Origin: Paenibacillaceae bacterium
GTDB lineage: Bacteria > Bacillota > Clostridia > Lachnospirales > Lachnospiraceae
Assembly: GCA_015057715.1 (NCBI GenBank)
Contig: SVDS01000005.1
Span: 18,585-82,584 of the forward strand
Reading direction: 5' to 3'
DNA: 64,000 nt
The translations under genes were made by a program, and so were the position numbers. The stretch's first letter is position 1, and the number at the start of each line of letters is the position of its first letter. Below are positions 1 to 64,000 of this stretch, in pieces. The notes under the pieces were generated by a model that saw only the letters and a program-made list of their open reading frames with translations, was not told the origin of the DNA and did not search any database.

Positions 1-1
1 T

Positions 2-757
2 ACCGGCATCGCCATAAATGGAAGATTAAAAAGAGCCAGAATCTATGCAAAGCAGTCCGAAAAACGCATGTATTGTAATTTGGAGGAACTGGCTGCAAGT
101 GTTGGCAAATCACAGGAATATGTATTAAAAGACGTGGAGAAAATGATGAGGCTGGGTATTTTCCCACAGGCACACTTAGACGAGCAGAAAACCTGCCTGA
201 TTTTAAGTGAAGCCACATATAACCAGTATCTGGAGTGCCAGAAAGCGTTAAAAGAGCGGGAGAAAGAGGAAGAACTGAGAAAGATTTCAGATAATGAAAC
301 CCAGGAGAATCAAGCATTACAGGAAATGATGACTCAGGGAAGAAATTATCTAAGAATATTAGAAGAAGCCAATGACGCCATTCCGGGCGAAGTGATTTCC
401 CGAAAAATATCCATGCTGGAGGACGTAATACAGAGGATTTTTGATACTGTTTTAAAACATCCGGAACAAATGGGAGAGATGGAGCAGTTTATGGATTACT
501 ACCTCCCTACAACAGTAAAACTGGTGAATGCTTACCGGGATTTTGACAGCACAGGTATAGAAGGCAATAATATTATCAATGCAAAAAAAGAAATTGAAGG
601 AACTCTTGATACCATCAATCTGGCCTTTGAACGGCTGCTTGATGATCTTTACCAGGATACGGCTATGGACATTACCACGGATGCATCGGTACTCCAGACA
701 ATGTTAAAAAAGAATGGATGGGCCGAAAGTGATTTTACAGGAGGAAATAAAGAATGA
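2..757 (+). CDS. XpaC-family protein (5-bromo-4-chloroindolyl phosphate hydrolysis family), 5' end missing
   Basis: The reading frame is open from base 2, so the gene begins before the window; the first internal ATG is at 68. The visible C-terminal part resembles the XpaC family (PF10112): a basic N-terminal stretch, then a mostly alpha-helical region with a conserved-looking block around the residues ISRKISMLEDVIQRIF and YYLPTTVKLVNAY. No catalytic residues are known for the family, and the historical name comes from a hydrolysis phenotype, so the biochemical role is unknown. Its stop overlaps the start of the TelA gene by four bases (ATGA), the usual xpaC-telA arrangement in Firmicutes, where the pair is linked to envelope-stress and tellurite resistance. 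Family assignment is fairly sure; function is not. Confidence 0.8.
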   Translation, partial: TGIAINGRLKRARIYAKQSEKRMYCNLEELAASVGKSQEYVLKDVEKMMRLGIFPQAHLDEQKTCLILSEATYNQYLECQKALKEREKEEELRKISDNETQENQALQEMMTQGRNYLRILEEANDAIPGEVISRKISMLEDVIQRIFDTVLKHPEQMGEMEQFMDYYLPTTVKLVNAYRDFDSTGIEGNNIINAKKEIEGTLDTINLAFERLLDDLYQDTAMDITTDASVLQTMLKKNGWAESDFTGGNKE

Positions 758-1908
758 GCAAAGATTTGGAAGAGATGATAAAAGAAGCGCCGCAGCTGAC
801 TCTTACACCATTTGATCAGACAGAAGGTGTGAAAGAAGGACATGAACTGACCGAGGCAGTGCCTGTATCCGAACCAGTGCCCGCACCAGAGCTTACGCCA
901 GAGGAAGAACGGCTGGTTTCTGATTTCGCTGATAAAATTAATTTAAAAGATTCCAATATGGTTCTTCAGTATGGCGCAGGAGCGCAAAAAAAGATCGCTG
1001 ATTTTTCTGAGTCCGCACTTGATAATGTAAAATCAAAGGATCTGGGTGAAGTGGGCCAGATGCTCACCAATGTGGTGACAGAGCTAAAAAGCTTTGAAAC
1101 AGAAGGAGAGGAAAAAGGCTTCTTCGGTTTCTTTAAAAAGAGTGCTAACCGCCTTGATAACATGAAAGCAAAGTATGCATCAGCGGAGACTAATGTAAAC
1201 CAGATCTGCAAGATTCTTCAGAATCATCAGATTCAGCTTTTAAAGGACGTCGCCCTTCTGGATAAAATGTATGAGTTAAACACCACATATTTTAAGGAAC
1301 TAACCATGTATATCCTGGCTGGAAAGAGAAAACTTGCAAAAGTTCAGCAGGAAGAGCTCCCTCTTTTAATGGAACGGGCGGCAAAAAGCGGTCTTCCGGA
1401 GGATGCACAGGCAGCCAATGATTTGTCTGCCATGTGCGGACGTTTTGAAAAGAAGATCCATGACCTGGAGCTCACCCGTATGATTTCCATTCAGATGGCG
1501 CCCCAGATCAGACTGGTTCAAAATAATGATACTTTAATGACAGAGAAGATTCAGTCCACCCTTGTCAACACCATTCCTCTGTGGAAGAGTCAGATGGTTC
1601 TAGCCATCGGAATCAATCATTCGGAGCAGGCGGCAAAGGCACAACGAGAAGTGACCGATATGACCAATGAGCTTCTTCGAAAGAATGCAGAAGTGTTAAA
1701 AACTGCAACCATTGAGACGGCGAAAGAGTCAGAGCGTGGAATCGTTGATATGGAAACCCTGAAAAAGACCAATGAATCCCTGATTACAACCCTTGATGAA
1801 GTGGTGCGGATTCAGGCAGAGGGAAGACAAAAACGAAAAGAAGCAGAAGTGGAACTTGCCCGTATGGAAGGGGAATTAAAGACCAAGCTTTTACAGATGA
1901 GCCGATAA
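754..1908 (+). CDS. Toxic anion resistance protein, TelA family
   Basis: A 384-residue soluble protein matching the TelA/KlaA/YaaN family (PF05816) in length and in its long helical body with the segments QIQLLKDVALLDKMYELN and IPLWKSQMVLAIG. An acidic, proline-rich N-terminal tail of about 45 residues precedes the domain. The start at 754 is set by AGGAGGAAATAAAGA just upstream and by the ATGA overlap with the XpaC gene, so the two are translationally coupled. TelA proteins are associated with resistance to tellurite and some cell-wall-active agents, but the mechanism is not established. I see no clear intrinsic terminator behind it; the next element is the leuA promoter. Confidence 0.88.
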   Translation: MSKDLEEMIKEAPQLTLTPFDQTEGVKEGHELTEAVPVSEPVPAPELTPEEERLVSDFADKINLKDSNMVLQYGAGAQKKIADFSESALDNVKSKDLGEVGQMLTNVVTELKSFETEGEEKGFFGFFKKSANRLDNMKAKYASAETNVNQICKILQNHQIQLLKDVALLDKMYELNTTYFKELTMYILAGKRKLAKVQQEELPLLMERAAKSGLPEDAQAANDLSAMCGRFEKKIHDLELTRMISIQMAPQIRLVQNNDTLMTEKIQSTLVNTIPLWKSQMVLAIGINHSEQAAKAQREVTDMTNELLRKNAEVLKTATIETAKESERGIVDMETLKKTNESLITTLDEVVRIQAEGRQKRKEAEVELARMEGELKTKLLQMSR

Positions 1909-1935
1909 AAGATTCTATGGTTTTTAAAGTTTTTG

Positions 1936-1964
1936 TTGTAAGTCATTTTTACTCGTGCTATAAT
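1936..1964 (+). promoter_or_regulatory. Promoter of leuA
   Basis: TTGTAA (1936-1941) and TATAAT (1959-1964) are separated by 17 bases, and TGC directly precedes the -10, giving an extended -10. It leaves a leader of roughly 195 bases before the leuA start. Confidence 0.65.
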
Positions 1965-1974
1965 AGCATAACAC

Positions 1975-2125
1975 TTTACCGTGGTGGTTTGTCAGAGCAC
2001 GGCATGTGATTTTAATGCAAAGGAATGATGACAGATGGGGTTAGACCTTTAAAACCCACGTTGTTCATTGTCAAAAAATACAGCGTGATTTATCGACTCC
2101 AAAGCCTGAACTGATTTTTTTATGA
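1975..2125 (+). promoter_or_regulatory. Structured leader of leuA, unidentified
   Basis: The leader can fold into CCGTG (1979-1983) with CACGG (1998-2002), and a two-part stem with TGACA (2029-2033) pairing TGTCA (2069-2073) around GGGTT (2038-2042) and AACCC (2053-2057). A T-run lies at 2115-2121. A 29-codon reading frame (2025-2114) with four Leu codons, ending just before the T-run, might be a leader peptide, but the Leu codons are not clustered. I do not recognise a T-box specifier or antiterminator motif. Confidence 0.35.
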
Positions 2126-2165
2126 AGGAAATACAGACTAAAAAGGAATATGGAGGAGATCAGAC

Positions 2166-3830
2166 ATGTTGAATTATGAAAGATATAAGCGGGTACCGGT
2201 AGTAGATTATCCGGAAAGACAATGGCCGTGCAGGGAGATTAAGAAAGCGCCGATCTGGTGCAGTGTGGATTTGAGAGATGGAAACCAGGCTCTTATTGAG
2301 CCTATGGTAGTGGAAGAAAAGATTGAGATGTTTAACCTTCTGATTAAACTCGGTTTTAAGGAGATTGAAGTGGGATTTCCTGCTGCTTCCCAGATTGAGT
2401 TTGATTTCTTAAGACAGCTTGTAGAACGGAAACTGATTCCTGATGATGTGGTGATTCAGGTTCTGGTTCAGTGCAGAGAGCATTTGATTAAGAGGACATT
2501 TGAAGCCTTAGAGGGAGTTAAGAAGTCAATCGTTCATATCTACAATTCCACATCTACATTACAGCGTGATGTGGTCTTCCGCAAAGAGATGGATGAGATT
2601 AAGGAGATCGCAATACAGGGAACCCAGTGGGTGAAACAGTATATGCAGGATTTTAAGGGAGAGGTTATGCTTGAATATTCTCCTGAAAGCTTTACCGGAA
2701 CAGAACTTCAATTTGCACTTGATATCTGTACGGCAGTGCAGGAAACCTGGGAAGCCACTCCGGAAAAGAAGATTATTTTCAATCTTCCTTCCACTGTGGA
2801 GATGACAACTCCCAACGTATATGCCGATCAGATTGAATGGATGAATTCCCGGTTCAAAAACCGTGACAGCATTATTTTAAGTGTTCATCCTCACAATGAC
2901 AGAGGAACAGGGATTGCAGCCACTGAGCTGGCTCTTCTTGCAGGTGCTGACCGTGTGGAAGGAACTCTGCTTGGGAATGGAGAACGTACCGGTAATGTGG
3001 ATATTTTGACAGTTGCCTATAATATGTTTTCTCAGGGCATCAATCCGGAACTTCATCTTGAAAATATTCGTGAAATCGTGGATGTTTACGAACGTTGTAC
3101 CAAGATGGAAGTGGAACCCAGACACCCTTATGCAGGAAAACTTGTATTTACTGCATTTTCCGGATCTCATCAGGATGCCATTAACAAAGGCATGCAGGCG
3201 ATGCATGAGAGGAAGAATCCGTTCTGGGAGGTTCCTTATCTTCCTATCGATCCTTCCGATATTGGCAGACAGTATGAGCCGATTGTCAGAATTAACAGCC
3301 AGTCCGGCAAGGGCGGCGTAGCATTTGTTATGGATACCTTCTATGGATTCAAGCTTCCCAAGGGTATGCACAAGGAGTTTGCCGATGTTATTCAGGCAAT
3401 TTCCGAGAAGCAGGGTGAGGTTGCTCCAGAGCAGATTCTGGAAGAATTCAAAAGCTGCTATACCGAGCGGAAGGAACCCATTCATTTCAGAAAGAGCCAG
3501 ATTACAGAGGCAGAGGAAGATGTGGAGTTCTCAACACTTGCCAAAGTCCGCTACACAGACCATGGCGTGGAGAAAGTATTCGAGGGTGTGGGCAACGGAC
3601 CCATCGATGCTGTTCAGAAGGGCCTGGAGAAGGAGCTTGGTATCGAAATCCGTGTGCTGGATTACTACGAGCACGCACTTGCTTCCGGATCTGGGGCGCA
3701 GGCTGCATCATACATCCATTTGCTTGATGTAAAGACCGGAAAGGCTACTTATGGCGTGGGAATCAGTTCCAACATTACCAGAGCGTCTATTCGGGGTATC
3801 TTTAGTGCGGTAAACCGGTTATTTTATTAA
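2166..3830 (+). CDS. leuA: 2-isopropylmalate synthase (long form)
   Basis: Condenses acetyl-CoA with 2-oxoisovalerate, the committed step of leucine synthesis. The 554-residue length and the N-terminal sequence (about residues 15-45 with PERQWP and DLRDGNQAL) fit the type-2 LeuA branch rather than the roughly 510-residue enterobacterial type. The DREAM-like TIM barrel carries the metal ligands in DLRDGNQ (around 35-41) and HPHNDRGTG (around 241-249). From about residue 430 the C-terminal LeuA allosteric domain (PF08502) follows, with GSGAQAASY and the terminal ISSNITRASIRGIFSAVNR, so leucine feedback inhibition is expected. GGAGGA lies 7 bases before the ATG. The gene stands alone behind its own promoter and leader, without other leu genes. 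Confidence 0.95.
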   Translation: MLNYERYKRVPVVDYPERQWPCREIKKAPIWCSVDLRDGNQALIEPMVVEEKIEMFNLLIKLGFKEIEVGFPAASQIEFDFLRQLVERKLIPDDVVIQVLVQCREHLIKRTFEALEGVKKSIVHIYNSTSTLQRDVVFRKEMDEIKEIAIQGTQWVKQYMQDFKGEVMLEYSPESFTGTELQFALDICTAVQETWEATPEKKIIFNLPSTVEMTTPNVYADQIEWMNSRFKNRDSIILSVHPHNDRGTGIAATELALLAGADRVEGTLLGNGERTGNVDILTVAYNMFSQGINPELHLENIREIVDVYERCTKMEVEPRHPYAGKLVFTAFSGSHQDAINKGMQAMHERKNPFWEVPYLPIDPSDIGRQYEPIVRINSQSGKGGVAFVMDTFYGFKLPKGMHKEFADVIQAISEKQGEVAPEQILEEFKSCYTERKEPIHFRKSQITEAEEDVEFSTLAKVRYTDHGVEKVFEGVGNGPIDAVQKGLEKELGIEIRVLDYYEHALASGSGAQAASYIHLLDVKTGKATYGVGISSNITRASIRGIFSAVNRLFY

Positions 3831-3831
3831 T

Positions 3832-3890
3832 ATCAGATAATGAAAGGGATCCAGTCTTTTTTGAGGCAGGATCCCTTTTAGTTATCTGAT
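3832..3890. terminator. Bidirectional terminator between leuA and the GNAT gene
   Basis: A long inverted repeat: ATCAGATAA (3832-3840) pairs TTATCTGAT (3882-3890), and AAAGGGATCC (3843-3852) pairs GGATCCCTTT (3869-3878). The acetyltransferase stop codon lies inside the distal arm, so the element serves both converging genes. Confidence 0.8.
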
Positions 3891-4358
3891 TCTTTTTTCA
3901 AAACAAACAGCTTCATCCCGCCCCTCATATTTCCCATAATTCGGGATGATATGGAAGCCATTTTTAATATAGAAGCTGCATGCACCTGCGTTAATTTTTC
4001 TGGTTTCGCAGATCAGTCTGCTGTATCCAAATTCCAGTGCCTTATTTTCCAGGAAATTCAAGATAGAAGTGCCAACACCAAGCCCCTGTTCTTTTGCATA
4101 CATCCGTTTCAATTCCCCAGTGGAATCGTCTATTGGCCGTATTGCACCGCAGCCTGCTGCAATACTTCCACTTCTTGCAATGACAAAAATAGATTTTTCC
4201 TCTTCCATGTCATTGATTGAAAATGAGGATTCGCCACTGTTTCCGGTTATGTGATTAAGACTTCCGGATAATTCCTTTAGCAGTGACAGAGACTCATCTG
4301 TGTTAATATCAGCCTCCATAACCAGAAGTGTTGTTTTAATATTATTTTTCTCGCTCAT
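3882..4358 (-). CDS. GNAT-family N-acetyltransferase
   Basis: A 158-residue single-domain GNAT protein. The acetyl-CoA pyrophosphate-binding loop is QGLGVG at residues 91-96, preceded by LKRMYAKE (beta4) and followed by the ETRKINAGACSFYIKNGF helix-strand segment typical of motif B. It probably acetylates a small amine or protein terminus; the substrate cannot be read from sequence. A GAGGAG lies about 15 bases upstream of the chosen ATG, rather far. It is monocistronic and converges on leuA across a shared terminator. Confidence 0.85.
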   Translation of the reverse strand: MSEKNNIKTTLLVMEADINTDESLSLLKELSGSLNHITGNSGESSFSINDMEEEKSIFVIARSGSIAAGCGAIRPIDDSTGELKRMYAKEQGLGVGTSILNFLENKALEFGYSRLICETRKINAGACSFYIKNGFHIIPNYGKYEGRDEAVCFEKRIR

Positions 4359-4393
4359 CGTGGTTTAATTCATCTCCTCTCGCATTGATAATA

Positions 4394-4422
4394 ATTATAA
4401 ACCCATTGATTTATTGAAACAA
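4394..4422 (-). promoter_or_regulatory. Promoter of the GNAT gene
   Basis: On the minus strand TTGTTT (4422-4417) and TATAAT (4399-4394) are separated by 17 bases, upstream of the acetyltransferase start at 4358. Confidence 0.5.
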
Positions 4423-4455
4423 TCATTATTTAGAATTCCACTGTTAGAACCGGCG

Positions 4456-4484
4456 TTTACTTTTCTGAAAGACTCTAGTATAAT
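4456..4484 (+). promoter_or_regulatory. Promoter of glf, first of four similar promoters
   Basis: TTTACT (4456-4461), 17-base spacer beginning TTT and ending TAG, TATAAT (4479-4484). The same layout recurs at 5638, 13207 and 14736. Confidence 0.65.
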
Positions 4485-4517
4485 TAATTCAGTTTATAAA
4501 ACGTCAGGAGAGTAAAG

Positions 4518-5627
4518 ATGAAGAAATATGATTATGTGCTTGTCGGAGGTGGTCTCTATTCCGGCGTATTTGCCTATCTGGCCAGGAAACAGGGAAAGAA
4601 ATGCCTGGTCCTTGAGAAAAGAGAACATTTAGGAGGCAATTTGTATTGCGAAGAGACAGAAGGAATCCATGTACACCGGTATGGCGCTCATATTTTCCAT
4701 ACAAGCAACCGTAAGGTATGGCAGTTTGTCAATGAGCTGGCAGAGTTTAACCGGTATACCAATAGTCCCGTTGCCAATTATCTAGGAGAGATGTACAACC
4801 TGCCTTTTAATATGAATACCTTCAGCAAGATGTGGGGGGTGTCGACTCCTGAACAGGCAAAAGCAAAGATTGATGAGCAGAGACAGGTGATTACCAGTGA
4901 GCCGAAGCATCTGGAAGAGCAGGCAATCAGCCTGGTGGGAACGGATATCTATGAAAAACTGGTAAAGGGTTATACGGAAAAACAGTGGGGAAGAGACTGC
5001 AAGGAGCTTCCGGCTTTTATTATTAAGCGCCTTCCGGTACGGTTTACCTATGACAATAATTATTTTAATGACTTATATCAGGGCATTCCCATCGGCGGTT
5101 ATAACGTAATTACAGACAAGCTCTTTGAAGGTTGTGATGTAGAGCTTTGTGTTGATTATTTAGACAACAAGGAGCATTATGACAGTCTTGGAGAGAAAAT
5201 CATATATACCGGAATGATTGATGCTTTCTACGGATACCAGTTTGGTAAGCTGGAATACCGCAGTCTGAAGTTTGACACAGAAACCCTTAATACAGATAAT
5301 TACCAGGGTGTTGCAGTTGTAAACTATACAGACCGTGAAACTCCTTTTACCAGAATTATTGAGCATAAACATTTTGAGTTCGGAACCCAGGATAAGACAG
5401 TTATAACCAGAGAGTATCCCGTTGACTGGAGTGAGGGTATGGAACCTTATTATCCCGTCAATGATGAGACCAATCAGAACTTGTATCAGGCATATGAAAA
5501 ACTTGCCCAAAAAGAGGATCGGGTTATCTTTGGAGGCAGACTGGCAGAATACAAATATTATGATATGGACAAAGTTATTGAATCTGCTTTTAAAATGGCT
5601 GAGTCTGAACTGGGTCTCCTCCCCTAG
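4518..5627 (+). CDS. glf: UDP-galactopyranose mutase
   Basis: A 369-residue flavoenzyme that interconverts UDP-galactopyranose and UDP-galactofuranose, supplying galactofuranose for surface glycans. The N-terminus holds the FAD-binding Rossmann motif (VGGGLYSGVFA, residues 9-19), then EKREHLGGNLY and HRYGAHIFHTS, the family signature. Mid-protein GYTEKQWGRDCKELP and the later TGMIDAFYGYQFGKLEYRSL are also typical. AGGAGAG lies close before the ATG. It opens the polysaccharide locus and implies galactofuranose in the product. Confidence 0.95.
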   Translation: MKKYDYVLVGGGLYSGVFAYLARKQGKKCLVLEKREHLGGNLYCEETEGIHVHRYGAHIFHTSNRKVWQFVNELAEFNRYTNSPVANYLGEMYNLPFNMNTFSKMWGVSTPEQAKAKIDEQRQVITSEPKHLEEQAISLVGTDIYEKLVKGYTEKQWGRDCKELPAFIIKRLPVRFTYDNNYFNDLYQGIPIGGYNVITDKLFEGCDVELCVDYLDNKEHYDSLGEKIIYTGMIDAFYGYQFGKLEYRSLKFDTETLNTDNYQGVAVVNYTDRETPFTRIIEHKHFEFGTQDKTVITREYPVDWSEGMEPYYPVNDETNQNLYQAYEKLAQKEDRVIFGGRLAEYKYYDMDKVIESAFKMAESELGLLP

Positions 5628-5637
5628 CCGCCGGCTG

Positions 5638-5666
5638 TTTACATTTCTAATCAGATATAGTACAAT
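5638..5666 (+). promoter_or_regulatory. Promoter of the GT8 gene and downstream glycosyltransferase genes
   Basis: TTTACA (5638-5643), 17-base spacer starting TTT and ending ATATAG, TACAAT (5661-5666). The spacer ends are shared with the promoter at 13207. Confidence 0.65.
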
Positions 5667-5699
5667 ACAACGATAAAATTGGTATGCGGGGAGGTTATT

Positions 5700-6677
5700 A
5701 TGAATATAGTTTACGCTTCCAACGATAAGTTTGCCAGACACCTTGCAGTTTCTCTCTACTCTCTTCTTGATCGGAATCAAAAGATTGAAACGCTTGATGT
5801 CTGGGTTTTATCCATGGGGTTGTCAAGGGAATCAAAAGACCGCTTATGCGGGATCGCACAGGAATTTGATCGTGAGCTTTCTGTGATTGAACTGGGGAAT
5901 TTAAAAGAACGATTTTCCCATGAGGTGGACACAGGAGGATTTGATTTAAGCATTATGGCCCGCTTGTTTTTAGGAGATGTTCTCCCTGAACATGTGGAAC
6001 GGGTACTTTATCTGGACTGCGATACCGTGATACTGTCTTCTTTGGAAAAATTATGGAAGGCTGATTTAGGTCCGTTCCTGTTAGGCGCTGTCATGGAGCC
6101 AACCATTTATCCTTGTATTAAAGAAGAGATCGGATTAAGACCGGAAGAACCCTATTTTAATTCAGGGGTGCTTTTAATTGATTTAAACCGCTGGAGAGAA
6201 GAGAATGTTCAAAAGAAGCTTCTTGACTTTTACCGATCCAAGGGAGGGAAACTGTTTGCGGGAGATCAGGATACCATTAATGGAAGTTTAAAGGGCAGAA
6301 TCAGACCTCTTTCTCCCCGTTATAATTATTTTACCAACTACCGGTATTTCCATTACAGGCATTTAGTCCGACTGTCTCCGGTGTACGCACTCATTACGGA
6401 AAACGGCTTCCGGGAAGCTGGCAGACATCCGGCGATCCTTCATTTTATGGGGGATGAGAGGCCCTGGAAGGAAGGAAATCTTAATCACTACCGCAGAGCT
6501 TACGACAAGTATCTTGCGAAGACTCCATGGGCAGGAACTCCAAAGGAAAAAGGAAACCGGTTTTATATGGCAGCTTATCATCTTATGAATTACGGCACTT
6601 ATCTGTGTCCTCCGTTACGTGATTTCATCAGCCGCCGTTTTGGAATGAAGCTTGTAAATTCCAGAAAAGGATCTTAA
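5700..6677 (+). CDS. Glycosyltransferase family 8
   Basis: A 325-residue GT8 enzyme. The DXD metal and nucleotide-sugar motif appears as YLDCDTVIL near residue 100, followed by PYFNSGVLLIDLNRW and GDQDTING, all diagnostic of GT8 (LgtC-like retaining glucosyl/galactosyltransferases), and a C-terminal LHFMGDERPW. I choose the ATG at 5700 rather than the in-frame one at 5679 because GGGGAGG ends 6 bases before it and the beta-strand core starts right there (MNIVYASND). The last 60 residues are basic with aromatic patches, as in peripheral membrane enzymes. Donor and acceptor are unknown. Confidence 0.9.
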   Translation: MNIVYASNDKFARHLAVSLYSLLDRNQKIETLDVWVLSMGLSRESKDRLCGIAQEFDRELSVIELGNLKERFSHEVDTGGFDLSIMARLFLGDVLPEHVERVLYLDCDTVILSSLEKLWKADLGPFLLGAVMEPTIYPCIKEEIGLRPEEPYFNSGVLLIDLNRWREENVQKKLLDFYRSKGGKLFAGDQDTINGSLKGRIRPLSPRYNYFTNYRYFHYRHLVRLSPVYALITENGFREAGRHPAILHFMGDERPWKEGNLNHYRRAYDKYLAKTPWAGTPKEKGNRFYMAAYHLMNYGTYLCPPLRDFISRRFGMKLVNSRKGS

Positions 6678-6688
6678 AAGGAGCAGGT

Positions 6689-7585
6689 ATGAATGTAAGT
6701 TGTATCATTTTAAACTACAATGATGCCGATACCACAATAAAACTGGTTCAGGGGATAAAAGACTATTCGTCTCTTGATTCCATTGTTGTGGTGGATAATC
6801 ATTCCACGGATGATTCGGCTGCCAGATTAAAGGATTTGAATGGCGGCAGGGTACACGTGATCAGCTCCTTAAAAAACGGCGGGTATGGGTATGGAAATAA
6901 TCTGGGAATCCGTTATGCTTACAAGGAACTTGGTGCTACACATGTGTTAATTGCCAATCCCGATGTCATGGTTACAGAGGAGACGATTGCTGCCATGAAG
7001 AACGCATTTCTGGCGGATGAAAGTATTGCAGTCACTGCCGCCGTGCCGGTAGATCAAAGTGGCAGGGAAGGACTGCTGGGATGGAAACTGGCTGGTCTGT
7101 TTGCGGATTTGCTTGATACGGGGCTGGTTACACGACGGTTATTGAAACGGTGGCTCACGGATGAACCGGGAAAACGGGCATTTTATCTGACAACACCTGT
7201 GGCAACGGAACGCTGTGTGTGGACGGATGCGGTTCCGGGCTCTCTTTTGCTGGCTGACGTAAAGGCAATGATGGCATGCGGCCTTTATGATGAGGAAGTA
7301 TTTCTTTATTATGAAGAAAAGATTCTTGGGTATCAGTTGAAGAAAAAGGGGTACCGAACACTCCTTCTTCTTGACCGGACTTATCTCCATCTTCATTCCG
7401 TCTCCATTGACAAATCCGTTAGCTCAATCCTGAAAAAACAGGCGCTGCTTCATAAAAGTAAACTTCATTACTATAAAAAATATTTAAAAATAAACCGGTT
7501 TCAGGAATTTGCTGCAAAAGTATTCCTGGAATTTCTCATGTTTGAGATCTGGTTTTTAACAAAGATTCTGGGAATGTCATGGTAA
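6689..7585 (+). CDS. Glycosyltransferase family 2 (rhamnosyltransferase-like)
   Basis: A 298-residue GT-A enzyme. It opens with CIILNYNDADTT and has VVVDNHSTDDSAA (about 33-45), GGYGYGNNLGIRYA and the donor-binding ANPDVMV, a pattern common in rhamnosyl- or N-acetylhexosaminyl-transferases of surface-polysaccharide loci. Downstream VPGSLLLADVKAM and DEEVFLYYEEKILGYQLKKKGYR mark the acceptor half. AAGGAG precedes the ATG; it follows the GT8 gene by 11 bases and overlaps the frame of the next gene, so all are one transcript. Sugar specificity cannot be assigned. Confidence 0.88.
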   Translation: MNVSCIILNYNDADTTIKLVQGIKDYSSLDSIVVVDNHSTDDSAARLKDLNGGRVHVISSLKNGGYGYGNNLGIRYAYKELGATHVLIANPDVMVTEETIAAMKNAFLADESIAVTAAVPVDQSGREGLLGWKLAGLFADLLDTGLVTRRLLKRWLTDEPGKRAFYLTTPVATERCVWTDAVPGSLLLADVKAMMACGLYDEEVFLYYEEKILGYQLKKKGYRTLLLLDRTYLHLHSVSIDKSVSSILKKQALLHKSKLHYYKKYLKINRFQEFAAKVFLEFLMFEIWFLTKILGMSW

Positions 7586-7608
7586 ATGACATGGAAAGAG
7601 GGGATAGA

Positions 7609-8529
7609 ATGATAACTGTACTTTTGGCTGCCTGGAACGGAGAGAGATATCTAAGAGAACAGATGGAATCACTTTTGGAACAGACCAATCAGGAATTTAC
7701 CATTTTAATTTCCGATGACGGTTCCTCTGACAGAACCCCTGAAATCATCTCAGAATATGAAAGCAGATTTCCAGACCGGATAAAAAGCTTAAAGAATTTA
7801 AAACCATCAGGCAGTGCCCGGGACAATTTTTTCCGGCTTTTAAAATCTGCGTCTGATGAGTATCTGATGTTTTGCGATCAGGATGATATATGGCTGCCAG
7901 ATAAAGTAGAGGTTACTTTAAGAGAGATGAAGAAGATGGAAAAGATATGGGGGAAGGATATGCCCATACTGATCCATTCAGATCTCTCTGTTACAGATCA
8001 GGAAGGAACTGTAATTCACCCTTCCATGGCAAGATACCAGAAAATCGGAGTTTTTGATAACCGCACCAGCCATTATCTGGTGGAAAATAATATCACAGGC
8101 AATACCATGATGATTAACTGGTCCTTAAAAAATCTGACGGGGCAGATCCCGGATATCTGTGTTATGCATGACTGGTGGCTGGGCCTTGTGGCAAGCTGTT
8201 TTGGGAAAATTTCCTATATTGATCGTCCGCTGGTTCGCTACCGGCAGCATGATAACAATCAGGTAGGCGCAAAAAGCGGTATGAAACAGCTGTCTGAGAG
8301 ACTGAGCAGACAGGAGAAAGTGCGGGAAAATTACCGTCTCCTGTCGGAACAGGCGAAGTCCTTTGTTTCAATTTACAAACAGTCCATGACTCCTGCTCAG
8401 AGAGATCTGTTTGAAGAATTTATAACTATTTGCCGAAAAAGCAGGGCAGAAAAAATAAAGATTATTTTAAAATACAAATTGTTTAAAAGTACCCGTGTCA
8501 GAACGCTTGGACAGATGTTTTCTATTTAA
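7609..8529 (+). CDS. Glycosyltransferase family 2
   Basis: A 306-residue GT2 enzyme with ISDDGSSDRTPEII (about 34-47) and FCDQDDIWLPDK near residue 88, where DQDD is the metal-binding variant usual in this subgroup. VMHDWWLGLVASCFG and RPLVRYRQHDNNQVG follow, typical of rhamnosyl/galactosyl transferases of capsule clusters. The frame extends upstream to an ATG at 7579 overlapping the preceding gene, but AGAGGGG stands just before the ATG at 7609, where the family core begins (MITVLLAAWNGERYL), so I use 7609. Confidence 0.88.
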   Translation: MITVLLAAWNGERYLREQMESLLEQTNQEFTILISDDGSSDRTPEIISEYESRFPDRIKSLKNLKPSGSARDNFFRLLKSASDEYLMFCDQDDIWLPDKVEVTLREMKKMEKIWGKDMPILIHSDLSVTDQEGTVIHPSMARYQKIGVFDNRTSHYLVENNITGNTMMINWSLKNLTGQIPDICVMHDWWLGLVASCFGKISYIDRPLVRYRQHDNNQVGAKSGMKQLSERLSRQEKVRENYRLLSEQAKSFVSIYKQSMTPAQRDLFEEFITICRKSRAEKIKIILKYKLFKSTRVRTLGQMFSI

Positions 8530-8564
8530 CTGGGCAGTACATGGGAAATGAGGAGAATGGTAGA

Positions 8565-9695
8565 ATGATACCAAATGAAAAAGAAATACTGGTAACGAGG
8601 GCTTCCATGCCTTCTTACGAAGAATTTATTGCTGAGATCAAACCGATCTGGGAAACTGCATGGATGACCAATATGGGAGAATTTCACGACAGATTAAAGG
8701 ATCAGCTGAAGGAATATTTAAAAGCGGAAAATCTTCTGCTGTTTGTGAACGGACATATGGCTCTTGAGATGGCGCTGCAGGCGATGAACTTAACCGGAGA
8801 GGTGATTACCACCCCTTTTTCCTTTGCTTCCACCACCCATGCGATTATAAGAAATAATCTCACGCCAGTATTCTGCGATATCAGAGAGGACGACTACACC
8901 ATCGACGCCGATCAGATTGAAGCGCTGATTACAGATAAAACCACGGCTATTCTTCCGGTGCATGTGTATGGTAATGTCTGTGATGTAGATAAAATAGAGT
9001 CTATAGCTAAAAAGCATAACTTAAAGGTGATTTACGATGCAGCACATGCATTTGGGGTAGAGGTGAATCATCGTGGAATCGGAACCTACGGAGATGCATC
9101 CATGTTCAGCTTTCACGCTACCAAAGTATATAATACCATAGAGGGTGGAGCAGTTACTTTTAAGGATCCATCCTTGGAAATTCTTCTTAATTATTTAAAA
9201 AACTTTGGAATAACCGGAAAAGAATCCGTGGAATATATAGGCGGCAACGCAAAGATGAATGAATTTCAGGCTGCCATGGGGATTTGCAATCTGCGTCATG
9301 TAGAGGATAACATTGAAAAGCGCAGACTGGTTACAGAGCGCTATCGTGAGCATTTACAGGGAGTTTCCGGAATTCGCCTCAATGCCATAAAGCAGGGAAT
9401 CAGTCAGAATTATGCATACTTTCCTGTATCGTTTGATGGGTTTGAACTGACCAGAAATCAGGTATATGATCTTCTCGCTTCCCATAAAATCTTTGCCAGA
9501 AAATATTTCTATCCCCTGATTACGGATTTTGAATGTTACAGGGAGCGTTTTTCGGATCTTGAGCTTCCATGTGCCAGACGGGCAGCAGACAGTGTTCTCA
9601 CCCTGCCCCTTTATGCAGATCTGCCTCTTGAAGATGTGGACAGGATATGCGAGATAATTTTAAGTGCCGCAAAGAAAGGGAAACAGAGCGTATGA
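8565..9695 (+). CDS. DegT/DnrJ/EryC1/StrS-family PLP-dependent sugar aminotransferase
   Basis: A 376-residue fold-type I aminotransferase. The family features are TTPFSFASTTHAI, VHVYGNVCDVDKIE, YDAAHAFGV and the PLP lysine in FHATKVYNTIEGGA at about residue 186. Such enzymes usually aminate a 3- or 4-keto nucleotide sugar to make an amino-deoxysugar. GAGGAG ends 9 bases before the ATG at 8565, favouring it over the in-frame ATG at 8541. The next gene starts within its stop codon (ATGA). No dedicated nucleotide-sugar dehydratase lies nearby, so the keto-sugar would come from elsewhere. Confidence 0.9.
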   Translation: MIPNEKEILVTRASMPSYEEFIAEIKPIWETAWMTNMGEFHDRLKDQLKEYLKAENLLLFVNGHMALEMALQAMNLTGEVITTPFSFASTTHAIIRNNLTPVFCDIREDDYTIDADQIEALITDKTTAILPVHVYGNVCDVDKIESIAKKHNLKVIYDAAHAFGVEVNHRGIGTYGDASMFSFHATKVYNTIEGGAVTFKDPSLEILLNYLKNFGITGKESVEYIGGNAKMNEFQAAMGICNLRHVEDNIEKRRLVTERYREHLQGVSGIRLNAIKQGISQNYAYFPVSFDGFELTRNQVYDLLASHKIFARKYFYPLITDFECYRERFSDLELPCARRAADSVLTLPLYADLPLEDVDRICEIILSAAKKGKQSV

Positions 9696-10678
9696 AAGCT
9701 GCAGTTGTAACCGCAATCGGATCATTTTCCGCTGATATTGTTATTAAAAATTTAAAAAATATGGGCCTTAAGGTGATTGGCTGCGATATATATCCGGCAG
9801 AATGGATTGCTGATTCTTCCAGTGTTTCTGTTTTTTATCAGGTTCCTCTTGCAACGCAGGAAGAGGAGTATGTAGAGGGAATTCTGACTATCTGCAAAAA
9901 GGAAGGGGCTGACGGACTGATCGTTTTAACCGATGCAGAAGTAGATGTATGGAACCATCACAGAAACGAATTAAAGGAAGCAGGAGTGACGTTATGTCTG
10001 TCCCCGGAAGATACCATAACGGTTTGCAGAGATAAGATGAAACTTTATGAGTTCCTTTCTGAAAGAGGGATTGGAAATATGATACCTACCAGAATGCTGG
10101 CTGGTATTTCTCCTGAATCCATTTCCTATCCGGCAGTGGTAAAGCCATATAATGGAAGAAGCAGCCAGGGGCTTTCCTATCTTCATAATCAGGAAGAAAT
10201 GGAGCGGTTTCTTGCCGGAGGGGAAGCAGATCATTACGTGGTACAGCCCTATTTTAAGGGAAGTATTATTACTGTAGATGTAGTGCATCAGGCGGACACA
10301 GGGCGATCAGCAGCTGTCTGCCGTAAGGAATTGCTGCGGACCCCAAATGGTGCTGGCACATCTGTTCTGGTATTTTCAAATCCGACTCTGGAAGCAGTAT
10401 GCAAAGAGGCGGCAAGTGCCTTGGGAATTCAGGGCTGTGTCAATTTTGAATTTATTGAAGGGGAAGATGGAACCTTTTCTATGCTGGAATGCAATCCCAG
10501 GTTTTCAGGCGGCGTGGAATTTTCCTGTATGGCTGGATATGACTGTGTCTTAAATCATGTGAGGTGTTTTCAGGGTGAGGACATTTTTCCTTCTGACCCT
10601 GTAAAGGAAATGTATATTGCCAGAAAATACGAGGAATATGTAACAAAGGTGCTTGATAAGGAAGGGACTGAGAAATGA
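9692..10678 (+). CDS. ATP-grasp enzyme, carbamoyl-phosphate-synthase-like
   Basis: A 328-residue ATP-grasp protein. The N-terminal Rossmann-like part (AAVVTAIGSFSADIVIKNLKNMG, DIYPAEWIADSS) resembles PylC/CarB-type proteins; the grasp domain follows with YPAVVKPYNGRSSQGL, VQPYFKGSIITVDVV and the metal-binding end FEFIEGEDGTFSMLECNPRFSGG. These enzymes ligate a carboxylate to an amine. Start and stop overlap the neighbours by ATGA on both sides (9692 and 10675), so it is coupled to the aminotransferase and a GT2. A likely job, by context, is attaching an amino acid or other acid to the amino sugar; the substrate is not shown by sequence. Confidence 0.85.
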   Translation: MKAAVVTAIGSFSADIVIKNLKNMGLKVIGCDIYPAEWIADSSSVSVFYQVPLATQEEEYVEGILTICKKEGADGLIVLTDAEVDVWNHHRNELKEAGVTLCLSPEDTITVCRDKMKLYEFLSERGIGNMIPTRMLAGISPESISYPAVVKPYNGRSSQGLSYLHNQEEMERFLAGGEADHYVVQPYFKGSIITVDVVHQADTGRSAAVCRKELLRTPNGAGTSVLVFSNPTLEAVCKEAASALGIQGCVNFEFIEGEDGTFSMLECNPRFSGGVEFSCMAGYDCVLNHVRCFQGEDIFPSDPVKEMYIARKYEEYVTKVLDKEGTEK

Positions 10679-11661
10679 AAGACGGATCAAATAGCGAAAT
10701 CATGGCTAGCATTAACTGTGTCACCTATAACCATGGTGCCTTCATCCGCCAGGCTCTTGACAGCTTTCTGATGCAGAAGACGGATTTTGAGTATGAGATT
10801 CTGGTTCATGATGATGCTTCCACGGACGATACAGGGGATATCATCAGGGAATATGCAGCAAAGTATCCGGATAAGATCCGGCCTCTGATTCAGACAGAGA
10901 ATCAGTATTCCCAGGGCATTGATAACATAAGCGGTGCGTTTAATTTTCCCCGTGCAAGAGGAAAATATATATTCATGTGTGATGGGGATGATTACTTTGA
11001 TTCCCCCCATAAACTTCAAAGGCAGGTGGACTATATGGAGTCCCATCCGGACTGCACCCTTTGCATCCACAGTGCAAAGATTCAGTTGATGGGAAAAGCA
11101 GTGACTGAGAACCAGATGAGACCATATCGGAAAACCACAGTATTGACGCCAGAAGAGATCATTGATAAAACTTCCGGGTATGCCATGTCTTCCATGGCAT
11201 TTCCAGCAAGACTTGTAAAAGAGCTTCCTAAATACTATACGGATTGTCCGGTAGGAGATACCCCTTTGCAGCTGATGGCAGCTGAAAACGGTTATGGTTA
11301 TTACATGGATGAACCCATGAGTGTATACCGGGTAGGTGTATCCGGTTCCTGGACTGTTGAGGGGAAAAAAGGAAATTACGCCGCGAAGCAGCAGGCCTAT
11401 TATGAGCGAATGAGACTGGTTTATAAAGAATTTGACAAAGCAACAGGCGGCCGTTTTAAGGCGGCCGCCATAAGTGCTTCCAAACGAACCTATTACCAGA
11501 CGAAGGTCAATACCAGGGATTTTAAGGAGATATTAAATCCTGCATACCGAAGGTATTATAAGGAACTTACGCCTATGACCAGGTTCTTTATTCAGTTTCA
11601 ATACCGGACTCCCGGCCTGTATGGTTTCATACGAAAAACATTTACCGGAAGGAAAGGTTAA
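10675..11661 (+). CDS. Glycosyltransferase family 2
   Basis: A 328-residue GT2 protein with ASINCVTYNHGAFIRQALDSFLMQ at the N-terminus, HDDASTDDTGDIIREY (about 43-58) and MCDGDDYFDSPHKLQRQVDYME near residue 101, the DGDDYW-like metal site seen in capsule glycosyltransferases. CPVGDTPLQLMAAENGYGYYMDEPMSVYRV forms the acceptor half. Its ATG overlaps the ATP-grasp stop. It is the last plus-strand gene before the convergent L,D-transpeptidase, only 14 bases away. No U-tract terminator is visible, but a stem (TGGGATC 11683-11689 with GATCCCA) lies just inside the opposing gene. Confidence 0.88.
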   Translation: MKDGSNSEIMASINCVTYNHGAFIRQALDSFLMQKTDFEYEILVHDDASTDDTGDIIREYAAKYPDKIRPLIQTENQYSQGIDNISGAFNFPRARGKYIFMCDGDDYFDSPHKLQRQVDYMESHPDCTLCIHSAKIQLMGKAVTENQMRPYRKTTVLTPEEIIDKTSGYAMSSMAFPARLVKELPKYYTDCPVGDTPLQLMAAENGYGYYMDEPMSVYRVGVSGSWTVEGKKGNYAAKQQAYYERMRLVYKEFDKATGGRFKAAAISASKRTYYQTKVNTRDFKEILNPAYRRYYKELTPMTRFFIQFQYRTPGLYGFIRKTFTGRKG

Positions 11662-11675
11662 ATGATACGTTTCTG

Positions 11676-13121
11676 TTACATGTTGGGATCAGTGGGATCC
11701 CAGGTCTGTGTATCCGGTATGATCTGCTCAATGGCAGGTCTTTCATAGGGTCCTGGAACGGGAGATTCGTAAATGGTTACTGTAGTTCCAAGAGCACAGT
11801 GATCATAAATCCATTTGGCATCTCCGGAGAGGAGACGGATACAGCCGGCTGATTCCGCAATACTTAAATAATTATATGTAGAGGGATCGAGAGTCATCTT
11901 ATCCGGGCGGCTGTAAAGAATGGAGTGGATTAAAAAGCCCTTCCAGATACGGGTTGCATATTGGGTAAAGATACCGTGATCCATATCCCGCCAGCGGTAT
12001 TTCACCGGTGTCTGGAATGTTCCAAGCGGAGTATCCGGACCTGTAGAGGTAAGGAATGACTTTACTGGAATAATGAAACCGTTGGCACCGTCCTTTGCAA
12101 AGACTGTCATGCAGTTCATCTGTTTGTTGATGCTGATAAAAAATGGTCCTGAGTTTCCAATAATGGGCTCTAAATCCGTAAGCATCTTTCCAGAATTTAA
12201 ATCAAAATAGTACTTGAAGCCGTCGATGTACTGCCAGCCTACAACTGGGAGAGAATCCTTAAAATAGTACCGGTCATTTTCGATCCATGCCCAGCCGGTA
12301 AAAGGGGTACCGTCTCCGTTAAAGTAGCGCAGTCCGCCGTCAACAATCTGCATTCCATCTTTTGTGGCGGAAATCAATGGCTTATCCGTCTTATATGGGA
12401 AGGCAGAGTTTTTAGCATAGAATGCCATACGAAAGCCTGTGATATAATGTCCGGTTCCCATAGTTCCCGCACTGGTGCCGTTCTTTGCCCAGTCAGTGGT
12501 GGTTCCGTCGTCTAACTTTGCTGAATAATAGAGATTGAACTGGTTGTTTACATAACCGGAAAACCTCATCTGTATGGCTTCAATATTCACGTCATTGGGG
12601 TAATTGGTTGTCTGTTGTCCATTCATGACCCATGGGGACCAGCCAGTGCCTGAAGTGTAGGTCCGGTAGAGTACGTTTCCTACGATATTCGTGAGAAATG
12701 TAGATAATCCATGAAAACCCTGTCCATCGTTGGTGATCCAGGCATCGTTGACAAAAGGCTGTGTCCAGTTGCCGTCACCAATCATAACAGTGGTCTGAAG
12801 TCGTGGAAAGTTGGCTTTTAATGCTTCCTGAGCAGCCCGTGTCGCTTCATCAACAACACCGTCTTCTCCTCCTCCAGCTCCTTCTTTTCCGATATCTATT
12901 CCTGCATTTGCCAAAGCGGTTTCTGCTTCCTCTGTAGTTACGCCTCCCTCAGTTTCGCTGGCAGCTGTACTCTGTTTTCCAGACTTACTGCTGTCGCTGA
13001 GGCTGACGCCATTCTTGTAACCCGGTCCATATGCTTCGTCCGCCCGCGTAAGGGCAGCCTGTCCCAGGACAAGAGCAGCTGTCAGGCAGATTGCCGCCAG
13101 GCCGCGTGTCAGTTTACGCAT
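11676..13121 (-). CDS. Secreted L,D-transpeptidase with ChW and cell-wall-binding repeats
   Basis: A 481-residue exported protein. Residues 1-28 form a signal peptide (MRKLTRGLAAICLTAALVLG, cleavage near TRADE). A low-complexity Ser/Glu/Gly linker follows, then about 105-240 with two units resembling clostridial ChW repeats (GTGWSPWVMNG; DWAKNGTSAGTMGTGHYITGFRMAF). About 250-320 holds choline/cell-wall-binding-type repeats (FTGWAWIENDRYYFKDS, VGWQYIDGFKYYFDLNSGKM). The C-terminal YkuD domain has the catalytic set IHSILYS and SAGCIRL with the active cysteine. It would make 3-3 crosslinks or attach proteins in peptidoglycan. AGGAGG lies upstream of the ATG. It interrupts the polysaccharide locus in antisense orientation. 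Confidence 0.92.
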   Translation of the reverse strand: MRKLTRGLAAICLTAALVLGQAALTRADEAYGPGYKNGVSLSDSSKSGKQSTAASETEGGVTTEEAETALANAGIDIGKEGAGGGEDGVVDEATRAAQEALKANFPRLQTTVMIGDGNWTQPFVNDAWITNDGQGFHGLSTFLTNIVGNVLYRTYTSGTGWSPWVMNGQQTTNYPNDVNIEAIQMRFSGYVNNQFNLYYSAKLDDGTTTDWAKNGTSAGTMGTGHYITGFRMAFYAKNSAFPYKTDKPLISATKDGMQIVDGGLRYFNGDGTPFTGWAWIENDRYYFKDSLPVVGWQYIDGFKYYFDLNSGKMLTDLEPIIGNSGPFFISINKQMNCMTVFAKDGANGFIIPVKSFLTSTGPDTPLGTFQTPVKYRWRDMDHGIFTQYATRIWKGFLIHSILYSRPDKMTLDPSTYNYLSIAESAGCIRLLSGDAKWIYDHCALGTTVTIYESPVPGPYERPAIEQIIPDTQTWDPTDPNM

Positions 13122-13165
13122 GATAAAAACCTCCTGTAAATCATTAAAAATTTTATAGTGATTCC

Positions 13166-13194
13166 ATAATACTTTAACATAACTAACTGGAAAA
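13166..13194 (-). promoter_or_regulatory. Candidate promoter of the L,D-transpeptidase gene
   Basis: Minus strand TTTTCC (13194-13189) and TATTAT (13171-13166) with 17 bases between. The -35 is weak, so this is tentative. It lies back to back with the flippase promoter at 13207. Confidence 0.35.
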
Positions 13195-13206
13195 TGCTAT
13201 ATACGA

Positions 13207-13235
13207 TTTACATTTATTGGGCAATATAGTACAAT
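13207..13235 (+). promoter_or_regulatory. Promoter of the first flippase gene
   Basis: TTTACA (13207-13212), 17-base spacer starting TTT and ending ATATAG, TACAAT (13230-13235); both hexamers and both spacer ends equal those at 5638. Confidence 0.65.
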
Positions 13236-13277
13236 AAGGCGGAAATGTAAATTGGATGATTGAGGAGAAAAGCCAGT

Positions 13278-14720
13278 ATGTACCAGGAAAATATGAAAGA
13301 GAGAGTGCTTTCCGGACTGTTTTGGAAAGTCATGGAAAATGGGGGAACACAGGGAATTCAGTTCCTTGTATCCGTACTTTTAGCCAGACTTTTAACGCCG
13401 TCCGAATCCGGGGAAGTCATGCTGATTATGATATTTATTACCATCGGCAATGTATTTGTCCAGAGCGGTTTTAACACTTCTCTGATTCAGAAGCAGGAAG
13501 TGGATGAAAGAGATTATTCTTCTGCCTTTTGCGTAAGCTTTCTGATTGCCTTCGTTCTATATATAATTTTGTTCTTTTCTGCACCTGCAATCGGGGATTT
13601 TTATGGACAGCCAGTGTTCGTACCAGTGTTAAGGATTCTGTCCCTGACTTTGTTTTTCGGTGCAGTCATATCGGTGCAGTCCGCATCCGTATCCAGAAAT
13701 ATGGAATTTAGAAAGCTTTGTATGGCAAGTCTCTTTGCTGCGGCAGGTTCCGGCATCATCGGAGTGCTGATGGCTTTAGAAGGATTTGGATTATGGGCAC
13801 TTGCCATGCAGCAGTTTTTTTACAGCTTTTTTCTCATGGTTGTGTTGCATTTTTTAAAGACCTGGAAGCCAAGTCTGAAGTTTTCCATTGAAAAAGCGGG
13901 AGAATTATTCTCTTATGGCTGGAAGATTCTCATGTCTGGCCTCATTGACACGGTTTTTACCAATGTTTATGGTCTGGTGATTGGAAAAATATATAATTCG
14001 GCTATGATGGGGCAATACTCTAGAGGAAATCAGTTCCCTGCACTCATTGCCAATAATTTAGGAGCAGCCATCCAGTCGGTTATGCTTCCCGCTTTTTCTG
14101 CCTGCCAGGATGACCGGGAGAGGGTAAAAAGCATGGTAAGAAGGTCGATTGTGACAAGCTCCTACCTTGTTTTTCCCATGATGGCAGGTCTGATTGCTGT
14201 AGCAGAGCCTATGGTAAAGCTTTTACTGACGGACCAGTATTTACCTTGTGTTCCCATGCTCCGGCTCCTTTGCATTGCCTATGCGACCTGGCCCCTTCAT
14301 GTGGCCAACTTACAGGCAATCAATGCCCTTGGAAGAAGTGAGATTTTCTTAAAACTGGAGATTATTAAAAAAGCAGTCAGTGTGGTGGCCTTAATCATCA
14401 GCATTCCTTTTGGAATTTATACCATGGTGGCGTTACGGGCGGTGACGGATTTTATCTGTACATTTATCAATGCCTATCCTAACAAGAAGCTTCTTCACTA
14501 CAGCTTTCTTCAGCAGTGGAGAGATGTATTCCCTTCTCTGCTTTTGTCGGCTGCCATGTGTGGTGTGGTTTATAGCGTGCAGTTTCTGGTAAATGGAACT
14601 CTGCTGACCCTGACTTTGCAGATTGTTACAGGAGTCCTGTTTTATGCAGGCTTTTCCTGGCTGTTTCGAATTGAAAGCTTCTTTTATTTATGCAGAACAG
14701 TTAAGAACATGGGCAGGTAA
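13278..14720 (+). CDS. Polysaccharide flippase, Wzx/MATE-like
   Basis: A 480-residue integral membrane protein with about 12-14 hydrophobic segments, of the lipopolysaccharide biosynthesis flippase (PST, MviN/MATE) superfamily. The N-terminus (LSGLFWKVMENGGTQGIQFLVSVLLARLLTPSESGEVML) and SYGWKILMSGLIDTVFTNVYGLVIGKIYNSAMMGQYSRGNQFP are typical of Wzx proteins that move undecaprenyl-linked repeat units across the membrane. I take the ATG at 13278, preceded by GAGGAGAAA, rather than an upstream TTG. It has its own promoter and is followed after 84 bases by a second, different flippase with its own promoter. Confidence 0.88.
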   Translation: MYQENMKERVLSGLFWKVMENGGTQGIQFLVSVLLARLLTPSESGEVMLIMIFITIGNVFVQSGFNTSLIQKQEVDERDYSSAFCVSFLIAFVLYIILFFSAPAIGDFYGQPVFVPVLRILSLTLFFGAVISVQSASVSRNMEFRKLCMASLFAAAGSGIIGVLMALEGFGLWALAMQQFFYSFFLMVVLHFLKTWKPSLKFSIEKAGELFSYGWKILMSGLIDTVFTNVYGLVIGKIYNSAMMGQYSRGNQFPALIANNLGAAIQSVMLPAFSACQDDRERVKSMVRRSIVTSSYLVFPMMAGLIAVAEPMVKLLLTDQYLPCVPMLRLLCIAYATWPLHVANLQAINALGRSEIFLKLEIIKKAVSVVALIISIPFGIYTMVALRAVTDFICTFINAYPNKKLLHYSFLQQWRDVFPSLLLSAAMCGVVYSVQFLVNGTLLTLTLQIVTGVLFYAGFSWLFRIESFFYLCRTVKNMGR

Positions 14721-14735
14721 GATGGACGTTAGCGG

Positions 14736-14764
14736 TTTACTTTTTTAGGCGAATCATGTAGAAT
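14736..14764 (+). promoter_or_regulatory. Promoter of the second flippase operon
   Basis: TTTACT (14736-14741), 17-base spacer starting TTT and ending ATG, TAGAAT (14759-14764). Fourth member of the shared promoter set. Confidence 0.6.
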
Positions 14765-14804
14765 AAAAAGAACTTGTTAAATGAAATGAAATAGAGGAAC
14801 TATA

Positions 14805-16061
14805 ATGGAACGTAAAAACGTGGCATGGAATATGATCGGAAGCCTGGTTTACGCAGGATCCAGCATGCTGCTGACAGCTCTGGTTAATCATCTGGTAGGA
14901 ACGGATCAGGGAGGAATCTTTGGTTTTGCTTTCAGTACATTTGGACAGCAGATGTTTCTTGTGGCCTATTTTGGAATGAGACCCATTCAGAGTACTGATG
15001 TGAGAGAGAGCTATACTTTTGGCGAATACCGGCTGGCCCGCATGGTTACCTGCGGTATGGCGCTGATTTTTGGCATATGCTACATTCTATGGAAGGTTTT
15101 CGTTTCTTCTTCCGACTATACCTACGAAAAAATCATGGTTGTTTTCTTCATGGTTCTTTATAAAGTGCTTGATGGGTTTGCTGATGTATACGAGTCGGAA
15201 TTTCAAAGAAAAGGAAAGCTTTATTTAACCGGACAGGCTATGACCTGGCGGACCCTGTTTTCTGTGTGTCTGTTTTTAGGCACTCTGGCACTAACACGGG
15301 ATTTAATTGTTGCCTCAGCAGTTGCGGCCGCTTCTCAGGCAGTTGGAATCTGGCTGTTTGATAAAAGGACTGCAGATAAAATAACAGAAATCAATTATGT
15401 ACATGCAAAAGGAAGGCACAAACAGCTTTTACAGGATAGCTTCCTTTTGTTTTTGTCTGTATTTTTAGACGGACTTATCTTTGCAATGGCAAAGTATGCA
15501 GTGGATTCTCAGATGACTTCCGCGGACAATGCTGTATTTGTGGCTATATTTATGCCTACCTCTGTAATCAATCTTGCAGCTAATTTTGTAATTCGTCCAT
15601 TCCTTACCAGACTTTCCTTACTCTGGGATGAAAACAGGACTTCGGAGTTTCTTGGGGTCCTGAGAAAGTTGTCCGGAATTATCCTCTTTCTTACCGTAAT
15701 CGCTCTGGCCGGATCCTGGGTAATGGGCGTTCCGGTACTTTCCGCTGTCTTTAATGTGGAACTGGCGCCTTACCTTCCGGGACTACTGGCTATTATCCTG
15801 GGCGGCGGTTTTTTTGCAGTAATGAATTTATTTTATTATGTCCTGGTAATTATGAAGAAACAGAGACTGATATTTTTTGGATATGTTCCGGTCTGCCTCC
15901 TTTCGTTTGTTCTTTCCTATCAGTTTGTGAAGATAGGCGGAATCAACGGTGGTGCGTATTCCTACATGATTGAGATGCTGATTCTCATGCTGTGCTTTAT
16001 AGGACAGGCAATCCGGGTTATTCGTACAGAAGAAAAAGGAAGGAGAGAGCAGAGGATATGA
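14805..16061 (+). CDS. Second flippase-like membrane protein
   Basis: A 418-residue polytopic protein with about 12 hydrophobic segments, distantly like oligosaccharide flippases. It starts with ERKNVAWNMIGSLVYAGSSMLLTALVNHLVGTDQGGIFGFAFSTFGQQM, the pattern of Wzx N-termini. It is shorter than the neighbouring flippase and not an obvious copy of it. AGAGGAAC precedes the ATG. The stop overlaps the start of the next GT2 gene (ATGA), so it heads the operon 14805-19718. Transport of a lipid-linked sugar is inferred from fold and context only. Confidence 0.8.
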   Translation: MERKNVAWNMIGSLVYAGSSMLLTALVNHLVGTDQGGIFGFAFSTFGQQMFLVAYFGMRPIQSTDVRESYTFGEYRLARMVTCGMALIFGICYILWKVFVSSSDYTYEKIMVVFFMVLYKVLDGFADVYESEFQRKGKLYLTGQAMTWRTLFSVCLFLGTLALTRDLIVASAVAAASQAVGIWLFDKRTADKITEINYVHAKGRHKQLLQDSFLLFLSVFLDGLIFAMAKYAVDSQMTSADNAVFVAIFMPTSVINLAANFVIRPFLTRLSLLWDENRTSEFLGVLRKLSGIILFLTVIALAGSWVMGVPVLSAVFNVELAPYLPGLLAIILGGGFFAVMNLFYYVLVIMKKQRLIFFGYVPVCLLSFVLSYQFVKIGGINGGAYSYMIEMLILMLCFIGQAIRVIRTEEKGRREQRI

Positions 16062-16756
16062 CAAACCGGGTACTGGTAGTAATACCTGCATACAATGAGG
16101 CTTTAAATATTGAGCGGGTAGTGGGAGAAGTCATTGAGAAATATCCCATGTATGACTATGTAATCATTAATGACGGTTCTACAGACAATACCGCGAAAAT
16201 CTGCAGAAAGCATGGCTGGAAGATCATTGATCTGCCTATGAACTTAGGGCTGGCAGGCGCATTTCAGACCGGGCTTAAGTATGCACACAGAAAGGGTTAC
16301 GGCTATGCCATACAGTTTGATGGTGACGGACAGCACCGGCCGGAGTTTATTCTTCCCATGAAAGAAAAGATGGATCAGGGATATGATATTGTGATTGGCT
16401 CCCGGTTTGTAACAGAAAAAAAGCCCCGCTCTCTCCGTATGCTTGGCAGCCGGATGCTAAGCGGTGCCATCTGGTTTACAACCGGTGTTAAGGTAAACGA
16501 TCCCACTTCCGGTATGCGCATGTTCAGCCGAAAGATGATCAAGGAGTTTGCAGACGGTTTAAATTACGGTCCGGAACCGGATACCATTTCCTATCTCATC
16601 CGCCATGGTGCCAGAGTTGCGGAAATACCTGTAATCATGGATGAGCGGATACTGGGAGAGAGCTACTTAAATCCCTTAAATGCGGCCAGGTATATGGGAA
16701 AGATGCTGTTTTCCATTTTACTGGTTCAAAGCTTTCGCATCCGGGACAGAAGATAA
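16058..16756 (+). CDS. Glycosyltransferase family 2, polyprenyl-phosphate sugar synthase-like
   Basis: A 232-residue GT2 protein resembling dolichyl-phosphate mannosyltransferase: VLVVIPAYNEALNIERVV, INDGSTDNTAKIC (about 36-48), LGLAGAFQTGLKYA, QFDGDGQHRPEFI near residue 86 and IGSRFV, then DPTSGMRMFSRK. No C-terminal GtrA or membrane domain is present. Such enzymes load a sugar onto undecaprenyl phosphate. I start at 16058, where ATG overlaps the flippase stop and the family core begins; the frame extends further upstream without a ribosome site. It is followed by DUF2304 and DUF2142 genes, a common trio. Confidence 0.9.
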   Translation: MTNRVLVVIPAYNEALNIERVVGEVIEKYPMYDYVIINDGSTDNTAKICRKHGWKIIDLPMNLGLAGAFQTGLKYAHRKGYGYAIQFDGDGQHRPEFILPMKEKMDQGYDIVIGSRFVTEKKPRSLRMLGSRMLSGAIWFTTGVKVNDPTSGMRMFSRKMIKEFADGLNYGPEPDTISYLIRHGARVAEIPVIMDERILGESYLNPLNAARYMGKMLFSILLVQSFRIRDRR

Positions 16757-16774
16757 AAGAAGGGGGTACGTAAT

Positions 16775-17131
16775 ATGACGTTTTTACTTCGCTGCGTACT
16801 GATATGCGTTTCCCTGGTACTGACTGTTTATGTACTGGGAAGAATTCGCCACTCCAAAATGAGGATAGAGGATTCCATTTTCTGGGTCATGTTTTCCATG
16901 CTGTTAGTGGTTTTCAGCATCTTCCCAAAGGTGGCTGATTTTATATCAAGTATGGTGGGAACCTATTCCACAGCTAATTTTATTTTTACCCTGATGATCT
17001 TTATTCTGCTCACCAAGGTCTTTTTTCAGTCAATTAAGATATCCCAGTTAGAACGCAGAGTGACGGAGTTAATCCAGATGCTGGCGCTTGATAAGGAGGA
17101 AGCCATAGAGAAGGAGGAGCATAAACTGTGA
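16775..17131 (+). CDS. DUF2304 family small membrane protein
   Basis: A 118-residue protein with three hydrophobic helices (about 4-22, 35-52 and 65-86) and a charged coiled C-terminal tail (ISQLERRVTELIQMLALDKEEAIEKEE). Size, topology and the DSIFWVMFSMLLVVFSIFP segment fit DUF2304 (PF10066), often encoded beside polyprenyl-phosphate glycosyltransferases. AAGGGGG precedes the ATG and the stop overlaps the GTG of the next gene. It is probably an accessory or anchoring subunit for the adjacent GT2; that role is inference. Confidence 0.8.
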   Translation: MTFLLRCVLICVSLVLTVYVLGRIRHSKMRIEDSIFWVMFSMLLVVFSIFPKVADFISSMVGTYSTANFIFTLMIFILLTKVFFQSIKISQLERRVTELIQMLALDKEEAIEKEEHKL

Positions 17132-18732
17132 AACGTTTGTTAAGGACGAAAGGCTTGTGGCTTGCAGCCGGAAGCATTCTGCTTTTGATGTTCCTGTTTG
17201 TCAGAACCTATATGAAAACCATCGTTGGAATTCCTTCTCCGGAATTTGAGCCGGTTCGCCGGTTTTACTGGTGGTTTATTGTCTTCGGTTGTGGATTTCT
17301 TGCTGCATTAGCGTTTTTTTTGTGGATAAAAAATTTTTTAAACCAGTGGCTGTTTCCGCTGGTTGTAATCGGACTGGGTGTATTTTATATGTTTGCGTTA
17401 ACGCCTTTTTCTGCGCCCGATGAAGCGGCTCACTTTGTCAGTGCTTATCGTCTATCTAACCAGTTGATGGGAAAACAGGCGGTAGCAGGGAAGGACTATT
17501 TAAAGCATGCAACGCCGGAAGAAAAAGAACGGATTAAAAAAGGAGCCAATGTCCTGGTTCGAAGTGAAGATGACGTATCAGGTCTCTATGCAGAGCCCGG
17601 TCAGAGAACGTACAACCGTATTCTGACGGAGCTGTTTTCTCTTGATCACAGCCAGTCGGTGACCGTGCGGGAGGAAGTCCCGGTGAATACCACTCCTGTG
17701 ATCTATCTGCCTCAGGCAATAGGTATCACCCTCGCCAGACTTTTGCATCTTGGTTACATTCCTCTGGTATATCTGGGACGATTTATGAATCTTCTGGTAT
17801 TTGCAGCCATGGCAGCCGTTTCGGTCCGGCTGATGCCCTTTAAAAAGGAAGTTTTAATGGCGGTATCCTGTCTGCCTATGACTCTTCACCTGGCATCGTC
17901 CTATTCCTATGATACTGCATTTATCGGCCTTTCCATGCTTTTACTTTCCTGGTGCTTTCATCTGGCTTACGAAAAGGAAGAGATAAAACTGAAAGATCTG
18001 GTGGTGCTGACACTTTTACTGATCCTGTTAGAACCGGGGAAAATCGTATATCTGCCTGCAGCCGGAATCTGTCTGCTGATTCCGAAATCTAAATTTAAAT
18101 CTCAGAAACATTACTGGATTTCTGTTTTTGGTGTCCTTGCAGTCATGCTGCTGGCAGTTTTTCTGGTAAACCGTCTGATTCTCTCTGCCTGGGCAGGTGC
18201 TACGGAAAGCTACGTGGGGTGGAGCGAAGCGGCAGGTTATAACTTATCCGATGTATGGCAGCGGCCGTTTTATGTATTTACGGTCTTTTATGAAACCCTG
18301 GTAACCCAGTATGACTATTATCTGGTGACTATGCTGGGTGGCTTTTTGGGGAATTTAGATCCCAACTTAACGGTACCGCCGGTCTGCCTTACCCTTCTTT
18401 GGTATGCGCTCTTTATCAGTGTGGTAAAGAGAGATGGGGAAGTGGTGAAAATGACGGACGGTCAGAAGCTATGGATCTTGTTTCTGGTATTTGCAAGTGC
18501 AGTACTGGTTCTGACTTCCATGTTTCTGGGGTATACACCCAGAAATTTAACGTATATTACAGGAGTCCAGGGACGTTATTTCATTCCCCTTCTGCCCCTG
18601 CTGTTACTGACCATATTTGACCGGCGTCTGGTAATCGGTGTGGATTTAAGAAAAAGTGCATGGTATCTGGAATGCTTTGTCAGTATCTATGCTCTGATCC
18701 GTATCTGCTCCACGTCGTGTCTGCGCTACTGA
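17128..18732 (+). CDS. DUF2142 family polytopic membrane protein
   Basis: A 534-residue integral membrane protein with about 11-13 hydrophobic segments and an extracytoplasmic loop near residues 90-200. The start of that loop, LTPFSAPDEAAHFVSAYRL, carries the PDEaaH motif typical of DUF2142 (PF09913) and of GT-C-type glycosyltransferases using polyprenyl-phosphate sugars. It begins at GTG 17128, overlapping the DUF2304 stop; AAGGAGG lies upstream. By context with the polyprenyl-P-sugar synthase it may add a side-branch sugar on the outer face. The catalytic role is inference. Confidence 0.82.
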   Translation: MKRLLRTKGLWLAAGSILLLMFLFVRTYMKTIVGIPSPEFEPVRRFYWWFIVFGCGFLAALAFFLWIKNFLNQWLFPLVVIGLGVFYMFALTPFSAPDEAAHFVSAYRLSNQLMGKQAVAGKDYLKHATPEEKERIKKGANVLVRSEDDVSGLYAEPGQRTYNRILTELFSLDHSQSVTVREEVPVNTTPVIYLPQAIGITLARLLHLGYIPLVYLGRFMNLLVFAAMAAVSVRLMPFKKEVLMAVSCLPMTLHLASSYSYDTAFIGLSMLLLSWCFHLAYEKEEIKLKDLVVLTLLLILLEPGKIVYLPAAGICLLIPKSKFKSQKHYWISVFGVLAVMLLAVFLVNRLILSAWAGATESYVGWSEAAGYNLSDVWQRPFYVFTVFYETLVTQYDYYLVTMLGGFLGNLDPNLTVPPVCLTLLWYALFISVVKRDGEVVKMTDGQKLWILFLVFASAVLVLTSMFLGYTPRNLTYITGVQGRYFIPLLPLLLLTIFDRRLVIGVDLRKSAWYLECFVSIYALIRICSTSCLRY

Positions 18733-18752
18733 TAGGAAAGAAGGGAGTTTCA

Positions 18753-19718
18753 ATGGAAGAAATGATGGCAGATCAAAGAACTGTTGATGTGATCATACCG
18801 GTTTATAAGCCTGACGAAACACTGATGCGGCTTTTTCACAGGCTGGAAGAACAGTCTTATCCCATACGGAAAATCATTGTGATGAATACGGAGAAATCCT
18901 ACTGGGTGGATTCCAAGTATGCACATGTGAAGAATTTAGAAGTCCATCATGTGACAAAAGAAGAATTTGACCATGGTGGAACAAGAAACAGAGGAGCCGG
19001 CTATTCCAAGGCCGATATCATGGTATTTATGACGGATGATGCGGTTCCAGCAGATAAAAATTTAATCAGTGCTCTTGTAAATGCCTTTCTTAAAACAGGA
19101 AGAGGCGGGGAAAAGGTGGTCATGGCATATGCAAGACAGCTGCCAAATCCTGACTGTGCCCTGGCGGAACAATATACACGTTCCTTTAATTATCCATCTG
19201 AGAGCCGGGTTAAGACAGAGGCAGATTTAAAAGAGCTGGGAATCAAAACGTTTTTTGCATCCAATGTCTGTTGTGCCTATGACAGGAGTATTTTCCTGGA
19301 GGCAGGCGGATTCACTAAGACCACTATTTTCAATGAAGATATGATCTATGCAGGAAATGCAGTGCGGTACAGAGGCGAGGCTGTGGCGTATGCGGCTGAT
19401 GCAAAGGTGATCCATTCCCATAATTACGGATGCATTGCCCAGTTTAAGCGGAACTTTGACCTGGCAGTGTCTCAGGCAGATCACCCGGAGGTGTTCGGTG
19501 GAATCCGTTCGGAGAGCGAGGGAATCCGGCTGGTGAAAAATACCTGTGCCTGGCTGGCAAAGCAAAAGAAGCCATGGCTGATTCCGGGAGTAATTATAAA
19601 AAGCGGATTTAAATATATGGGATATCTCATGGGAAAGCGGTATCGGACTCTTCCCAGGCGGCTCATATTAAGCTGTACCATGAACCAGTCTTACTGGGGG
19701 AAGCATAAAACAGAATAG
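18753..19718 (+). CDS. Glycosyltransferase family 2 (rhamnosyltransferase-like)
   Basis: A 321-residue GT2 enzyme. VDVIIPVYKPDETLMRLFHRLEEQSYP, the segment FDHGGTRNRGAGYSKADIMVFMTDDAVP (about 69-96) and GGFTKTTIFNEDMIYAGNAVRYRG match rhamnosyltransferases of the RfbN/RgpB type. I place the start at ATG 18753, preceded by GAAGGGAG; an upstream in-frame ATG at 18660 lies inside the previous gene and adds 31 unlikely residues. It ends the 14805-19718 operon and is followed by a strong terminator. The presence of rfbC at 60361 shows that dTDP-rhamnose is made. Confidence 0.87.
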   Translation: MEEMMADQRTVDVIIPVYKPDETLMRLFHRLEEQSYPIRKIIVMNTEKSYWVDSKYAHVKNLEVHHVTKEEFDHGGTRNRGAGYSKADIMVFMTDDAVPADKNLISALVNAFLKTGRGGEKVVMAYARQLPNPDCALAEQYTRSFNYPSESRVKTEADLKELGIKTFFASNVCCAYDRSIFLEAGGFTKTTIFNEDMIYAGNAVRYRGEAVAYAADAKVIHSHNYGCIAQFKRNFDLAVSQADHPEVFGGIRSESEGIRLVKNTCAWLAKQKKPWLIPGVIIKSGFKYMGYLMGKRYRTLPRRLILSCTMNQSYWGKHKTE

Positions 19719-19732
19719 GAATATACCAATCG

Positions 19733-19778
19733 ATAAAGTATTTTTAACTATTGCAGATAAAAATACTTTATTTTTTTG
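19733..19778 (+). terminator. Intrinsic terminator of the polysaccharide operon
   Basis: ATAAAGTATTTTTA (19733-19746) pairs with TAAAAATACTTTAT (19758-19771), loop 11 bases, followed by a T-run. Confidence 0.85.
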
Positions 19779-19804
19779 TCTTTTTTTACCAATGAATTAT
19801 ACTA
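19776..19804 (+). promoter_or_regulatory. Tentative promoter of the first allantoinase operon
   Basis: TTTGTC about 17 bases before TATACT (near 19799-19804), overlapping the end of the preceding terminator T-run. The -35 is poor. A TATAAT (19815-19820) and a segment AATAAATAGC (19832-19841) shared with the allD promoter spacer also lie in this leader, so the true start is uncertain. Confidence 0.3.
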
Positions 19805-19889
19805 TGGTGAAAACTATAATGCAAATAACACAATAAATAGCTGGTATTTATTAAAAAAGTAAACAAAATGCAAAAGAGGAGGTATCAGA

Positions 19890-21248
19890 ATGGATAAAAG
19901 CATGGATCTTGTCATTAGAAATGGAGTGGTTGTTTTTCCGGATCGTGTGGAAAAGGCTGATATTGGGGTAAGTGACGGGAAAATTGTGGAGATATCACAG
20001 GAGATTTCTCAGGATGGAAAAGAAGTCATTGATGCAGCAGGCAAACATATTTTTCCAGCAGCCACCGACGGTCATGTACACTTTGATGATCCGGGAAGAA
20101 CGGAATGGGAAACCATAAAAAATGGCAGCCAGGCACTTGCGGCAGGCGGAGGCGGTGTATTTTTCGATATGCCCTTAAACAGCTCTCCCTGTACACTGGA
20201 CAAAGTAAATTTCGAAAAGAAGCTTGCAATTGCAAAAAGAGATTCTGTCTGCGATTTTGGTCTGTGGGGAGGATTATGTCCCACAAACCTAGACAAAGTG
20301 GAGGAGCTGGCTGAGTGCGGAGTTGTGGGATTTAAAGCGTTTTCCTGTTTCAGCGGAATTGATGAGTTTCCTGGAATTGATGACTATACTGCTTACAAAG
20401 GTATGGAGAAATTAAAGAAACTAAACCTTCCGCTTATGGTTCACTGTGAAAACGACGGTATCACAGGAAAAGTAACCGGTTTAAAAAATGCGCAGAACAA
20501 AACTGGAGTGAAGGATTACTTTGAGGCTCATGCACCCATTACAGAAATCGAAAGCATTTCCAGAATGATCACCTTCGCAGAAGAAACAGGCTGTAAGCTG
20601 ATTATTGCCCATGTCAGTACGGCAAAGGGGGTGGAACTGGTTACAGAGGCAAGAAAACGGGGTGTTGATATCTCCTGTGAAACAATTGGTCATTATCTGA
20701 TTCTCACAGATGAGGATGTAGAAAGACTGGGTACTCTTGGAAAATGTTCTCCTCCAATCCGCGACGCAGCAAACCAGCAGAAAATGTGGGGGAAATTGTT
20801 TAATGGTGAAATCACATTTATTTCATCCGACCATTCTCCCAGCGATCCTAAATTAAAAGAAAAAGAGTTCATGAAAGCCTGGGGAGGCATCTCTGGCTGT
20901 CAGAGTACACTTCCCGCTGTTTTAACCCATGGTTACCACGATAGAAAGCTGATGCTTACAAAGGTTGCAGCGCTTACTGCCTCCAATGTAAATGAAGTAT
21001 TTCATATCGAAGGAAAAGGGAAGATTCAGACAGGTTTTGATGCGGATTTTGCAATTGTTGATCTGGATAAAGAATATGTGCTGGATGCAGATTCTTTATT
21101 CTATTTACATAAAGTAAGTCCCTATGTGGGCATGAAGTTCAAGGGTCAGGTTACACAGACGATTGTGCGGGGAAGAACTATCTTTCAGGATGGTAAGATT
21201 ACAGCCGTTTCAGGCGGAAAGCTGATCACTCCTGCCAGAATGTCGTAA
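19890..21248 (+). CDS. allB: Allantoinase
   Basis: Opens allantoin to allantoate. The 452-residue amidohydrolase carries the binuclear metal site: GHVHFDDPG (His62 and His64), the likely carboxylated lysine in VGFKAFSC (about residue 149), VHCEND, IIAHVS and SSDHSPS. The blocks GKCSPPIRD, MKAWGGISG and HKVSPYVG match the enterobacterial AllB closely, so this one is the better allantoinase candidate of the two in the window. AGAGGAGG precedes the ATG. The permease gene follows after 27 bases, making a two-gene unit. Confidence 0.9.
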   Translation: MDKSMDLVIRNGVVVFPDRVEKADIGVSDGKIVEISQEISQDGKEVIDAAGKHIFPAATDGHVHFDDPGRTEWETIKNGSQALAAGGGGVFFDMPLNSSPCTLDKVNFEKKLAIAKRDSVCDFGLWGGLCPTNLDKVEELAECGVVGFKAFSCFSGIDEFPGIDDYTAYKGMEKLKKLNLPLMVHCENDGITGKVTGLKNAQNKTGVKDYFEAHAPITEIESISRMITFAEETGCKLIIAHVSTAKGVELVTEARKRGVDISCETIGHYLILTDEDVERLGTLGKCSPPIRDAANQQKMWGKLFNGEITFISSDHSPSDPKLKEKEFMKAWGGISGCQSTLPAVLTHGYHDRKLMLTKVAALTASNVNEVFHIEGKGKIQTGFDADFAIVDLDKEYVLDADSLFYLHKVSPYVGMKFKGQVTQTIVRGRTIFQDGKITAVSGGKLITPARMS

Positions 21249-21275
21249 GTCACAAACGTATATAAGGAGAAAAAC

Positions 21276-22613
21276 ATGGGAGAAAGTGTGATGACAGAAG
21301 AAAAGGCATTGGAAGGCGTAATAAAACAGGATGGGATGGGGCCGGTTCCTGTCAGTAAGAGAACAATGGGGGCATTTTCCTACTGGCTGGTATGGCTTGG
21401 TGGGTGTGTTTCCACGGCAAACTTAACACTTGGTTCTGATCTGGTTTCAGGAGGACTGAACCTTGTTCAGGCAATTATTGCAATTACGTTGGGATCAGCG
21501 CTTTGTGTTATATGCATGGTATTAAACGATAAATTATGTTACACAACCGGAATTCCATATGTGGTGCAGCTAAGAGGAGCATTTGGCTTTAAAGGTACGG
21601 TTATCCCTGCTCTGTGCAGAGGTATTCCAGCCGTTATCTGGTACGGATTTCAAAGCTGGATTGGTGCATCGGCTCTCAATGAAATCAGTAAAATTGTTAT
21701 TGGATTTGACAGCATTGTTTTATGGTTCATTCTGTTTCAGGCAATGCAGATCGGACTTTCTGCACTGGGCTTTCAGGGAATTAAAGTAATTAATAATATT
21801 GGCGGAGCTGTTGTTATTATCGCTCTGGTTTATATGCTGGTCACAATTCTTGGTATGCATGGGGATGTGGTGACAGAAGTTGTAAATAAAAAGGGATCCT
21901 GGGGACTTCCGTTTTTTGGAGCGGTTACTACTTTTATTGGAGTTAACTGTGCTCTTCTGGTTAATATCGGTGATTCAGTAAGGCAGCTAAAGCCTGGCTG
22001 CGGACCTGTGAAACGAGGCTCCGCTTATGCGTTTGCAATGATTCCTGCTGTAGTATTTATGGGCGTCATCGGACTTCTTGTTACAAGTGTAACCGGAATT
22101 GCCAATCCTATCGTAGGCTTTGCATATATCATGCCCAATAAAGCAATCGTTGTAATTACGTTATTTTGTATTGTTTGCGGCACACTGACTACCAATATGC
22201 TTAATAACGCACTACCCCCTATTTATGTACTGGTAGATCTTTTAAAAGTATCAGTTAAAAAGAGTGCAATTATCGTGGGATTGCTTGCATATGCTACATT
22301 TCCATGGGAGCTTGTAAAGGAATCATCTGCAGCCGGACTCAATCTGTTTGTATTGATTTCCTCTTCTGTACTGGGACCGGTTTTCGCAATTCTTGTTGTG
22401 GATTATTATATCATCAAAAAACAGAAAATTGATTTGAATGATTATTACAATCCGGACGGAGCGTTTAAGGGAATCAACCTTGCCGCAATCGGAGGTTTAA
22501 TCGCAGGAATGGCAGCAGCCCTTACATTTATAAAAATATCATGGCTGGCAAGTATTCTGCCTGCAGGAATTGTTTATTACGTGTTGATTAAGTATTTTGA
22601 AAAGAAGAAATAA
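21276..22613 (+). CDS. NCS1-family permease, probable allantoin importer
   Basis: A 445-residue nucleobase:cation symporter-1 protein (PF02133) with about 12 membrane helices. Family hallmarks are the N-terminal GAFSYWLVWLGGCVSTANLTLGSDLVSGGLNL, GIPYVVQLRGAFGFKGTVIPALCRGIPAVIWYGFQSWIGA and the later SVLGPVFAILVVDYYIIKKQKIDLNDYYNPDGAF, as in PucI and related allantoin/uracil/hydantoin permeases. Coupling to allB strongly suggests allantoin as substrate; the alternative is another ureide or hydantoin. AAGGAG lies before the ATG. A bidirectional terminator separates it from the convergent DUF2877 gene. Confidence 0.88.
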   Translation: MGESVMTEEKALEGVIKQDGMGPVPVSKRTMGAFSYWLVWLGGCVSTANLTLGSDLVSGGLNLVQAIIAITLGSALCVICMVLNDKLCYTTGIPYVVQLRGAFGFKGTVIPALCRGIPAVIWYGFQSWIGASALNEISKIVIGFDSIVLWFILFQAMQIGLSALGFQGIKVINNIGGAVVIIALVYMLVTILGMHGDVVTEVVNKKGSWGLPFFGAVTTFIGVNCALLVNIGDSVRQLKPGCGPVKRGSAYAFAMIPAVVFMGVIGLLVTSVTGIANPIVGFAYIMPNKAIVVITLFCIVCGTLTTNMLNNALPPIYVLVDLLKVSVKKSAIIVGLLAYATFPWELVKESSAAGLNLFVLISSSVLGPVFAILVVDYYIIKKQKIDLNDYYNPDGAFKGINLAAIGGLIAGMAAALTFIKISWLASILPAGIVYYVLIKYFEKKK

Positions 22614-22624
22614 AGAAAAAGAAA

Positions 22625-22666
22625 GAAGTCTGCGTGACATTAATTGTCCTGGCAGGCTTCTTTTTT
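22625..22666. terminator. Bidirectional terminator between permease and DUF2877 genes
   Basis: GAAGTCTGC (22625-22633) pairs GCAGGCTTC (22652-22660) with one G-T, an inner GACA/TGTC, and a T-run on the plus strand; an A-rich run on the other side gives T residues on the minus strand. Confidence 0.8.
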
Positions 22667-22676
22667 ATGAGACTTT

Positions 22677-23546
22677 CTAATTAAGAATCAGAGTATAAAC
22701 GTAAAAAATTCCGCAGAGAGAATCAAAGCCGGAGGAATGCCCCACAGCTCCAAAGGAAGCATGGATATCCTCAGCAGATGCTGGAAAAACAAGATCCTTA
22801 ATTGGTTTACTAAAATGTGATAAAAGAGCACATTGAAGGAATGTACGGCTGATATCGTTTGTATTGTTTAAATTGGGTCTTATCATTTTCCTGAGAATGG
22901 AGGTAAACCTTTGATCTGAGTTCCCAGTCAGTATCAGCCCAGCCAGTACACCGCACAAAAAGTCATCTCCGCTTGGGGTAAGGCCCACTCCAAGTCCGAT
23001 CAGAGAAACCAGTTCTTCTGAGGCTTTTTCATAATCTGCTCTCTGCATATAGGTACTGCAGGCTTTAAGATGGTTCTTTGCCGCTGTAGTTGCAAGTTCC
23101 GCCCCAAGATTATTTTCCTGATCCTTCACACAGCAGGGAGCAAATATGGTGGAGAAACCTCCTGCAGCACAATGATCCAGAACTGACTTTAACGTATCCC
23201 GTAAAAGCTGTGGAGATTTACTGATTAGTCTAGATTCAAACAGGTCCGCTTCTAAAAAATTAAATTTAATAACAGAAATAGTGCCGTATATAGACAGGAT
23301 ACCCGAACTTACCTTCACCTTTAATCCCGGAGAAACAGGAAGTGTTTCCATGGATGCAGCGTCCAGCTCCGTAATGAGACTGACAGGTGATACTGGCGAC
23401 AAATCCGCCTGTAAAGCCAGTAAATAATCTCCGAACTGTATATTAATGGTTTTTCTGTATACAGAGTGTATCACGCCCTCAGGCACAGAATTTAGTATCT
23501 CCAGAGCATAAGAACCAATGGTAGTAATTTTAAAATACATGATCAC
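22677..23546 (-). CDS. DUF2877 protein, candidate oxamate carbamoyltransferase subunit (AllH-like)
   Basis: About 289 residues matching DUF2877 (PF11392), the family of E. coli YlbF, which with FdrA and YlbE makes up the oxamate carbamoyltransferase (allFGH). The best family block is LIGLGVGLTPSGDDFLCGVLAGL in the C-terminal half. The start is ambiguous: GTG 23546 sits 7 bases from AAGGAG, while ATG 23540 (MYFKITTIG) is 13 bases away; I prefer the GTG. It lies alone on the opposite strand, between permease and second allantoinase genes, whereas the FdrA and DUF1116 parts are fused at 28353. Subunit role is by homology. Confidence 0.8.
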   Translation of the reverse strand: MIMYFKITTIGSYALEILNSVPEGVIHSVYRKTINIQFGDYLLALQADLSPVSPVSLITELDAASMETLPVSPGLKVKVSSGILSIYGTISVIKFNFLEADLFESRLISKSPQLLRDTLKSVLDHCAAGGFSTIFAPCCVKDQENNLGAELATTAAKNHLKACSTYMQRADYEKASEELVSLIGLGVGLTPSGDDFLCGVLAGLILTGNSDQRFTSILRKMIRPNLNNTNDISRTFLQCALLSHFSKPIKDLVFPASAEDIHASFGAVGHSSGFDSLCGIFYVYTLILN

Positions 23547-23661
23547 TTGTTTTCTCCTTTTACTGATAGTATAAATTTTAGCAAAAAGCTGAAAAAAACA
23601 CAAATACAATAAAATAAATTATACATCTTGGACAAAAATTCCTGCGAAATTTTACCTCATT

Positions 23662-23690
23662 TTGCATTGTTTTCCCAGGCATTATTTAAT
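23662..23690 (+). promoter_or_regulatory. Candidate promoter of the second allantoinase gene
   Basis: TTGCAT (23662-23667) and TTTAAT (23685-23690), spacer 17. Downstream at about 23729 a TTAACCAG sequence (reverse CTGGTTAA) resembles the PucR box of Bacillus subtilis with one mismatch. Confidence 0.45.
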
Positions 23691-23751
23691 AAAATAATGA
23701 AATGTTTCATCAGTCAGTTATCATTCATTAACCAGAAACGGAGGAGAAGGT

Positions 23752-25122
23752 ATGTATGATTTATTAGTAAAAAATGGGAAAATTGTAACAGCGGAGTGTG
23801 TGTTTTCGGGAAACATTGCAGTAAAAGAGGGTAAAATTGCAGCGGTACTTCTTGCAGGTGAAGAGCCAGAAGCAAAAAAAGTAATTGATGCAAAAGGAAA
23901 TTATGTTTTCCCGGGCGCAATTGATACCCATGCACATTTAAATGATCCCGGTTACGAGTGGCGTGAGGATTATGAGCACGGAACTGCCGCAGCTGCAGTA
24001 GGCGGATATACAACCATTATTGATATGCCGCTGCAAAACGAGCCAGCCATGACTAACGCAACTATTTTTGATAAGAAGTATGAAAAGGTATCTCCCAATG
24101 CATATGTGGATTATTGCTTCTGGGGTGGTTTGATTCCTGATAATTTCCAGGATTTAAAGGGGATGGATGAGAAGGGCTGCGTGGCATTTAAATCCTTTAT
24201 CGGCCCCGTTTCTCCTGATTACAGTTCTTTAAATTATGGACAGGTATATGAGGCAATGCAGATCATCCATGAGTTTGACGGACGTGCCGGTTTCCACTGC
24301 GAAGATTTTGCCGCAATAAAGTGGCAGGAACAGAGAATGAAAAAAGAGGGCAGACTGGACTGGAACGGATTTTTAGAATCAAGACCGGTCGTTGCAGAAA
24401 TGGTAGCCACAGTTGATGTGATTGAGCTTGCAAAAGCCACCGGCTGCAAAGCACACATCTGCCACGTAAGCAGTCCTGATGTAGCTCAGAAAATTAAGGA
24501 AGCCCAGCAGGAGGGTTACGATATTACCGCAGAAACCTGTTCTCATTATCTTAGCATGACAGAGGAAGATGTAATTAAGAACGGACCGCTGTTTAAATGC
24601 GCTCCACCTCTGCGTTCCCAGGAAGAAGTGAACAGGCTGTGGACCTATGTGGAGGATGGAACCTTCAGCGGTATTGCAAGTGATCATTCCCCGTGTTCCT
24701 ATGATGAAAAGTTCAAGGAAATTCTGGGTAATAAAATCGAAACTCCATTTGATGTATGGGGAGGAATCAGTGGAATCCAGAGTGGATTTCAGGTAAGCTT
24801 CCATGAAGGCTGTGTAAAACGGGGAATTTCACCATCTGTTCTTGCAACTGCAATGGCAAAGAAACCCGCAGAGGCATTTGGAATCTACGGAAAAAAAGGA
24901 GACATCAGAACCGGATTTGACGCGGATTTCATTATTGTAGATGCAGATAAGGAATGGGAGATAACAGAAGATTCCCTTCTCTATGTAAACAAGATTTCTG
25001 CTTTTGTTGGAATGAAGGGGAAAGGATTGCCGGTCTGCACCATTGTCCGCGGTGAGGTAGTGGCAGAAGACGGAAAAGTTGTAGGAGAAAAAGGATTCGG
25101 AAACCTGGTTAAAAAACTGTAA
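23752..25122 (+). CDS. Second allantoinase/cyclic-ureide amidohydrolase
   Basis: A 456-residue amidohydrolase of the AllB/dihydropyrimidinase group. The metal ligands are intact: DTHAHLNDPG (His60 and His62), VAFKSFIG with the bridging lysine, FHCED, ICHVSSPD and ASDHSPC. Compared with the copy at 19890, the substrate-loop blocks differ (KCAPPLRSQEE, FDVWGGISGIQSG, NKISAFVG), so it may act on the other allantoin enantiomer or on a related ring such as hydantoin; this is inference. GGAGGAGAAG precedes the ATG. It is a single-gene unit ended by a perfect 9-bp stem. Confidence 0.85.
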   Translation: MYDLLVKNGKIVTAECVFSGNIAVKEGKIAAVLLAGEEPEAKKVIDAKGNYVFPGAIDTHAHLNDPGYEWREDYEHGTAAAAVGGYTTIIDMPLQNEPAMTNATIFDKKYEKVSPNAYVDYCFWGGLIPDNFQDLKGMDEKGCVAFKSFIGPVSPDYSSLNYGQVYEAMQIIHEFDGRAGFHCEDFAAIKWQEQRMKKEGRLDWNGFLESRPVVAEMVATVDVIELAKATGCKAHICHVSSPDVAQKIKEAQQEGYDITAETCSHYLSMTEEDVIKNGPLFKCAPPLRSQEEVNRLWTYVEDGTFSGIASDHSPCSYDEKFKEILGNKIETPFDVWGGISGIQSGFQVSFHEGCVKRGISPSVLATAMAKKPAEAFGIYGKKGDIRTGFDADFIIVDADKEWEITEDSLLYVNKISAFVGMKGKGLPVCTIVRGEVVAEDGKVVGEKGFGNLVKKL

Positions 25123-25124
25123 TA

Positions 25125-25146
25125 TGCGGATTCATAAGAATCCGCA
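25125..25146. terminator. Stem-loop between convergent allantoinase and esterase genes
   Basis: TGCGGATTC (25125-25133) pairs GAATCCGCA (25138-25146) perfectly with a 4-base loop. No T-run of more than three follows, so termination efficiency is uncertain. Confidence 0.55.
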
Positions 25147-25153
25147 ATCAAGT

Positions 25154-26020
25154 TTATGGTTTTAAGAAGCGGTCCGTGTGGTGGTCTAAAAATTCAACAG
25201 TTGAATTTAAAAGTTGAGCAGCCACAGGGTCCGCTTCATTTCTGTCAAAATCGTGTACAGAACCTGGGACAGCAAACGGTTTTGCCTGATACATACTGCA
25301 AAGGTTAAGAAATTCTGTATATGGAACGTCTGTATCATTCATACTGTGGGCACAGAATAAAGGTGCGGGAAGTTTTTCACAGGTTCGGAGCGAATAGTCC
25401 AGAAAGAAATATTTATCCCGGCCATCGTAAAAAAGAGATTTCCATGTTCCTGTCTGCCTGGCGTAAACATAAATGCTATAGTGGGTATCTAGATTGCCCT
25501 CCGTATGAACCTGATCAGAAACTGCATTAAGGCAGGAACTGTTAATGGGTGGAAGAGAACAATAGTAGCTGTTTGGAGTATCAAACCAGCTGTCGCACAG
25601 GAAACCATAACCATAATAAGACAGGATTCCCTTTGGAGGCAGCAGAAGACGCTTATCTTTTGAAGCCAGCAGACATAGGTATGCTCCTGCAGAACGACCC
25701 CATAGAAAGTAGGGAAGTTCCTGGGAAGCATAAAGTGACGGATTTAAAATATAGTGATTGATGGAATCAATTACAGATTTCAGTATCATGTCAATTTTGG
25801 CGGCGGGAGCAAGGGGATAGTCATAGGAAATAATAAGATATCCGGCATTGGTAAGGCTGTTCACATGCAGCTGGGGCAGGTCCAGACGGGAGCCGTATAA
25901 AAGACCGCCGCCATGAAAATATAAGATGCATGCCTTAGGTACAACTGCCGTATTATGATATACCGTAACATTAACCGGGTAATTTAATTCGTTGAGTGTC
26001 ATTTCTATTTGTTCTGTCAT
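25154..26020 (-). CDS. Alpha/beta-hydrolase, HSL/esterase-like
   Basis: A 288-residue alpha/beta-hydrolase. The oxyanion-hole motif HGGG is at 36-39, the nucleophile elbow GRSAGA has Ser110, and the acid/base pair is probably Asp231 (NDTDVPY) and His256 (SVHDFD). No signal peptide is seen, so it is cytoplasmic. It sits on the minus strand between the second allantoinase and allE, within the allantoin locus, but no known allantoin step needs a serine hydrolase of this type; the family usually cleaves esters or amides. Substrate unknown. Its start is preceded by AAAGGAAT on the minus strand. Confidence 0.8.
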   Translation of the reverse strand: MTEQIEMTLNELNYPVNVTVYHNTAVVPKACILYFHGGGLLYGSRLDLPQLHVNSLTNAGYLIISYDYPLAPAAKIDMILKSVIDSINHYILNPSLYASQELPYFLWGRSAGAYLCLLASKDKRLLLPPKGILSYYGYGFLCDSWFDTPNSYYCSLPPINSSCLNAVSDQVHTEGNLDTHYSIYVYARQTGTWKSLFYDGRDKYFFLDYSLRTCEKLPAPLFCAHSMNDTDVPYTEFLNLCSMYQAKPFAVPGSVHDFDRNEADPVAAQLLNSTVEFLDHHTDRFLKP

Positions 26021-26107
26021 TGTAGTAATTCCTTTCTGTTTTTGATAAAATTACATGAATGTAAGATCATTATAACTGTTAAAAAATAAACAAGCAGGGG
26101 AAAAGTG

Positions 26108-26132
26108 GATAAAACGGGAACCGTATTTTATC
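26108..26132. promoter_or_regulatory. 25-bp dyad operator upstream of the allE promoter
   Basis: GATAAAA (26108-26114) and TTTTATC (26126-26132) form a dyad centred on CGGGAACCG. It is preceded by AAAGTG and ends 11 bases before the -35. An equal-length dyad at the same distance occurs before allD (27147-27171), which supports an activator site, plausibly for the PucR regulator at 35592. Confidence 0.55.
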
Positions 26133-26143
26133 TCATAATATAA

Positions 26144-26172
26144 TTGAAATACTTTATAATACCTGCCATAAT
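26144..26172 (+). promoter_or_regulatory. Promoter of allE
   Basis: TTGAAA (26144-26149) and CATAAT (26167-26172), spacer 17, with GC before the -10. Both hexamers and the spacing are identical to the allD promoter. TTGGTTGA (about 26188) downstream resembles the B. subtilis PucR box. Confidence 0.6.
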
Positions 26173-26233
26173 AAACAGGTATAAATTGGTTGACTGAATG
26201 AATATGACCTAATGGAAAGTGAGGAGCCTTATT

Positions 26234-27022
26234 ATGAGTTATTTAAACGGGCAGACAGGATACCGTGATGACTTATTAGCCACCAGATCCGTCGTTAAAA
26301 AAGAAAATTATGTTTTAATTGAGCCGGACGGAATTGTAAAAAATGCGATTCCAGGATATGAAAAGTGTGATGTCACGATTCTTGGCTCTCCTCAGATGGG
26401 AGCTTCCTTTGCGGATTACTTAGTGACAGTCCACGAAGGCGGAAAGAATCCTGCATTCGGCGGAGAAGGACTGGAATCATTCATTTATGTAATGGAAGGT
26501 TCCATTACGGTTAAAAATGCGGACAAAGAAGAGACACTGACAGAGGGCGGATATATTTATTCCCCTGCCAGCAACACCATTTCTTTTGAGAATGCGGGAA
26601 AAGAGGATGCAAAGCTCTTTGCCTATAAACGCAGATATGACGAGCTGGCTGGATACAGCGCCTACACTGTAGTGGGGAATGCAAATGACCTTCCATGGAT
26701 TCCGTATGAAGGTATGGAGAACTGTTATATCCGTGATTTCCTGCCTGCAGCAGAGAATTTTGGATTTGATATGAATATGCATATTCTGAAATTCCATTTA
26801 GGTGCATCCCACGGCTACATAGAGACTCATATTCAGGAGCATGGCATGTATTTCCTTACGGGAAGTGCGATGTACAGACTGGATAATGACTGGGTTCCGG
26901 TGAAAAAGGGTGATTATGTGTTTATGGATGCTTATTGCCCACAGGCCTGCTACGCAGTAGGACGGGAAGAAGATTTAACTTATATCTATTCCAAGGACTG
27001 CAACAGGGATGTAAAGCTGTAA
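26234..27022 (+). CDS. allE: (S)-ureidoglycine aminohydrolase
   Basis: Releases ammonia from ureidoglycine to give (S)-ureidoglycolate. The 262-residue bicupin matches AllE/YlbA: an N-terminal cupin (GGEGLESFIYVMEGSITVKN, about 75-95) and a C-terminal one with the metal ligands in GYIETHIQEHGMYFLTGSAMYRL. The conserved end VFMDAYCPQACYAVG is also present. The frame opens at a GTG (26219), but GAGGAG lies 8 bases before the ATG at 26234, which begins the family-like MSYLNGQTGYRDDLLATRSVV. It is monocistronic with its own promoter and a strong terminator. Confidence 0.93.
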   Translation: MSYLNGQTGYRDDLLATRSVVKKENYVLIEPDGIVKNAIPGYEKCDVTILGSPQMGASFADYLVTVHEGGKNPAFGGEGLESFIYVMEGSITVKNADKEETLTEGGYIYSPASNTISFENAGKEDAKLFAYKRRYDELAGYSAYTVVGNANDLPWIPYEGMENCYIRDFLPAAENFGFDMNMHILKFHLGASHGYIETHIQEHGMYFLTGSAMYRLDNDWVPVKKGDYVFMDAYCPQACYAVGREEDLTYIYSKDCNRDVKL

Positions 27023-27065
27023 CCAATGTTTTTGATGTTCTTCCTAAGAATTTTTATAGATACAA

Positions 27066-27114
27066 AAAACTGGTTTTCCGGTGTCTGATTCATACCGGAA
27101 AGCCAGTTTTTTTA
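27066..27114 (+). terminator. Intrinsic terminator of allE
   Basis: AAAACTGG-TTTCCGGT (27066-27082) pairs ACCGGAAA-CCAGTTTT (27094-27110) with one mismatch, loop 11 bases, then TTTTTTTA. Confidence 0.88.
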
Positions 27115-27146
27115 TTTATTGATTTTTCCAAAATACCACGAAAGTG

Positions 27147-27171
27147 GATAAAAATCAAACCTACATTTATC
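27147..27171. promoter_or_regulatory. 25-bp dyad operator upstream of the allD promoter
   Basis: GATAAA (27147-27152) and TTTATC (27166-27171), preceded by AAAGTG, ending 11 bases before the -35. Length, flanking AAAGTG and distance equal those of the dyad upstream of allE. Confidence 0.55.
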
Positions 27172-27182
27172 TAGTTATTTGA

Positions 27183-27211
27183 TTGAAACGGGGTCAATAA
27201 ATAGCCATAAT
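27183..27211 (+). promoter_or_regulatory. Promoter of the allD operon
   Basis: TTGAAA (27183-27188) and CATAAT (27206-27211), spacer 17, same hexamers as the allE promoter. It would drive 27286-35438 as one transcript. Confidence 0.6.
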
Positions 27212-27285
27212 AGATAAAGAAAAGCTGGTTGGCAGCTATTTGCTGAATAAAAATAACCATAAATCAGGAAGGCGAGGAAGGATAA

Positions 27286-28338
27286 ATGAAACTTGTAAGA
27301 GCTGAATTAAAAGACTTGATGAAGAAAAAATTAATGAGAGCTGGTTTAAAAGAAGATCATGCTGATATCACAGCAGAGATCCTTACATGGTCAGATGAGA
27401 GAGGATATCACTCCCATGGAGCAGTAAGAGTGGAGTATTACTGTGAAAGAATTTCAAAGGGAGGCATTACCGTAGATCCTCATTTTGAATTCAAAGAGAC
27501 AGGTCCCTGTTCAGCAATCTTTGAAGGTGACAATGGCTGCGGATATGTGGCTGCCACAAAAGCTATGGAACAGGCAATTGAAATGGCAAAGAAAAACGGC
27601 ATTGCAGTAGTCGGTGTCCGCAACATATCCCACAGCGGCGCTCTTGGTTATTATACAGAAATGGCAGCAGACCAGAACCTGGTTGCAATTTCCTTCTGCC
27701 AGTCAGATCCAATGGCAGTACCAACTGGCGGCACAGAACCATATTACGGAACAAATCCAATTTCCTTTGCAGCTCCTACCGCAGACGAGAGAAAAGTGGT
27801 ATTTGACATGGCAACAACCGTACAGGCGTGGGGGAAAATTCTGGACAAACGATCCAGAGGAGAATCCATTCCGGATACATGGGCTGTAGATGAAAAAGGT
27901 AATCCGGTTACAGATCCAAACAAAGTAAATGCACTTGTTCCCATTGCCGGTGCAAAGGGTTATGGTCTTATGATGATGGTTGATATTTTTTCCGGTATTC
28001 TCTTAGGCGTACCCTTTGGCAAGCATGTAAGCTCCATGTATCATGACTGCTCAAAAGGCAGAGAACTGGGTCATATGCATATTGTTATGGATCCAAAGCG
28101 TTTTACAAACATCGAAGAGTTTATGAAAAATATGTCCGTTACCTGTGATGAATTAAATGCAATCACACCGGCGGACGGATATGACAAAGTTTATTATCCA
28201 GGCGAAAGAGCCGTTATGAGAAGAGATAAATACTATAACAATGGCGGAATTGAAATTGTAGATGCAATCTATGAGTACTTAAAGAGTGACGCCATTCATT
28301 TTAACCGATATGACCACAAGAACCGATTTGCAGAATAA
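27286..28338 (+). CDS. allD: Ureidoglycolate dehydrogenase
   Basis: Oxidises (S)-ureidoglycolate to oxalurate with NAD(P). The 350-residue protein belongs to the Ldh2 family of malate/L-lactate-type dehydrogenases (PF02615), unlike Rossmann enzymes: VRAELKDLMKKKLMRAGLKEDHADITAEIL, SDERGYHSHGAVRVEYYCERI, GVRNISHSGALGYYTEMA with the catalytic histidine near residue 115, GTNPISFAAPT and AKGYGLMMMVDIFSGIL. Those match AllD. Family members also reduce other 2-oxo acids, but the location immediately before the fused FdrA gene makes AllD the best reading. GGCGAGGAAGG precedes the ATG. Confidence 0.9.
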   Translation: MKLVRAELKDLMKKKLMRAGLKEDHADITAEILTWSDERGYHSHGAVRVEYYCERISKGGITVDPHFEFKETGPCSAIFEGDNGCGYVAATKAMEQAIEMAKKNGIAVVGVRNISHSGALGYYTEMAADQNLVAISFCQSDPMAVPTGGTEPYYGTNPISFAAPTADERKVVFDMATTVQAWGKILDKRSRGESIPDTWAVDEKGNPVTDPNKVNALVPIAGAKGYGLMMMVDIFSGILLGVPFGKHVSSMYHDCSKGRELGHMHIVMDPKRFTNIEEFMKNMSVTCDELNAITPADGYDKVYYPGERAVMRRDKYYNNGGIEIVDAIYEYLKSDAIHFNRYDHKNRFAE

Positions 28339-28352
28339 GGAGAAATATTATT

Positions 28353-31300
28353 ATGTTAAGAACAGCAGTAAAAAAGGGAAGTTATCACGATTCTGTAGTA
28401 CTGATGCTTCTTACCAATCAGATCTCAACGATTCAGGGAGTAAAGAAGGCTTCTGTTATGATGGCCACACCTGCCAACAAGGATATATTTAAGCAGAGCG
28501 GCCTGGATACAAAGGAATTAATGGAATCAACCGCCAATGATATGGTTATTGTTGCTGATGTGGAAGAGGAAAGTCTTCTGGATACCATTATGAAAGAGGC
28601 AGAGGAATTCTTTCAGAAGCAGTCCGTATCAGCAGGAAATGGGAAAGAATCTCAGAGTGCAAGATCATGGGATCAGGCACTTGGTCAACTGCGGGATGCC
28701 AATCTTGCAGTGATCTCCATACCAGGAGCTTACGCGGCTCTGGAGGCGGACCGTGCGCTTGACGAGGGCATGAATGTATTCATGTTCAGCGACAACGTCA
28801 CAATTGAGGACGAAAAGAAATTAAAAGAGAAGGCTCATGAAAAAGGGCTTGTGGTTATGGGACCTGATTGCGGAACCAGCATTATTCAGGGTGTGCCTGT
28901 CGCATTTACCAACAGTGTAACACCGGGAGCCATTGGAATTATAGGCGCTTCCGGAACAGGTATCCAGGAACTGACTACCATCATAGACCGCCTTGGAGAA
29001 GGTGTAAAAAATGCCATTGGTACCGGAGGCCGGGATTTATCAACCCAGGTGGGCGGAATCACCATGATGGATATGATTGATGCAATGGAAGACGATGACA
29101 GTGTTGCTGTCATGATTGTTATTTCCAAGCCGCCGGCAAAGGCAGTCAGGGAAAAAGTATCAGCAAGGCTGAGTGTCTGCAAAAAGCCGGTTATTACTTT
29201 ATTCCTGGGAGAAAAACCAGAGTATCATGAGGAAAATTTCTATCATACTTATACCCTGGATGAAGCAGCCCGTCTGGCAGTCAGCCTGGTACGGGGAGAG
29301 ACGGTAAAAGAGGGCGAAGTGATTGTGGATCGATCTTTATTTTACCCCAGGGAAGAAAAGAAGACAATTAAGGCATATTATTCCGGCGGTACCCTTGCTG
29401 GCGAAGCTGCCATGTTGATCAAAGATGCACTGGATTTAAAGATCCCGCCTGAAAAAGCAGAAGGATACATGTTAAAAACCGGAGGACACATTGTCGTTGA
29501 TCTTGGTGATGATGTATATACACAGGGAAAACCTCACCCAATGATCGATCCGGCTAAGAGAATTGAATGTATGAAAGAAGCCATTGATGACAAATCAACA
29601 GGAGTTATTCTTCTTGATGTTATGCTGGGATATGGCTCCCACGCCGATATGGCAGGCGCTCTTCTTCCTGCAATCAGGGAACTTGGCGATCAGGCAGAAC
29701 GAGAAGGCAGAAAGGTGTTCTTTATTGCAACTGTATGCGGAACCAGAAAAGATTTCCAGGGGTATGATGAGGCGGTGAAAAAGCTGACTGATGCCGGAGT
29801 AATCGTATGCGAAACCAATAAACTGGCTGTCCGTACAGCGATTCAGGCAATCGGTCTTGACTTCGATGAGGTGAAAAAAGAGATCCGGCCAAAGAAAGCT
29901 TCTGATACCATTCCCGGAAAGGCTTCCGATAAACTGCTGCAGATGCTGGCAGAGAAACCAAGAATCATCAACATCGGGCTGAAAAGCTTTTCTGAAGTTG
30001 CTAAGGAGTTTGGTTGTGAGGTGGTTCAGTACGACTGGATGCCTCCGGCTGGGGGAAATGTGGAATTAATCAAAATTCTTAATTTCCTTAGAAACAATAA
30101 AGATCTGGATATTGATGAGGCAAACCGCAGAGTTATCATGAAAGTGGTTGCCAGTCAGCCAGTCATTAAAGATAATACACGGGCAAAAAATGTAATTCCT
30201 GAATTAAACAACGGAAAAGTGATTCTTCATGCAGGTCCGCCGGTTGCCTATAAAGACATGCCGGATCCCATGCAGGGATCCTGTGTGGGAGCAGTTCTTT
30301 TCGAAGAATGGGCTGATAATGAGGAAGATGCCAGACGGCTTTTGGAATCAGGAGAAGTGAAGTTCCTGCCGTGTCACAGTGTAAGAGCAGTGGGGCCAAT
30401 GGGCGGAATTACCACCGCCAATATGCCTGTATTCGTTGTAGAAAATAAGACAGACGGCAATGAAGGTTACTGCACCATGAATGAAGGAATCGGAAAGGTA
30501 CTTCGTTTTGGTGCCTACTCGAAAGAGGTTGTTAACAGACTCCGCTGGATGAGAGATGTTCTTGGACCAGTGCTGCAGGCTGCGATCAAAGAACTTGGCG
30601 GAATTAATGTAAATCCTCTGGTAGCAAAAGCCATTGCGATGGGAGACGAGTTCCATCAGAGAAATATTGCTGCTTCCCTGGCATTTTTAAAAGAAGTTGC
30701 ACCTGTTATTACAAAAATGAAGATATCCGATCAGGATCGCTATGATGTTATTAAATTCTTATCTGATACCGACCAGTTCTTCTTAAATATTATGATGGCA
30801 ACCGGCAAGTCCGTGATGGATGCTGCCCGCACTGTAACCGATGGTACGATAGTGACTGCCATGTGCCGAAACGGTGTAGAGTTTGGAATCCGAATTGCAG
30901 GTATGGGAGATCAGTGGTTTACGGGGCCGGTTAATACGCCTCAGGGACTGTATTTCACCGGATATGACAAAGAGGACGGCTGTCCGGATATGGGTGACAG
31001 CGCCATCACTGAGACCTTTGGAGTAGGCGGTATGGCAATGATTGCAGCACCCGCTGTTACCAGATTTGTGGGCGCAGGCGGATATGAAGATGCCCTGCGT
31101 ACCAGCACGGAGATGGCAGAGATCACCATAGACAGAAACCCCAATTTTATCATTCCTAACTGGAATTTCCAGGGAGCCACTCTGGGAATTGATGCAAGAC
31201 TTGTAGTAGAAAAAGGCATTACACCAGTAATTAATACGGGAATCGCCCATAAAGTTGCAGGATATGGACAAATTGGAGCGGGAACCGTACATCCACCAAT

Positions 31301-31358
31301 GGAATGCTTTGAAAAAGCAATCACAGCATATGCAAAGAAACTGGGATATACCCAGTAG
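28353..31358 (+). CDS. FdrA-DUF1116 fusion, candidate oxamate carbamoyltransferase (AllF-AllG)
   Basis: One 1001-residue frame. Residues 1 to about 575 match FdrA (AllF), a relative of succinyl-CoA synthetase alpha chains: CoA-binding-like part with VVMGPDCGTSIIQGVP and SVTPGAIGIIGASGTGIQELT, then the ligase-like part with GTGGRDLSTQVGG, VLLDVMLGYGSHAD and IINIGLKSF. From about 590 to the end it matches DUF1116/YlbE (AllG): ILHAGPPVAYKDM, SCVGAVLFEEWA, NEGIGKVLRFGAYS, GDEFHQRNIAASLAF, TDQFFLNIMMATGK, MGDSAITETFGVGGMAMIAAPAVTRFVGAGG. In E. coli these are separate (fdrA, ylbE) and work with ylbF to split oxalurate into oxamate and carbamoyl phosphate. There is no stop or frameshift at the join. 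GGAG precedes the ATG; carbamate kinase follows after 16 bases. Confidence 0.88.
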   Translation: MLRTAVKKGSYHDSVVLMLLTNQISTIQGVKKASVMMATPANKDIFKQSGLDTKELMESTANDMVIVADVEEESLLDTIMKEAEEFFQKQSVSAGNGKESQSARSWDQALGQLRDANLAVISIPGAYAALEADRALDEGMNVFMFSDNVTIEDEKKLKEKAHEKGLVVMGPDCGTSIIQGVPVAFTNSVTPGAIGIIGASGTGIQELTTIIDRLGEGVKNAIGTGGRDLSTQVGGITMMDMIDAMEDDDSVAVMIVISKPPAKAVREKVSARLSVCKKPVITLFLGEKPEYHEENFYHTYTLDEAARLAVSLVRGETVKEGEVIVDRSLFYPREEKKTIKAYYSGGTLAGEAAMLIKDALDLKIPPEKAEGYMLKTGGHIVVDLGDDVYTQGKPHPMIDPAKRIECMKEAIDDKSTGVILLDVMLGYGSHADMAGALLPAIRELGDQAEREGRKVFFIATVCGTRKDFQGYDEAVKKLTDAGVIVCETNKLAVRTAIQAIGLDFDEVKKEIRPKKASDTIPGKASDKLLQMLAEKPRIINIGLKSFSEVAKEFGCEVVQYDWMPPAGGNVELIKILNFLRNNKDLDIDEANRRVIMKVVASQPVIKDNTRAKNVIPELNNGKVILHAGPPVAYKDMPDPMQGSCVGAVLFEEWADNEEDARRLLESGEVKFLPCHSVRAVGPMGGITTANMPVFVVENKTDGNEGYCTMNEGIGKVLRFGAYSKEVVNRLRWMRDVLGPVLQAAIKELGGINVNPLVAKAIAMGDEFHQRNIAASLAFLKEVAPVITKMKISDQDRYDVIKFLSDTDQFFLNIMMATGKSVMDAARTVTDGTIVTAMCRNGVEFGIRIAGMGDQWFTGPVNTPQGLYFTGYDKEDGCPDMGDSAITETFGVGGMAMIAAPAVTRFVGAGGYEDALRTSTEMAEITIDRNPNFIIPNWNFQGATLGIDARLVVEKGITPVINTGIAHKVAGYGQIGAGTVHPPMECFEKAITAYAKKLGYTQ

Positions 31359-31374
31359 ATTTTAGGAGAACGTT

Positions 31375-32310
31375 GTGGAAAATAAAAAAATAGTAATTGC
31401 TCTGGGCGGAAACGCCCTGGGCAATGATATCGAAGAGCAAAAAGAAGCTGTTGCCAGGACAGCAGAGGTAATCGCAGATCTTGCACAGCAGGGACTGTCC
31501 ATTATTGTCACTCATGGTAACGGGCCCCAGGTTGGGATGATCCAGACTGCCATGGATCACCTTACCCTGGTGCAGGAAGGTATGAAACAGGTACCCCTTC
31601 CCACCAGCGTGGCAATGAGCCAGGGATACATAGGAATTGATTTACAGAATGCAATTAAATATGAGTTTCACAGACGGGGCATGGACAGAAAAGTTTCAAC
31701 CATTCTTTCTCAGGTTGAAGTCAGTAAGGATGATGAAGCGTTTCAAAATCCGGCAAAGCCAATCGGAAGATTTCTTACAAAAGAAGAAGCCCAAAAAAAT
31801 GAGGCAAAAGGAATCCGGTGTATGGAGGATGCAGGCAGAGGCTACCGTATCGTAGTTCCTTCTCCCATGCCGGTAAGAATCCGGGAACTGGAAACAATCA
31901 AAACTTTAATGAATGCAGGCCATGTAGTCATCACCTGCGGCGGCGGAGGAATTCCGGTAGTAAGTGAAGATGGAAAGCTTACCGGTGTCAATGCAGTCAT
32001 TGATAAAGACAATGTAAGCAGTCTGCTGGCCTCCCAGATTAATGCGGATTACCTTGTTATTTTAACAGCAGTAGAAAAGGTTGCGGTTAATTTTGGAAAA
32101 GAAAACCAGGAATGGCTGTCAGAACTGAGTACAAAGGAAGCCAGGGAATATATTTCCCAGGGGCAGTTTGCCAAAGGTTCCATGCTTCCTAAAATAGAAG
32201 CTGCTCTCCGGTTTGCAGAATCAGGAGAAGGCAGAAAAACGTTAATCACACTGCTTGATAAAGCCGCTGACGGCATTGCCGGGAAGACAGGAACTGTTAT
32301 TCATGCTTAG
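31375..32310 (+). CDS. Carbamate kinase
   Basis: Transfers phosphate from carbamoyl phosphate to ADP, giving ATP, CO2 and ammonia. The 311-residue protein has the amino-acid-kinase signatures IALGGNALGN, VTHGNGPQVGMIQTAMDHL, CGGGGIPVV and KGSMLPKIEAALRFAESG. It starts with GTG 31375, with AGGAG 8 bases upstream. Its place directly after the fused FdrA-DUF1116 gene makes it the catabolic kinase of the allantoin route (like E. coli AllK) rather than part of the arginine deiminase pathway, no gene of which is in the window. Confidence 0.93.
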   Translation: MENKKIVIALGGNALGNDIEEQKEAVARTAEVIADLAQQGLSIIVTHGNGPQVGMIQTAMDHLTLVQEGMKQVPLPTSVAMSQGYIGIDLQNAIKYEFHRRGMDRKVSTILSQVEVSKDDEAFQNPAKPIGRFLTKEEAQKNEAKGIRCMEDAGRGYRIVVPSPMPVRIRELETIKTLMNAGHVVITCGGGGIPVVSEDGKLTGVNAVIDKDNVSSLLASQINADYLVILTAVEKVAVNFGKENQEWLSELSTKEAREYISQGQFAKGSMLPKIEAALRFAESGEGRKTLITLLDKAADGIAGKTGTVIHA

Positions 32311-32330
32311 TAAGAACGAGGAAATTTAAA

Positions 32331-33941
32331 ATGAATATACCAGTAAATCTATTTACATGGGCAATGGCTTTTCTGCCAATTATTGCACTCATAATCCTGA
32401 TGATTAAATTTCATTGGGGTGCAACGGAAGCTGCGGCAGTTGGGCTTATGATCACAGTCGTTACAGGAGTATTTCTTTTTAAGGCAGGTGTCACAGTCAT
32501 TGCGGCGGAAAGTGCAAAGGGCATCTGGAATGCACTGATTATTCTCATTATTGTCTGGACCGCAATCCTTTTGTATCAGGTGGGAGACGAAGCAAAAGCC
32601 TTTCTGGTTATCCGGGATGGAATGAGAAAGCTTCTGCCTAACGAGCTGCTTTTGGTATTTGCCATGGGCTGGGTGATTGAAAGCTTTCTCCAGGGGATTA
32701 CAGGATTTGGTGTTCCTGTTGCAGTGGGTGCCCCTCTTTTAATTGGAATCGGTGTCCAGCCAATCTGGGCGGTCATTATCCCTCTGCTTGGACAGGCATG
32801 GGGAAATACCTTCGGAACACTGGGCGTTGCATGGGATTCCCTGGCCATGAGCGTAAATCTGGAAGCAGGCAGCAAAGAATACTTATTAACTGCATTCTGG
32901 ACCGCTGTTTTTATCTGGTTCTGGAACATTGTGGGAGGAGTTGTGGTTTGCTGGTTTTACGGAAAAGGCAGGGCTGTTAAGAAAGGTCTGGCTGCAGTGA
33001 TAATAATATCCCTGATTCAGGGAGGCGGACAGCTTTTGCTGACACAGGTTAACACTACAATCTCCTGTTTTGTTCCCTCCTGCATCTCTTTAATTGTTAT
33101 TCTTCTTCTGGGAAGAACCCGGATGTATAAAGAAGAATGGAGCCTGAAAGACAGTCCAATTATGAACCGGGAATTTACAAAGCAGGAAGGGGAAGAGCTT
33201 CCCCAGGGTATGAGCCTGGTCCAGGCGTTTGTTCCCTATTTTCTTCTTTCAGCTATTACTCTGATTGTTCTTACCATAAAACCGGTACATGATCTTTTAG
33301 GAAAGTTCCAGTTTGGTTTTGCATTCCCGGAGACAATAACCGGATACGGACATGTAAACAAAGCAAGCAGCAGCTTCTCTCCCTTATCCCCATTTACCCA
33401 TGCAAGCTTTTTCCTGCTGGTATCTTCCCTTGCCGGGCTGATTTACTACAGGAAGAATGGCTGGATTAAAAAGGGAGGAACAAAGCGTGTATTTGTCAAA
33501 TCGGTGTCAATGACCATGCCTTCGGGAATTGCGGTAATCGGTCTGGTCATTATGTCTAAGATCATGGACGGAACGGGACAGACTGCCGTACTGGCAGATG
33601 GTATTGCAAAAGTGCTGGGAAAAGCATATATCGCTCTGGTGCCTTTTGTAGGGCTTTTAGGCACATTTATGACTGGAAGCAACATGAGTTCCAATATTTT
33701 GTTCGGAGGTTTCCAGATGACCACAGCAAATCTTCTGCATGTGAATCCGGCAGCGGTTCTGGGGGCACAGTCAGCCGGCGGTTCCATCGGAAGCGCGGTC
33801 AGTCCAAGCAAAATCATACTGGGAACCACAACAGCCAATATTCTTGGAAGCGAAGGGGAAGTGTTAAAAAGAATTCTTATGGTTACAGTCCCGGTAACAA
33901 TTGCAATTGGGGTATTTTTGTTCTTCATGCTGGCAATTTAG
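32331..33941 (+). CDS. L-lactate permease family transporter (LctP-like)
   Basis: A 536-residue integral membrane protein of the lactate permease family (PF02652), about 13 helices. Marks include PIIALIILMIKFHWGATEAAAVGLMITVVTG, ESFLQGITGFGVPVAVGAPLLIGIG, LGQAWGNTFGTLGVAWDSL and GAQSAGGSIGSAVSPSKIILGTTTA. Known members move L-lactate, D-lactate or glycolate with protons. Here it is locked in the allantoin operon between carbamate kinase and allC. Oxamate, the pathway's end product, is a close analogue of lactate and pyruvate, so oxamate export is an attractive but untested role; uptake of a 2-hydroxy or 2-oxo acid is the alternative. Confidence 0.88.
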   Translation: MNIPVNLFTWAMAFLPIIALIILMIKFHWGATEAAAVGLMITVVTGVFLFKAGVTVIAAESAKGIWNALIILIIVWTAILLYQVGDEAKAFLVIRDGMRKLLPNELLLVFAMGWVIESFLQGITGFGVPVAVGAPLLIGIGVQPIWAVIIPLLGQAWGNTFGTLGVAWDSLAMSVNLEAGSKEYLLTAFWTAVFIWFWNIVGGVVVCWFYGKGRAVKKGLAAVIIISLIQGGGQLLLTQVNTTISCFVPSCISLIVILLLGRTRMYKEEWSLKDSPIMNREFTKQEGEELPQGMSLVQAFVPYFLLSAITLIVLTIKPVHDLLGKFQFGFAFPETITGYGHVNKASSSFSPLSPFTHASFFLLVSSLAGLIYYRKNGWIKKGGTKRVFVKSVSMTMPSGIAVIGLVIMSKIMDGTGQTAVLADGIAKVLGKAYIALVPFVGLLGTFMTGSNMSSNILFGGFQMTTANLLHVNPAAVLGAQSAGGSIGSAVSPSKIILGTTTANILGSEGEVLKRILMVTVPVTIAIGVFLFFMLAI

Positions 33942-33972
33942 GAAATACATAGAAAGTGAAAGTAAATGTGAG

Positions 33973-34185
33973 ATGAAAAAGAATGATTTTTTTCGGACAA
34001 AAGAAGGGGGATTAACCATTGCCTTTCTTGCAATTATGGTTGCATTTGTTACAATAATAGTTGGATTGAATTATGCCAATAAAGTATTGTGCTTCTCTGG
34101 TTTAGTAATTATTATTGCTGCAATGCTTTATTCACCTTGTAAAAAGTATATTTACGATTGCCGGAAATACGATAAATCAATATAA
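33973..34185 (+). CDS. Small two-helix membrane protein, unknown
   Basis: About 70 residues, with a short charged N-terminus (MKKNDFFRTKEGG), two hydrophobic helices (about 14-34 and 41-57) and a basic, Cys/Tyr-rich tail (CKKYIYDCRKYDKS). I do not recognise a family. The frame runs upstream to 33901 inside the permease gene, but the ATG at 33973 starts just after the permease stop; its ribosome site is weak. Placed between the LctP-like permease and allC in the same direction, it could be a small accessory subunit of the permease; this is a guess from position and topology. Confidence 0.6.
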   Translation: MKKNDFFRTKEGGLTIAFLAIMVAFVTIIVGLNYANKVLCFSGLVIIIAAMLYSPCKKYIYDCRKYDKSI

Positions 34186-34199
34186 GCGAGGGTAAATAA

Positions 34200-35438
34200 A
34201 TGGCTGTTGCAGAAAAAACAGGCAGAATTGCCAAGGATTTGGAATGTTTAAAAAAGTTTACTGCGACTCCGGGAGAAGGATGCACCCGTCTTCCTTTTAC
34301 AAAAGAGTCCAGAGATGCGGTGAATTATCTTAAAACAGTTATGGAGGAAGCCGGACTTCTGGTGCAGGAAGATGCGGCAGGGAATGTATTTGGAATTCTT
34401 GAGGGGGAAGATCCTGATCTGCCCTGTGTTATGATGGGATCTCATTACGATTCCGTAGTAAATGGCGGAGATTTTGACGGTATTGCCGGTATTGTATGTG
34501 CAATCGAAGTCGCACGGGAATTAAAGAACAAAAACCTGACACCAAAAAGAAACTTTGTGGTTGTTGGATTTTGTGATGAAGAGGGCATGCGGTTTGGAAC
34601 CGGATATTTTGGCTCCGGAGCAATGTTAGGAAACAGGAATGCAGAGTATTGCAGGAAATACAAAGATACTGATGGCATCTCCATCTATGACGCCATGAAA
34701 GAATATGGTCTGGATCCTGAAAGAGTGGAAGAAGCCAGATGGCCCATTGGTTCCATCGGTTATTTCCTGGAAACCCACATTGAACAGGGACCGGTTCTTG
34801 ATGCAGAAGGAATTGAGCTGGGGCTGGTGGACTGCATTGTTGGAATACAAAGATATATGGTCACCGTACACGGAAGATCAGACCATGCGGGAACAACTCC
34901 CATGGACATGAGAAAGGATGCGGTGGATGCAGCTTCCAAGGTTATTTCAAAGATTGCAGACTGGGCAAGAGAGAAAGCCGATGGAACCGTTGCAACTGTT
35001 GGCTATATCAATACGGTACCGGGTGGTATGAATATCGTAGCGGAAGAGTGCCAGTTTACCGTTGATATCCGGTCCAGAAACAACGAACATATCAATGATA
35101 TTGCAAAAAGAATCCGTGCTGCTTTAGATCGTGAAGTGAAAGCTATTGGGGGTAGTTACGAAATGGATAATAAACTTACCATCACTTCTGTGAATTTATC
35201 CCAGGAAATGCTGAGCACAATGGAAGAAAGCTGCAAAAATCATGGCTTTAGTTATGAGTATCTTCCAAGCGGAGCCGGACATGATGCACTGGAAATTGGA
35301 CAGGTCATACCGACTGTGATGCTTTTTGTACCAAGCAAGGATGGCAGAAGTCATTGTCCGGTAGAATTTACTAAATTCAGCGATTTCGCGAAAGCTTCTA
35401 TAATAATGGAGGAACTTGCAATAAAACTGCTTATATAA
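34200..35438 (+). CDS. allC: Allantoate amidohydrolase
   Basis: Hydrolyses allantoate to ureidoglycine, ammonia and CO2. The 412-residue M20-family enzyme has the dinuclear metal site MGSHYDSVVNGGDFDGIAG (about 78-96) and FCDEEGMRFG, the dimer/lid segment THIEQGPVLD and GRSDHAGTTPMDMRKDA, and the final AGHDALE and FVPSKDGRSHCPVEFT. Those residues fit allantoate amidohydrolase/beta-ureidopropionase-type members; position in the all operon settles it as AllC. GCGAGGG lies 9 bases before the ATG. Last gene of the operon, followed by a GC-rich stem and the pucR promoter. Confidence 0.92.
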   Translation: MAVAEKTGRIAKDLECLKKFTATPGEGCTRLPFTKESRDAVNYLKTVMEEAGLLVQEDAAGNVFGILEGEDPDLPCVMMGSHYDSVVNGGDFDGIAGIVCAIEVARELKNKNLTPKRNFVVVGFCDEEGMRFGTGYFGSGAMLGNRNAEYCRKYKDTDGISIYDAMKEYGLDPERVEEARWPIGSIGYFLETHIEQGPVLDAEGIELGLVDCIVGIQRYMVTVHGRSDHAGTTPMDMRKDAVDAASKVISKIADWAREKADGTVATVGYINTVPGGMNIVAEECQFTVDIRSRNNEHINDIAKRIRAALDREVKAIGGSYEMDNKLTITSVNLSQEMLSTMEESCKNHGFSYEYLPSGAGHDALEIGQVIPTVMLFVPSKDGRSHCPVEFTKFSDFAKASIIMEELAIKLLI

Positions 35439-35481
35439 ATGAGCCGGGGGGCAATGAGTCGTTTGTATACAGCAGGGAACA

Positions 35482-35509
35482 GCCGGGCAGGAAAGCCCGG
35501 CCTTTCTTG
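35482..35509 (+). terminator. Terminator of the allD-allC operon
   Basis: GCCGGGC (35482-35488) pairs GCCCGGC (35495-35501), loop 6 bases, followed by CTTTCTTG. It lies inside the upstream in-frame extension of the pucR frame, which argues against a start at 35439. Confidence 0.65.
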
Positions 35510-35537
35510 CATGAACTACCCAGTTACTGCTGCATTA

Positions 35538-35546
35538 TGTTATACT
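35538..35546 (+). promoter_or_regulatory. Extended -10 promoter of the PucR-family gene
   Basis: TGT immediately before TATACT (35541-35546), with no good -35 at 16-18 bases, about 46 bases before the chosen start. Confidence 0.4.
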
Positions 35547-35591
35547 GATCAGGGAGAAAAAATAATAAGAAGGGGCTGTGCAAAGAAGAAA

Positions 35592-37256
35592 ATGAAATTT
35601 ACAGTAGAAGAATTTCTCAAAACGGAGAACTTGGGAAAAATGACTCTGATTTGCGGAGAGAGTGGCTTGAGGAAAGAAATTAAGGGCGCAACAATCATTG
35701 AGGCACCGGATATTGTTAAATTTATTAATGGAGGGGAACTGCTGCTGACCGGTTTATATGCATTCAATTCCTGTACCATTGAAGAATTTAAATTCTATAT
35801 TTCCGAGCTTGAGAAAAAGAATGTCAGCGGACTGATTTTAAAAAAAAGAAAACTGGTAGAAGGTGTGGAAAGCAAGATTGTGCTTCTTCGGGAATACGCA
35901 GAAAACTTTGGGATTCCATTGATTGAAGTCTCTTTTGAAGTCTCGTTCCAGACCATTATGTCACTGGTCATGGAACGGCTATTTAATGAGGAAGTAACGA
36001 AACTTAAGTATTATAAAACCACTCATGATAATTTTATGGCGTTATCCCTTTCCAATAATTTTAAGAAAAATCCGGTAGGGGATATTCTTGATATGTTAAA
36101 TAAGCTGATCCGCAACCCCATTGCCCTTTATAATCAGGATATGTCCTGTTATGCAGCAACAGGCGGTGAGGAATATGAATTTGAATTATCCCCTAAGGCA
36201 GCTGAGTTTGATCCCGGTATTTTCTCTAATTATGAGTATACCAGGCAGGAAGGGGAATACCCCTGTTACGTTGTCAGAATGAATCTGAATGTGGGAATAC
36301 AGATGTTTCTTGTTATAACAGAAAAATACGATAAATTTAATATGATGGACTGCATTGCGGTGGAGAATGCCATCGTTGCCCTTCAATATGAATTCTCAAG
36401 AAAGTTTGCCGTATCAAAACTGGAGAAAAAGTACCAGCATGACTTATTAAATAATATTCTCAACGGGAAAGTAACCTCTGCAGATGAACTGAAAAAGAAT
36501 GCCAGTCTCCTTGGTATGGACCCCAATGGCCATTACCGTGTGATTGTCTTTGGAGTCACTTACGAAGGAAGCACCCAGAAGAAAATGAATGAGAAGCTTC
36601 AGCAGATCAACTGGCTGGAGGATGTGGTAAGACAGAGACTGACCGATGTAAAAGTACATACGGATATGGACAAGGTGGTTGCCATAAAAACTGCCAATCC
36701 CAACCGGACTCAGGCTGAGTACCGCAAAGATTTAAAAGAGATGTGGAGCAAAGTTCAGGCAGGTATGACGCAGCATAACAAGAAGCTTGTGGTAAAGGCA
36801 GGTGCAGGCAAGATTGTAGAGGGAATTATGCAGCTGGAGGGATCCTATAAAGAGGCAGCAGATGCATTTTCCTTTATCGATATAGCAGCAGATATCTCAT
36901 ACGAAGGAAATGCCTATATTATGATGTTTTCAGATCTGGGAATCTTTAAGCTGTTATGTCAGGTTGATGATCCGGCTTTACTGATGGAATACGTCCCTGA
37001 ATCCCTTCAGAAGCTGTTTAACTATAAAAAACCTCAGCAGGAAGATCTTATTATAACGTTGAAAACTTATTTAAACTATAATCAGAATCTTTCTAAAACG
37101 GCTCAGGACTTATTTGTGCATTATAAAACAGCTGCATACCGGATTGGCAAAATTGCAAAGATAACGGGAATCGATTTTGATAATGCCAATGAAAGGCTGG
37201 CAGTGAGAATCGGGCTTGTTGTTTATCGAATGATTGAAAATTATAATAAGAAATAG
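35592..37256 (+). CDS. PucR-family transcriptional regulator
   Basis: A 554-residue regulator. The N-terminal PucR domain (PF07905) covers about 5-125 (LKTENLGKMTLICGESGLRKEIKGATIIEAPDIVKFINGGELLLTG), a CdaR/GGDEF-like middle follows, and the C-terminal PucR helix-turn-helix (PF13556) is about 485-545 (LKTYLNYNQNLSKTAQDLFVHYKTAAYRIGKI). PucR of Bacillus subtilis activates purine/allantoin catabolism genes, so this is the likely activator of the locus, with allantoin, allantoate or ureidoglycolate as inducer. I start at ATG 35592; the 51 extra codons upstream span a terminator and the promoter. It probably binds the paired dyads before allE and allD (inference). Confidence 0.88.
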   Translation: MKFTVEEFLKTENLGKMTLICGESGLRKEIKGATIIEAPDIVKFINGGELLLTGLYAFNSCTIEEFKFYISELEKKNVSGLILKKRKLVEGVESKIVLLREYAENFGIPLIEVSFEVSFQTIMSLVMERLFNEEVTKLKYYKTTHDNFMALSLSNNFKKNPVGDILDMLNKLIRNPIALYNQDMSCYAATGGEEYEFELSPKAAEFDPGIFSNYEYTRQEGEYPCYVVRMNLNVGIQMFLVITEKYDKFNMMDCIAVENAIVALQYEFSRKFAVSKLEKKYQHDLLNNILNGKVTSADELKKNASLLGMDPNGHYRVIVFGVTYEGSTQKKMNEKLQQINWLEDVVRQRLTDVKVHTDMDKVVAIKTANPNRTQAEYRKDLKEMWSKVQAGMTQHNKKLVVKAGAGKIVEGIMQLEGSYKEAADAFSFIDIAADISYEGNAYIMMFSDLGIFKLLCQVDDPALLMEYVPESLQKLFNYKKPQQEDLIITLKTYLNYNQNLSKTAQDLFVHYKTAAYRIGKIAKITGIDFDNANERLAVRIGLVVYRMIENYNKK

Positions 37257-37260
37257 ACTT

Positions 37261-37305
37261 CAAAAGCGGTTTATCTAAGATGGATAAACTGCTTTTGCTT
37301 TTTTG
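37261..37305 (+). terminator. Terminator of the PucR-family gene
   Basis: CAAAAGCGGTTTATC (37261-37275) pairs GATAAACTGCTTTTG (37283-37297) with one mismatch, then CTTTTTTG. Confidence 0.85.
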
Positions 37306-37423
37306 TCAGAATGCTCCGATGCAATCTGTGAATAAATTATCTATACTGGCTATGATAGAAAGAATCCGGTAAGAAAAAGAAGTCATACAGTGAAGCATGG
37401 GTTACGAAAGAAGGGAGAAGATG

Positions 37424-38314
37424 ATGTACAGAATATTAAAAGCACAAAAGCTGGCTGATAAAATATACCTTATGGACGTGTATGCGCCCCGCATTGCGGC
37501 CAATTGCCAGCCTGGACAGTTTGTAATTGTTAAGATGGGAGAGAATGGGGAAAGAATCCCTCTTACTATCTGTGATTATAACCGACTGGAAGGAACAATT
37601 ACCATTGTATTTCAGGAAGTGGGAGCTTCCACTGTAAAGATGGCAGAATTAAAAGAAAACGACAGCTTCCGGGATTTTGCAGGACCGTTAGGAAATCCTT
37701 CTGATTTAGTCCATGAAGATCTGGAAGAATTAAAACATAAAAAACTCCTTTTTGTTGCGGGAGGGGTGGGAGCAGCACCGGTTTATCCTCAGGTGAAGTG
37801 GCTGCATGAGCATGGAATTGAGGCAGATGTTATCATCGGAGCAAAGACAAAGGATATGCTTATACTGGAAGATGAGCTGAAAAAGGTCTCAGGTAATCTG
37901 TATGTGACAACCGATGATGGTTCTTACGGAGGAACCGGCCTTGTAACAAACGTAATAGAGGATTTAATCCAGAACCAGTGTAAGAAGTATGATGCCTGTG
38001 TGACAATCGGACCCATGATTATGATGAAATTTGTATGTCTGCTGACCAGAAAGTATGATTTAAATACTGTTGTCAGCATGAATCCGGTTATGGTGGACGG
38101 CACAGGGATGTGCGGTGCATGCCGTCTCATGGTGGGAGATCAGGTTCGTTTTGCCTGTATAGACGGTCCGGAATTTGACGGACATCTGGTGGATTTTGAC
38201 CAGGCAATCAAAAGAAGCCAGATGTATAAAACAGAGGAAGGACGTGTCCTGTTAAAACAGCAGGAAGGAAACACACATCACGGCGGCTGTGGGAACTGCG
38301 GAGGAGATGACTAA
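37424..38314 (+). CDS. nfnA: NAD-dependent ferredoxin:NADP oxidoreductase, small subunit
   Basis: A 296-residue FNR-family protein, the small subunit of the electron-bifurcating NfnAB transhydrogenase (sulfide dehydrogenase subunit type). It shows the FAD site (GQFVIVKMGENGERIPLTICDYN), NAD-binding GGVGAAPVYPQVKWLHEHG, and the dihydroorotate-dehydrogenase-like [2Fe-2S] cysteines in GTGMCGACRLMVGDQVRFACIDGPEFDGHLVDF. A further Cys pair (HGGCGNCGGDD) ends the protein. ATG 37424 is 6 bases from AAGGGAG; ATG 37421 and 37397 are in-frame alternatives. Its stop is coupled to the start of nfnB. Confidence 0.9.
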   Translation: MYRILKAQKLADKIYLMDVYAPRIAANCQPGQFVIVKMGENGERIPLTICDYNRLEGTITIVFQEVGASTVKMAELKENDSFRDFAGPLGNPSDLVHEDLEELKHKKLLFVAGGVGAAPVYPQVKWLHEHGIEADVIIGAKTKDMLILEDELKKVSGNLYVTTDDGSYGGTGLVTNVIEDLIQNQCKKYDACVTIGPMIMMKFVCLLTRKYDLNTVVSMNPVMVDGTGMCGACRLMVGDQVRFACIDGPEFDGHLVDFDQAIKRSQMYKTEEGRVLLKQQEGNTHHGGCGNCGGDD

Positions 38315-39702
38315 TGGCTGATATGTTAAAAAAAGTACCTGTCAAAGAGCAGGAAGCAAAGGTTCGTGTTACAAATTTTGAAGAGGTCTGTGAAGGATAC
38401 AATCAGGAAGAAGCGGTCAGGGAAGCGTCCAGATGTCTCAATTGTAAAAATGCAAAATGCATTCAGGGCTGTCCTGTAACAATTGATATTCCCGGCTTTA
38501 TTAAAGAAATACAGGAAGGTAATATAGAAGAAGCATATAAGGTAATCAGCAAATCTTCTGCCCTGCCTGCAGTCTGCGGGCGTGTCTGCCCCCAGGAAAC
38601 CCAGTGTGAAGGAAAATGCATCCGTGGGATTAAGGGGGAGCCTGTTTCCATTGGTAAGTTAGAACGGTTTGCAGCAGATTATGCGCTGGAACATGACATC
38701 AGGCCGGAAGCTTCAAAGGAGAAAAACGGACATAAGGTGGCTGTGATCGGATCTGGCCCCTCAGGTCTTACCTGTGCCGGAGATTTGGCAAAACAGGGAT
38801 ATGATGTGACAGTTTTTGAGGCACTTCATGAATTAGGAGGGGTGCTTGTCTATGGAATTCCGGAGTTTCGTCTCCCAAAAGAGAAAGTCGTAGCGAAAGA
38901 AATTGAAAAGGTAAAAGGACTGGGGGTAAAATTCGAGACCAACGTGGTCATTGGAAAATCAACGACAATTGATCAGCTGTTTGAAGATGAGGGATTTGAA
39001 GCTGTTTACATAGGCTCTGGCGCCGGACTTCCAATGTTTATGGGAATTCCGGGAGAAAATGCAAACGGTGTTTTCTCCGCCAATGAATATTTAACAAGAG
39101 CCAATCTTATGAAAGCATTCGATGAAAACTATGACACCCCTATATTTGCGGGTACAAACGTTGCCGTAGTAGGCGGTGGCAACGTTGCCATGGATGCAGC
39201 CAGAGTAGCAGCAAGGCTTGGTGCCTGTGTACACGTTGTTTACAGAAGAAGTGAGGCAGAGCTTCCAGCCAGAGCGGAGGAAGTTCATCATGCCAGAGAA
39301 GAAGGCATTATCTTTGACCTTTTAACCAATCCAAAAGAGATACTTGTGGATGACAACGGTTATGTAAAAGGCATGAAGGTTGTTAAGATGCAGCTTGGAG
39401 AATCAGATGCATCAGGAAGAAGACGTCCGGAGGAAATACCGGGATCGGAATATGAAATAAAAACAGATACGGTAATCATGTCTCTTGGTACCTCACCCAA
39501 TCCGTTAATTTCTACCACTACAAAAGGTCTGGATATTAACCGGTGGAAATGTATTATTGCAGATGAAGAAAACGGACAGACCACAAAAGAAGGTGTGTTT
39601 GCAGGCGGTGATGCCGTTACGGGAGCGGCGACTGTTATTCTGGCAATGGGAGCAGGAAAGGCCGGTGCAAAAGGGATTGATGAATATATAAAAAGTAAAT
39701 AA
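38314..39702 (+). CDS. nfnB: NAD-dependent ferredoxin:NADP oxidoreductase, large subunit
   Basis: A 462-residue flavoprotein, NfnB (often annotated as homotetrameric glutamate synthase small chain GltA). Two [4Fe-4S] clusters are formed by the N-terminal cysteines CLNCKNAKCIQGCPV and CGRVCPQETQCEGKC (about 42-95). Then come FAD-binding VAVIGSGPSGLTCAGDLAKQGYDVTVFE, NADP-binding VAVVGGGNVAMDAARVAARLG and the C-terminal GVFAGGDAVTGAATVILAMGAGK. With NfnA it couples NADH plus reduced ferredoxin to formation of two NADPH. No glutamate synthase large subunit lies near, which supports the Nfn reading. Confidence 0.9.
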   Translation: MADMLKKVPVKEQEAKVRVTNFEEVCEGYNQEEAVREASRCLNCKNAKCIQGCPVTIDIPGFIKEIQEGNIEEAYKVISKSSALPAVCGRVCPQETQCEGKCIRGIKGEPVSIGKLERFAADYALEHDIRPEASKEKNGHKVAVIGSGPSGLTCAGDLAKQGYDVTVFEALHELGGVLVYGIPEFRLPKEKVVAKEIEKVKGLGVKFETNVVIGKSTTIDQLFEDEGFEAVYIGSGAGLPMFMGIPGENANGVFSANEYLTRANLMKAFDENYDTPIFAGTNVAVVGGGNVAMDAARVAARLGACVHVVYRRSEAELPARAEEVHHAREEGIIFDLLTNPKEILVDDNGYVKGMKVVKMQLGESDASGRRRPEEIPGSEYEIKTDTVIMSLGTSPNPLISTTTKGLDINRWKCIIADEENGQTTKEGVFAGGDAVTGAATVILAMGAGKAGAKGIDEYIKSK

Positions 39703-39708
39703 ACAAAG

Positions 39709-39790
39709 ACAGTGCTTCAATCATGGTGTCGGAAAATCCAGTCATAGCGGCAGGTTTCCAAGATCTTACTGAAGCACTGTTTTATTTTAT
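39709..39790. terminator. Long-loop bidirectional terminator between nfnB and the histidine kinase gene
   Basis: ACAGTGCTTCA (39709-39719) pairs TGAAGCACTGT (39770-39780), 11 bp perfect, then TTTTATTTT. The 50-base loop contains a smaller GGAAA (39731-39735) / TTTCC (39755-39759) pair. It also suits the opposite strand, where AAACAAAG gives T residues. Confidence 0.65.
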
Positions 39791-39839
39791 AACCATTCAG
39801 TATTGGTAACTTTATCATCTCAGTGGTGGTCTGATTCTG

Positions 39840-41657
39840 TCATTTGACCGGAATCATGAAATAAACCAGAGTATATTTCCCTTTAATGCTTTTTAAACGA
39901 AGGTGGGATTTGGCTCCGTATGTCATTGTTAACCGAAGATTGGTATTAGTCAGACCAATATGGGAGGAGGATTTAGCAGAATTGTCATTAAACTGTTCCT
40001 GTAGTTTCAAAAGCTTTTCGGGAGCAATTCCTACTCCATCATCCAGGATATAAAATAAGATGGATTTTCGGGCGCGCCGTATACCAATATAAATATGTCC
40101 TTTCTCTTTCTTTTCTTTGATTCCATGATATATGGAATTCTCCACAATTGGTTGAAGAATCATCTTTTTAATAGGATAGATGGTACATGAGTCATCGACC
40201 ATGTAGAGTATCTCAAATTTATCCGTATAGCGTATCTTCATAATGTCAAGATAAGTTTTTAAATAACCCAGCTCATCTTTGACTTTTACATTCTCCTGAT
40301 GGTCACCTATGGAGTAGCGCATGATAGCGGAAAGGTTGGAAATCATGGTACTGCATGAATTTTCCGAGGAAGTCAGACGTATGGCCTCCCAGAAAATAGT
40401 ATTTAACGTATTATGGAGAAAATGAGGATTAATCTGGTGCTGCAATGCCTGCATTTTTAATATCTGCATTTTATAGTCTCGTTCCGATGCTTGTATCTTT
40501 AAATATTTCTGTTCTAGAAAAAGCTTTATAATGTTCAGCATAATGAATTCAAAGGGGTTTCTAGCTTTTTTTGGCATTTGGTCAAAATGCTGTTGGGATG
40601 CTTCAGGATTGCTGAAGATGTCGATGATACTGTTTAAATACCGGTATTCCTTATTGGTCTTAAAAAAGGCAAGGACAAAGGATAAGAAGATTCCTGAAAA
40701 CATAAGAAGCATATAAGTTCCGGTAAGGCTTCTTGTGGATTTGTAGATCTCATTGGAAGGCGTATAAGTGATATAAGTCAGTCCGTTGTTCCTTGCAGAT
40801 TTTAAGTATGCTGCCTTGTTGTACATACCATTTAGTTGCATATCAAACAAATGCAGCTCTTTTTTAGCTATGAGAGTTGTATAAATGGAGGTCAGTTCGC
40901 TGTCAGAATCATCAGATTTACTGTTGGTATAGATAATATTGCGCTCCGAATCTATTAAGTAAATAGTTTGGTCGCTGTATAACAACAAGGTCTGAAAATA
41001 TTTCTCCATTTTATTTAAATTATATTCGAAGGCGATCATACCCGATGGCTTGGATGCAAAACGGGTATAGAGCCGCTGGTAAACGATCAGAGCGTCTGTT
41101 GATGCTGTGGACCCAGGGATTTTTTTTTGTTTGATCTCCATCCAAAAATCTTTCTTACCGGAATTTTCATAAGTTTCTTTAAAGTTCAGTTCTTCCAAAG
41201 AGTTAATCGATTGGATTCTACCCTTTTGAGGAAGGAAAATTCTGTTGTTAGTGTTGTCATAATATACATATATGTTTTCAATAAAAGGGTCAGTAAAAAT
41301 AAGATTCTGAAAATACAGAGACAGATTTTCAATATTTTTTATAGAATCCAGGGAGAGAGGATTTTCATTAAATGCCTTTTTCATTTGAAGCGTGACTCTG
41401 GGATTTGATGAAAAATATATTTTTGCATTATCAATTTGAGAATAGAGCAGTTCAATACTCTTTTCCAGTTGATGAAGGGTTTGGTATGTGCTTTTTTCTA
41501 TAGCAGCCGTATTGTCTTTGGAGGATTGTATTACGCTGTAAGGACCAATCGTCATGATAGGGATCAAAAGCAGAAGACAGTTAGTCAGCAGGCTTTTTGT
41601 AAAGAATTGATATCGGATGGATAATTGCTTTCGGATTGTTTTTTTCATTCGTTTCAT
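39840..41657 (-). CDS. Sensor histidine kinase, YesM family
   Basis: A 605-residue membrane kinase. One hydrophobic helix is near 20-40, an extracellular sensor of about 250 residues follows, and a second helix is near 295-315. The His_kinase domain (PF06580) begins with MQALQHQINPHFLHNTLNTIFWEA (phospho-acceptor His near 409), and the ATPase has MILQPIVENSIYHGI and ILDDGVGIAPEKL. No clear HAMP is seen. It lies 64 bases downstream of its response regulator on the minus strand. Divergent position to the ABC/glycan-hydrolase operon suggests it senses an extracellular oligosaccharide for that operon. Start is ATG 41657 or 41648. Confidence 0.9.
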   Translation of the reverse strand: MKRMKKTIRKQLSIRYQFFTKSLLTNCLLLLIPIMTIGPYSVIQSSKDNTAAIEKSTYQTLHQLEKSIELLYSQIDNAKIYFSSNPRVTLQMKKAFNENPLSLDSIKNIENLSLYFQNLIFTDPFIENIYVYYDNTNNRIFLPQKGRIQSINSLEELNFKETYENSGKKDFWMEIKQKKIPGSTASTDALIVYQRLYTRFASKPSGMIAFEYNLNKMEKYFQTLLLYSDQTIYLIDSERNIIYTNSKSDDSDSELTSIYTTLIAKKELHLFDMQLNGMYNKAAYLKSARNNGLTYITYTPSNEIYKSTRSLTGTYMLLMFSGIFLSFVLAFFKTNKEYRYLNSIIDIFSNPEASQQHFDQMPKKARNPFEFIMLNIIKLFLEQKYLKIQASERDYKMQILKMQALQHQINPHFLHNTLNTIFWEAIRLTSSENSCSTMISNLSAIMRYSIGDHQENVKVKDELGYLKTYLDIMKIRYTDKFEILYMVDDSCTIYPIKKMILQPIVENSIYHGIKEKKEKGHIYIGIRRARKSILFYILDDGVGIAPEKLLKLQEQFNDNSAKSSSHIGLTNTNLRLTMTYGAKSHLRLKSIKGKYTLVYFMIPVK

Positions 41658-41721
41658 TAATAATGAGCCACCATTCCTTTTGGATTGTGAACTTTATTCT
41701 CTTTACTCCATTGAGTTCACA

Positions 41722-42450
41722 TCAACGATTCCGATATTCTGTGGGGGTAACGCCCCAGTAAGCTTTAAAGGCTCTTGCGAAGTTATTGGGATTTACATAT
41801 CCAATTGCATTGCTTATATTATAAATTTTGGAATCAGGATCCTTTAGAAGTAAGGCGGCCTGTTTCATGCGGCTTTCAGTTAATAAATCCGAAAAGGTCT
41901 TAGCAGTTTTTTGTTTAATTAACTGGCTAAGATAGGAGGAATTTAAATACAGAGATTCCGCCAGATCAGAAAGGGAACCTTCACGGTAGTTCTTTGTACA
42001 ATAGGAGAGGACCTTGTCAATGATTTCATCCGGAACATAATCTGTTTCATCGAGGTTGGGAATCTGATATATGCTGTCCAGTTCCTTCTTTATAGTAGCG
42101 AATATTCCCTTAAGTTCAGAAAAATTTGTAGGCTTTAAGACATAGTAGCGCACTCCATAGCAAATGGCGTTCTGGGCATACTGAAAATTGTCATAGGCAC
42201 TTAAAAATACAATGGTAGGTCGAGGGTGGGGACCCTCATAGATTGTCTTCGCAAGACTGATTCCATCTATGTCAGGCATACTGATATCTGTCAAAACCAC
42301 ATGGACAGTATGCTCTTTTAAATACTCTAGAGCTTCTCTCCCGTTTCCTTTTTGGGCGCAGACAGAAAAGCCTGAATCATTCCAGGGAAAACACGAAGCC
42401 AGAATATTACGGGAATTGGCCTCGTCATCTACAATTAAAAGCTCATACAT
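41722..42450 (-). CDS. Response regulator, YesN/AraC type
   Basis: A 242-residue regulator: receiver domain at 1-120 with phospho-acceptor Asp55 (VVLTDISMPDIDG), Lys near 105 in YVLKP, and a C-terminal AraC helix-turn-helix pair at about 140-242 ending in GYVNPNNFARAFKAYWGVTPTEYRNR. It is short because it lacks the long linker of other YesN proteins. The start at 42450 follows GGAGG by 7 bases on the minus strand; the longer frame to 42471 lacks a site. It is likely to activate the divergent operon at 42691 by binding the direct repeats at 42562-42593. Confidence 0.92.
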   Translation of the reverse strand: MYELLIVDDEANSRNILASCFPWNDSGFSVCAQKGNGREALEYLKEHTVHVVLTDISMPDIDGISLAKTIYEGPHPRPTIVFLSAYDNFQYAQNAICYGVRYYVLKPTNFSELKGIFATIKKELDSIYQIPNLDETDYVPDEIIDKVLSYCTKNYREGSLSDLAESLYLNSSYLSQLIKQKTAKTFSDLLTESRMKQAALLLKDPDSKIYNISNAIGYVNPNNFARAFKAYWGVTPTEYRNR

Positions 42451-42561
42451 CGTCTTACCTCCACAATACAATGGTAAAGTTTATTATCACCAGATTATAA
42501 CATGTCAGACTTCTTTGCGTCAAATGAGAGCGGTGAATCTGAGGTGTTTAAAAAAAACAAC

Positions 42562-42593
42562 TAAAATAAAGATATGGCTGTAAAATAAAGATA
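42562..42593 (+). promoter_or_regulatory. Direct-repeat operator for the adjacent AraC-type regulator
   Basis: TAAAATAAAGATA occurs at 42562-42574 and again at 42581-42593, a 19-base period of about two helical turns, as expected for an AraC-family site. It lies 58 bases upstream of the putative -10. Confidence 0.6.
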
Positions 42594-42651
42594 GACAAAA
42601 ATGATAGTAATAAGTGTAGAAGGCAGGGGCACAGAATAAGGGAGTATGTGG

Positions 42652-42657
42652 TAGAAT
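42652..42657 (+). promoter_or_regulatory. Activator-dependent promoter of the glycan ABC operon (-10 only)
   Basis: TAGAAT (42652-42657), with TGTGG just before. At 17 bases upstream there is only GCACAG, not a -35, consistent with need for the activator bound at 42562-42593. Confidence 0.4.
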
Positions 42658-42690
42658 CCTATTAATCAAAAGCGTTAGGAGGAGTAATGT

Positions 42691-43620
42691 ATGTCACCGC
42701 TAGCAACTAAGAATCCGCCCGTACCCGGTGAAAGGAAGTATCCGAAAAACTGGAGGTGGGGAATTCTGTTTATACTGCCCTGGTTTGTTGGTTTTTGTAT
42801 TCTTCAGGCATATCCGTTAATTATGTCTCTGTACTATTCATTTACAGATTTTTCGATTTTGTCCGAAGGTAAGTGGATCGGGTTAGATAACTATGAAAGA
42901 CTGTTTACAAAAGATAAATACTTCATGAAGTCACTTGGATTGACCTTTAAGTATGCACTGATGGCAGTTCCAATGAAGCTTATTATGGCCTTGATTGTGG
43001 CAATGATACTGAATATGAAGTTGAAGTGCATCAATCTGTTCCGTACCGTTTATTATCTGCCATCCATTATGGGCGGAAGCGTAGCAATCTCTATTTTATG
43101 GCGCTTTATGTTCATGAAAGAGGGAATGTTCAATAAGTTTATTGGAGTATTCGGTATTCCTTCCGTGAACTGGCTGGGAGATCCGGATATTGCACTGGTG
43201 ACCATCAGCCTGCTGGTGGTATGGCAGTTTGGTTCCTCCATGGTTTTGTTTCTTGCAGGATTGAAAAATGTACCAACAGAACTTTATGAGGCGGCTGAGG
43301 TTGACGGAGCCAACAAATGGACAAAGTTCTGGAGTATAACTCTTCCTATGCTGACGCCAATTGTGTTCTTTAACCTGATTATGCAGATTATCCATGCGTT
43401 ACAGGAATTTACATCAGCATTCATCATTACAAGCGGCGGTCCCAATCACGGAACCTATCTGATCGGAGTGAAAATTTATGAGGACGCTTTCCAAAATTTG
43501 AAGATGGGGTATGCATCTGCATCCTCATGGGTGTTGTTTGTGGCTATACTTTTAATTACGCTATTGGTATTCCGCTCATCCAGTGCATGGGTATTTTATA
43601 ATGATGGAGGAATGGACTGA
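42691..43620 (+). CDS. Carbohydrate ABC transporter permease, MalF/UgpA type
   Basis: A 309-residue permease with six hydrophobic segments. The N-terminus RRNWRWGILFILPWFVGFCIL-like region and the binding-protein-dependent transport signature (EAAEVDGANKWTKFWSITLPMLTPI, about 213-237), which forms the EAA loop that contacts the ATPase, are evident. ATG 42691 follows AGGAGGAG by 6 bases. It forms an importer with the next two genes. No ATP-binding subunit is present, so it must use a shared MsmK-type ATPase encoded elsewhere, as is usual in Firmicutes. Confidence 0.92.
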   Translation: MSPLATKNPPVPGERKYPKNWRWGILFILPWFVGFCILQAYPLIMSLYYSFTDFSILSEGKWIGLDNYERLFTKDKYFMKSLGLTFKYALMAVPMKLIMALIVAMILNMKLKCINLFRTVYYLPSIMGGSVAISILWRFMFMKEGMFNKFIGVFGIPSVNWLGDPDIALVTISLLVVWQFGSSMVLFLAGLKNVPTELYEAAEVDGANKWTKFWSITLPMLTPIVFFNLIMQIIHALQEFTSAFIITSGGPNHGTYLIGVKIYEDAFQNLKMGYASASSWVLFVAILLITLLVFRSSSAWVFYNDGGMD

Positions 43621-44459
43621 TGAGAGTGAAGAAAAATAATTTAATCGCATATGTAATCTTAATTGTAATGGGAATTGCAATGATTTATCCTTTAATCTGG
43701 CTGTTTTTTGCCACCTTTAAGGATAATCAGGAGTTATTTGGAAAGATGAGTCTTCTTCCTGAAAAATTTTCTTCCATTGCCTATAAAAATGGCTGGAAGG
43801 GAAGTGGTCAGTTTACCTATCTGACCTTTTACTTAAATACGTTTAAGTTGGTAGTGCCAACGGTTCTGCTGACCGCACTATCAACTGGAATTGTTTCTTA
43901 TGGGTTTGGAAGATTTAAATTCCCTTTTAAGAAGACCCTGTTTGCACTTATGATATCTACATTAATGCTGCCAGACGCTGTCATCATGATTCCCAGATAC
44001 GTGGTATTTAATAAATTTGGCTGGATAGATACCTACCTTCCCTTCTGGGCACCTGCAGTCCTGGCCTGCTATCCGTTCCTGATATTTATGCAGATTCAGT
44101 TTCTGAGAGGAATTCCGAAAGAATTAGATGAATCTGCTTACATGGATGGGTGTAATCCATTTGTGGTATATGTTAAGATCCTGGCCCCTCTTTTAAAGCC
44201 GTCGGTATTTTCTGTAATCATTTTCCAGACATTATGGAGATGGAATGATTACTTCAATAACCTTGTTTACATTAGCAGTGTAAAGAACTATACCTTATCC
44301 CTGGCCTTAAAGATGTCCATTGACAGTCAGGGGTCATCAACACCATGGAATCAGGTGTTGGCCATGTCCTTCGTATCACTGATTCCGCCCATTCTTTTAT
44401 ATTTCTTCGCACAGAAATATTTCGTTGAAGGTATTACAGCCGGAGGTATCAAAGGCTAA
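43620..44459 (+). CDS. Carbohydrate ABC transporter permease, MalG/UgpE type
   Basis: A 279-residue inner-membrane permease with six helices. The EAA loop is LDESAYMDGCNPFVVYVKILAPLLKPSVFS, and the C-terminal FFAQKYFVEGITAGGIKG is typical of MalG-type proteins. The start codon overlaps the stop of the preceding permease (TGATG), so the two are coupled. It pairs with the MalF-type subunit and the lipoprotein at 44518. Confidence 0.92.
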   Translation: MRVKKNNLIAYVILIVMGIAMIYPLIWLFFATFKDNQELFGKMSLLPEKFSSIAYKNGWKGSGQFTYLTFYLNTFKLVVPTVLLTALSTGIVSYGFGRFKFPFKKTLFALMISTLMLPDAVIMIPRYVVFNKFGWIDTYLPFWAPAVLACYPFLIFMQIQFLRGIPKELDESAYMDGCNPFVVYVKILAPLLKPSVFSVIIFQTLWRWNDYFNNLVYISSVKNYTLSLALKMSIDSQGSSTPWNQVLAMSFVSLIPPILLYFFAQKYFVEGITAGGIKG

Positions 44460-44478
44460 AAATAATATAATGACAGGC

Positions 44479-44493
44479 GGGGCAGTTTGCCCC
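44479..44493 (+). other. Intercistronic stem-loop before the solute-binding protein gene
   Basis: GGGGCA (44479-44484) pairs TGCCCC (44488-44493) with a GTT loop and no following T-run. Probably an mRNA-stabilising or processing hairpin. Confidence 0.5.
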
Positions 44494-44517
44494 TCAATTC
44501 AAGGAGGATGTATTTCT

Positions 44518-45876
44518 ATGAAAAAACAGTTTAAGAAACATGCAGCGCTTTTAATGTCAGTATCAATGGCAGCCATAACTCTAATAGGGTGTGGGAGCGC
44601 AGGCAAAACCGATGAAACCAGTCAGACAACTCAGAGTGCAGTGGAAACATCAACAGCCAGTAAAGATGGAGCGCCGGTAACCTTACGCTTTTCCTGGTGG
44701 GGAAGCGACAACCGGCATGGGGCATTATTAAATGTAATCGATGCTTATCAGGCAAAGAATCCCAATGTAAAAATAGAAGCAGAGTATCAGGGTTACGACG
44801 GATATTATGAGAAAATTATGACTACTCTCTCCAGTAATACGGCACCGGACATCATTCAGCTAAATAAAGAATGGTTGCCGGATATACAGGGGGCAAAACA
44901 TTACTTAGCGGATCTTTCCACATTACCCGTTGATTTAAGTACCTTAAAAGACAAATTGCTTGAAATCTCAGGAACCTATAATGGGGAAGCTAATCTTTTC
45001 CCATGTACGGTAGGTGGTTCCCCTGTTGTTTATGTAAATGCAGATTTTGCAAAGGAATTTGGTATTGATCTTACAAAGAGTTATACTTGGAATGAAATTG
45101 CTGAATTAGGAAAAGCGGTTCATGAAAAAGACAGTGATGCTTATCTCATGACGGCTGATGCAGATATGCTAAATCGTCTGTTTGTACAACCTTATCTGGT
45201 TCAGAAGACTGGAAAGCCTGTTATTGATGAAGAGACCTATGCCCCTAATTTTACAGAGGCAGATGCCACAGAAGCATTCCAGAATATTTTAAATCTTTAT
45301 CAGTCAAATGCGCTGGAGCCATTTGGTGATGCCGCAACCTTTGCAGGCCAGATGGATCAAAATACCAAGTGGATCAACAAAAAAATTGGTATGATCGTGG
45401 ATTACACTGGATCAGCTCCTAAATATCTCGCTTCTGTAGACAGTCCTCTGGATGTAATTTCAGCACCAGTAATGGAAAATGCAAAGAGCACTGGTGTGGT
45501 ATACGGTGGAGACCGTGGTTTTTCCATCAATGACAATTCCGCTCACAAGGATGAAGCTGCTAAGTTCCTGGATTTCCTTATGAATGACCCGGAAGCCATT
45601 AAAATTCAGAAAACAGAAGTCGGATATTGCCCGACCCAGCAGGCAGAAGATATTCTTATTTCAGAGGGTTTTGTTGATGAACTACAGAAAAAAGCAATTG
45701 ATTTAGTTGCAAAAGATCCTTATATCAATAACATGATCAGCGGCAATACAGAACTTGAGGTAGTCCGTAAGGATTTAATTCAGGAAGTTATTTACGGTGA
45801 TATTACACCGGAAGATGCTGCAAAGGAATTATTAGAGCAGTATGAAGAGATATTAGGACAATTAAAGACGAAGTAA
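44518..45876 (+). CDS. Extracellular solute-binding lipoprotein, family 1
   Basis: A 452-residue lipoprotein. The signal peptide ends at the lipobox LIGC with Cys25 as lipid anchor, followed by a Ser/Thr-rich linker. The mature part matches SBP_bac_1: VTLRFSWWGSDNRHGALLNVIDAYQAKNPNVKIEAEYQGYDGYYEKIMTTLSSNTAPDII. I start at 44518, where AAGGAGG precedes ATG by about 10 bases; the frame extends to 44425 within the permease gene. Its size and its neighbours suggest binding of an oligosaccharide carrying an unsaturated uronic acid. It is bracketed by two hairpins that may raise its mRNA level. Confidence 0.93.
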   Translation: MKKQFKKHAALLMSVSMAAITLIGCGSAGKTDETSQTTQSAVETSTASKDGAPVTLRFSWWGSDNRHGALLNVIDAYQAKNPNVKIEAEYQGYDGYYEKIMTTLSSNTAPDIIQLNKEWLPDIQGAKHYLADLSTLPVDLSTLKDKLLEISGTYNGEANLFPCTVGGSPVVYVNADFAKEFGIDLTKSYTWNEIAELGKAVHEKDSDAYLMTADADMLNRLFVQPYLVQKTGKPVIDEETYAPNFTEADATEAFQNILNLYQSNALEPFGDAATFAGQMDQNTKWINKKIGMIVDYTGSAPKYLASVDSPLDVISAPVMENAKSTGVVYGGDRGFSINDNSAHKDEAAKFLDFLMNDPEAIKIQKTEVGYCPTQQAEDILISEGFVDELQKKAIDLVAKDPYINNMISGNTELEVVRKDLIQEVIYGDITPEDAAKELLEQYEEILGQLKTK

Positions 45877-45897
45877 TTTATTTATAGGAAAAGGAGT

Positions 45898-45933
45898 GAG
45901 GGTGTTGCAAAATATATATTTTGTGACACCCTC
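45898..45933 (+). other. Strong stem-loop between binding-protein and DUF2264 genes
   Basis: GAGGGTGT (45898-45905) pairs ACACCCTC (45926-45933) and an inner CAAAAT pairs ATTTTG, separated by a TG/TG mismatch. No T-run follows, which argues for mRNA segmentation rather than full termination. Confidence 0.6.
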
Positions 45934-45966
45934 TGCCCGTATTTACAGTTTAATGCAGGAGGAAAG

Positions 45967-47709
45967 ATGAAGAAAGAGTATTATGAAAGTATGCTTATGA
46001 AACTGGTTGATCCTCTGAAGGATCATTACAGTACAGGCGGCGCAGGGCTGAAGCTTGGAGCCTTTGCTGCTGGCTATGGAAACAGGATTGGGGATATGGA
46101 AGGATTTTCTCGTGTATTGTGGGGAATGGCTTCTTATTGGGCAGGAGGTGGAACTGATAAGAGTCTGTTGGAGCTATATCAAAAGGGACTTGCAAACGGT
46201 ACGGATCCTGACTCAGAGGAATACTGGGGTGATCTCCGTGATAAGGATCAGAAAATGGTGGAAATGGCAGCCATTAGCTATGGAATATTAATGATACCGG
46301 ATCAATTGTGGGCGCCTCTTAATGAACGGTCTAAGGAAAATCTGGCAAACTGGTTATATCAGATCAACGAGTATTCTTTAGCTGAAAATAACTGGCAGTT
46401 TTTCAAGGTCATTGCAAACCTTGCATTAAAAAGTATTGGAAAGAAGTGGAGCAAAGAACAGGTACAGATTGCCATGGACAAGTATGAATCCTTTTATATT
46501 GGAAACGGCTGGTATTCTGATGGCAGACGTCCTCAAAAGGACTATTATACTTCTTTTGGTATTCATTTCTACTGTCTGCTCTATTCAAAATTTATGGAAA
46601 AAGAAGATCCTGTACATGCGAAAATTTTTAAGGACCGGGCAGTAGAATTTGCTAAGACATTTATTTACTGGTTCGATGATGAGGGAAAAGCATTGCCCTT
46701 TGGCCGTTCCCTGACCTATCGCTTTGCAGAAGCCGCATTTTTTTCCGTCTGTACATTAGCCGGAGTGGAGTGTGGTTCATGGGGAGTGATGAAGGGGATC
46801 ATTGAACGACATTTGGAATACTGGATGCGGCAGCCAATTTTTGATAATGGTGGTGTGCTTACTGTTGGCTATACCTATCCTAATCTATTAATGTCAGAAG
46901 CATATAACTCACCAGGTTCTGCTTACTGGGCTTTGAAAACATTTGTATTTTTGGCACTGGAAGAGACTCACCCGTTTTGGAGTGCTGAGGCTGAGCCCCT
47001 GCCTAAGCTGAAGTCTTCTTTGGCGCTAAAAGAATGTGATATGTTAATCAGTCACAGAGAACATGAGGTTGTAGCTCTTACAGCAGGGCAGTATCCGACC
47101 TTAGATCATCCATTTGCAGCAGAAAAATATGCAAAGTTCGCTTATTCATCCCAGTTTGGCTTTTGCATATCCCGCTCTTTTCATTCCATTGAGCAATCAG
47201 GAACGGACAGTATGCTTGCCTTTTACATTCATGGAATGCATTATGTTAGAAGAACATGTGAGGAGTATTATGTCTCAGCGCAGGAGGTTTATTCCAGGTG
47301 GAGCCCTGTGGAAGGGATTATGGTTAAAACTTGGCTGATCCCAGAAGGATGCGGACATAGACGAAGGCATGTAATTACCAGCACCCTGCCTGAAAATACT
47401 CCCTGCATTGCCTATGATTGTGGTTTTTCCTACCCAAACTGTATGGATAAAACTAAAAAAGCGACAAATGGAACGGAAGCTATGGTATCTGATGAAAATG
47501 GATTTAGCCGGGTGATGTCAACGGCTGGAGAGCCAGCGATAATTGCTGCATTACCGAACATGAATCTCATATTCCCCAACGTCTTTATTCCGGCAATCCG
47601 TTTTACGGTTACCCCTGGAGAGACAAAGATAGAAACCCTTGTTGAAACAGAGTTTACAAATAAGACTGTGTTGATCGGAGGAGGAAACTGCTATGCGATA
47701 CAGAATTGA
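45967..47709 (+). CDS. DUF2264 domain protein, glycan-utilisation associated
   Basis: A 580-residue protein of the DUF2264 family (PF10022). The first 350 residues look like an alpha/alpha-barrel (GDMEGFSRVLWGMASYWAGGG, QINEYSLAENNWQFFKVIANLAL, GNGWYSDGRRPQKDYYTSFGIHFYCLLYS), the rest a beta-rich domain. No signal peptide, so cytosolic. Members occur with GH88/GH105 enzymes in pectin- and glycosaminoglycan-utilisation loci and are suspected hydrolases or lyases; function is not established. Its stop overlaps the start of the GH88 gene by 17 bases. AGGAGG precedes the ATG. Confidence 0.88.
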   Translation: MKKEYYESMLMKLVDPLKDHYSTGGAGLKLGAFAAGYGNRIGDMEGFSRVLWGMASYWAGGGTDKSLLELYQKGLANGTDPDSEEYWGDLRDKDQKMVEMAAISYGILMIPDQLWAPLNERSKENLANWLYQINEYSLAENNWQFFKVIANLALKSIGKKWSKEQVQIAMDKYESFYIGNGWYSDGRRPQKDYYTSFGIHFYCLLYSKFMEKEDPVHAKIFKDRAVEFAKTFIYWFDDEGKALPFGRSLTYRFAEAAFFSVCTLAGVECGSWGVMKGIIERHLEYWMRQPIFDNGGVLTVGYTYPNLLMSEAYNSPGSAYWALKTFVFLALEETHPFWSAEAEPLPKLKSSLALKECDMLISHREHEVVALTAGQYPTLDHPFAAEKYAKFAYSSQFGFCISRSFHSIEQSGTDSMLAFYIHGMHYVRRTCEEYYVSAQEVYSRWSPVEGIMVKTWLIPEGCGHRRRHVITSTLPENTPCIAYDCGFSYPNCMDKTKKATNGTEAMVSDENGFSRVMSTAGEPAIIAALPNMNLIFPNVFIPAIRFTVTPGETKIETLVETEFTNKTVLIGGGNCYAIQN

Positions 47710-48826
47710 TGAAGAAAATATTATTTGGGCAGAGGAGATCTGGAAGAAAATTGAGACTAAGCTGGAGGCAGAATGTAAGCGTCTCGGTGGAATGATGCCT
47801 TATGTTCCAGAAAATGGGAAATATTATGATATGGGGGTACGGGAACTGACAGCCTGGACCAATGGTTTTTACTCCGGCATCTTGTGGCAGATGTATCATG
47901 TAACAAAGAAGGAGTGCTATCTGGTAAATGCAAGAGAAATTGAGAAACGGCTTGATGGAGCATTTCAAAATTTTACAAAGCTGGATCATGATGTAGGGTT
48001 TCTGTGGCTTCACACGGCAGTAGCGGATTATCGTCTGACCGGAGAAGAGGAGTCCAAAAGCCGGGGACTTCACGCCGCCGGGATTCTTGCAGGCCGCTAC
48101 AATCCCAACGGGCGGTATATTAAAGCGTGGAATGGAGAACGTTCTGGCATAGCCATTGTGGATTGTCTGATGAACCTGCCTCTTCTTTATTGGGCTGCCG
48201 ACCAGTCAGGGGACAGCGCGCTGAGGCAGATTGCCATAAATCATACCGATATGTCCCTTAAGTACATTATCCGACCGGACGGATCCTGTAACCATCTGGT
48301 AGAATTTAATCCTGTTACAGGAGAGTATTTAAATAATCCGGGAGGTCAGGGTTATGAGAGCGGCTCCTCCTGGAGCCGGGGGCAGTCTTGGGGTATTTAC
48401 GGAATGGCGCTGGCTTATAAGTACACAAAGAATGAAGCTTATCTGGATGCAGCCAAACGGGTGGCACATTATTTCTGCGCCAATCTTGCACTAAATGACT
48501 ATGTTCCCATGCTGGATTTCCGTGCTCCAGGGGAACCGGTTTATTATGATACCACAGCTGGAGTTTGTGGGGCATGCGGTCTTTTGGAGCTTTCAGAACA
48601 TGTAAATCCATTGGAAAAAGACTTATATGTGAAGTCAGCAATTCGTTGCCTGAAGGCGGTTACAGGCAGATTTTGCCAGTGGGATCCGGAGATAGATTCT
48701 ATTTTAAATTACGGTTCTGCCAGATATGACAGAGAATCAGATCGCCATGTTCCTATTATCTACGGAGACTATTTTTTAGTAGAGGGCATATTAAGGCTGC
48801 TTAATAAGAATTTTTTGATCTGGTAA
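47693..48826 (+). CDS. Unsaturated glucuronyl hydrolase, GH88
   Basis: Removes the 4,5-unsaturated uronic acid left at the non-reducing end by polysaccharide lyases. The 377-residue cytosolic enzyme has an alpha6/alpha6 barrel with the two catalytic aspartates in KLDHDVGFLWLHTA (about 98-111) and GIAIVDCLMNLPLLYWAA (about 156-173), and SSWSRGQSWGIYGMALAYKYT, all typical of GH88. It begins inside the DUF2264 gene (translational coupling). No polysaccharide lyase is encoded in the window, so the substrate is made elsewhere or by another organism. Confidence 0.92.
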   Translation: MRYRIDEENIIWAEEIWKKIETKLEAECKRLGGMMPYVPENGKYYDMGVRELTAWTNGFYSGILWQMYHVTKKECYLVNAREIEKRLDGAFQNFTKLDHDVGFLWLHTAVADYRLTGEEESKSRGLHAAGILAGRYNPNGRYIKAWNGERSGIAIVDCLMNLPLLYWAADQSGDSALRQIAINHTDMSLKYIIRPDGSCNHLVEFNPVTGEYLNNPGGQGYESGSSWSRGQSWGIYGMALAYKYTKNEAYLDAAKRVAHYFCANLALNDYVPMLDFRAPGEPVYYDTTAGVCGACGLLELSEHVNPLEKDLYVKSAIRCLKAVTGRFCQWDPEIDSILNYGSARYDRESDRHVPIIYGDYFLVEGILRLLNKNFLIW

Positions 48827-48912
48827 AATTTAAGCTGATTTTTAAAATCGAATCGTAGAATATTTCCTTATAGCCTGCTTCAGTACAATATAAAAATTGG
48901 AGAAATAAAGAA

Positions 48913-50031
48913 ATGCAGAAATTAGATCTGAATGAAATTAGAGAAAAATTAAATCTAGTGGTAGATAAACTGTTAAAGCTTGATGAGACCAAAGAAAAAA
49001 CGGGAATCGAAGACTTCCGTGAGGCTGTTGGTTATTTCAAGAGAGATTTTGGTATAAAGGAATGGGACTGGCCTCAGGGCATAGGACTTTATGGGCTTAC
49101 GAAGCTTCAGAAAATTCAGGGGAACGAAGATTACAAAGAATTTCTTATCCACTGGTTTAAAGAGAATATGGAACAAGGTCTCCCATCACGAAATATCAAC
49201 ACCACAGCTCCCCTTTTAGCACTTGTTGATTTAAATGAATCAGTGAAAGATTGTGAATTTGAAGCTCTTTGTTTGGACTGGGCAAATTGGTTGATGAAAT
49301 GTCTTCCAAGAACCGAGGAAGGCGGTTTCCAACACGTTACAAGTGCAAACGGAGACCGTCTTGGAGTCCGTCTGAATGAAAATGAGATGTGGATCGATAC
49401 TCTGTTTATGACCATATTATTCTTAAACAAAATGGGGCTTAAATACAACCGGCAGGATTGGCAGGATGAGGCCTATTATCAGGTGCTGATGCACATTAAG
49501 TACTTATATGATAAGAATTCAGGACTGTTTTATCATGGCTGGACCTTTAATGAAAGAAATAACTTCGGCGGTGTATTCTGGTGCAGAGGCAACAGCTGGT
49601 TTACCGTTGGAATTCTGGAATATATGGAGATGTTTAAAGGCACCATGAATTCCCCAATCAGGCAGCTTGTCACAGAAACATATAAGTCTCAGGTACATGC
49701 CCTCATTAAGCTTCAGAGCAAAAACGGACTTTGGCATACAGTTCTTGACGACAAGGACAGCTATGAAGAGGTGTCAGGCTCTGCAGCTATTGCAGCAGGC
49801 ATTATAAAGGGCATCAAGATGGGAATTCTTGATGATACTTACTTGGAATGCGCGTATGCTGCTATACGGGGCATTCTAAAGAACATCGACAAGGAGGGAA
49901 CCGTGCTTCATGTTTCCGGAGGAACAGGAATGGGGCGTGACAAAGAGCATTATAAGAACATTCTTATAGCACCTATGGCCTATGGACAGTCGTTGACCAT
50001 ATTAGCACTTTGTGAAGCGATTAATCTATAA
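48913..50031 (+). CDS. Unsaturated rhamnogalacturonyl hydrolase, GH105 (YteR-like)
   Basis: A 372-residue cytosolic alpha6/alpha6-barrel enzyme similar to YteR. The catalytic Asp is expected in NEMWIDTLFMTILFL (about 155-169); GLFYHGWTFNERNNFGGVFWCRGNSWFTVGILEYM and GSAAIAAGIIKGIKMGIL are further family blocks. It cleaves the unsaturated galacturonosyl end from rhamnogalacturonan I oligosaccharides, or a related unsaturated uronide. An 86-base gap with a possible weak -10 (TACAAT near 48886) separates it from the GH88 gene, and GGAG lies about 12 bases before the ATG. Last gene of the unit. Confidence 0.9.
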   Translation: MQKLDLNEIREKLNLVVDKLLKLDETKEKTGIEDFREAVGYFKRDFGIKEWDWPQGIGLYGLTKLQKIQGNEDYKEFLIHWFKENMEQGLPSRNINTTAPLLALVDLNESVKDCEFEALCLDWANWLMKCLPRTEEGGFQHVTSANGDRLGVRLNENEMWIDTLFMTILFLNKMGLKYNRQDWQDEAYYQVLMHIKYLYDKNSGLFYHGWTFNERNNFGGVFWCRGNSWFTVGILEYMEMFKGTMNSPIRQLVTETYKSQVHALIKLQSKNGLWHTVLDDKDSYEEVSGSAAIAAGIIKGIKMGILDDTYLECAYAAIRGILKNIDKEGTVLHVSGGTGMGRDKEHYKNILIAPMAYGQSLTILALCEAINL

Positions 50032-50043
50032 ATGTTAATAATT

Positions 50044-50088
50044 GATAAGCTCAGGAGATTTTAATACTCTGCGGGCTTATCTTTTTTT
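50044..50088 (+). terminator. Terminator of the glycan-utilisation operon
   Basis: GATAAGC (50044-50050) pairs GCTTATC (50075-50081), followed by TTTTTTT. Confidence 0.8.
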
Positions 50089-50356
50089 GTATGACAGTTT
50101 AAGGATGGCTATATGTATGTGGTCTTTCGTATTTGATGGGGCTGGAGACTGGTACTTCCTGGAACATTCAGTAGGTGAGTTTTTGTAAGTGCTTATGCAT
50201 TAATCCAGGAGGAAGGCATGTGGGAATCCCGCTTTTCCATTTCACTACTGTCTTTATACAAAAAATGCTACTCCATTGCAAATTTATCCTACTTTTGTTT
50301 TCCTATATTCTCTAGTATAATGAAATAATACAGTTAAATGACAAGGAGGGGAGTCT
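50089..50356 (+). other. Gap of 268 bases with a leader and a possible small reading frame
   Basis: No recognised gene. A 36-codon frame at 50218-50328 is preceded by a perfect AGGAGG (50207-50212) five bases from its ATG. It encodes MWESRFSISLLSLYKKCYSI and ends FSSIMK. It overlaps the presumed promoter of the next gene: TATAAT 50316-50321 with TTGTTT at 50295-50300, a short 15-base spacer. Coding status is doubtful. Confidence 0.3.
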
Positions 50357-51397
50357 ATGCAAAACGGGAAAAAGGGTCTGCTTTTTTTAATGCTTGCCGG
50401 GTTATCCGGAATCGTGTTCCTTACACTCTTAACCTCCTCTTTTTATGGATATGTGCTCAAAAAGATCGGAGTGGAGCATGCGGAAAACACGGTAACATAC
50501 CGGTATCATTACGTAATGATAATTGACAATTTAGATTCCCAGTTCTGGAATGACGTATACCAGAGTGTGAAAGAAGAAGCAGCACAATACGATGCATTTG
50601 TGGAACTGAAGGGGAAAAACCAGTCATCGGAGTATTCCACCCTGGATTTTATGGATATGAGTATCGCTGCCAAAGTGGATGGGATCCTACTTGAATTTAC
50701 CGGAGAACAAATGCTGGAAGAACGGATCAACGAAGCGGCCAGGAACGGAATTCCGGTGGTAACCATTTTAAATGATGCCCCTAACACAGAGCGGAAAAGC
50801 TACGTAGGGATCAATTCCTACCAGCTAGGGCAGGAATACGGCAATCAGATCTTGAAAATCCTTCCTGACCACGAGGGTATCACCCGGGTTATGATGCTGC
50901 TCCACGATAATTCCATAGACAGCAATCAGGCACAGATCTTTAATCAGATTAATAACCGTATGGTTACTACAAAAGAAAATGCAGACAGAATTAAAGTGGA
51001 AGAAATCAGGATTCCTTCCGGAAGAGCCTTTGAATCAGAAGAGATTGTCCGAAACCTTTTTCAAAATCCACAGGGGCCGCCGGACGTGATTGTATGCATG
51101 GATGAGGTGGATACGGAAGCGGTTTACCAGGCAGTGATTGATTATAACAGAGTGGGAAAAACCCAGGTGATTGGCTATTATAAATCAAAAGCAGCGTTAG
51201 AGGCAGTAGAGAAGGGTACCATGGCAATGACTCTATGCATTGATACCAGTCAAATGGGCAAATATAGCGTACAGGCACTGACGGAATCAATAAAGGATGG
51301 GCGAACCAATTCCTTTTACAGTGTAGATCTGCAGTTTGTTACAGAGGAACAGGTTCCGCAATACAAGAGGCAGGAGCGTAAAGCCCATGAAAAATAA
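50357..51397 (+). CDS. Membrane-anchored sugar-binding receptor (XylFII-like)
   Basis: A 346-residue type-1 periplasmic-binding-fold protein (Peripla_BP_4). It has one N-terminal membrane helix (about 7-32) without a lipobox cysteine, so it stays anchored with the domain outside. YHYVMIIDNLDSQFWNDVYQSVKEEA, AKVDGILLEF, PVVTILNDAP, SYVGINSYQLGQEYGNQIL and PPDVIVCMDEVDTEAVYQAVIDY follow the ribose/xylose-binding pattern. The gene overlaps the histidine kinase start by 11 bases. This matches the XylFII-LytS arrangement of Clostridium beijerinckii, where an anchored binding protein signals through the kinase to switch on a sugar importer. AAGGAGGGG precedes the ATG. Confidence 0.85.
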   Translation: MQNGKKGLLFLMLAGLSGIVFLTLLTSSFYGYVLKKIGVEHAENTVTYRYHYVMIIDNLDSQFWNDVYQSVKEEAAQYDAFVELKGKNQSSEYSTLDFMDMSIAAKVDGILLEFTGEQMLEERINEAARNGIPVVTILNDAPNTERKSYVGINSYQLGQEYGNQILKILPDHEGITRVMMLLHDNSIDSNQAQIFNQINNRMVTTKENADRIKVEEIRIPSGRAFESEEIVRNLFQNPQGPPDVIVCMDEVDTEAVYQAVIDYNRVGKTQVIGYYKSKAALEAVEKGTMAMTLCIDTSQMGKYSVQALTESIKDGRTNSFYSVDLQFVTEEQVPQYKRQERKAHEK

Positions 51398-52901
51398 GCC
51401 AAATACAATCTGGGAGAATTTACCCATTACCAGAAAGCTTTTTCTGGAAATAGCGGTAACAGCAGTAGTTCTCTTTGCCAGCAACCTGTTTATCTATGCC
51501 CAGATCAATCAGATGGTGGAACGGATGAATTCCGTTTATATGAGCAATGTGAATCTAAACGAATTATCCGATGCGCTAACCAATGTTCAGAACTTCATGT
51601 ACAAATACTTACAGGTAAAAGACTCCGAGTCATTAATGGATTATTACCGGTCAGAACAGGATTACAGGAAACTTTTAGATGGACTGAATGTGCTGGTAAC
51701 GGACAACCCTGTACAGCTTCTGGAGAAAAATATCCGGAATATGTCTGACAGCTATCTGGCGGTTACAGACGAAACAGTACAGGCAAAGCGGGGACAGAAT
51801 GTAGAAAAGTACAAAAGCTCCTATGAATCCGCATTAAAGCTTTACCAGTTTATAAACCACGATATTGCTGTTCTTAACAGCAGGCAGTTTAAGAACAACT
51901 CCGCCAGCTATCAGACTCTTCAGGCTGCGCTCCAGTATTTAGAGGTGATCAGCTCTGTTATACTGGTTATCGTTATGATTATCAGCCTCTCAGTGATGAT
52001 GATGATGACCAGAGACATTGTTACCCCACTCACCAGTCTGGCCCATACGGCAAAGCTGGTTGGACAGGGGAATTTTCATGTAAAGGTACCTTATATCCGT
52101 TCGGGTGACGAACTTGGGATTGTAACCAATACATTTAATCAAATGGTGGACAGTTTGGCCGATTATGTGAATAAAATTAAAGAGAGTGCTGAAAAAGAGC
52201 AGGAGATGAAGGAACGGGAGCTTTTAATGGAAAACCATCTAAAGGAAGCCCGTTTACGTTATCTGCAGTCCCAGATTAATCCTCATTTTCTGTTTAACTC
52301 TCTCAATGCAGGCGTACAGCTGGCGATGATGGAAGATGCAGAGAAAACCTCGGTATTCATGGAAAAAATGGCAGATTTCTTTCGGTACAATGTAAAGAAA
52401 GGTGCGGAGGATGCCACCATTCGGGAAGAAGTAGGAACGGTTGAAAACTATATTTACATTTTAAATGTCCGGTTTGCGGGTGATATTCACTATGAATCAA
52501 GCCTGGAGGAAGATGCTTTGGACTATTCCATGCCCAGCATGACCCTGCAGCCGCTGGTAGAGAATGCAGTAACACACGGAATCAGGAATATCAGCTGGCC
52601 GGGAAATATCCGTCTCTCTGTAAAAAATAAGGAAGATGCCATAGAAATCCGAATTGATGATAATGGAAAGGGAATTGAGAAAGAAAAATTAAAGCGGATT
52701 CAGGAAGGTGTAAAAATCCAGGAAGATACCACATCGACCGGAATCGGTATTTATAACGTGATATCCCGTCTGGAGCTTTATTATAATCAAAAGGAACTGT
52801 TTTCCATTGTCAGTGAAGGGGAGGATCAAGGAACTTCAGTAATTTTACGGATTCCTAAAAAGGGGGAAGAGATACATGTTTCGGATACTGGTTGCAGATG
52901 A
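51387..52901 (+). CDS. Sensor histidine kinase, YesM/LytS-like
   Basis: A 504-residue kinase with two membrane helices (about 18-38 and 190-212), a small external region, a HAMP domain (DIVTPLTSLAHTAKLVGQGNFHV, about 214-266), the His_kinase segment LQSQINPHFLFNSLNAGVQLAM (His near 306) and an ATPase with MTLQPLVENAVTHGI and RIDDNGKGIEKEKL. I start at 51387, where AGGAG lies 11 bases upstream. The stop overlaps the response-regulator gene by 26 bases. Signal input is probably via the anchored receptor encoded just before. Confidence 0.92.
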   Translation: MKNKPNTIWENLPITRKLFLEIAVTAVVLFASNLFIYAQINQMVERMNSVYMSNVNLNELSDALTNVQNFMYKYLQVKDSESLMDYYRSEQDYRKLLDGLNVLVTDNPVQLLEKNIRNMSDSYLAVTDETVQAKRGQNVEKYKSSYESALKLYQFINHDIAVLNSRQFKNNSASYQTLQAALQYLEVISSVILVIVMIISLSVMMMMTRDIVTPLTSLAHTAKLVGQGNFHVKVPYIRSGDELGIVTNTFNQMVDSLADYVNKIKESAEKEQEMKERELLMENHLKEARLRYLQSQINPHFLFNSLNAGVQLAMMEDAEKTSVFMEKMADFFRYNVKKGAEDATIREEVGTVENYIYILNVRFAGDIHYESSLEEDALDYSMPSMTLQPLVENAVTHGIRNISWPGNIRLSVKNKEDAIEIRIDDNGKGIEKEKLKRIQEGVKIQEDTTSTGIGIYNVISRLELYYNQKELFSIVSEGEDQGTSVILRIPKKGEEIHVSDTGCR

Positions 52902-54462
52902 TGAAGGGATTATGCTGGAATCCATACGGAGTATTATTGAATCAAACTTTAAAAGTGAGTGTGAGATTGTCTGTGTAAAGACTGGAAGGGCGGTAATTGA
53001 ACAGGCCGGTCAGTTCCGTCCGGATATTGCTTTTGTAGACATTCAGATGCCTGGATTAAGCGGAATTCAGGCAATCAGGGAGATACGTAAATTTAATCAG
53101 ACCATGGTATTTATTATTATGACAGCCTTTGATAAGTTTTCTTATGCCCAGGAAGCGGTGAATCTTGGCGTGATGGAATTTATTATGAAGCCCGTAAATA
53201 AGAAGAAAATTCTGGATGTCTGCGTGAAAGCCATGCATCAGGTTGAGGAGGCAAGGCAGAAGATCAGTGATGATCTAAAGATAAGAGAACGCCTGGAAAT
53301 CGTCGTTCCCATGATCGAAAGCGGGTTTATTTACACCATACTTCAGGAAGATTCAGACCCCCTTCACAGCGGGTACCCGGAGATGCTTGATATCCGAAAG
53401 CCTTATGGTTTCATTGTGGTTTTGGAATTCGGGGACAGCATGGAGGGGGGAACCATGACCAATGCCATCGGAGTGGGGGTGAAGGTCAATAAATATTACA
53501 GCATGGTGCGGGAAATTCTTAAAGACTATTTTGAATGCGTCATCGGTCCCGCCATGGGGAACAGGCTGGTTTTGTTTCTTTCCTTTGATCAGGAAAAGAT
53601 GCAGTATGAAAAGCGGGTGGAAGTGATCACAAGAACCAGGAACATGATTCATAAGCTGGAAAACAGCATGGACATAAAGTGCAGAGGCGGAATCGGATCA
53701 GTGAAACCTCTGGCGGAAATCCGCCATTCCTATACGGAGGCATTAAAATCCTTAAGAGAAAGTGACAGCCATGTGGTGCATATTACCGATATTCCGGCGG
53801 TGGCGGAATACGATGGGGAATATCCTCTCGATCTGGAGAACCAGTACCTCCAAAGAGGTATGAAAGCAGACCGGGAGGGTGCGTTATCCTGTGCCAATGA
53901 ATTTTTTGACTGGATGCTGGTGCATGACGGTGATATGAGATCCAACATTGAAATCAAGGTTCTGGAACTGGTGATGAGACTGGAGCGGAGGGCCTTTGAA
54001 GCAGGAAATGTCCGCTACGGATTCCGTTACCGGGAAAACTATATGGCAGAATTAAAGGAAGCAGCTGACGGAGAAGGGGTGCGGCGCTGGTTCTTAAGTA
54101 AAACCAGGGATATCTGCGATAAGATCAGTACCTCCAGGGAGCGGGAATTTGAAAATGTGGTATCAAGGGTCAAGGGGTATATCGACGAGAACTACGCCAG
54201 GGATATTTCTCTTGACGATGTATCGCGAATGGTGGACATCAGCCCCTATTATTTCAGCAAGCTGTTCAAACAGGAGGTAGGGGAGAATTTCATTGAATAT
54301 GTGACCAGAACCAGAATCAAAAACGCCAGAAGGCTGCTGGAGGATCCCAGATACAGCATCAAAGAGATCTGTGTGATGTCCGGCTACAGTGATCCCAATT
54401 ATTTCAGCAGGATTTTTAAGAAATATGAAGGGATGACACCAACCGAATACAGGGAGAGGTAA
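52876..54462 (+). CDS. Response regulator, YesN/AraC type, long form
   Basis: A 528-residue regulator: receiver domain 1-120 with Asp55 (IAFVDIQMPGLSGI), phospho-sensing Lys in EFIMKPVNK, a long central region of about 290 residues, and a C-terminal AraC domain (about 425-528; YARDISLDDVSRMVDISPYYFSKLFKQEVGENFIEYV and GYSDPNYFSRIFKKYEGMTPTEYRER). GGGGG lies about 10 bases before the ATG. It likely controls the receptor-kinase operon itself and the sugar importer at 55664. It is twice as long as the regulator at 41722, mainly in the linker. Confidence 0.92.
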   Translation: MFRILVADDEGIMLESIRSIIESNFKSECEIVCVKTGRAVIEQAGQFRPDIAFVDIQMPGLSGIQAIREIRKFNQTMVFIIMTAFDKFSYAQEAVNLGVMEFIMKPVNKKKILDVCVKAMHQVEEARQKISDDLKIRERLEIVVPMIESGFIYTILQEDSDPLHSGYPEMLDIRKPYGFIVVLEFGDSMEGGTMTNAIGVGVKVNKYYSMVREILKDYFECVIGPAMGNRLVLFLSFDQEKMQYEKRVEVITRTRNMIHKLENSMDIKCRGGIGSVKPLAEIRHSYTEALKSLRESDSHVVHITDIPAVAEYDGEYPLDLENQYLQRGMKADREGALSCANEFFDWMLVHDGDMRSNIEIKVLELVMRLERRAFEAGNVRYGFRYRENYMAELKEAADGEGVRRWFLSKTRDICDKISTSREREFENVVSRVKGYIDENYARDISLDDVSRMVDISPYYFSKLFKQEVGENFIEYVTRTRIKNARRLLEDPRYSIKEICVMSGYSDPNYFSRIFKKYEGMTPTEYRER

Positions 54463-54466
54463 GGTT

Positions 54467-55519
54467 ATGAAAATGTGGGGCGGGAGGTTATTACTGATGG
54501 TATTGGCCTGCTGTATTCTGATGTCAGGGTGCAGACAGGCAAAGGTTGAGACTGCAGAGCAGGAACAGGAAAAGGCGGGGGAGAGGCCTTTGCAGATCGG
54601 TCTGAGCATTGATTCATTTGTCATCGAACGGTGGATCAGAGACCGGGATGTCTTCGTTTCTGCTGCAAAAGAAATGGGTGCGGAAGTCAATGTACAGAAT
54701 GCCAACGGTGATGTTAACGAACAGATCGAGCAGATCCAGTATTTTATTAAGAAGCAGATGGACGTCATTGTGGTGGTGGCGGGTGACTGCGAGGCACTGT
54801 CAGATGTGATGAAGAAAGCAAAGGCGGCAGGAATCAAGACCATGAGCTATGACCGCCTGGTTTTAAATGCAAACAGTGATATGTACATCTCATTTGACAA
54901 CAAGGGCGTGGGGAGTCTGATGGCAGAAAATCTGGTTCAGAACATACCTGAGGGCGGAAAAGTCATCATGATTCAGGGACCAGAATCCGATCATAATGTT
55001 GCAATGATCCGTGAGGGCTTTCAATCAGTTTTAGAAGGTAAAAATTTAGATGTGGTCTATCAGAACAATTGCGAAGGGTGGCTTGCGGAGCACGCCTACG
55101 ATTATGCCAAGGAAGCACTTGAAAAATATCCGGATGTGAAGGGAATCATGTGCGGAAATGACGATCTGGCCACCCAGGTTTTCAAAGTGCTATCCGAAGA
55201 CCGGCTGGCTGGGAAGGTGTGTCTTGTTGGTCAGGACGGTGATTTAATGGCCTGCCAGCGGATTGTGGAGGGCACCCAGAATATGACTGCTTTTAAATCG
55301 GTGGAAGAGGAGGCCAGACTGGCGGCGGAGTATGCGGTTAAGCTGGGGAAGGGGGAGCCCTTAACGGGAATCGACCAGACCATTCACGACGGAACCTATG
55401 ATGTCCCGTATCTGGAGCTGAATCCGGTAGCAGTTACCCGGGAAAACATGGATTCTGTCATCATTCAGGGAGGTTTCCATGCCAGGGAAGATGTATATTT
55501 AAATGTCATACAGCAGTAG
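54467..55519 (+). CDS. Sugar-binding lipoprotein, XylF-like
   Basis: A 350-residue lipoprotein with lipobox LMSGC (Cys22). The mature type-1 binding fold follows: IGLSIDSFVIERWIRDRDVFVSAAKEMGAEV, GIKTMSYDRLVLNANSDMYISFDN, IMIQGPESDHNVAMIREGFQ, MCGNDDLATQVFKV and VGQDGDLMACQRIVEGTQNMTAFK, the pattern of D-xylose-binding proteins. It begins 4 bases after the response-regulator stop, with AGGTAAGG as ribosome site, so it is part of the sensory operon, separated from the transporter genes by a terminator. It could feed the shared importer or present ligand to the kinase complex; both are inference. Confidence 0.9.
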   Translation: MKMWGGRLLLMVLACCILMSGCRQAKVETAEQEQEKAGERPLQIGLSIDSFVIERWIRDRDVFVSAAKEMGAEVNVQNANGDVNEQIEQIQYFIKKQMDVIVVVAGDCEALSDVMKKAKAAGIKTMSYDRLVLNANSDMYISFDNKGVGSLMAENLVQNIPEGGKVIMIQGPESDHNVAMIREGFQSVLEGKNLDVVYQNNCEGWLAEHAYDYAKEALEKYPDVKGIMCGNDDLATQVFKVLSEDRLAGKVCLVGQDGDLMACQRIVEGTQNMTAFKSVEEEARLAAEYAVKLGKGEPLTGIDQTIHDGTYDVPYLELNPVAVTRENMDSVIIQGGFHAREDVYLNVIQQ

Positions 55520-55535
55520 CATTTTTTTGCCAGTT

Positions 55536-55568
55536 AAAAAAGTCCTGTTCACCCAGGGCTTTTTTTAT
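55536..55568 (+). terminator. Terminator of the sensory operon
   Basis: AAAAAAG-CCTG (55536-55547) pairs CAGG-CTTTTTT (55554-55566) with one internal T/G mismatch and a short loop; T-run to 55566. Confidence 0.75.
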
Positions 55569-55616
55569 GTGGATGAATCCGTGCTAACGGTTGGCAAACA
55601 AGTCCTGATTCCTTCA

Positions 55617-55625
55617 TGCTAAAAT
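55617..55625 (+). promoter_or_regulatory. Candidate extended -10 promoter of the ChvE-type importer operon
   Basis: TGC followed by TAAAAT (55620-55625), 38 bases before the start codon. TTGGCA (55591-55596) is too far for a classical -35, fitting an activator-dependent promoter. Confidence 0.35.
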
Positions 55626-55663
55626 ATGCATATCAAAAACAAGTATTGGAGGAGGATTTATCA

Positions 55664-56827
55664 ATGAAAAGAAAACTTTTAGCAGTCGCAATGACTCTTG
55701 CCATGACGGCAGGAATGCTGGCTGGGTGCAGCGGGGGAAGCAAGGCACCGGAAACGAAAGCTCCAGAGACGACTACTACGGCAGCAGCTGCTGAGACAAC
55801 CAAAGCAGCAGAAACCACTGCTGCAGCAGCAAAAACAGAAAAGAAAGACGGAGTTTTAATTGGTGTTGCCATGCCAACCAAGGATTTGCAAAGATGGAAT
55901 CAGGATGGCTCCAACATGAAGAAAGAACTGGAAGCTGCAGGCTATAAAGTAGATTTACAGTATGCCAGCAACGATGTTCAGACTCAGGTTTCCCAGATTG
56001 AGAACATGATCTCCAATGGCTGCAAAATGTTAGTTATCGCTTCTATCGACGGAAGTTCTTTAGGTGAACCACTTTCTCAGGCAAAATCCATGGGAATTCC
56101 GGTTATCGCTTACGACCGTCTGATCATGAACTCTGATGCAGTTACATATTACGCTACCTTTGATAACTACAAAGTAGGCCAGAAGCAGGGCGAATATTTA
56201 GAGAAATCCCTTGGACTTGACAAAGCCGGTGATCCGAAGAATATCGAATTCTTCACAGGCGATCCTGCTGATAATAACTGCAAGTTCTTCTTCGGAGGAG
56301 CTATGGATGTTTTAAAGAAATATGTAGACAACGGCAGACTGGTTGTTAAATCTGGCCAGACAGCATTTGAGCAGGTTGCAACCGAGAAATGGGATTCTGA
56401 GAAAGCTCAGAACCGTATGGATACCATTATCGCAGGCAACTATTCAGACGGAACCGTACTTGACGCAGTTCTCTGCTCTAACGACTCCACCGCTCTTGGT
56501 GTTGAGAATGCACTTGCTTCTTCTTACACCGGAAAATATCCAATTATCACAGGTCAGGACTGCGATATTGCAAACGTAAAGAACATGATCCAGGGAAAAC
56601 AGGCTATGAGCGTATTTAAAGATACCAGAACTCTGGCTACCCAGGTAGTTAAGATGGTAGATTCTGTTATGCAGGGCGGCAAAGCTGAGATCAACGATAC
56701 CAAGTCCTATGACAACGGAACCGGAATCATTCCAACCTATCTTTGCGATCCAGTGGTTGTTACCGTTGACAACTATAAAGAAATGCTGATCACCTCCGGT
56801 TATTATACCGAAGACCAGTTAAAGTAA
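55664..56827 (+). CDS. Multiple-monosaccharide-binding lipoprotein (ChvE/MmsE-like)
   Basis: A 387-residue lipoprotein with lipobox MLAGC (Cys22) and an Ala/Thr/Lys-rich linker of about 40 residues. The mature domain matches ChvE-type proteins: IGVAMPTKDLQRWNQDGSNMKKELEAAGYKVDLQYASND, IPVIAYDRLIMNSDAVTYYATFDNYKVGQKQGEYL, FFTGDPADNNCKFFFGGAMDVL, VLCSNDSTALGVENAL and ITGQDCDIANVKNMIQGKQAMSVFKDTR. GGAGGAGG precedes ATG 55664; the frame continues to 55616 without support. It is the importer's receptor for pentoses or hexoses. It is much closer to ChvE than the paralogue at 54467 is. Confidence 0.92.
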   Translation: MKRKLLAVAMTLAMTAGMLAGCSGGSKAPETKAPETTTTAAAAETTKAAETTAAAAKTEKKDGVLIGVAMPTKDLQRWNQDGSNMKKELEAAGYKVDLQYASNDVQTQVSQIENMISNGCKMLVIASIDGSSLGEPLSQAKSMGIPVIAYDRLIMNSDAVTYYATFDNYKVGQKQGEYLEKSLGLDKAGDPKNIEFFTGDPADNNCKFFFGGAMDVLKKYVDNGRLVVKSGQTAFEQVATEKWDSEKAQNRMDTIIAGNYSDGTVLDAVLCSNDSTALGVENALASSYTGKYPIITGQDCDIANVKNMIQGKQAMSVFKDTRTLATQVVKMVDSVMQGGKAEINDTKSYDNGTGIIPTYLCDPVVVTVDNYKEMLITSGYYTEDQLK

Positions 56828-56848
56828 TCAGGCGGATTTCCTTATAGG

Positions 56849-56876
56849 GGACGGCTTTTATCAATGAAAGCCGTCC
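56849..56876 (+). other. Intercistronic stem-loop after the ChvE-type gene
   Basis: GGACGGCTTT (56849-56858) pairs AAAGCCGTCC (56867-56876), 10 bp perfect, no T-run. Likely lets more binding-protein mRNA accumulate than ATPase and permease mRNA. Confidence 0.6.
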
Positions 56877-56905
56877 TCTGAATATATAAAGAGGGAGGGA
56901 TATTC

Positions 56906-58510
56906 TTGGCAAATATACTTTTGGAAATGAAAAACATCACCAAGACGTTTCCGGGTGTGAAAGCCCTGGATTTAGTAAACCTTCAGGTAGAAGAAGGGGA
57001 GATCCATGCTCTGGTGGGCGAAAATGGAGCGGGGAAATCCACTCTGATGAATGTACTCAGCGGTATCTATCCCTACGGTTCTTACGAAGGAGATATCATT
57101 TATAACGGAGAGATTTGTAAATTCAGTCATATCAGTGACAGTGAAAAAAAAGGAATTGTCATTATTCATCAGGAACTGGCGCTGGTTCCCTATATGACAA
57201 TTGCCGAAAACATGTATCTTGGAAATGAAAAAGGAAAGAAATTCGCAATCAACTGGAATGAAACATTTGGGGAGGCTGATCAGTATCTAAAAACAGTAGG
57301 ACTTTCCGAATCCTCCCATACGCTTATTAAGGATATCGGAGTAGGAAAGCAGCAGCTGGTAGAAATTGCAAAGGCACTTGCAAAAAAAGCAAAACTGCTG
57401 ATTCTGGATGAACCGACTGCATCCTTAAATGAAGATGATTCAAAAGCTCTTCTGGACCTTTTGAAAAAATTCAAAGCAGAAGGTATGACCTCTATCATCA
57501 TATCTCATAAACTGAATGAAATTGCCTATGTAGCAGATAAAATTACCATTATCCGCGATGGCTCAACCATAGAAACACTGAACAGAAAGACAGATAATGT
57601 AACAGAAGACCGGATCATAAAAGGAATGGTTGGAAGAGAACTGGTAGATCGTTTCCCCAAGCGTACAGACATTCAGATCGGTGAAAAATCCATGGAAGTG
57701 GAACACTGGAATGCCAGCCACCCCCTTTATTCAGAGCGTAAGTTAGTAAACGACGTATCCTTCTATGTAAAAAAAGGAGAAGTTGTGGGAATCTGCGGCC
57801 TGATGGGGGCAGGAAGAACAGAACTTGCCATGAGTCTGTTTGGAAAAAGCTATGGAGCAAATATTTCCGGAACGTTAAAGATTCACGGTCAGGAAGTCCA
57901 TCTTCGTTCCGTGCGGGATGCCATCCGGCATAAGTTAGCTTACGTAACAGAAGACCGGAAAGGCAATGGTCTGATTCTTGGAAATCCCATACGAATCAAC
58001 ACCACCCTTGCCAATCTGCGTGCTGTCAGCTTCAGAACCATTATTGACAAAGACAAGGAAGTTCTGGCTGCTGAAGATTATATCAATAGACTGAAGACCA
58101 AATGCCCTTCTGTGGAACAGACCGTGGGAAATTTAAGCGGAGGAAACCAGCAAAAGGTTCTTTTATCCAAATGGATGTTTGCAGAACCGGATATTATGAT
58201 TTTAGATGAGCCAACCAGAGGAATTGACGTAGGCGCCAAATATGAAATCTACTGTATTATAAACAAACTGGCTGCCGCCGGAAAATCCATTGTCATGATA
58301 TCCTCAGAGCTGCCGGAAATTCTTGGTATGTCTGACCGCATTTATATCATGAACGAGGGTCGTATTGTTGGAGAGATGAGCTCACAGGAGGCTACACAGG
58401 AAAAAATCATGACATGCATTTTAAAATCAGATAAGCATCCTTCGGGAATACCTTTAACCCCGGATAACATGGGCATGGAAGAGGAAGGGAGAGTAGAAGA
58501 TGGAGAATAA
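56906..58510 (+). CDS. Sugar ABC transporter ATP-binding protein, MmsA/XylG type
   Basis: A 534-residue double ATPase. First half: Walker [11 protein letters not shown] (about 38-47) and Walker [11 protein letters not shown]; second half: degenerate Walker [11 protein letters not shown], signature [16 protein letters not shown], and Walker [17 protein letters not shown]. The first ABC signature is [13 protein letters not shown]. The asymmetry is normal for this family. Translation seems to start at TTG 56906, with GAGGGAGGG 7 bases upstream; the first in-frame ATG is later and would lose conserved strands. The stop overlaps the permease gene by 11 bases. Confidence 0.93.
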
Positions 58511-59675
58511 ATTAAAATTGTCGGAAGCACTAAAAAAATATACAATGGTAATCGTTCTGGCAGTAGTCGTAATCTTGTTTACGGTAAACACAGGAGGAAA
58601 AATGCTTCTTGCCCAGAACGTAAACAACTTAATCGCACAAAATGCATATGTGTTTATTCTGGCAACCGGAATGCTCTTCTGTATTCTGACAGGCGGCAAC
58701 ATTGATTTATCAGTTGGTTCTGTGGTCTGCTTCGTAGGAGCCATAGGTGGAAGCATGATGATTAAGATGGGAATGAATCCTTATCTTTCCCTTTTTTCCA
58801 TGATTGTTATCGGCATACTGGCTGGAGCCTGGCAGGGCTTCTGGATTGCTTACGTACGGATCCCGCCATTTATCGTGACTCTGGCAGGAATGCTCATTTT
58901 CCGCGGGCTTTCAAACGTGGTCCTTCAGGGAATGACCCTGTCTCCCGTACCGGACAGCTTTTTAAATCTGTTTAATACCTATGTTCCTGATGTATTTGGA
59001 ATGAAAGGTTTTAACCTCACCTGCTTCCTTGTTGGAATTGTAGCTTGCTGCATCTTTATTGTATCAGAGCTGATCACCAGAAAAAGAAAACTGAAAAAGG
59101 GATACCGGGTAGATCCCCTAAACAGTATGATCATTAAAATGGTACTGATGACTGCAGTAATACTTTTCTTCATGTATAAGCTGTCTCTCTACAAAGGAAT
59201 CCCCAATGCTCTTATCTGGGTTGTAGTAATCATCGGAATTTACAGCTACATATCTTCCAAAACAACTACAGGACGTTATTTCTATGCAGTGGGCGGAAAT
59301 GAAAAGGCAACCAGACTTTCCGGTATTGATACCAATAAGGTTTATTTCCTTGCATATTTAAATATGGGCCTTCTGGCAGCCGTAGCAGGCATGGTAACCC
59401 TGGCCCGTTTGAACTCTGCCAACCCAACGGCAGGAAATAACTATGAAATGGATGCCATCGGAGCCTGTTTCATTGGCGGTGCCAGCGCATACGGCGGAAC
59501 AGGTACTGTACCGGGTGTTATTGTAGGTGCTACACTGATGGGTGTTTTAAACCTGGGAATGAGCATTATGGGTGTGGATCAGAACCTTCAGAAAGTGGTA
59601 AAGGGAACCGTTCTTTTGGCGGCAGTTATATTTGATGTGGTAAGTAAGAGGAAATCATTTATAGTGAAGCAGTAA
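58500..59675 (+). CDS. Monosaccharide ABC transporter permease, MmsB/XylH/GguB type
   Basis: A 391-residue permease of the BPD_transp_2 family, about 9-10 helices. [99 protein letters not shown] and [37 protein letters not shown] are the conserved blocks; the length with a mid-protein loop around 190-210 fits the multi-sugar type. AGAGTAGAAG lies upstream. Works with the two genes before it; together they are the only complete ABC importer in the window with its own ATPase. Confidence 0.93.
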
Positions 59676-59698
59676 GCCTGATTAAAAAACGTAGTGAT

Positions 59699-59760
59699 GC
59701 GTGGGAATGGGAAGATTCATCTTAGAATCGTCCTGTTCCTGCGCTTTCTGATTTATAAAA
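59699..59760 (+). terminator. Imperfect stem after the sugar importer operon
   Basis: GCGTGGGAATGG (59699-59710) and CCTGTTCCTGCGC (59732-59744) pair imperfectly around GATTC/GAATC, followed by TTTCTGATTTAT. Weak U-tract. Confidence 0.4.
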
Positions 59761-59799
59761 TGTTAAGGAAATAAGGGTAGCGGTCACAGCAAATAAACA

Positions 59800-59828
59800 T
59801 TGTGGACCATGGAAATATATGGTAAAAT
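59800..59828 (+). promoter_or_regulatory. Promoter of the holin-like toxin gene
   Basis: TTGTGG (59800-59805) and TAAAAT (59823-59828) with 17 bases between, about 75 bases before the toxin start. Confidence 0.5.
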
Positions 59829-59908
59829 TTATTCAGGAGTAACCGAATACAGGGTGGAACCTTCCAACTTTTATGTTTACATGTCGTAACAGGATGGGAG
59901 GTGTGCAG

Positions 59909-59992
59909 ATGGACATATACCAAACTTTAAGCATATTGTTTTTAGGAGGTACGTTTCTAATTGCATTGCTGACTTACATAGGAAAAAAATAG
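59909..59992 (+). CDS. Small holin-like toxin of a type I toxin-antitoxin pair
   Basis: A 27-residue peptide, MDIYQTLSILFLGGTFLIALL followed by TYIGKK: a short polar start, one hydrophobic helix (about 5-22) and a basic end. This fits the putative holin-like toxin family (Hol_Tox, PF16935; TxpA/BsrG-type membrane peptides). A strong GGGAGGTG lies 5 bases upstream. The Lys-Lys codons coincide with the T-run of a minus-strand terminator, so an antisense RNA overlaps the 3' end, as in TxpA/RatA. It would damage the membrane when made in excess. No other coding sequence lies between 59676 and 60360. Confidence 0.75.
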   Translation: MDIYQTLSILFLGGTFLIALLTYIGKK

Positions 59993-60019
59993 CCTACCCT
60001 GCCGGCAAACAGGATAGGC
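59983..60019 (-). terminator. Terminator of the antisense RNA
   Basis: Read on the minus strand, GCCTATCCTG (60019-60010) pairs CAGGGTAGGC (60001-59992) with one mismatch, followed by TATTTTTTT, whose T-run is the complement of the toxin's terminal A-run. Confidence 0.7.
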
Positions 60020-60089
60020 GTGCTCATTACCACATGAGCATTTAACCATTCATGGGAGCTTCCACCTTGTGTGGCGGTTACTCTTTTAT
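59983..60089 (-). ncRNA. Antisense RNA antitoxin, predicted
   Basis: A minus-strand transcript from about 60089 to 59983 would overlap the toxin 3' end. Its promoter is TTTACA (60125-60120) with TATATT (60101-60096), spacer 18. It contains stems at 60021-60040 (TGCTCAT/ATGAGCA) and 60062-60074 (CCAC/GTGG), and ends in an intrinsic terminator. This arrangement is typical of RatA-like antitoxins; existence is predicted only. Confidence 0.55.
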
Positions 60090-60095
60090 AATATA

Positions 60096-60125
60096 AATAT
60101 ACCACATTGCAGATATGATTGTAAA
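60096..60125 (-). promoter_or_regulatory. Promoter of the antisense RNA
   Basis: TTTACA (60125-60120) and TATATT (60101-60096) on the minus strand, spacer 18. Confidence 0.45.
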
Positions 60126-60183
60126 GAGAGAAATCTGATTAATTGCTTTGTTTATAATTGTTAGTGCTAAATATAACAAAAAG

Positions 60184-60226
60184 GCTGCCGCTCAACTGAG
60201 AAACTTCAGTCGGGCGGCATTTATGC
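60184..60226. terminator. Hairpin downstream of the toxin module
   Basis: TGCCGCTC (60186-60193) pairs GGGCGGCA (60212-60219) with one G-T, an inner ACTGA pairs TCAGT; TTTATG follows on plus and CCTTTTTGTT on minus. It could end the toxin mRNA. Confidence 0.6.
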
Positions 60227-60360
60227 ATATTTGCATCACAAACAGGCTTCAAACCAGGTAAGAACCAATAAAAATTTTCCTATATATAGAAATCTTGGCT
60301 GAGTTGTGGTAGAATGCTACAAGTAAAAGAATGTTTTGATATGTAAAGGAGCATAAAAAT

Positions 60361-60915
60361 ATGGGAAAGATAAAAGTAACAGCATGTGAGATAGAAGGGC
60401 TTTATGTTATTGAACCAACTGTATTTCCAGATTCCAGAGGATATTTTATGGAAACCTATAACCAGAATGATTTCCACGAAGCAGGATTGACCATGAATTT
60501 TGTACAGGATAATCAGTCCATGTCCGTAAAAGGTGTGCTTAGAGGGCTGCACTTTCAGAAACAGTTTCCCCAGGGAAAGCTGGTACGTGCTGTGAGAGGA
60601 ACTGTTTTTGATGTAGCAGTTGATTTAAGAGCTTCTTCCAAAACTTATGGTAAATGGTTCGGTGTGGAACTGTCTGCAGAAAACAAAAAGCAGTTCTATA
60701 TTTCAGAAGGCTTTGCACATGGATTTTTAGTTCTGTCTGATGAAGCGGAATTTGCTTATAAATGTACGGACTTTTATCATCCGGGCGACGAAGGCGGAAT
60801 ACTTTGGAGTGATCCCGAAATCGGAATTGAATGGCCCATTTCAGAAGGAATGGAGCTTACTATTTCCGATAAAGACCAGAAGTGGAACGGTATCCGGGAT
60901 ACGTTTAAATTTTAA
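60361..60915 (+). CDS. rfbC: dTDP-4-dehydrorhamnose 3,5-epimerase
   Basis: A 184-residue cupin-fold epimerase that makes dTDP-4-keto-L-rhamnose, the third step of dTDP-L-rhamnose synthesis. Diagnostic blocks are VIEPTVFPDSRGYFMETYNQNDFHEAG, FVQDNQSMSVKGVLRGLHFQ (catalytic His in GLHFQ, about residue 63), GKLVRAVRGTVFDVAVDLR and FYISEGFAHGFLVLSDEAEFAYKCTDFY. AAAGGAGC lies about 8 bases before the ATG. The rest of the rhamnose genes (rfbA, rfbB, rfbD) are not in the window. It leads the exporter operon, so the exported glycan probably contains rhamnose. Confidence 0.95.
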   Translation: MGKIKVTACEIEGLYVIEPTVFPDSRGYFMETYNQNDFHEAGLTMNFVQDNQSMSVKGVLRGLHFQKQFPQGKLVRAVRGTVFDVAVDLRASSKTYGKWFGVELSAENKKQFYISEGFAHGFLVLSDEAEFAYKCTDFYHPGDEGGILWSDPEIGIEWPISEGMELTISDKDQKWNGIRDTFKF

Positions 60916-60930
60916 CGAGAGGAGAAAACC

Positions 60931-61743
60931 ATGAATTATCTGGTTTCCTTATTAAAAGAAATCTATATAAAAAGAAAACTGATTCTGGATTTGTCAAAGG
61001 CAGATTTTAAGAAGCGTTTTGTAGGCTCTTATTTCGGAATTGCATGGATGTTTCTGCAGCCGATTGCCACGGTTCTTGTTTATTTTTTTGTTTTCCAAAT
61101 GGGATTTAAAAGTGTGCCGCCAATCAAGGTATATCCTTATGTACTGTGGCTGATCCCTGGCATTGTACCATGGTTTTTTATCAGTGAGGTTTTAAACATG
61201 GGGACTAACTGCCTGCAGGAATACAATTATCTGGTAAAAAAGGTTGTTTTCCGTGTGGAGATTCTTCCATTTATTAAGATGTTATCCTGTCTGATGGTAC
61301 ATGGAATATTTGCTATTATTATGTTTGTAGTATTTTTATGCTATGGCTTTTTGCCAAAGGCCAGCTGGTTTCAGATCATTTACTATACCTTTGCTGCTTC
61401 CATGTTATCTCTGGCTATTACCTATTTTACCAGTGCCATCAATGTATTTTTCAAGGATATGGCACAGATTGTGGGTATCTGCCTGCAGTTTGGTATGTGG
61501 ATGGTGCCGATTATGTGGGCTCCGGAGATGTTTCCAAAAGCTCCTGAGTGGCTTCCCAGCGTGCTGAAAATAAATCCGGTTTATTATATCGTTGCCGGAT
61601 ACCGTGACAGCATGTTATATGGGAACTGGGTTACTGAACGGCCAACTCTTGGTCTTTATTTCTGGTTTGTCACTATTGTCCTGTTTTTAATTGGACTGAA
61701 AGTATTTAAAAAGCTGCGCCCGCATTTTTCCGATGTGCTGTAG
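60931..61743 (+). CDS. Polysaccharide ABC exporter permease (Wzm/TagG-like)
   Basis: A 270-residue ABC-2 family membrane protein with about six helices. LILDLSKADFKKRFVGSYFGIAWMFLQPIATVLVYFFVFQMGFKS is the classical Wzm/TagG N-terminus; IVPWFFISEVLNMGTNCLQEYNYLVKKVVFRVEILP and INPVYYIVAGYRDSMLYG also fit. It exports a completed lipid-linked polysaccharide with the ATPase encoded next. GAGAGGAG precedes the ATG by 7 bases, 15 bases after rfbC. Confidence 0.93.
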   Translation: MNYLVSLLKEIYIKRKLILDLSKADFKKRFVGSYFGIAWMFLQPIATVLVYFFVFQMGFKSVPPIKVYPYVLWLIPGIVPWFFISEVLNMGTNCLQEYNYLVKKVVFRVEILPFIKMLSCLMVHGIFAIIMFVVFLCYGFLPKASWFQIIYYTFAASMLSLAITYFTSAINVFFKDMAQIVGICLQFGMWMVPIMWAPEMFPKAPEWLPSVLKINPVYYIVAGYRDSMLYGNWVTERPTLGLYFWFVTIVLFLIGLKVFKKLRPHFSDVL

Positions 61744-61764
61744 GCAGTTACCATGGAGGATTCA

Positions 61765-63105
61765 ATGTCCGTAGAATCGAATAACAAAGCATTGACGGTT
61801 AATAATGTAACCAAAATATATAAATTATATGAAAAACCCATCGACCGGTTAAAAGAGGCCATGAGCCTGACCCATAAAAATTACCACCGTGATTTTTATG
61901 CTTTAAACGGGATTTCTTTTGATGTGGAAAAAGGACAGACTGTAGGTATTATCGGTACCAACGGATCTGGAAAATCCACTATTTTAAAGATAATTACCGG
62001 GGTTCTGACCCCGACAACCGGAGATGTGCAGGTAAACGGGGTGATCTCTGCTCTTTTGGAACTTGGAGCCGGATTCAACATGGATTATACAGGGATAGAA
62101 AACATCTACATGAACGGTACCATGATGGGATTTTCCAGAAAAGAGATGGATGAAAAACTGCAGGACATCCTTGATTTCGCCGACATCGGAGATTTTGTCT
62201 ATCAGCCGGTAAAAACCTATTCCAGCGGTATGTTTGTCCGCCTTGCATTTGCTCTTGCCATCAATGTAGAGCCGGAGATTCTCATTGTTGATGAGGCACT
62301 TTCCGTAGGAGATGTTTTCTTCCAGGCGAAATGCTACCGCCGTATGGAGGAAATCCGTAAAAATGGCACCACCATTCTCATGGTTACCCATGATATGGGT
62401 GCTATCATCAAGTATTGTGACCGTGTAGTCGTGCTGAACAAAGGCAATTTCATCGCAGAAGGCGAGCCAGGAAAAATGGTGGATCTTTACAAAAAGATCC
62501 TGGCAAACCAGATGGATGATTTAAATGAAGAACTGGAAGCTGCGGACAACGGGCTGTATAATGATTTTTCCGGCGACCAGGCAATTGCGGAAAGAAGCAG
62601 GGCGGCAGCAGGCGGAATGATGAAGGATAAGCTGACCATCAATCCAAACCGCACGGAATACGGGGATAAGAGGGCAGAGATCATAGATTTTGGCCTTCTT
62701 GATGAGAGAGGAAATATTACTAATCTTCTGTTAAAGGGAGAGCGTTTTACCATAAAGGAACGGATTCATTTCCATGGAGAGATCGAAACACCGATTTTCA
62801 CTTATACCATTAAGGACAAGCGTGGGGCTGATCTGACTGGTACCAATACCATGTTTGAGTCCTCCGATGTAAAATCAGTTAAAAAAGGTGATGAATACGT
62901 GGTGGAATTTACCCAGAAGATGACTCTTCAGGGTGGAGAATACTTACTGTCCATGAGCTGTACCGGATTTGAAAACGGGGAGCATGTGGTTTACCACCGT
63001 CTGTATGATATTGTAAACATTACCGTTATATCCAACAAGAATACGGTTGGTGTTTATGATATGGAACCGGATGTAAGCTTAACACTTATGCGTGCAGAAA
63101 GGTAA
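61765..63105 (+). CDS. Polysaccharide ABC exporter ATP-binding protein with Wzt-type C-terminal domain
   Basis: A 446-residue protein. The ABC domain (about 1-245) has Walker A GTNGSGKSTI, signature YSSGMFVRLAFALA and Walker B ILIVDEALSVGD; after a linker near 250-290 a beta-rich Wzt_C-like domain (about 290-446; EIIDFGLLDERGNITNLLLKGERFTIKERIHF) should bind the glycan end group. I prefer ATG 61765, because GGAGG (61756-61760) sits just before it, over the ATG at 61753. Wzt_C selects glycans with a specific terminal cap, which suits the methyltransferase gene that follows. Confidence 0.92.
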   Translation: MSVESNNKALTVNNVTKIYKLYEKPIDRLKEAMSLTHKNYHRDFYALNGISFDVEKGQTVGIIGTNGSGKSTILKIITGVLTPTTGDVQVNGVISALLELGAGFNMDYTGIENIYMNGTMMGFSRKEMDEKLQDILDFADIGDFVYQPVKTYSSGMFVRLAFALAINVEPEILIVDEALSVGDVFFQAKCYRRMEEIRKNGTTILMVTHDMGAIIKYCDRVVVLNKGNFIAEGEPGKMVDLYKKILANQMDDLNEELEAADNGLYNDFSGDQAIAERSRAAAGGMMKDKLTINPNRTEYGDKRAEIIDFGLLDERGNITNLLLKGERFTIKERIHFHGEIETPIFTYTIKDKRGADLTGTNTMFESSDVKSVKKGDEYVVEFTQKMTLQGGEYLLSMSCTGFENGEHVVYHRLYDIVNITVISNKNTVGVYDMEPDVSLTLMRAER

Positions 63106-63118
63106 GGAGGAATGATGC

Positions 63119-63901
63119 ATGAATGATATCAGCCCTGAACTTAAAAAGCTGTATCAGAATTATAATGGAGATATTAAAAAGCTGCTGCAGGAAAATCCCA
63201 GGCTGGATTATTTATATGCCTTATCGGAGATTAGAGAAAATCTGCTGGACTGGTTTGAGTTTAAACCAGATGCAACACTTCTGCAGGTGGGATCTGACTA
63301 CGGCGCTTTAACAGGCTTATACAGCAGGCGGGTGAAAGCAGTAACCGTATTAGACCCCTGCCACAACAATTTATCATTCAACCGCCTTCGCAATCAGAAA
63401 CAAAACAATATCCACTACGTAAACAATGATTTAGACTCTTTTACCAGTGATGAGGGCTTTGATTATATCGTCTTTGCAGGTTCTCTTTGCGAACCGTATC
63501 AGGACATGATTCAAAAGGCCAAAGAACTTTTAAAACCCGACGGAATGCTGATTACTGCCATTTCAAACCGTCTAGGATTAAAGTATCAGGCTGGTGCAAA
63601 GGCGGAGCAGTTTTGCCTTTCCAGAACAGAGTTAAAGGAACTTTTATGCGGAAGTGAAGGAAACCAGGGAGCTGTAAAATTTTACTATCCCATGCCCGAT
63701 TACCGCCTTCCCGTAACTTTATACTCCGATGGATATCTACCCGGTAAGGGAGATTTAACCCACGCCATTCTTGCCTATGATTATCCTAAGTATTTACGTT
63801 TCGATTTAGGTAAGATGTTTGATGAAGTATGTGAAGGAAAACAGTTTGAGACATTTGCCAATTCATTTTTAACCATTTGGAGCCGTCATGAAGAAAATTA
63901 A
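63119..63901 (+). CDS. Class I SAM-dependent methyltransferase
   Basis: A 260-residue methyltransferase. The SAM-binding motif I is DATLLQVGSDYGALTGLYSRR (about 45-65), followed by VTVLDPCHNNLSFNRLRNQKQNNIHYVNNDLDSF, FDYIVFAGSLCEPYQDMIQKAKELLKPDGMLITAIS. AAGGAGG overlaps the preceding stop and is 8 bases from the ATG. By position between a Wzt with a glycan-binding domain and a further surface-glycan gene, it may methylate the non-reducing terminal sugar as the chain-ending cap; acceptor is not determinable. Confidence 0.85.
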   Translation: MNDISPELKKLYQNYNGDIKKLLQENPRLDYLYALSEIRENLLDWFEFKPDATLLQVGSDYGALTGLYSRRVKAVTVLDPCHNNLSFNRLRNQKQNNIHYVNNDLDSFTSDEGFDYIVFAGSLCEPYQDMIQKAKELLKPDGMLITAISNRLGLKYQAGAKAEQFCLSRTELKELLCGSEGNQGAVKFYYPMPDYRLPVTLYSDGYLPGKGDLTHAILAYDYPKYLRFDLGKMFDEVCEGKQFETFANSFLTIWSRHEEN

Positions 63902-64000
63902 TTTTGTAAAATATAATAAAACAAGAAGAGAAGCTTTTCAGATACGCACCAGTCTGGTGGAAGAAAATGGACTGCCTTATGTGGAAAAGACTGCCCTGAC
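63888..64000 (+). CDS. Polysaccharide-locus gene, 3' end missing
   Basis: An ATG at 63888 overlaps the methyltransferase gene by 14 bases and is preceded by GGAG. The visible 37 residues (MKKINFVKYNKTRREAFQIR, then TSLVEENGLPYVEKTAL) stay open to the window end. It resembles the N-terminus of large glycosyltransferase-type proteins found beside Wzm/Wzt genes, but this is too short to assign. Confidence 0.6.
   Translation, partial: MKKINFVKYNKTRREAFQIRTSLVEENGLPYVEKTAL

Follow-up and report, generated by a model that had tools for sequence, protein, structure and literature searches.

A dyad-promoter module in fixed register, a predicted PucR operator, at five promoters of an anaerobic ureide cluster in a Lacrimispora-like bacterium

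In the window (the whole stretch of 64,000 nucleotides that was analysed) five promoters of a ureide cluster carry the same module in exact register: a 25-bp dyad, 11 nt, a 6-nt -35 element, 17 nt and a 6-nt -10 element. Judging from the sequence, we consider it very probable that this module serves a local PucR regulon as its operator-promoter unit, with a PucR-family activator that would bind the dyad.

The host is a Lacrimispora-like bacterium, the AllE of the 64-kb window being 98-99% identical to Lacrimispora AllE. The cluster is one for anaerobic ureide (allantoin) catabolism, and starts with allB1, a purine/allantoin-type permease, allH, allB2, an esterase, allE and allD. These are followed by a fused FdrA/AllFG-like protein, a carbamate kinase, an L-lactate-type permease, allC and, as the last gene, pucR, see Table 1. 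In E. coli AllFGH is the oxamic transcarbamylase (PMC11326118). Among the cluster ORFs run against Pfam, the sole regulator is pucR (E-values 3e-23 for the PucR domain, 4e-12 for the GGDEF-like domain and 7e-18 for HTH_30), and its true start is probably near 35592. No gene for a LysR-type AllS or an IclR-type AllR was seen among the cluster proteins scanned, which are a subset of the ORFs, and an Rfam search of the window gave no match, hence no known RNA element. In the complete genome of Lacrimispora xylanisolvens ASCUSBR21 (L094) frame breaks interrupt all three of allE, allD and pucR, a result of either sequencing error or decay; the genes are intact in close relatives.

Before allE and allD, the first-pass annotation had placed two TTGAAA-17-CATAAT promoters, each preceded by AAAGTG and a 25-bp dyad that ends 11 bases before the -35. 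The promoters are correct in coordinates and sequence, and the upstream arrangement is exact at both. The spacing of N12 given for the dyad arms is wrong, as the motif reads AAAGTGGATAAA-N13-TTTATC. The related pattern AAAGTGGATAAAA...TTTATC has 2 matches in the window and 0 in 100 shuffles. The duplication of the module, claimed for these two promoters, is real, but the count was too low by three copies and a further element shared by allE and allD was missed. This third element contains TGGTTG and follows the -10 after 13-14 nt. Three orphan allE genes in other genomes (L046, L048, L049), outside any ureide cluster, have neither the dyad nor the downstream element.

Outside the named motifs the allE and allD promoters are alike at 34 of 71 positions (48%), while other promoter pairs reach 27-39% identity (permutation p 5e-5 for the excess). 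Because the likeness extends beyond the motifs and includes TGGTTG at the same place, an old duplication seems likely, or else an extra shared constraint. The earlier remark that this is not a simple recent duplication is fair.

Since a strong terminator separates allE from allD, allD needs a promoter of its own. In most relatives allD lies close behind allE and has no dyad of its own; these closely spaced genes evidently form one operon. The allD dyad is also found before allD in L042-L045, L047, L050, L052 and L096, Lacrimispora among them. For orthologous allD genes, the motif is present where the gene has its own promoter, and it is present before allE in relatives that carry pucR.

The three further copies stand before allB1, before allB2 and before the operon that follows pucR. 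The right arm of the allB2 copy, TTTTAC, is weak and the most degenerate of the five. In the stretch 37245-37312 the left arm of the fifth copy coincides with the 3' arm of the pucR terminator hairpin, and in the stretch 19725-19790 the left arm of the allB1 copy does so with the 3' arm of a terminator-like hairpin; in both cases the right dyad arm ends the T tract of the hairpin. This overlap could be economy or coincidence, and a hairpin with a T tract could by itself yield GATAAA...TTTGTC at these two places. However, reading the two sites as terminators only was dropped, as the identical register and the relatives spoke against it: dyads that overlap terminators hold their register to the promoter in different genera. 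In L121-L132, too, the left arm of the operator doubles as the 3' arm of a terminator hairpin lying upstream.

The oxidoreductase operon after pucR is predicted to belong to the PucR regulon. The operon at this place varies by lineage while its promoter is kept (L121-L130): it is NfnAB/GltD-like in Lacrimispora, and an allC-like amidase, an FAD protein and EtfBA elsewhere.

Table 1. Features of the ureide cluster in the window; operators are predicted.
Feature	Position	Strand	Remarks
Third copy, before allB1	19756..19820	+	GATAAA-N13-TTTGTC, 11 nt, ATGAAT-17-TATAAT
allB1, allantoinase	19890..21248	+	
Fourth copy, before allB2	23631..23695	+	GACAAA-N13-TTTTAC, 11 nt, TTGTTT-17-TAAAAT
allB2, allantoinase paralogue	23752..25122	+	
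allE operator, AAAGTG + 25-bp dyad GATAAAACGGGAACCGTATTTTATC	26102..26132	+	AAAGTG 26102-26107, GATAAA-N13-TTTATC 26108-26132; kept in Lacrimispora relatives
allE promoter, TTGAAA-17-CATAAT	26144..26172	+	-35 11 nt after dyad
allE downstream element TTGGTTGACTG	26186..26196	+	degenerate copy of TGGTTGACCA
allE, (S)-ureidoglycine aminohydrolase	26219..27022	+	ATG at 26234 by alignment
Strong intrinsic terminator, allE-allD gap	27065..27111	+	-33 kcal/mol for enclosing stretch
allD operator, AAAGTG + 25-bp dyad GATAAAAATCAAACCTACATTTATC	27141..27171	+	AAAGTG 27141-27146, dyad 27147-27171
allD promoter, TTGAAA-17-CATAAT	27183..27211	+	-35 11 nt after dyad
allD downstream element CTGGTTGGCAG	27225..27235	+	degenerate; 13-nt spacing as at allE
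allD, ureidoglycolate dehydrogenase	27286..28338	+	
pucR	35439..37256	+	PucR (PF07905) + GGDEF-like (PF17853) + C-terminal HTH (PF13556, HTH_30)
Fifth copy, 3' of pucR, before 37397 operon	37283..37347	+	GATAAA-N13-TTTGTC, 11 nt, ATGCAA-17-TATACT
Two-gene oxidoreductase operon	37397..39702	+	DHODB-type Fe-S/NAD subunit + Fer4_20/Pyr_redox_2 subunit, NfnAB/GltD-like

Next, we searched for a composite pattern, GAYAAA-N13-TTTNNC-N11-WTGNNW-N17-YAWAMT, drawn up to cover the five sites of the window. In the 5.4-Mb genome it has 5 matches, all in the ureide cluster, against 0 for the reversed control; this count is in-sample, as the pattern derives from the same five sites, so the real test lies in other genomes. 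Allowing one mismatch adds no match in the 5.4 Mb, and 9.6 Mb of Markov-simulated sequence gave 0. The dyad without the promoter part is too unspecific, because 4 of its 6 places in the genome fall on other contigs. One near match, at C204:56726 on a different contig, was discarded, as it lies inside a gene.

We retrieved 55 allE loci and searched the 32 genomes behind them with the composite pattern. This gave 40 matches, with 0 in the reversed control, and all matches whose surroundings were read stand either in front of one of the genes allB, allE and allD or immediately behind pucR. The module is present in 19 of the 23 allE-bearing genomes with pucR, the own genome included, and in 0 of the 10 without, one of which has only a distant homologue (p 1e-5; the genomes are related and the counts not fully independent, so that this and the following p-value are guides only). 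The pucR genomes without an exact match are G312, G319, G322 and G323. Several relatives show a 26-bp (N14) dyad at allE instead of the N13 form.

An unselected sample, one genome per genus from 298 other genera of the family, gave 6 matches in 4 genomes, each at allE or directly after pucR, and 0 in the reversed control. This pucR is carried by 8 of the 298 genera, and all 4 genomes with the motif are among these 8 (p 2e-7). A looser search in the same genera, for AGTGGATAAA...TTTATC, gave scattered single matches. The composite pattern and its reversed control each gave 0 matches in 51 additional genomes of the order that belong to other families.

The first-pass suggestion of an activator site, probably for PucR, gains support from the confinement to the pucR cluster, from both genome comparisons and from the upstream position, and PucR appears by far the likeliest binder of the dyad. 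In this model the PucR activator would bind the 25-bp inverted repeat GAYAAA-N13-TTTRTC and, once bound, would bring RNA polymerase to the promoter lying 11 nt further downstream. Five units would come under joint control: allB1-permease, allB2, allE, allD-allFG-allK-permease-allC-pucR and the redox operon after pucR. Because pucR ends the fourth of these units, it would be subject to positive autoregulation. The ligand would probably be allantoin or a downstream ureide.

Taking the start as 7 nt after the -10, the centre of the dyad lies at about -59. This is a class-I-like activator position, and PucR is probably an activator of this kind here. An activator role fits, since the dyad sits just upstream of the -35, and activator dependence fits, since some copies have poor -35 hexamers (ATGAAT, ATGCAA, TTGTTT).

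The kind of switch is known, while the predicted site and regulon are new. Inverted repeats are also the targets of the PucR-type regulators AdeR (24 bp), PutR (17 bp) and GabR (21 bp), and the GabR sites are immediately upstream of the -35 (PMC7652997). AdeR and PutR of B. subtilis and GabR of C. glutamicum are activators, and the dyad resembles their inverted repeats in form. They differ in their genes and in their ligands (alanine, proline and GABA), and C. glutamicum GabR is without the GGDEF-like domain that the PucR of the window has.

The PucR regulon of B. subtilis is alike in its regulator and in serving purine/allantoin catabolism, but its box differs from the dyad. The consensus of that box, WWWCNTTGGTTAA, is non-palindromic. 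One-mismatch matches to it number 5 here where 3.7 are expected, which is no enrichment, and none of them has the placement of the dyads. The E. coli all cluster, with AllR, AllS and ArcA, has the same enzymes (AllB, AllC, AllD, AllE, AllFGH and AllK), and its allD and allF operons are activated locally (PMC12535856). Its regulators AllS and AllR, however, differ from the PucR-family protein encoded in the window.

The element downstream of the -10 leads to a second, putative regulator. At the allE promoters of relatives (L051-L095) this element is the palindrome TGGTTGACCA, 13-14 nt after the -10. The full palindrome was not found at allE or allD of the window, where TTGGTTGACTG and CTGGTTGGCAG stand instead. 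In the relatives TGGTTGACCA accompanies a GntR-FCD protein with an XRE-like head, here called X. It is a protein of about 334 residues with GntR HTH and FCD domains, found in many Lachnospiraceae clusters that are not closed by pucR; it lies at L051:13851-14855 (A1) and at 22 other loci, at or near the place of pucR. Its N-terminal helices are predicted at 8-78, in a modest model (pLDDT 76, pTM 0.46), and the likeness of this domain to an XRE-type HTH is weak (Pfam 0.009, below the cut-off). With two DNA-binding heads, X would suit operators of two types. The dyad at allE in carriers of X is mostly 26 bp wide, GACAAA-N14-TTTGTC, with less perfect forms in some of them, and is accompanied by the same 11/17 promoter geometry and by TGGTTGACCA. 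Operators of FadR-type GntR/FCD proteins are TGGTNNACCA-like. The TGGTTGACCA of the relatives looks alike and goes with a GntR-FCD gene, whereas the own genome has only the degenerate remnant and no fused GntR-FCD gene.

It should be considered that the dyad itself might be the site of another regulator, either X or a global nitrogen regulator. The similar, wider dyad at allE in X-bearing genomes and the two DNA-binding domains that X appears to possess speak for X, but we regard this reading as unlikely. The X gene was not found in the own genome, where the best match is the GntR-FCD half of another protein (3e-38, where true X genes score about 1e-157 to 1e-187). Further, the N13 module shows no association with X, being present in 7 of 15 genomes with X and 12 of 18 without. 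Genomes that have both regulators, with pucR distant, carry the N13 GATAAA dyad beside pucR and the N14 type at allE. Five matches confined to one cluster are also ill-suited to a global regulator.

A different possibility is that PucR uses the dyad as a repressor, or alternates there between the two roles like its B. subtilis counterpart, which works in both directions (PMC7652997). This is improbable given the positions: each of the five sites is confined to the region upstream of the -35, at a constant distance from it, where activators usually sit, and none overlaps the -10 or the start. It is very hard to believe that no regulator is involved and that AT-rich promoter and terminator sequence, together with shared descent, gave rise to the likeness as a by-product: two dyads do overlap terminators and the allE and allD promoters keep a residual similarity, but simulations and reversed controls of the composite searches gave 0 matches, across genera the matches stay within ureide clusters that have pucR, and the register is identical at promoters otherwise without likeness.

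With PucR as the preferred reader of the dyad, a joint reading for the Lachnospiraceae can be offered tentatively. Here two unrelated regulators, PucR at the dyad around -59 and X at TGGTTGACCA just after the start, would read the same ureide promoters; lineages would keep both or one, and the N13 or N14 width would follow. Lacrimispora would have lost X yet retained a remnant of its operator, and the pucR terminator hairpin would at the same time serve in the operator of the operon that follows. In two relatives with pucR only, L060 and L064, the dyads are of the N14 type and a perfect TGGTCGACCA precedes allE, in L064 also allB; the fused GntR-FCD gene was not found in either. Another FCD regulator may read TGGTCGACCA there; the simple two-regulator picture leaves this pattern unexplained.

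We found no published regulator study for anaerobic ureide catabolism in gut-type Lachnospiraceae. The present analysis provides a specific predicted binding site and a predicted five-operon regulon for a PucR protein in this pathway, which lets sites of the PucR family be predicted beyond Bacillus. It also points to an unusual exchange of regulators within the ureide pathway.
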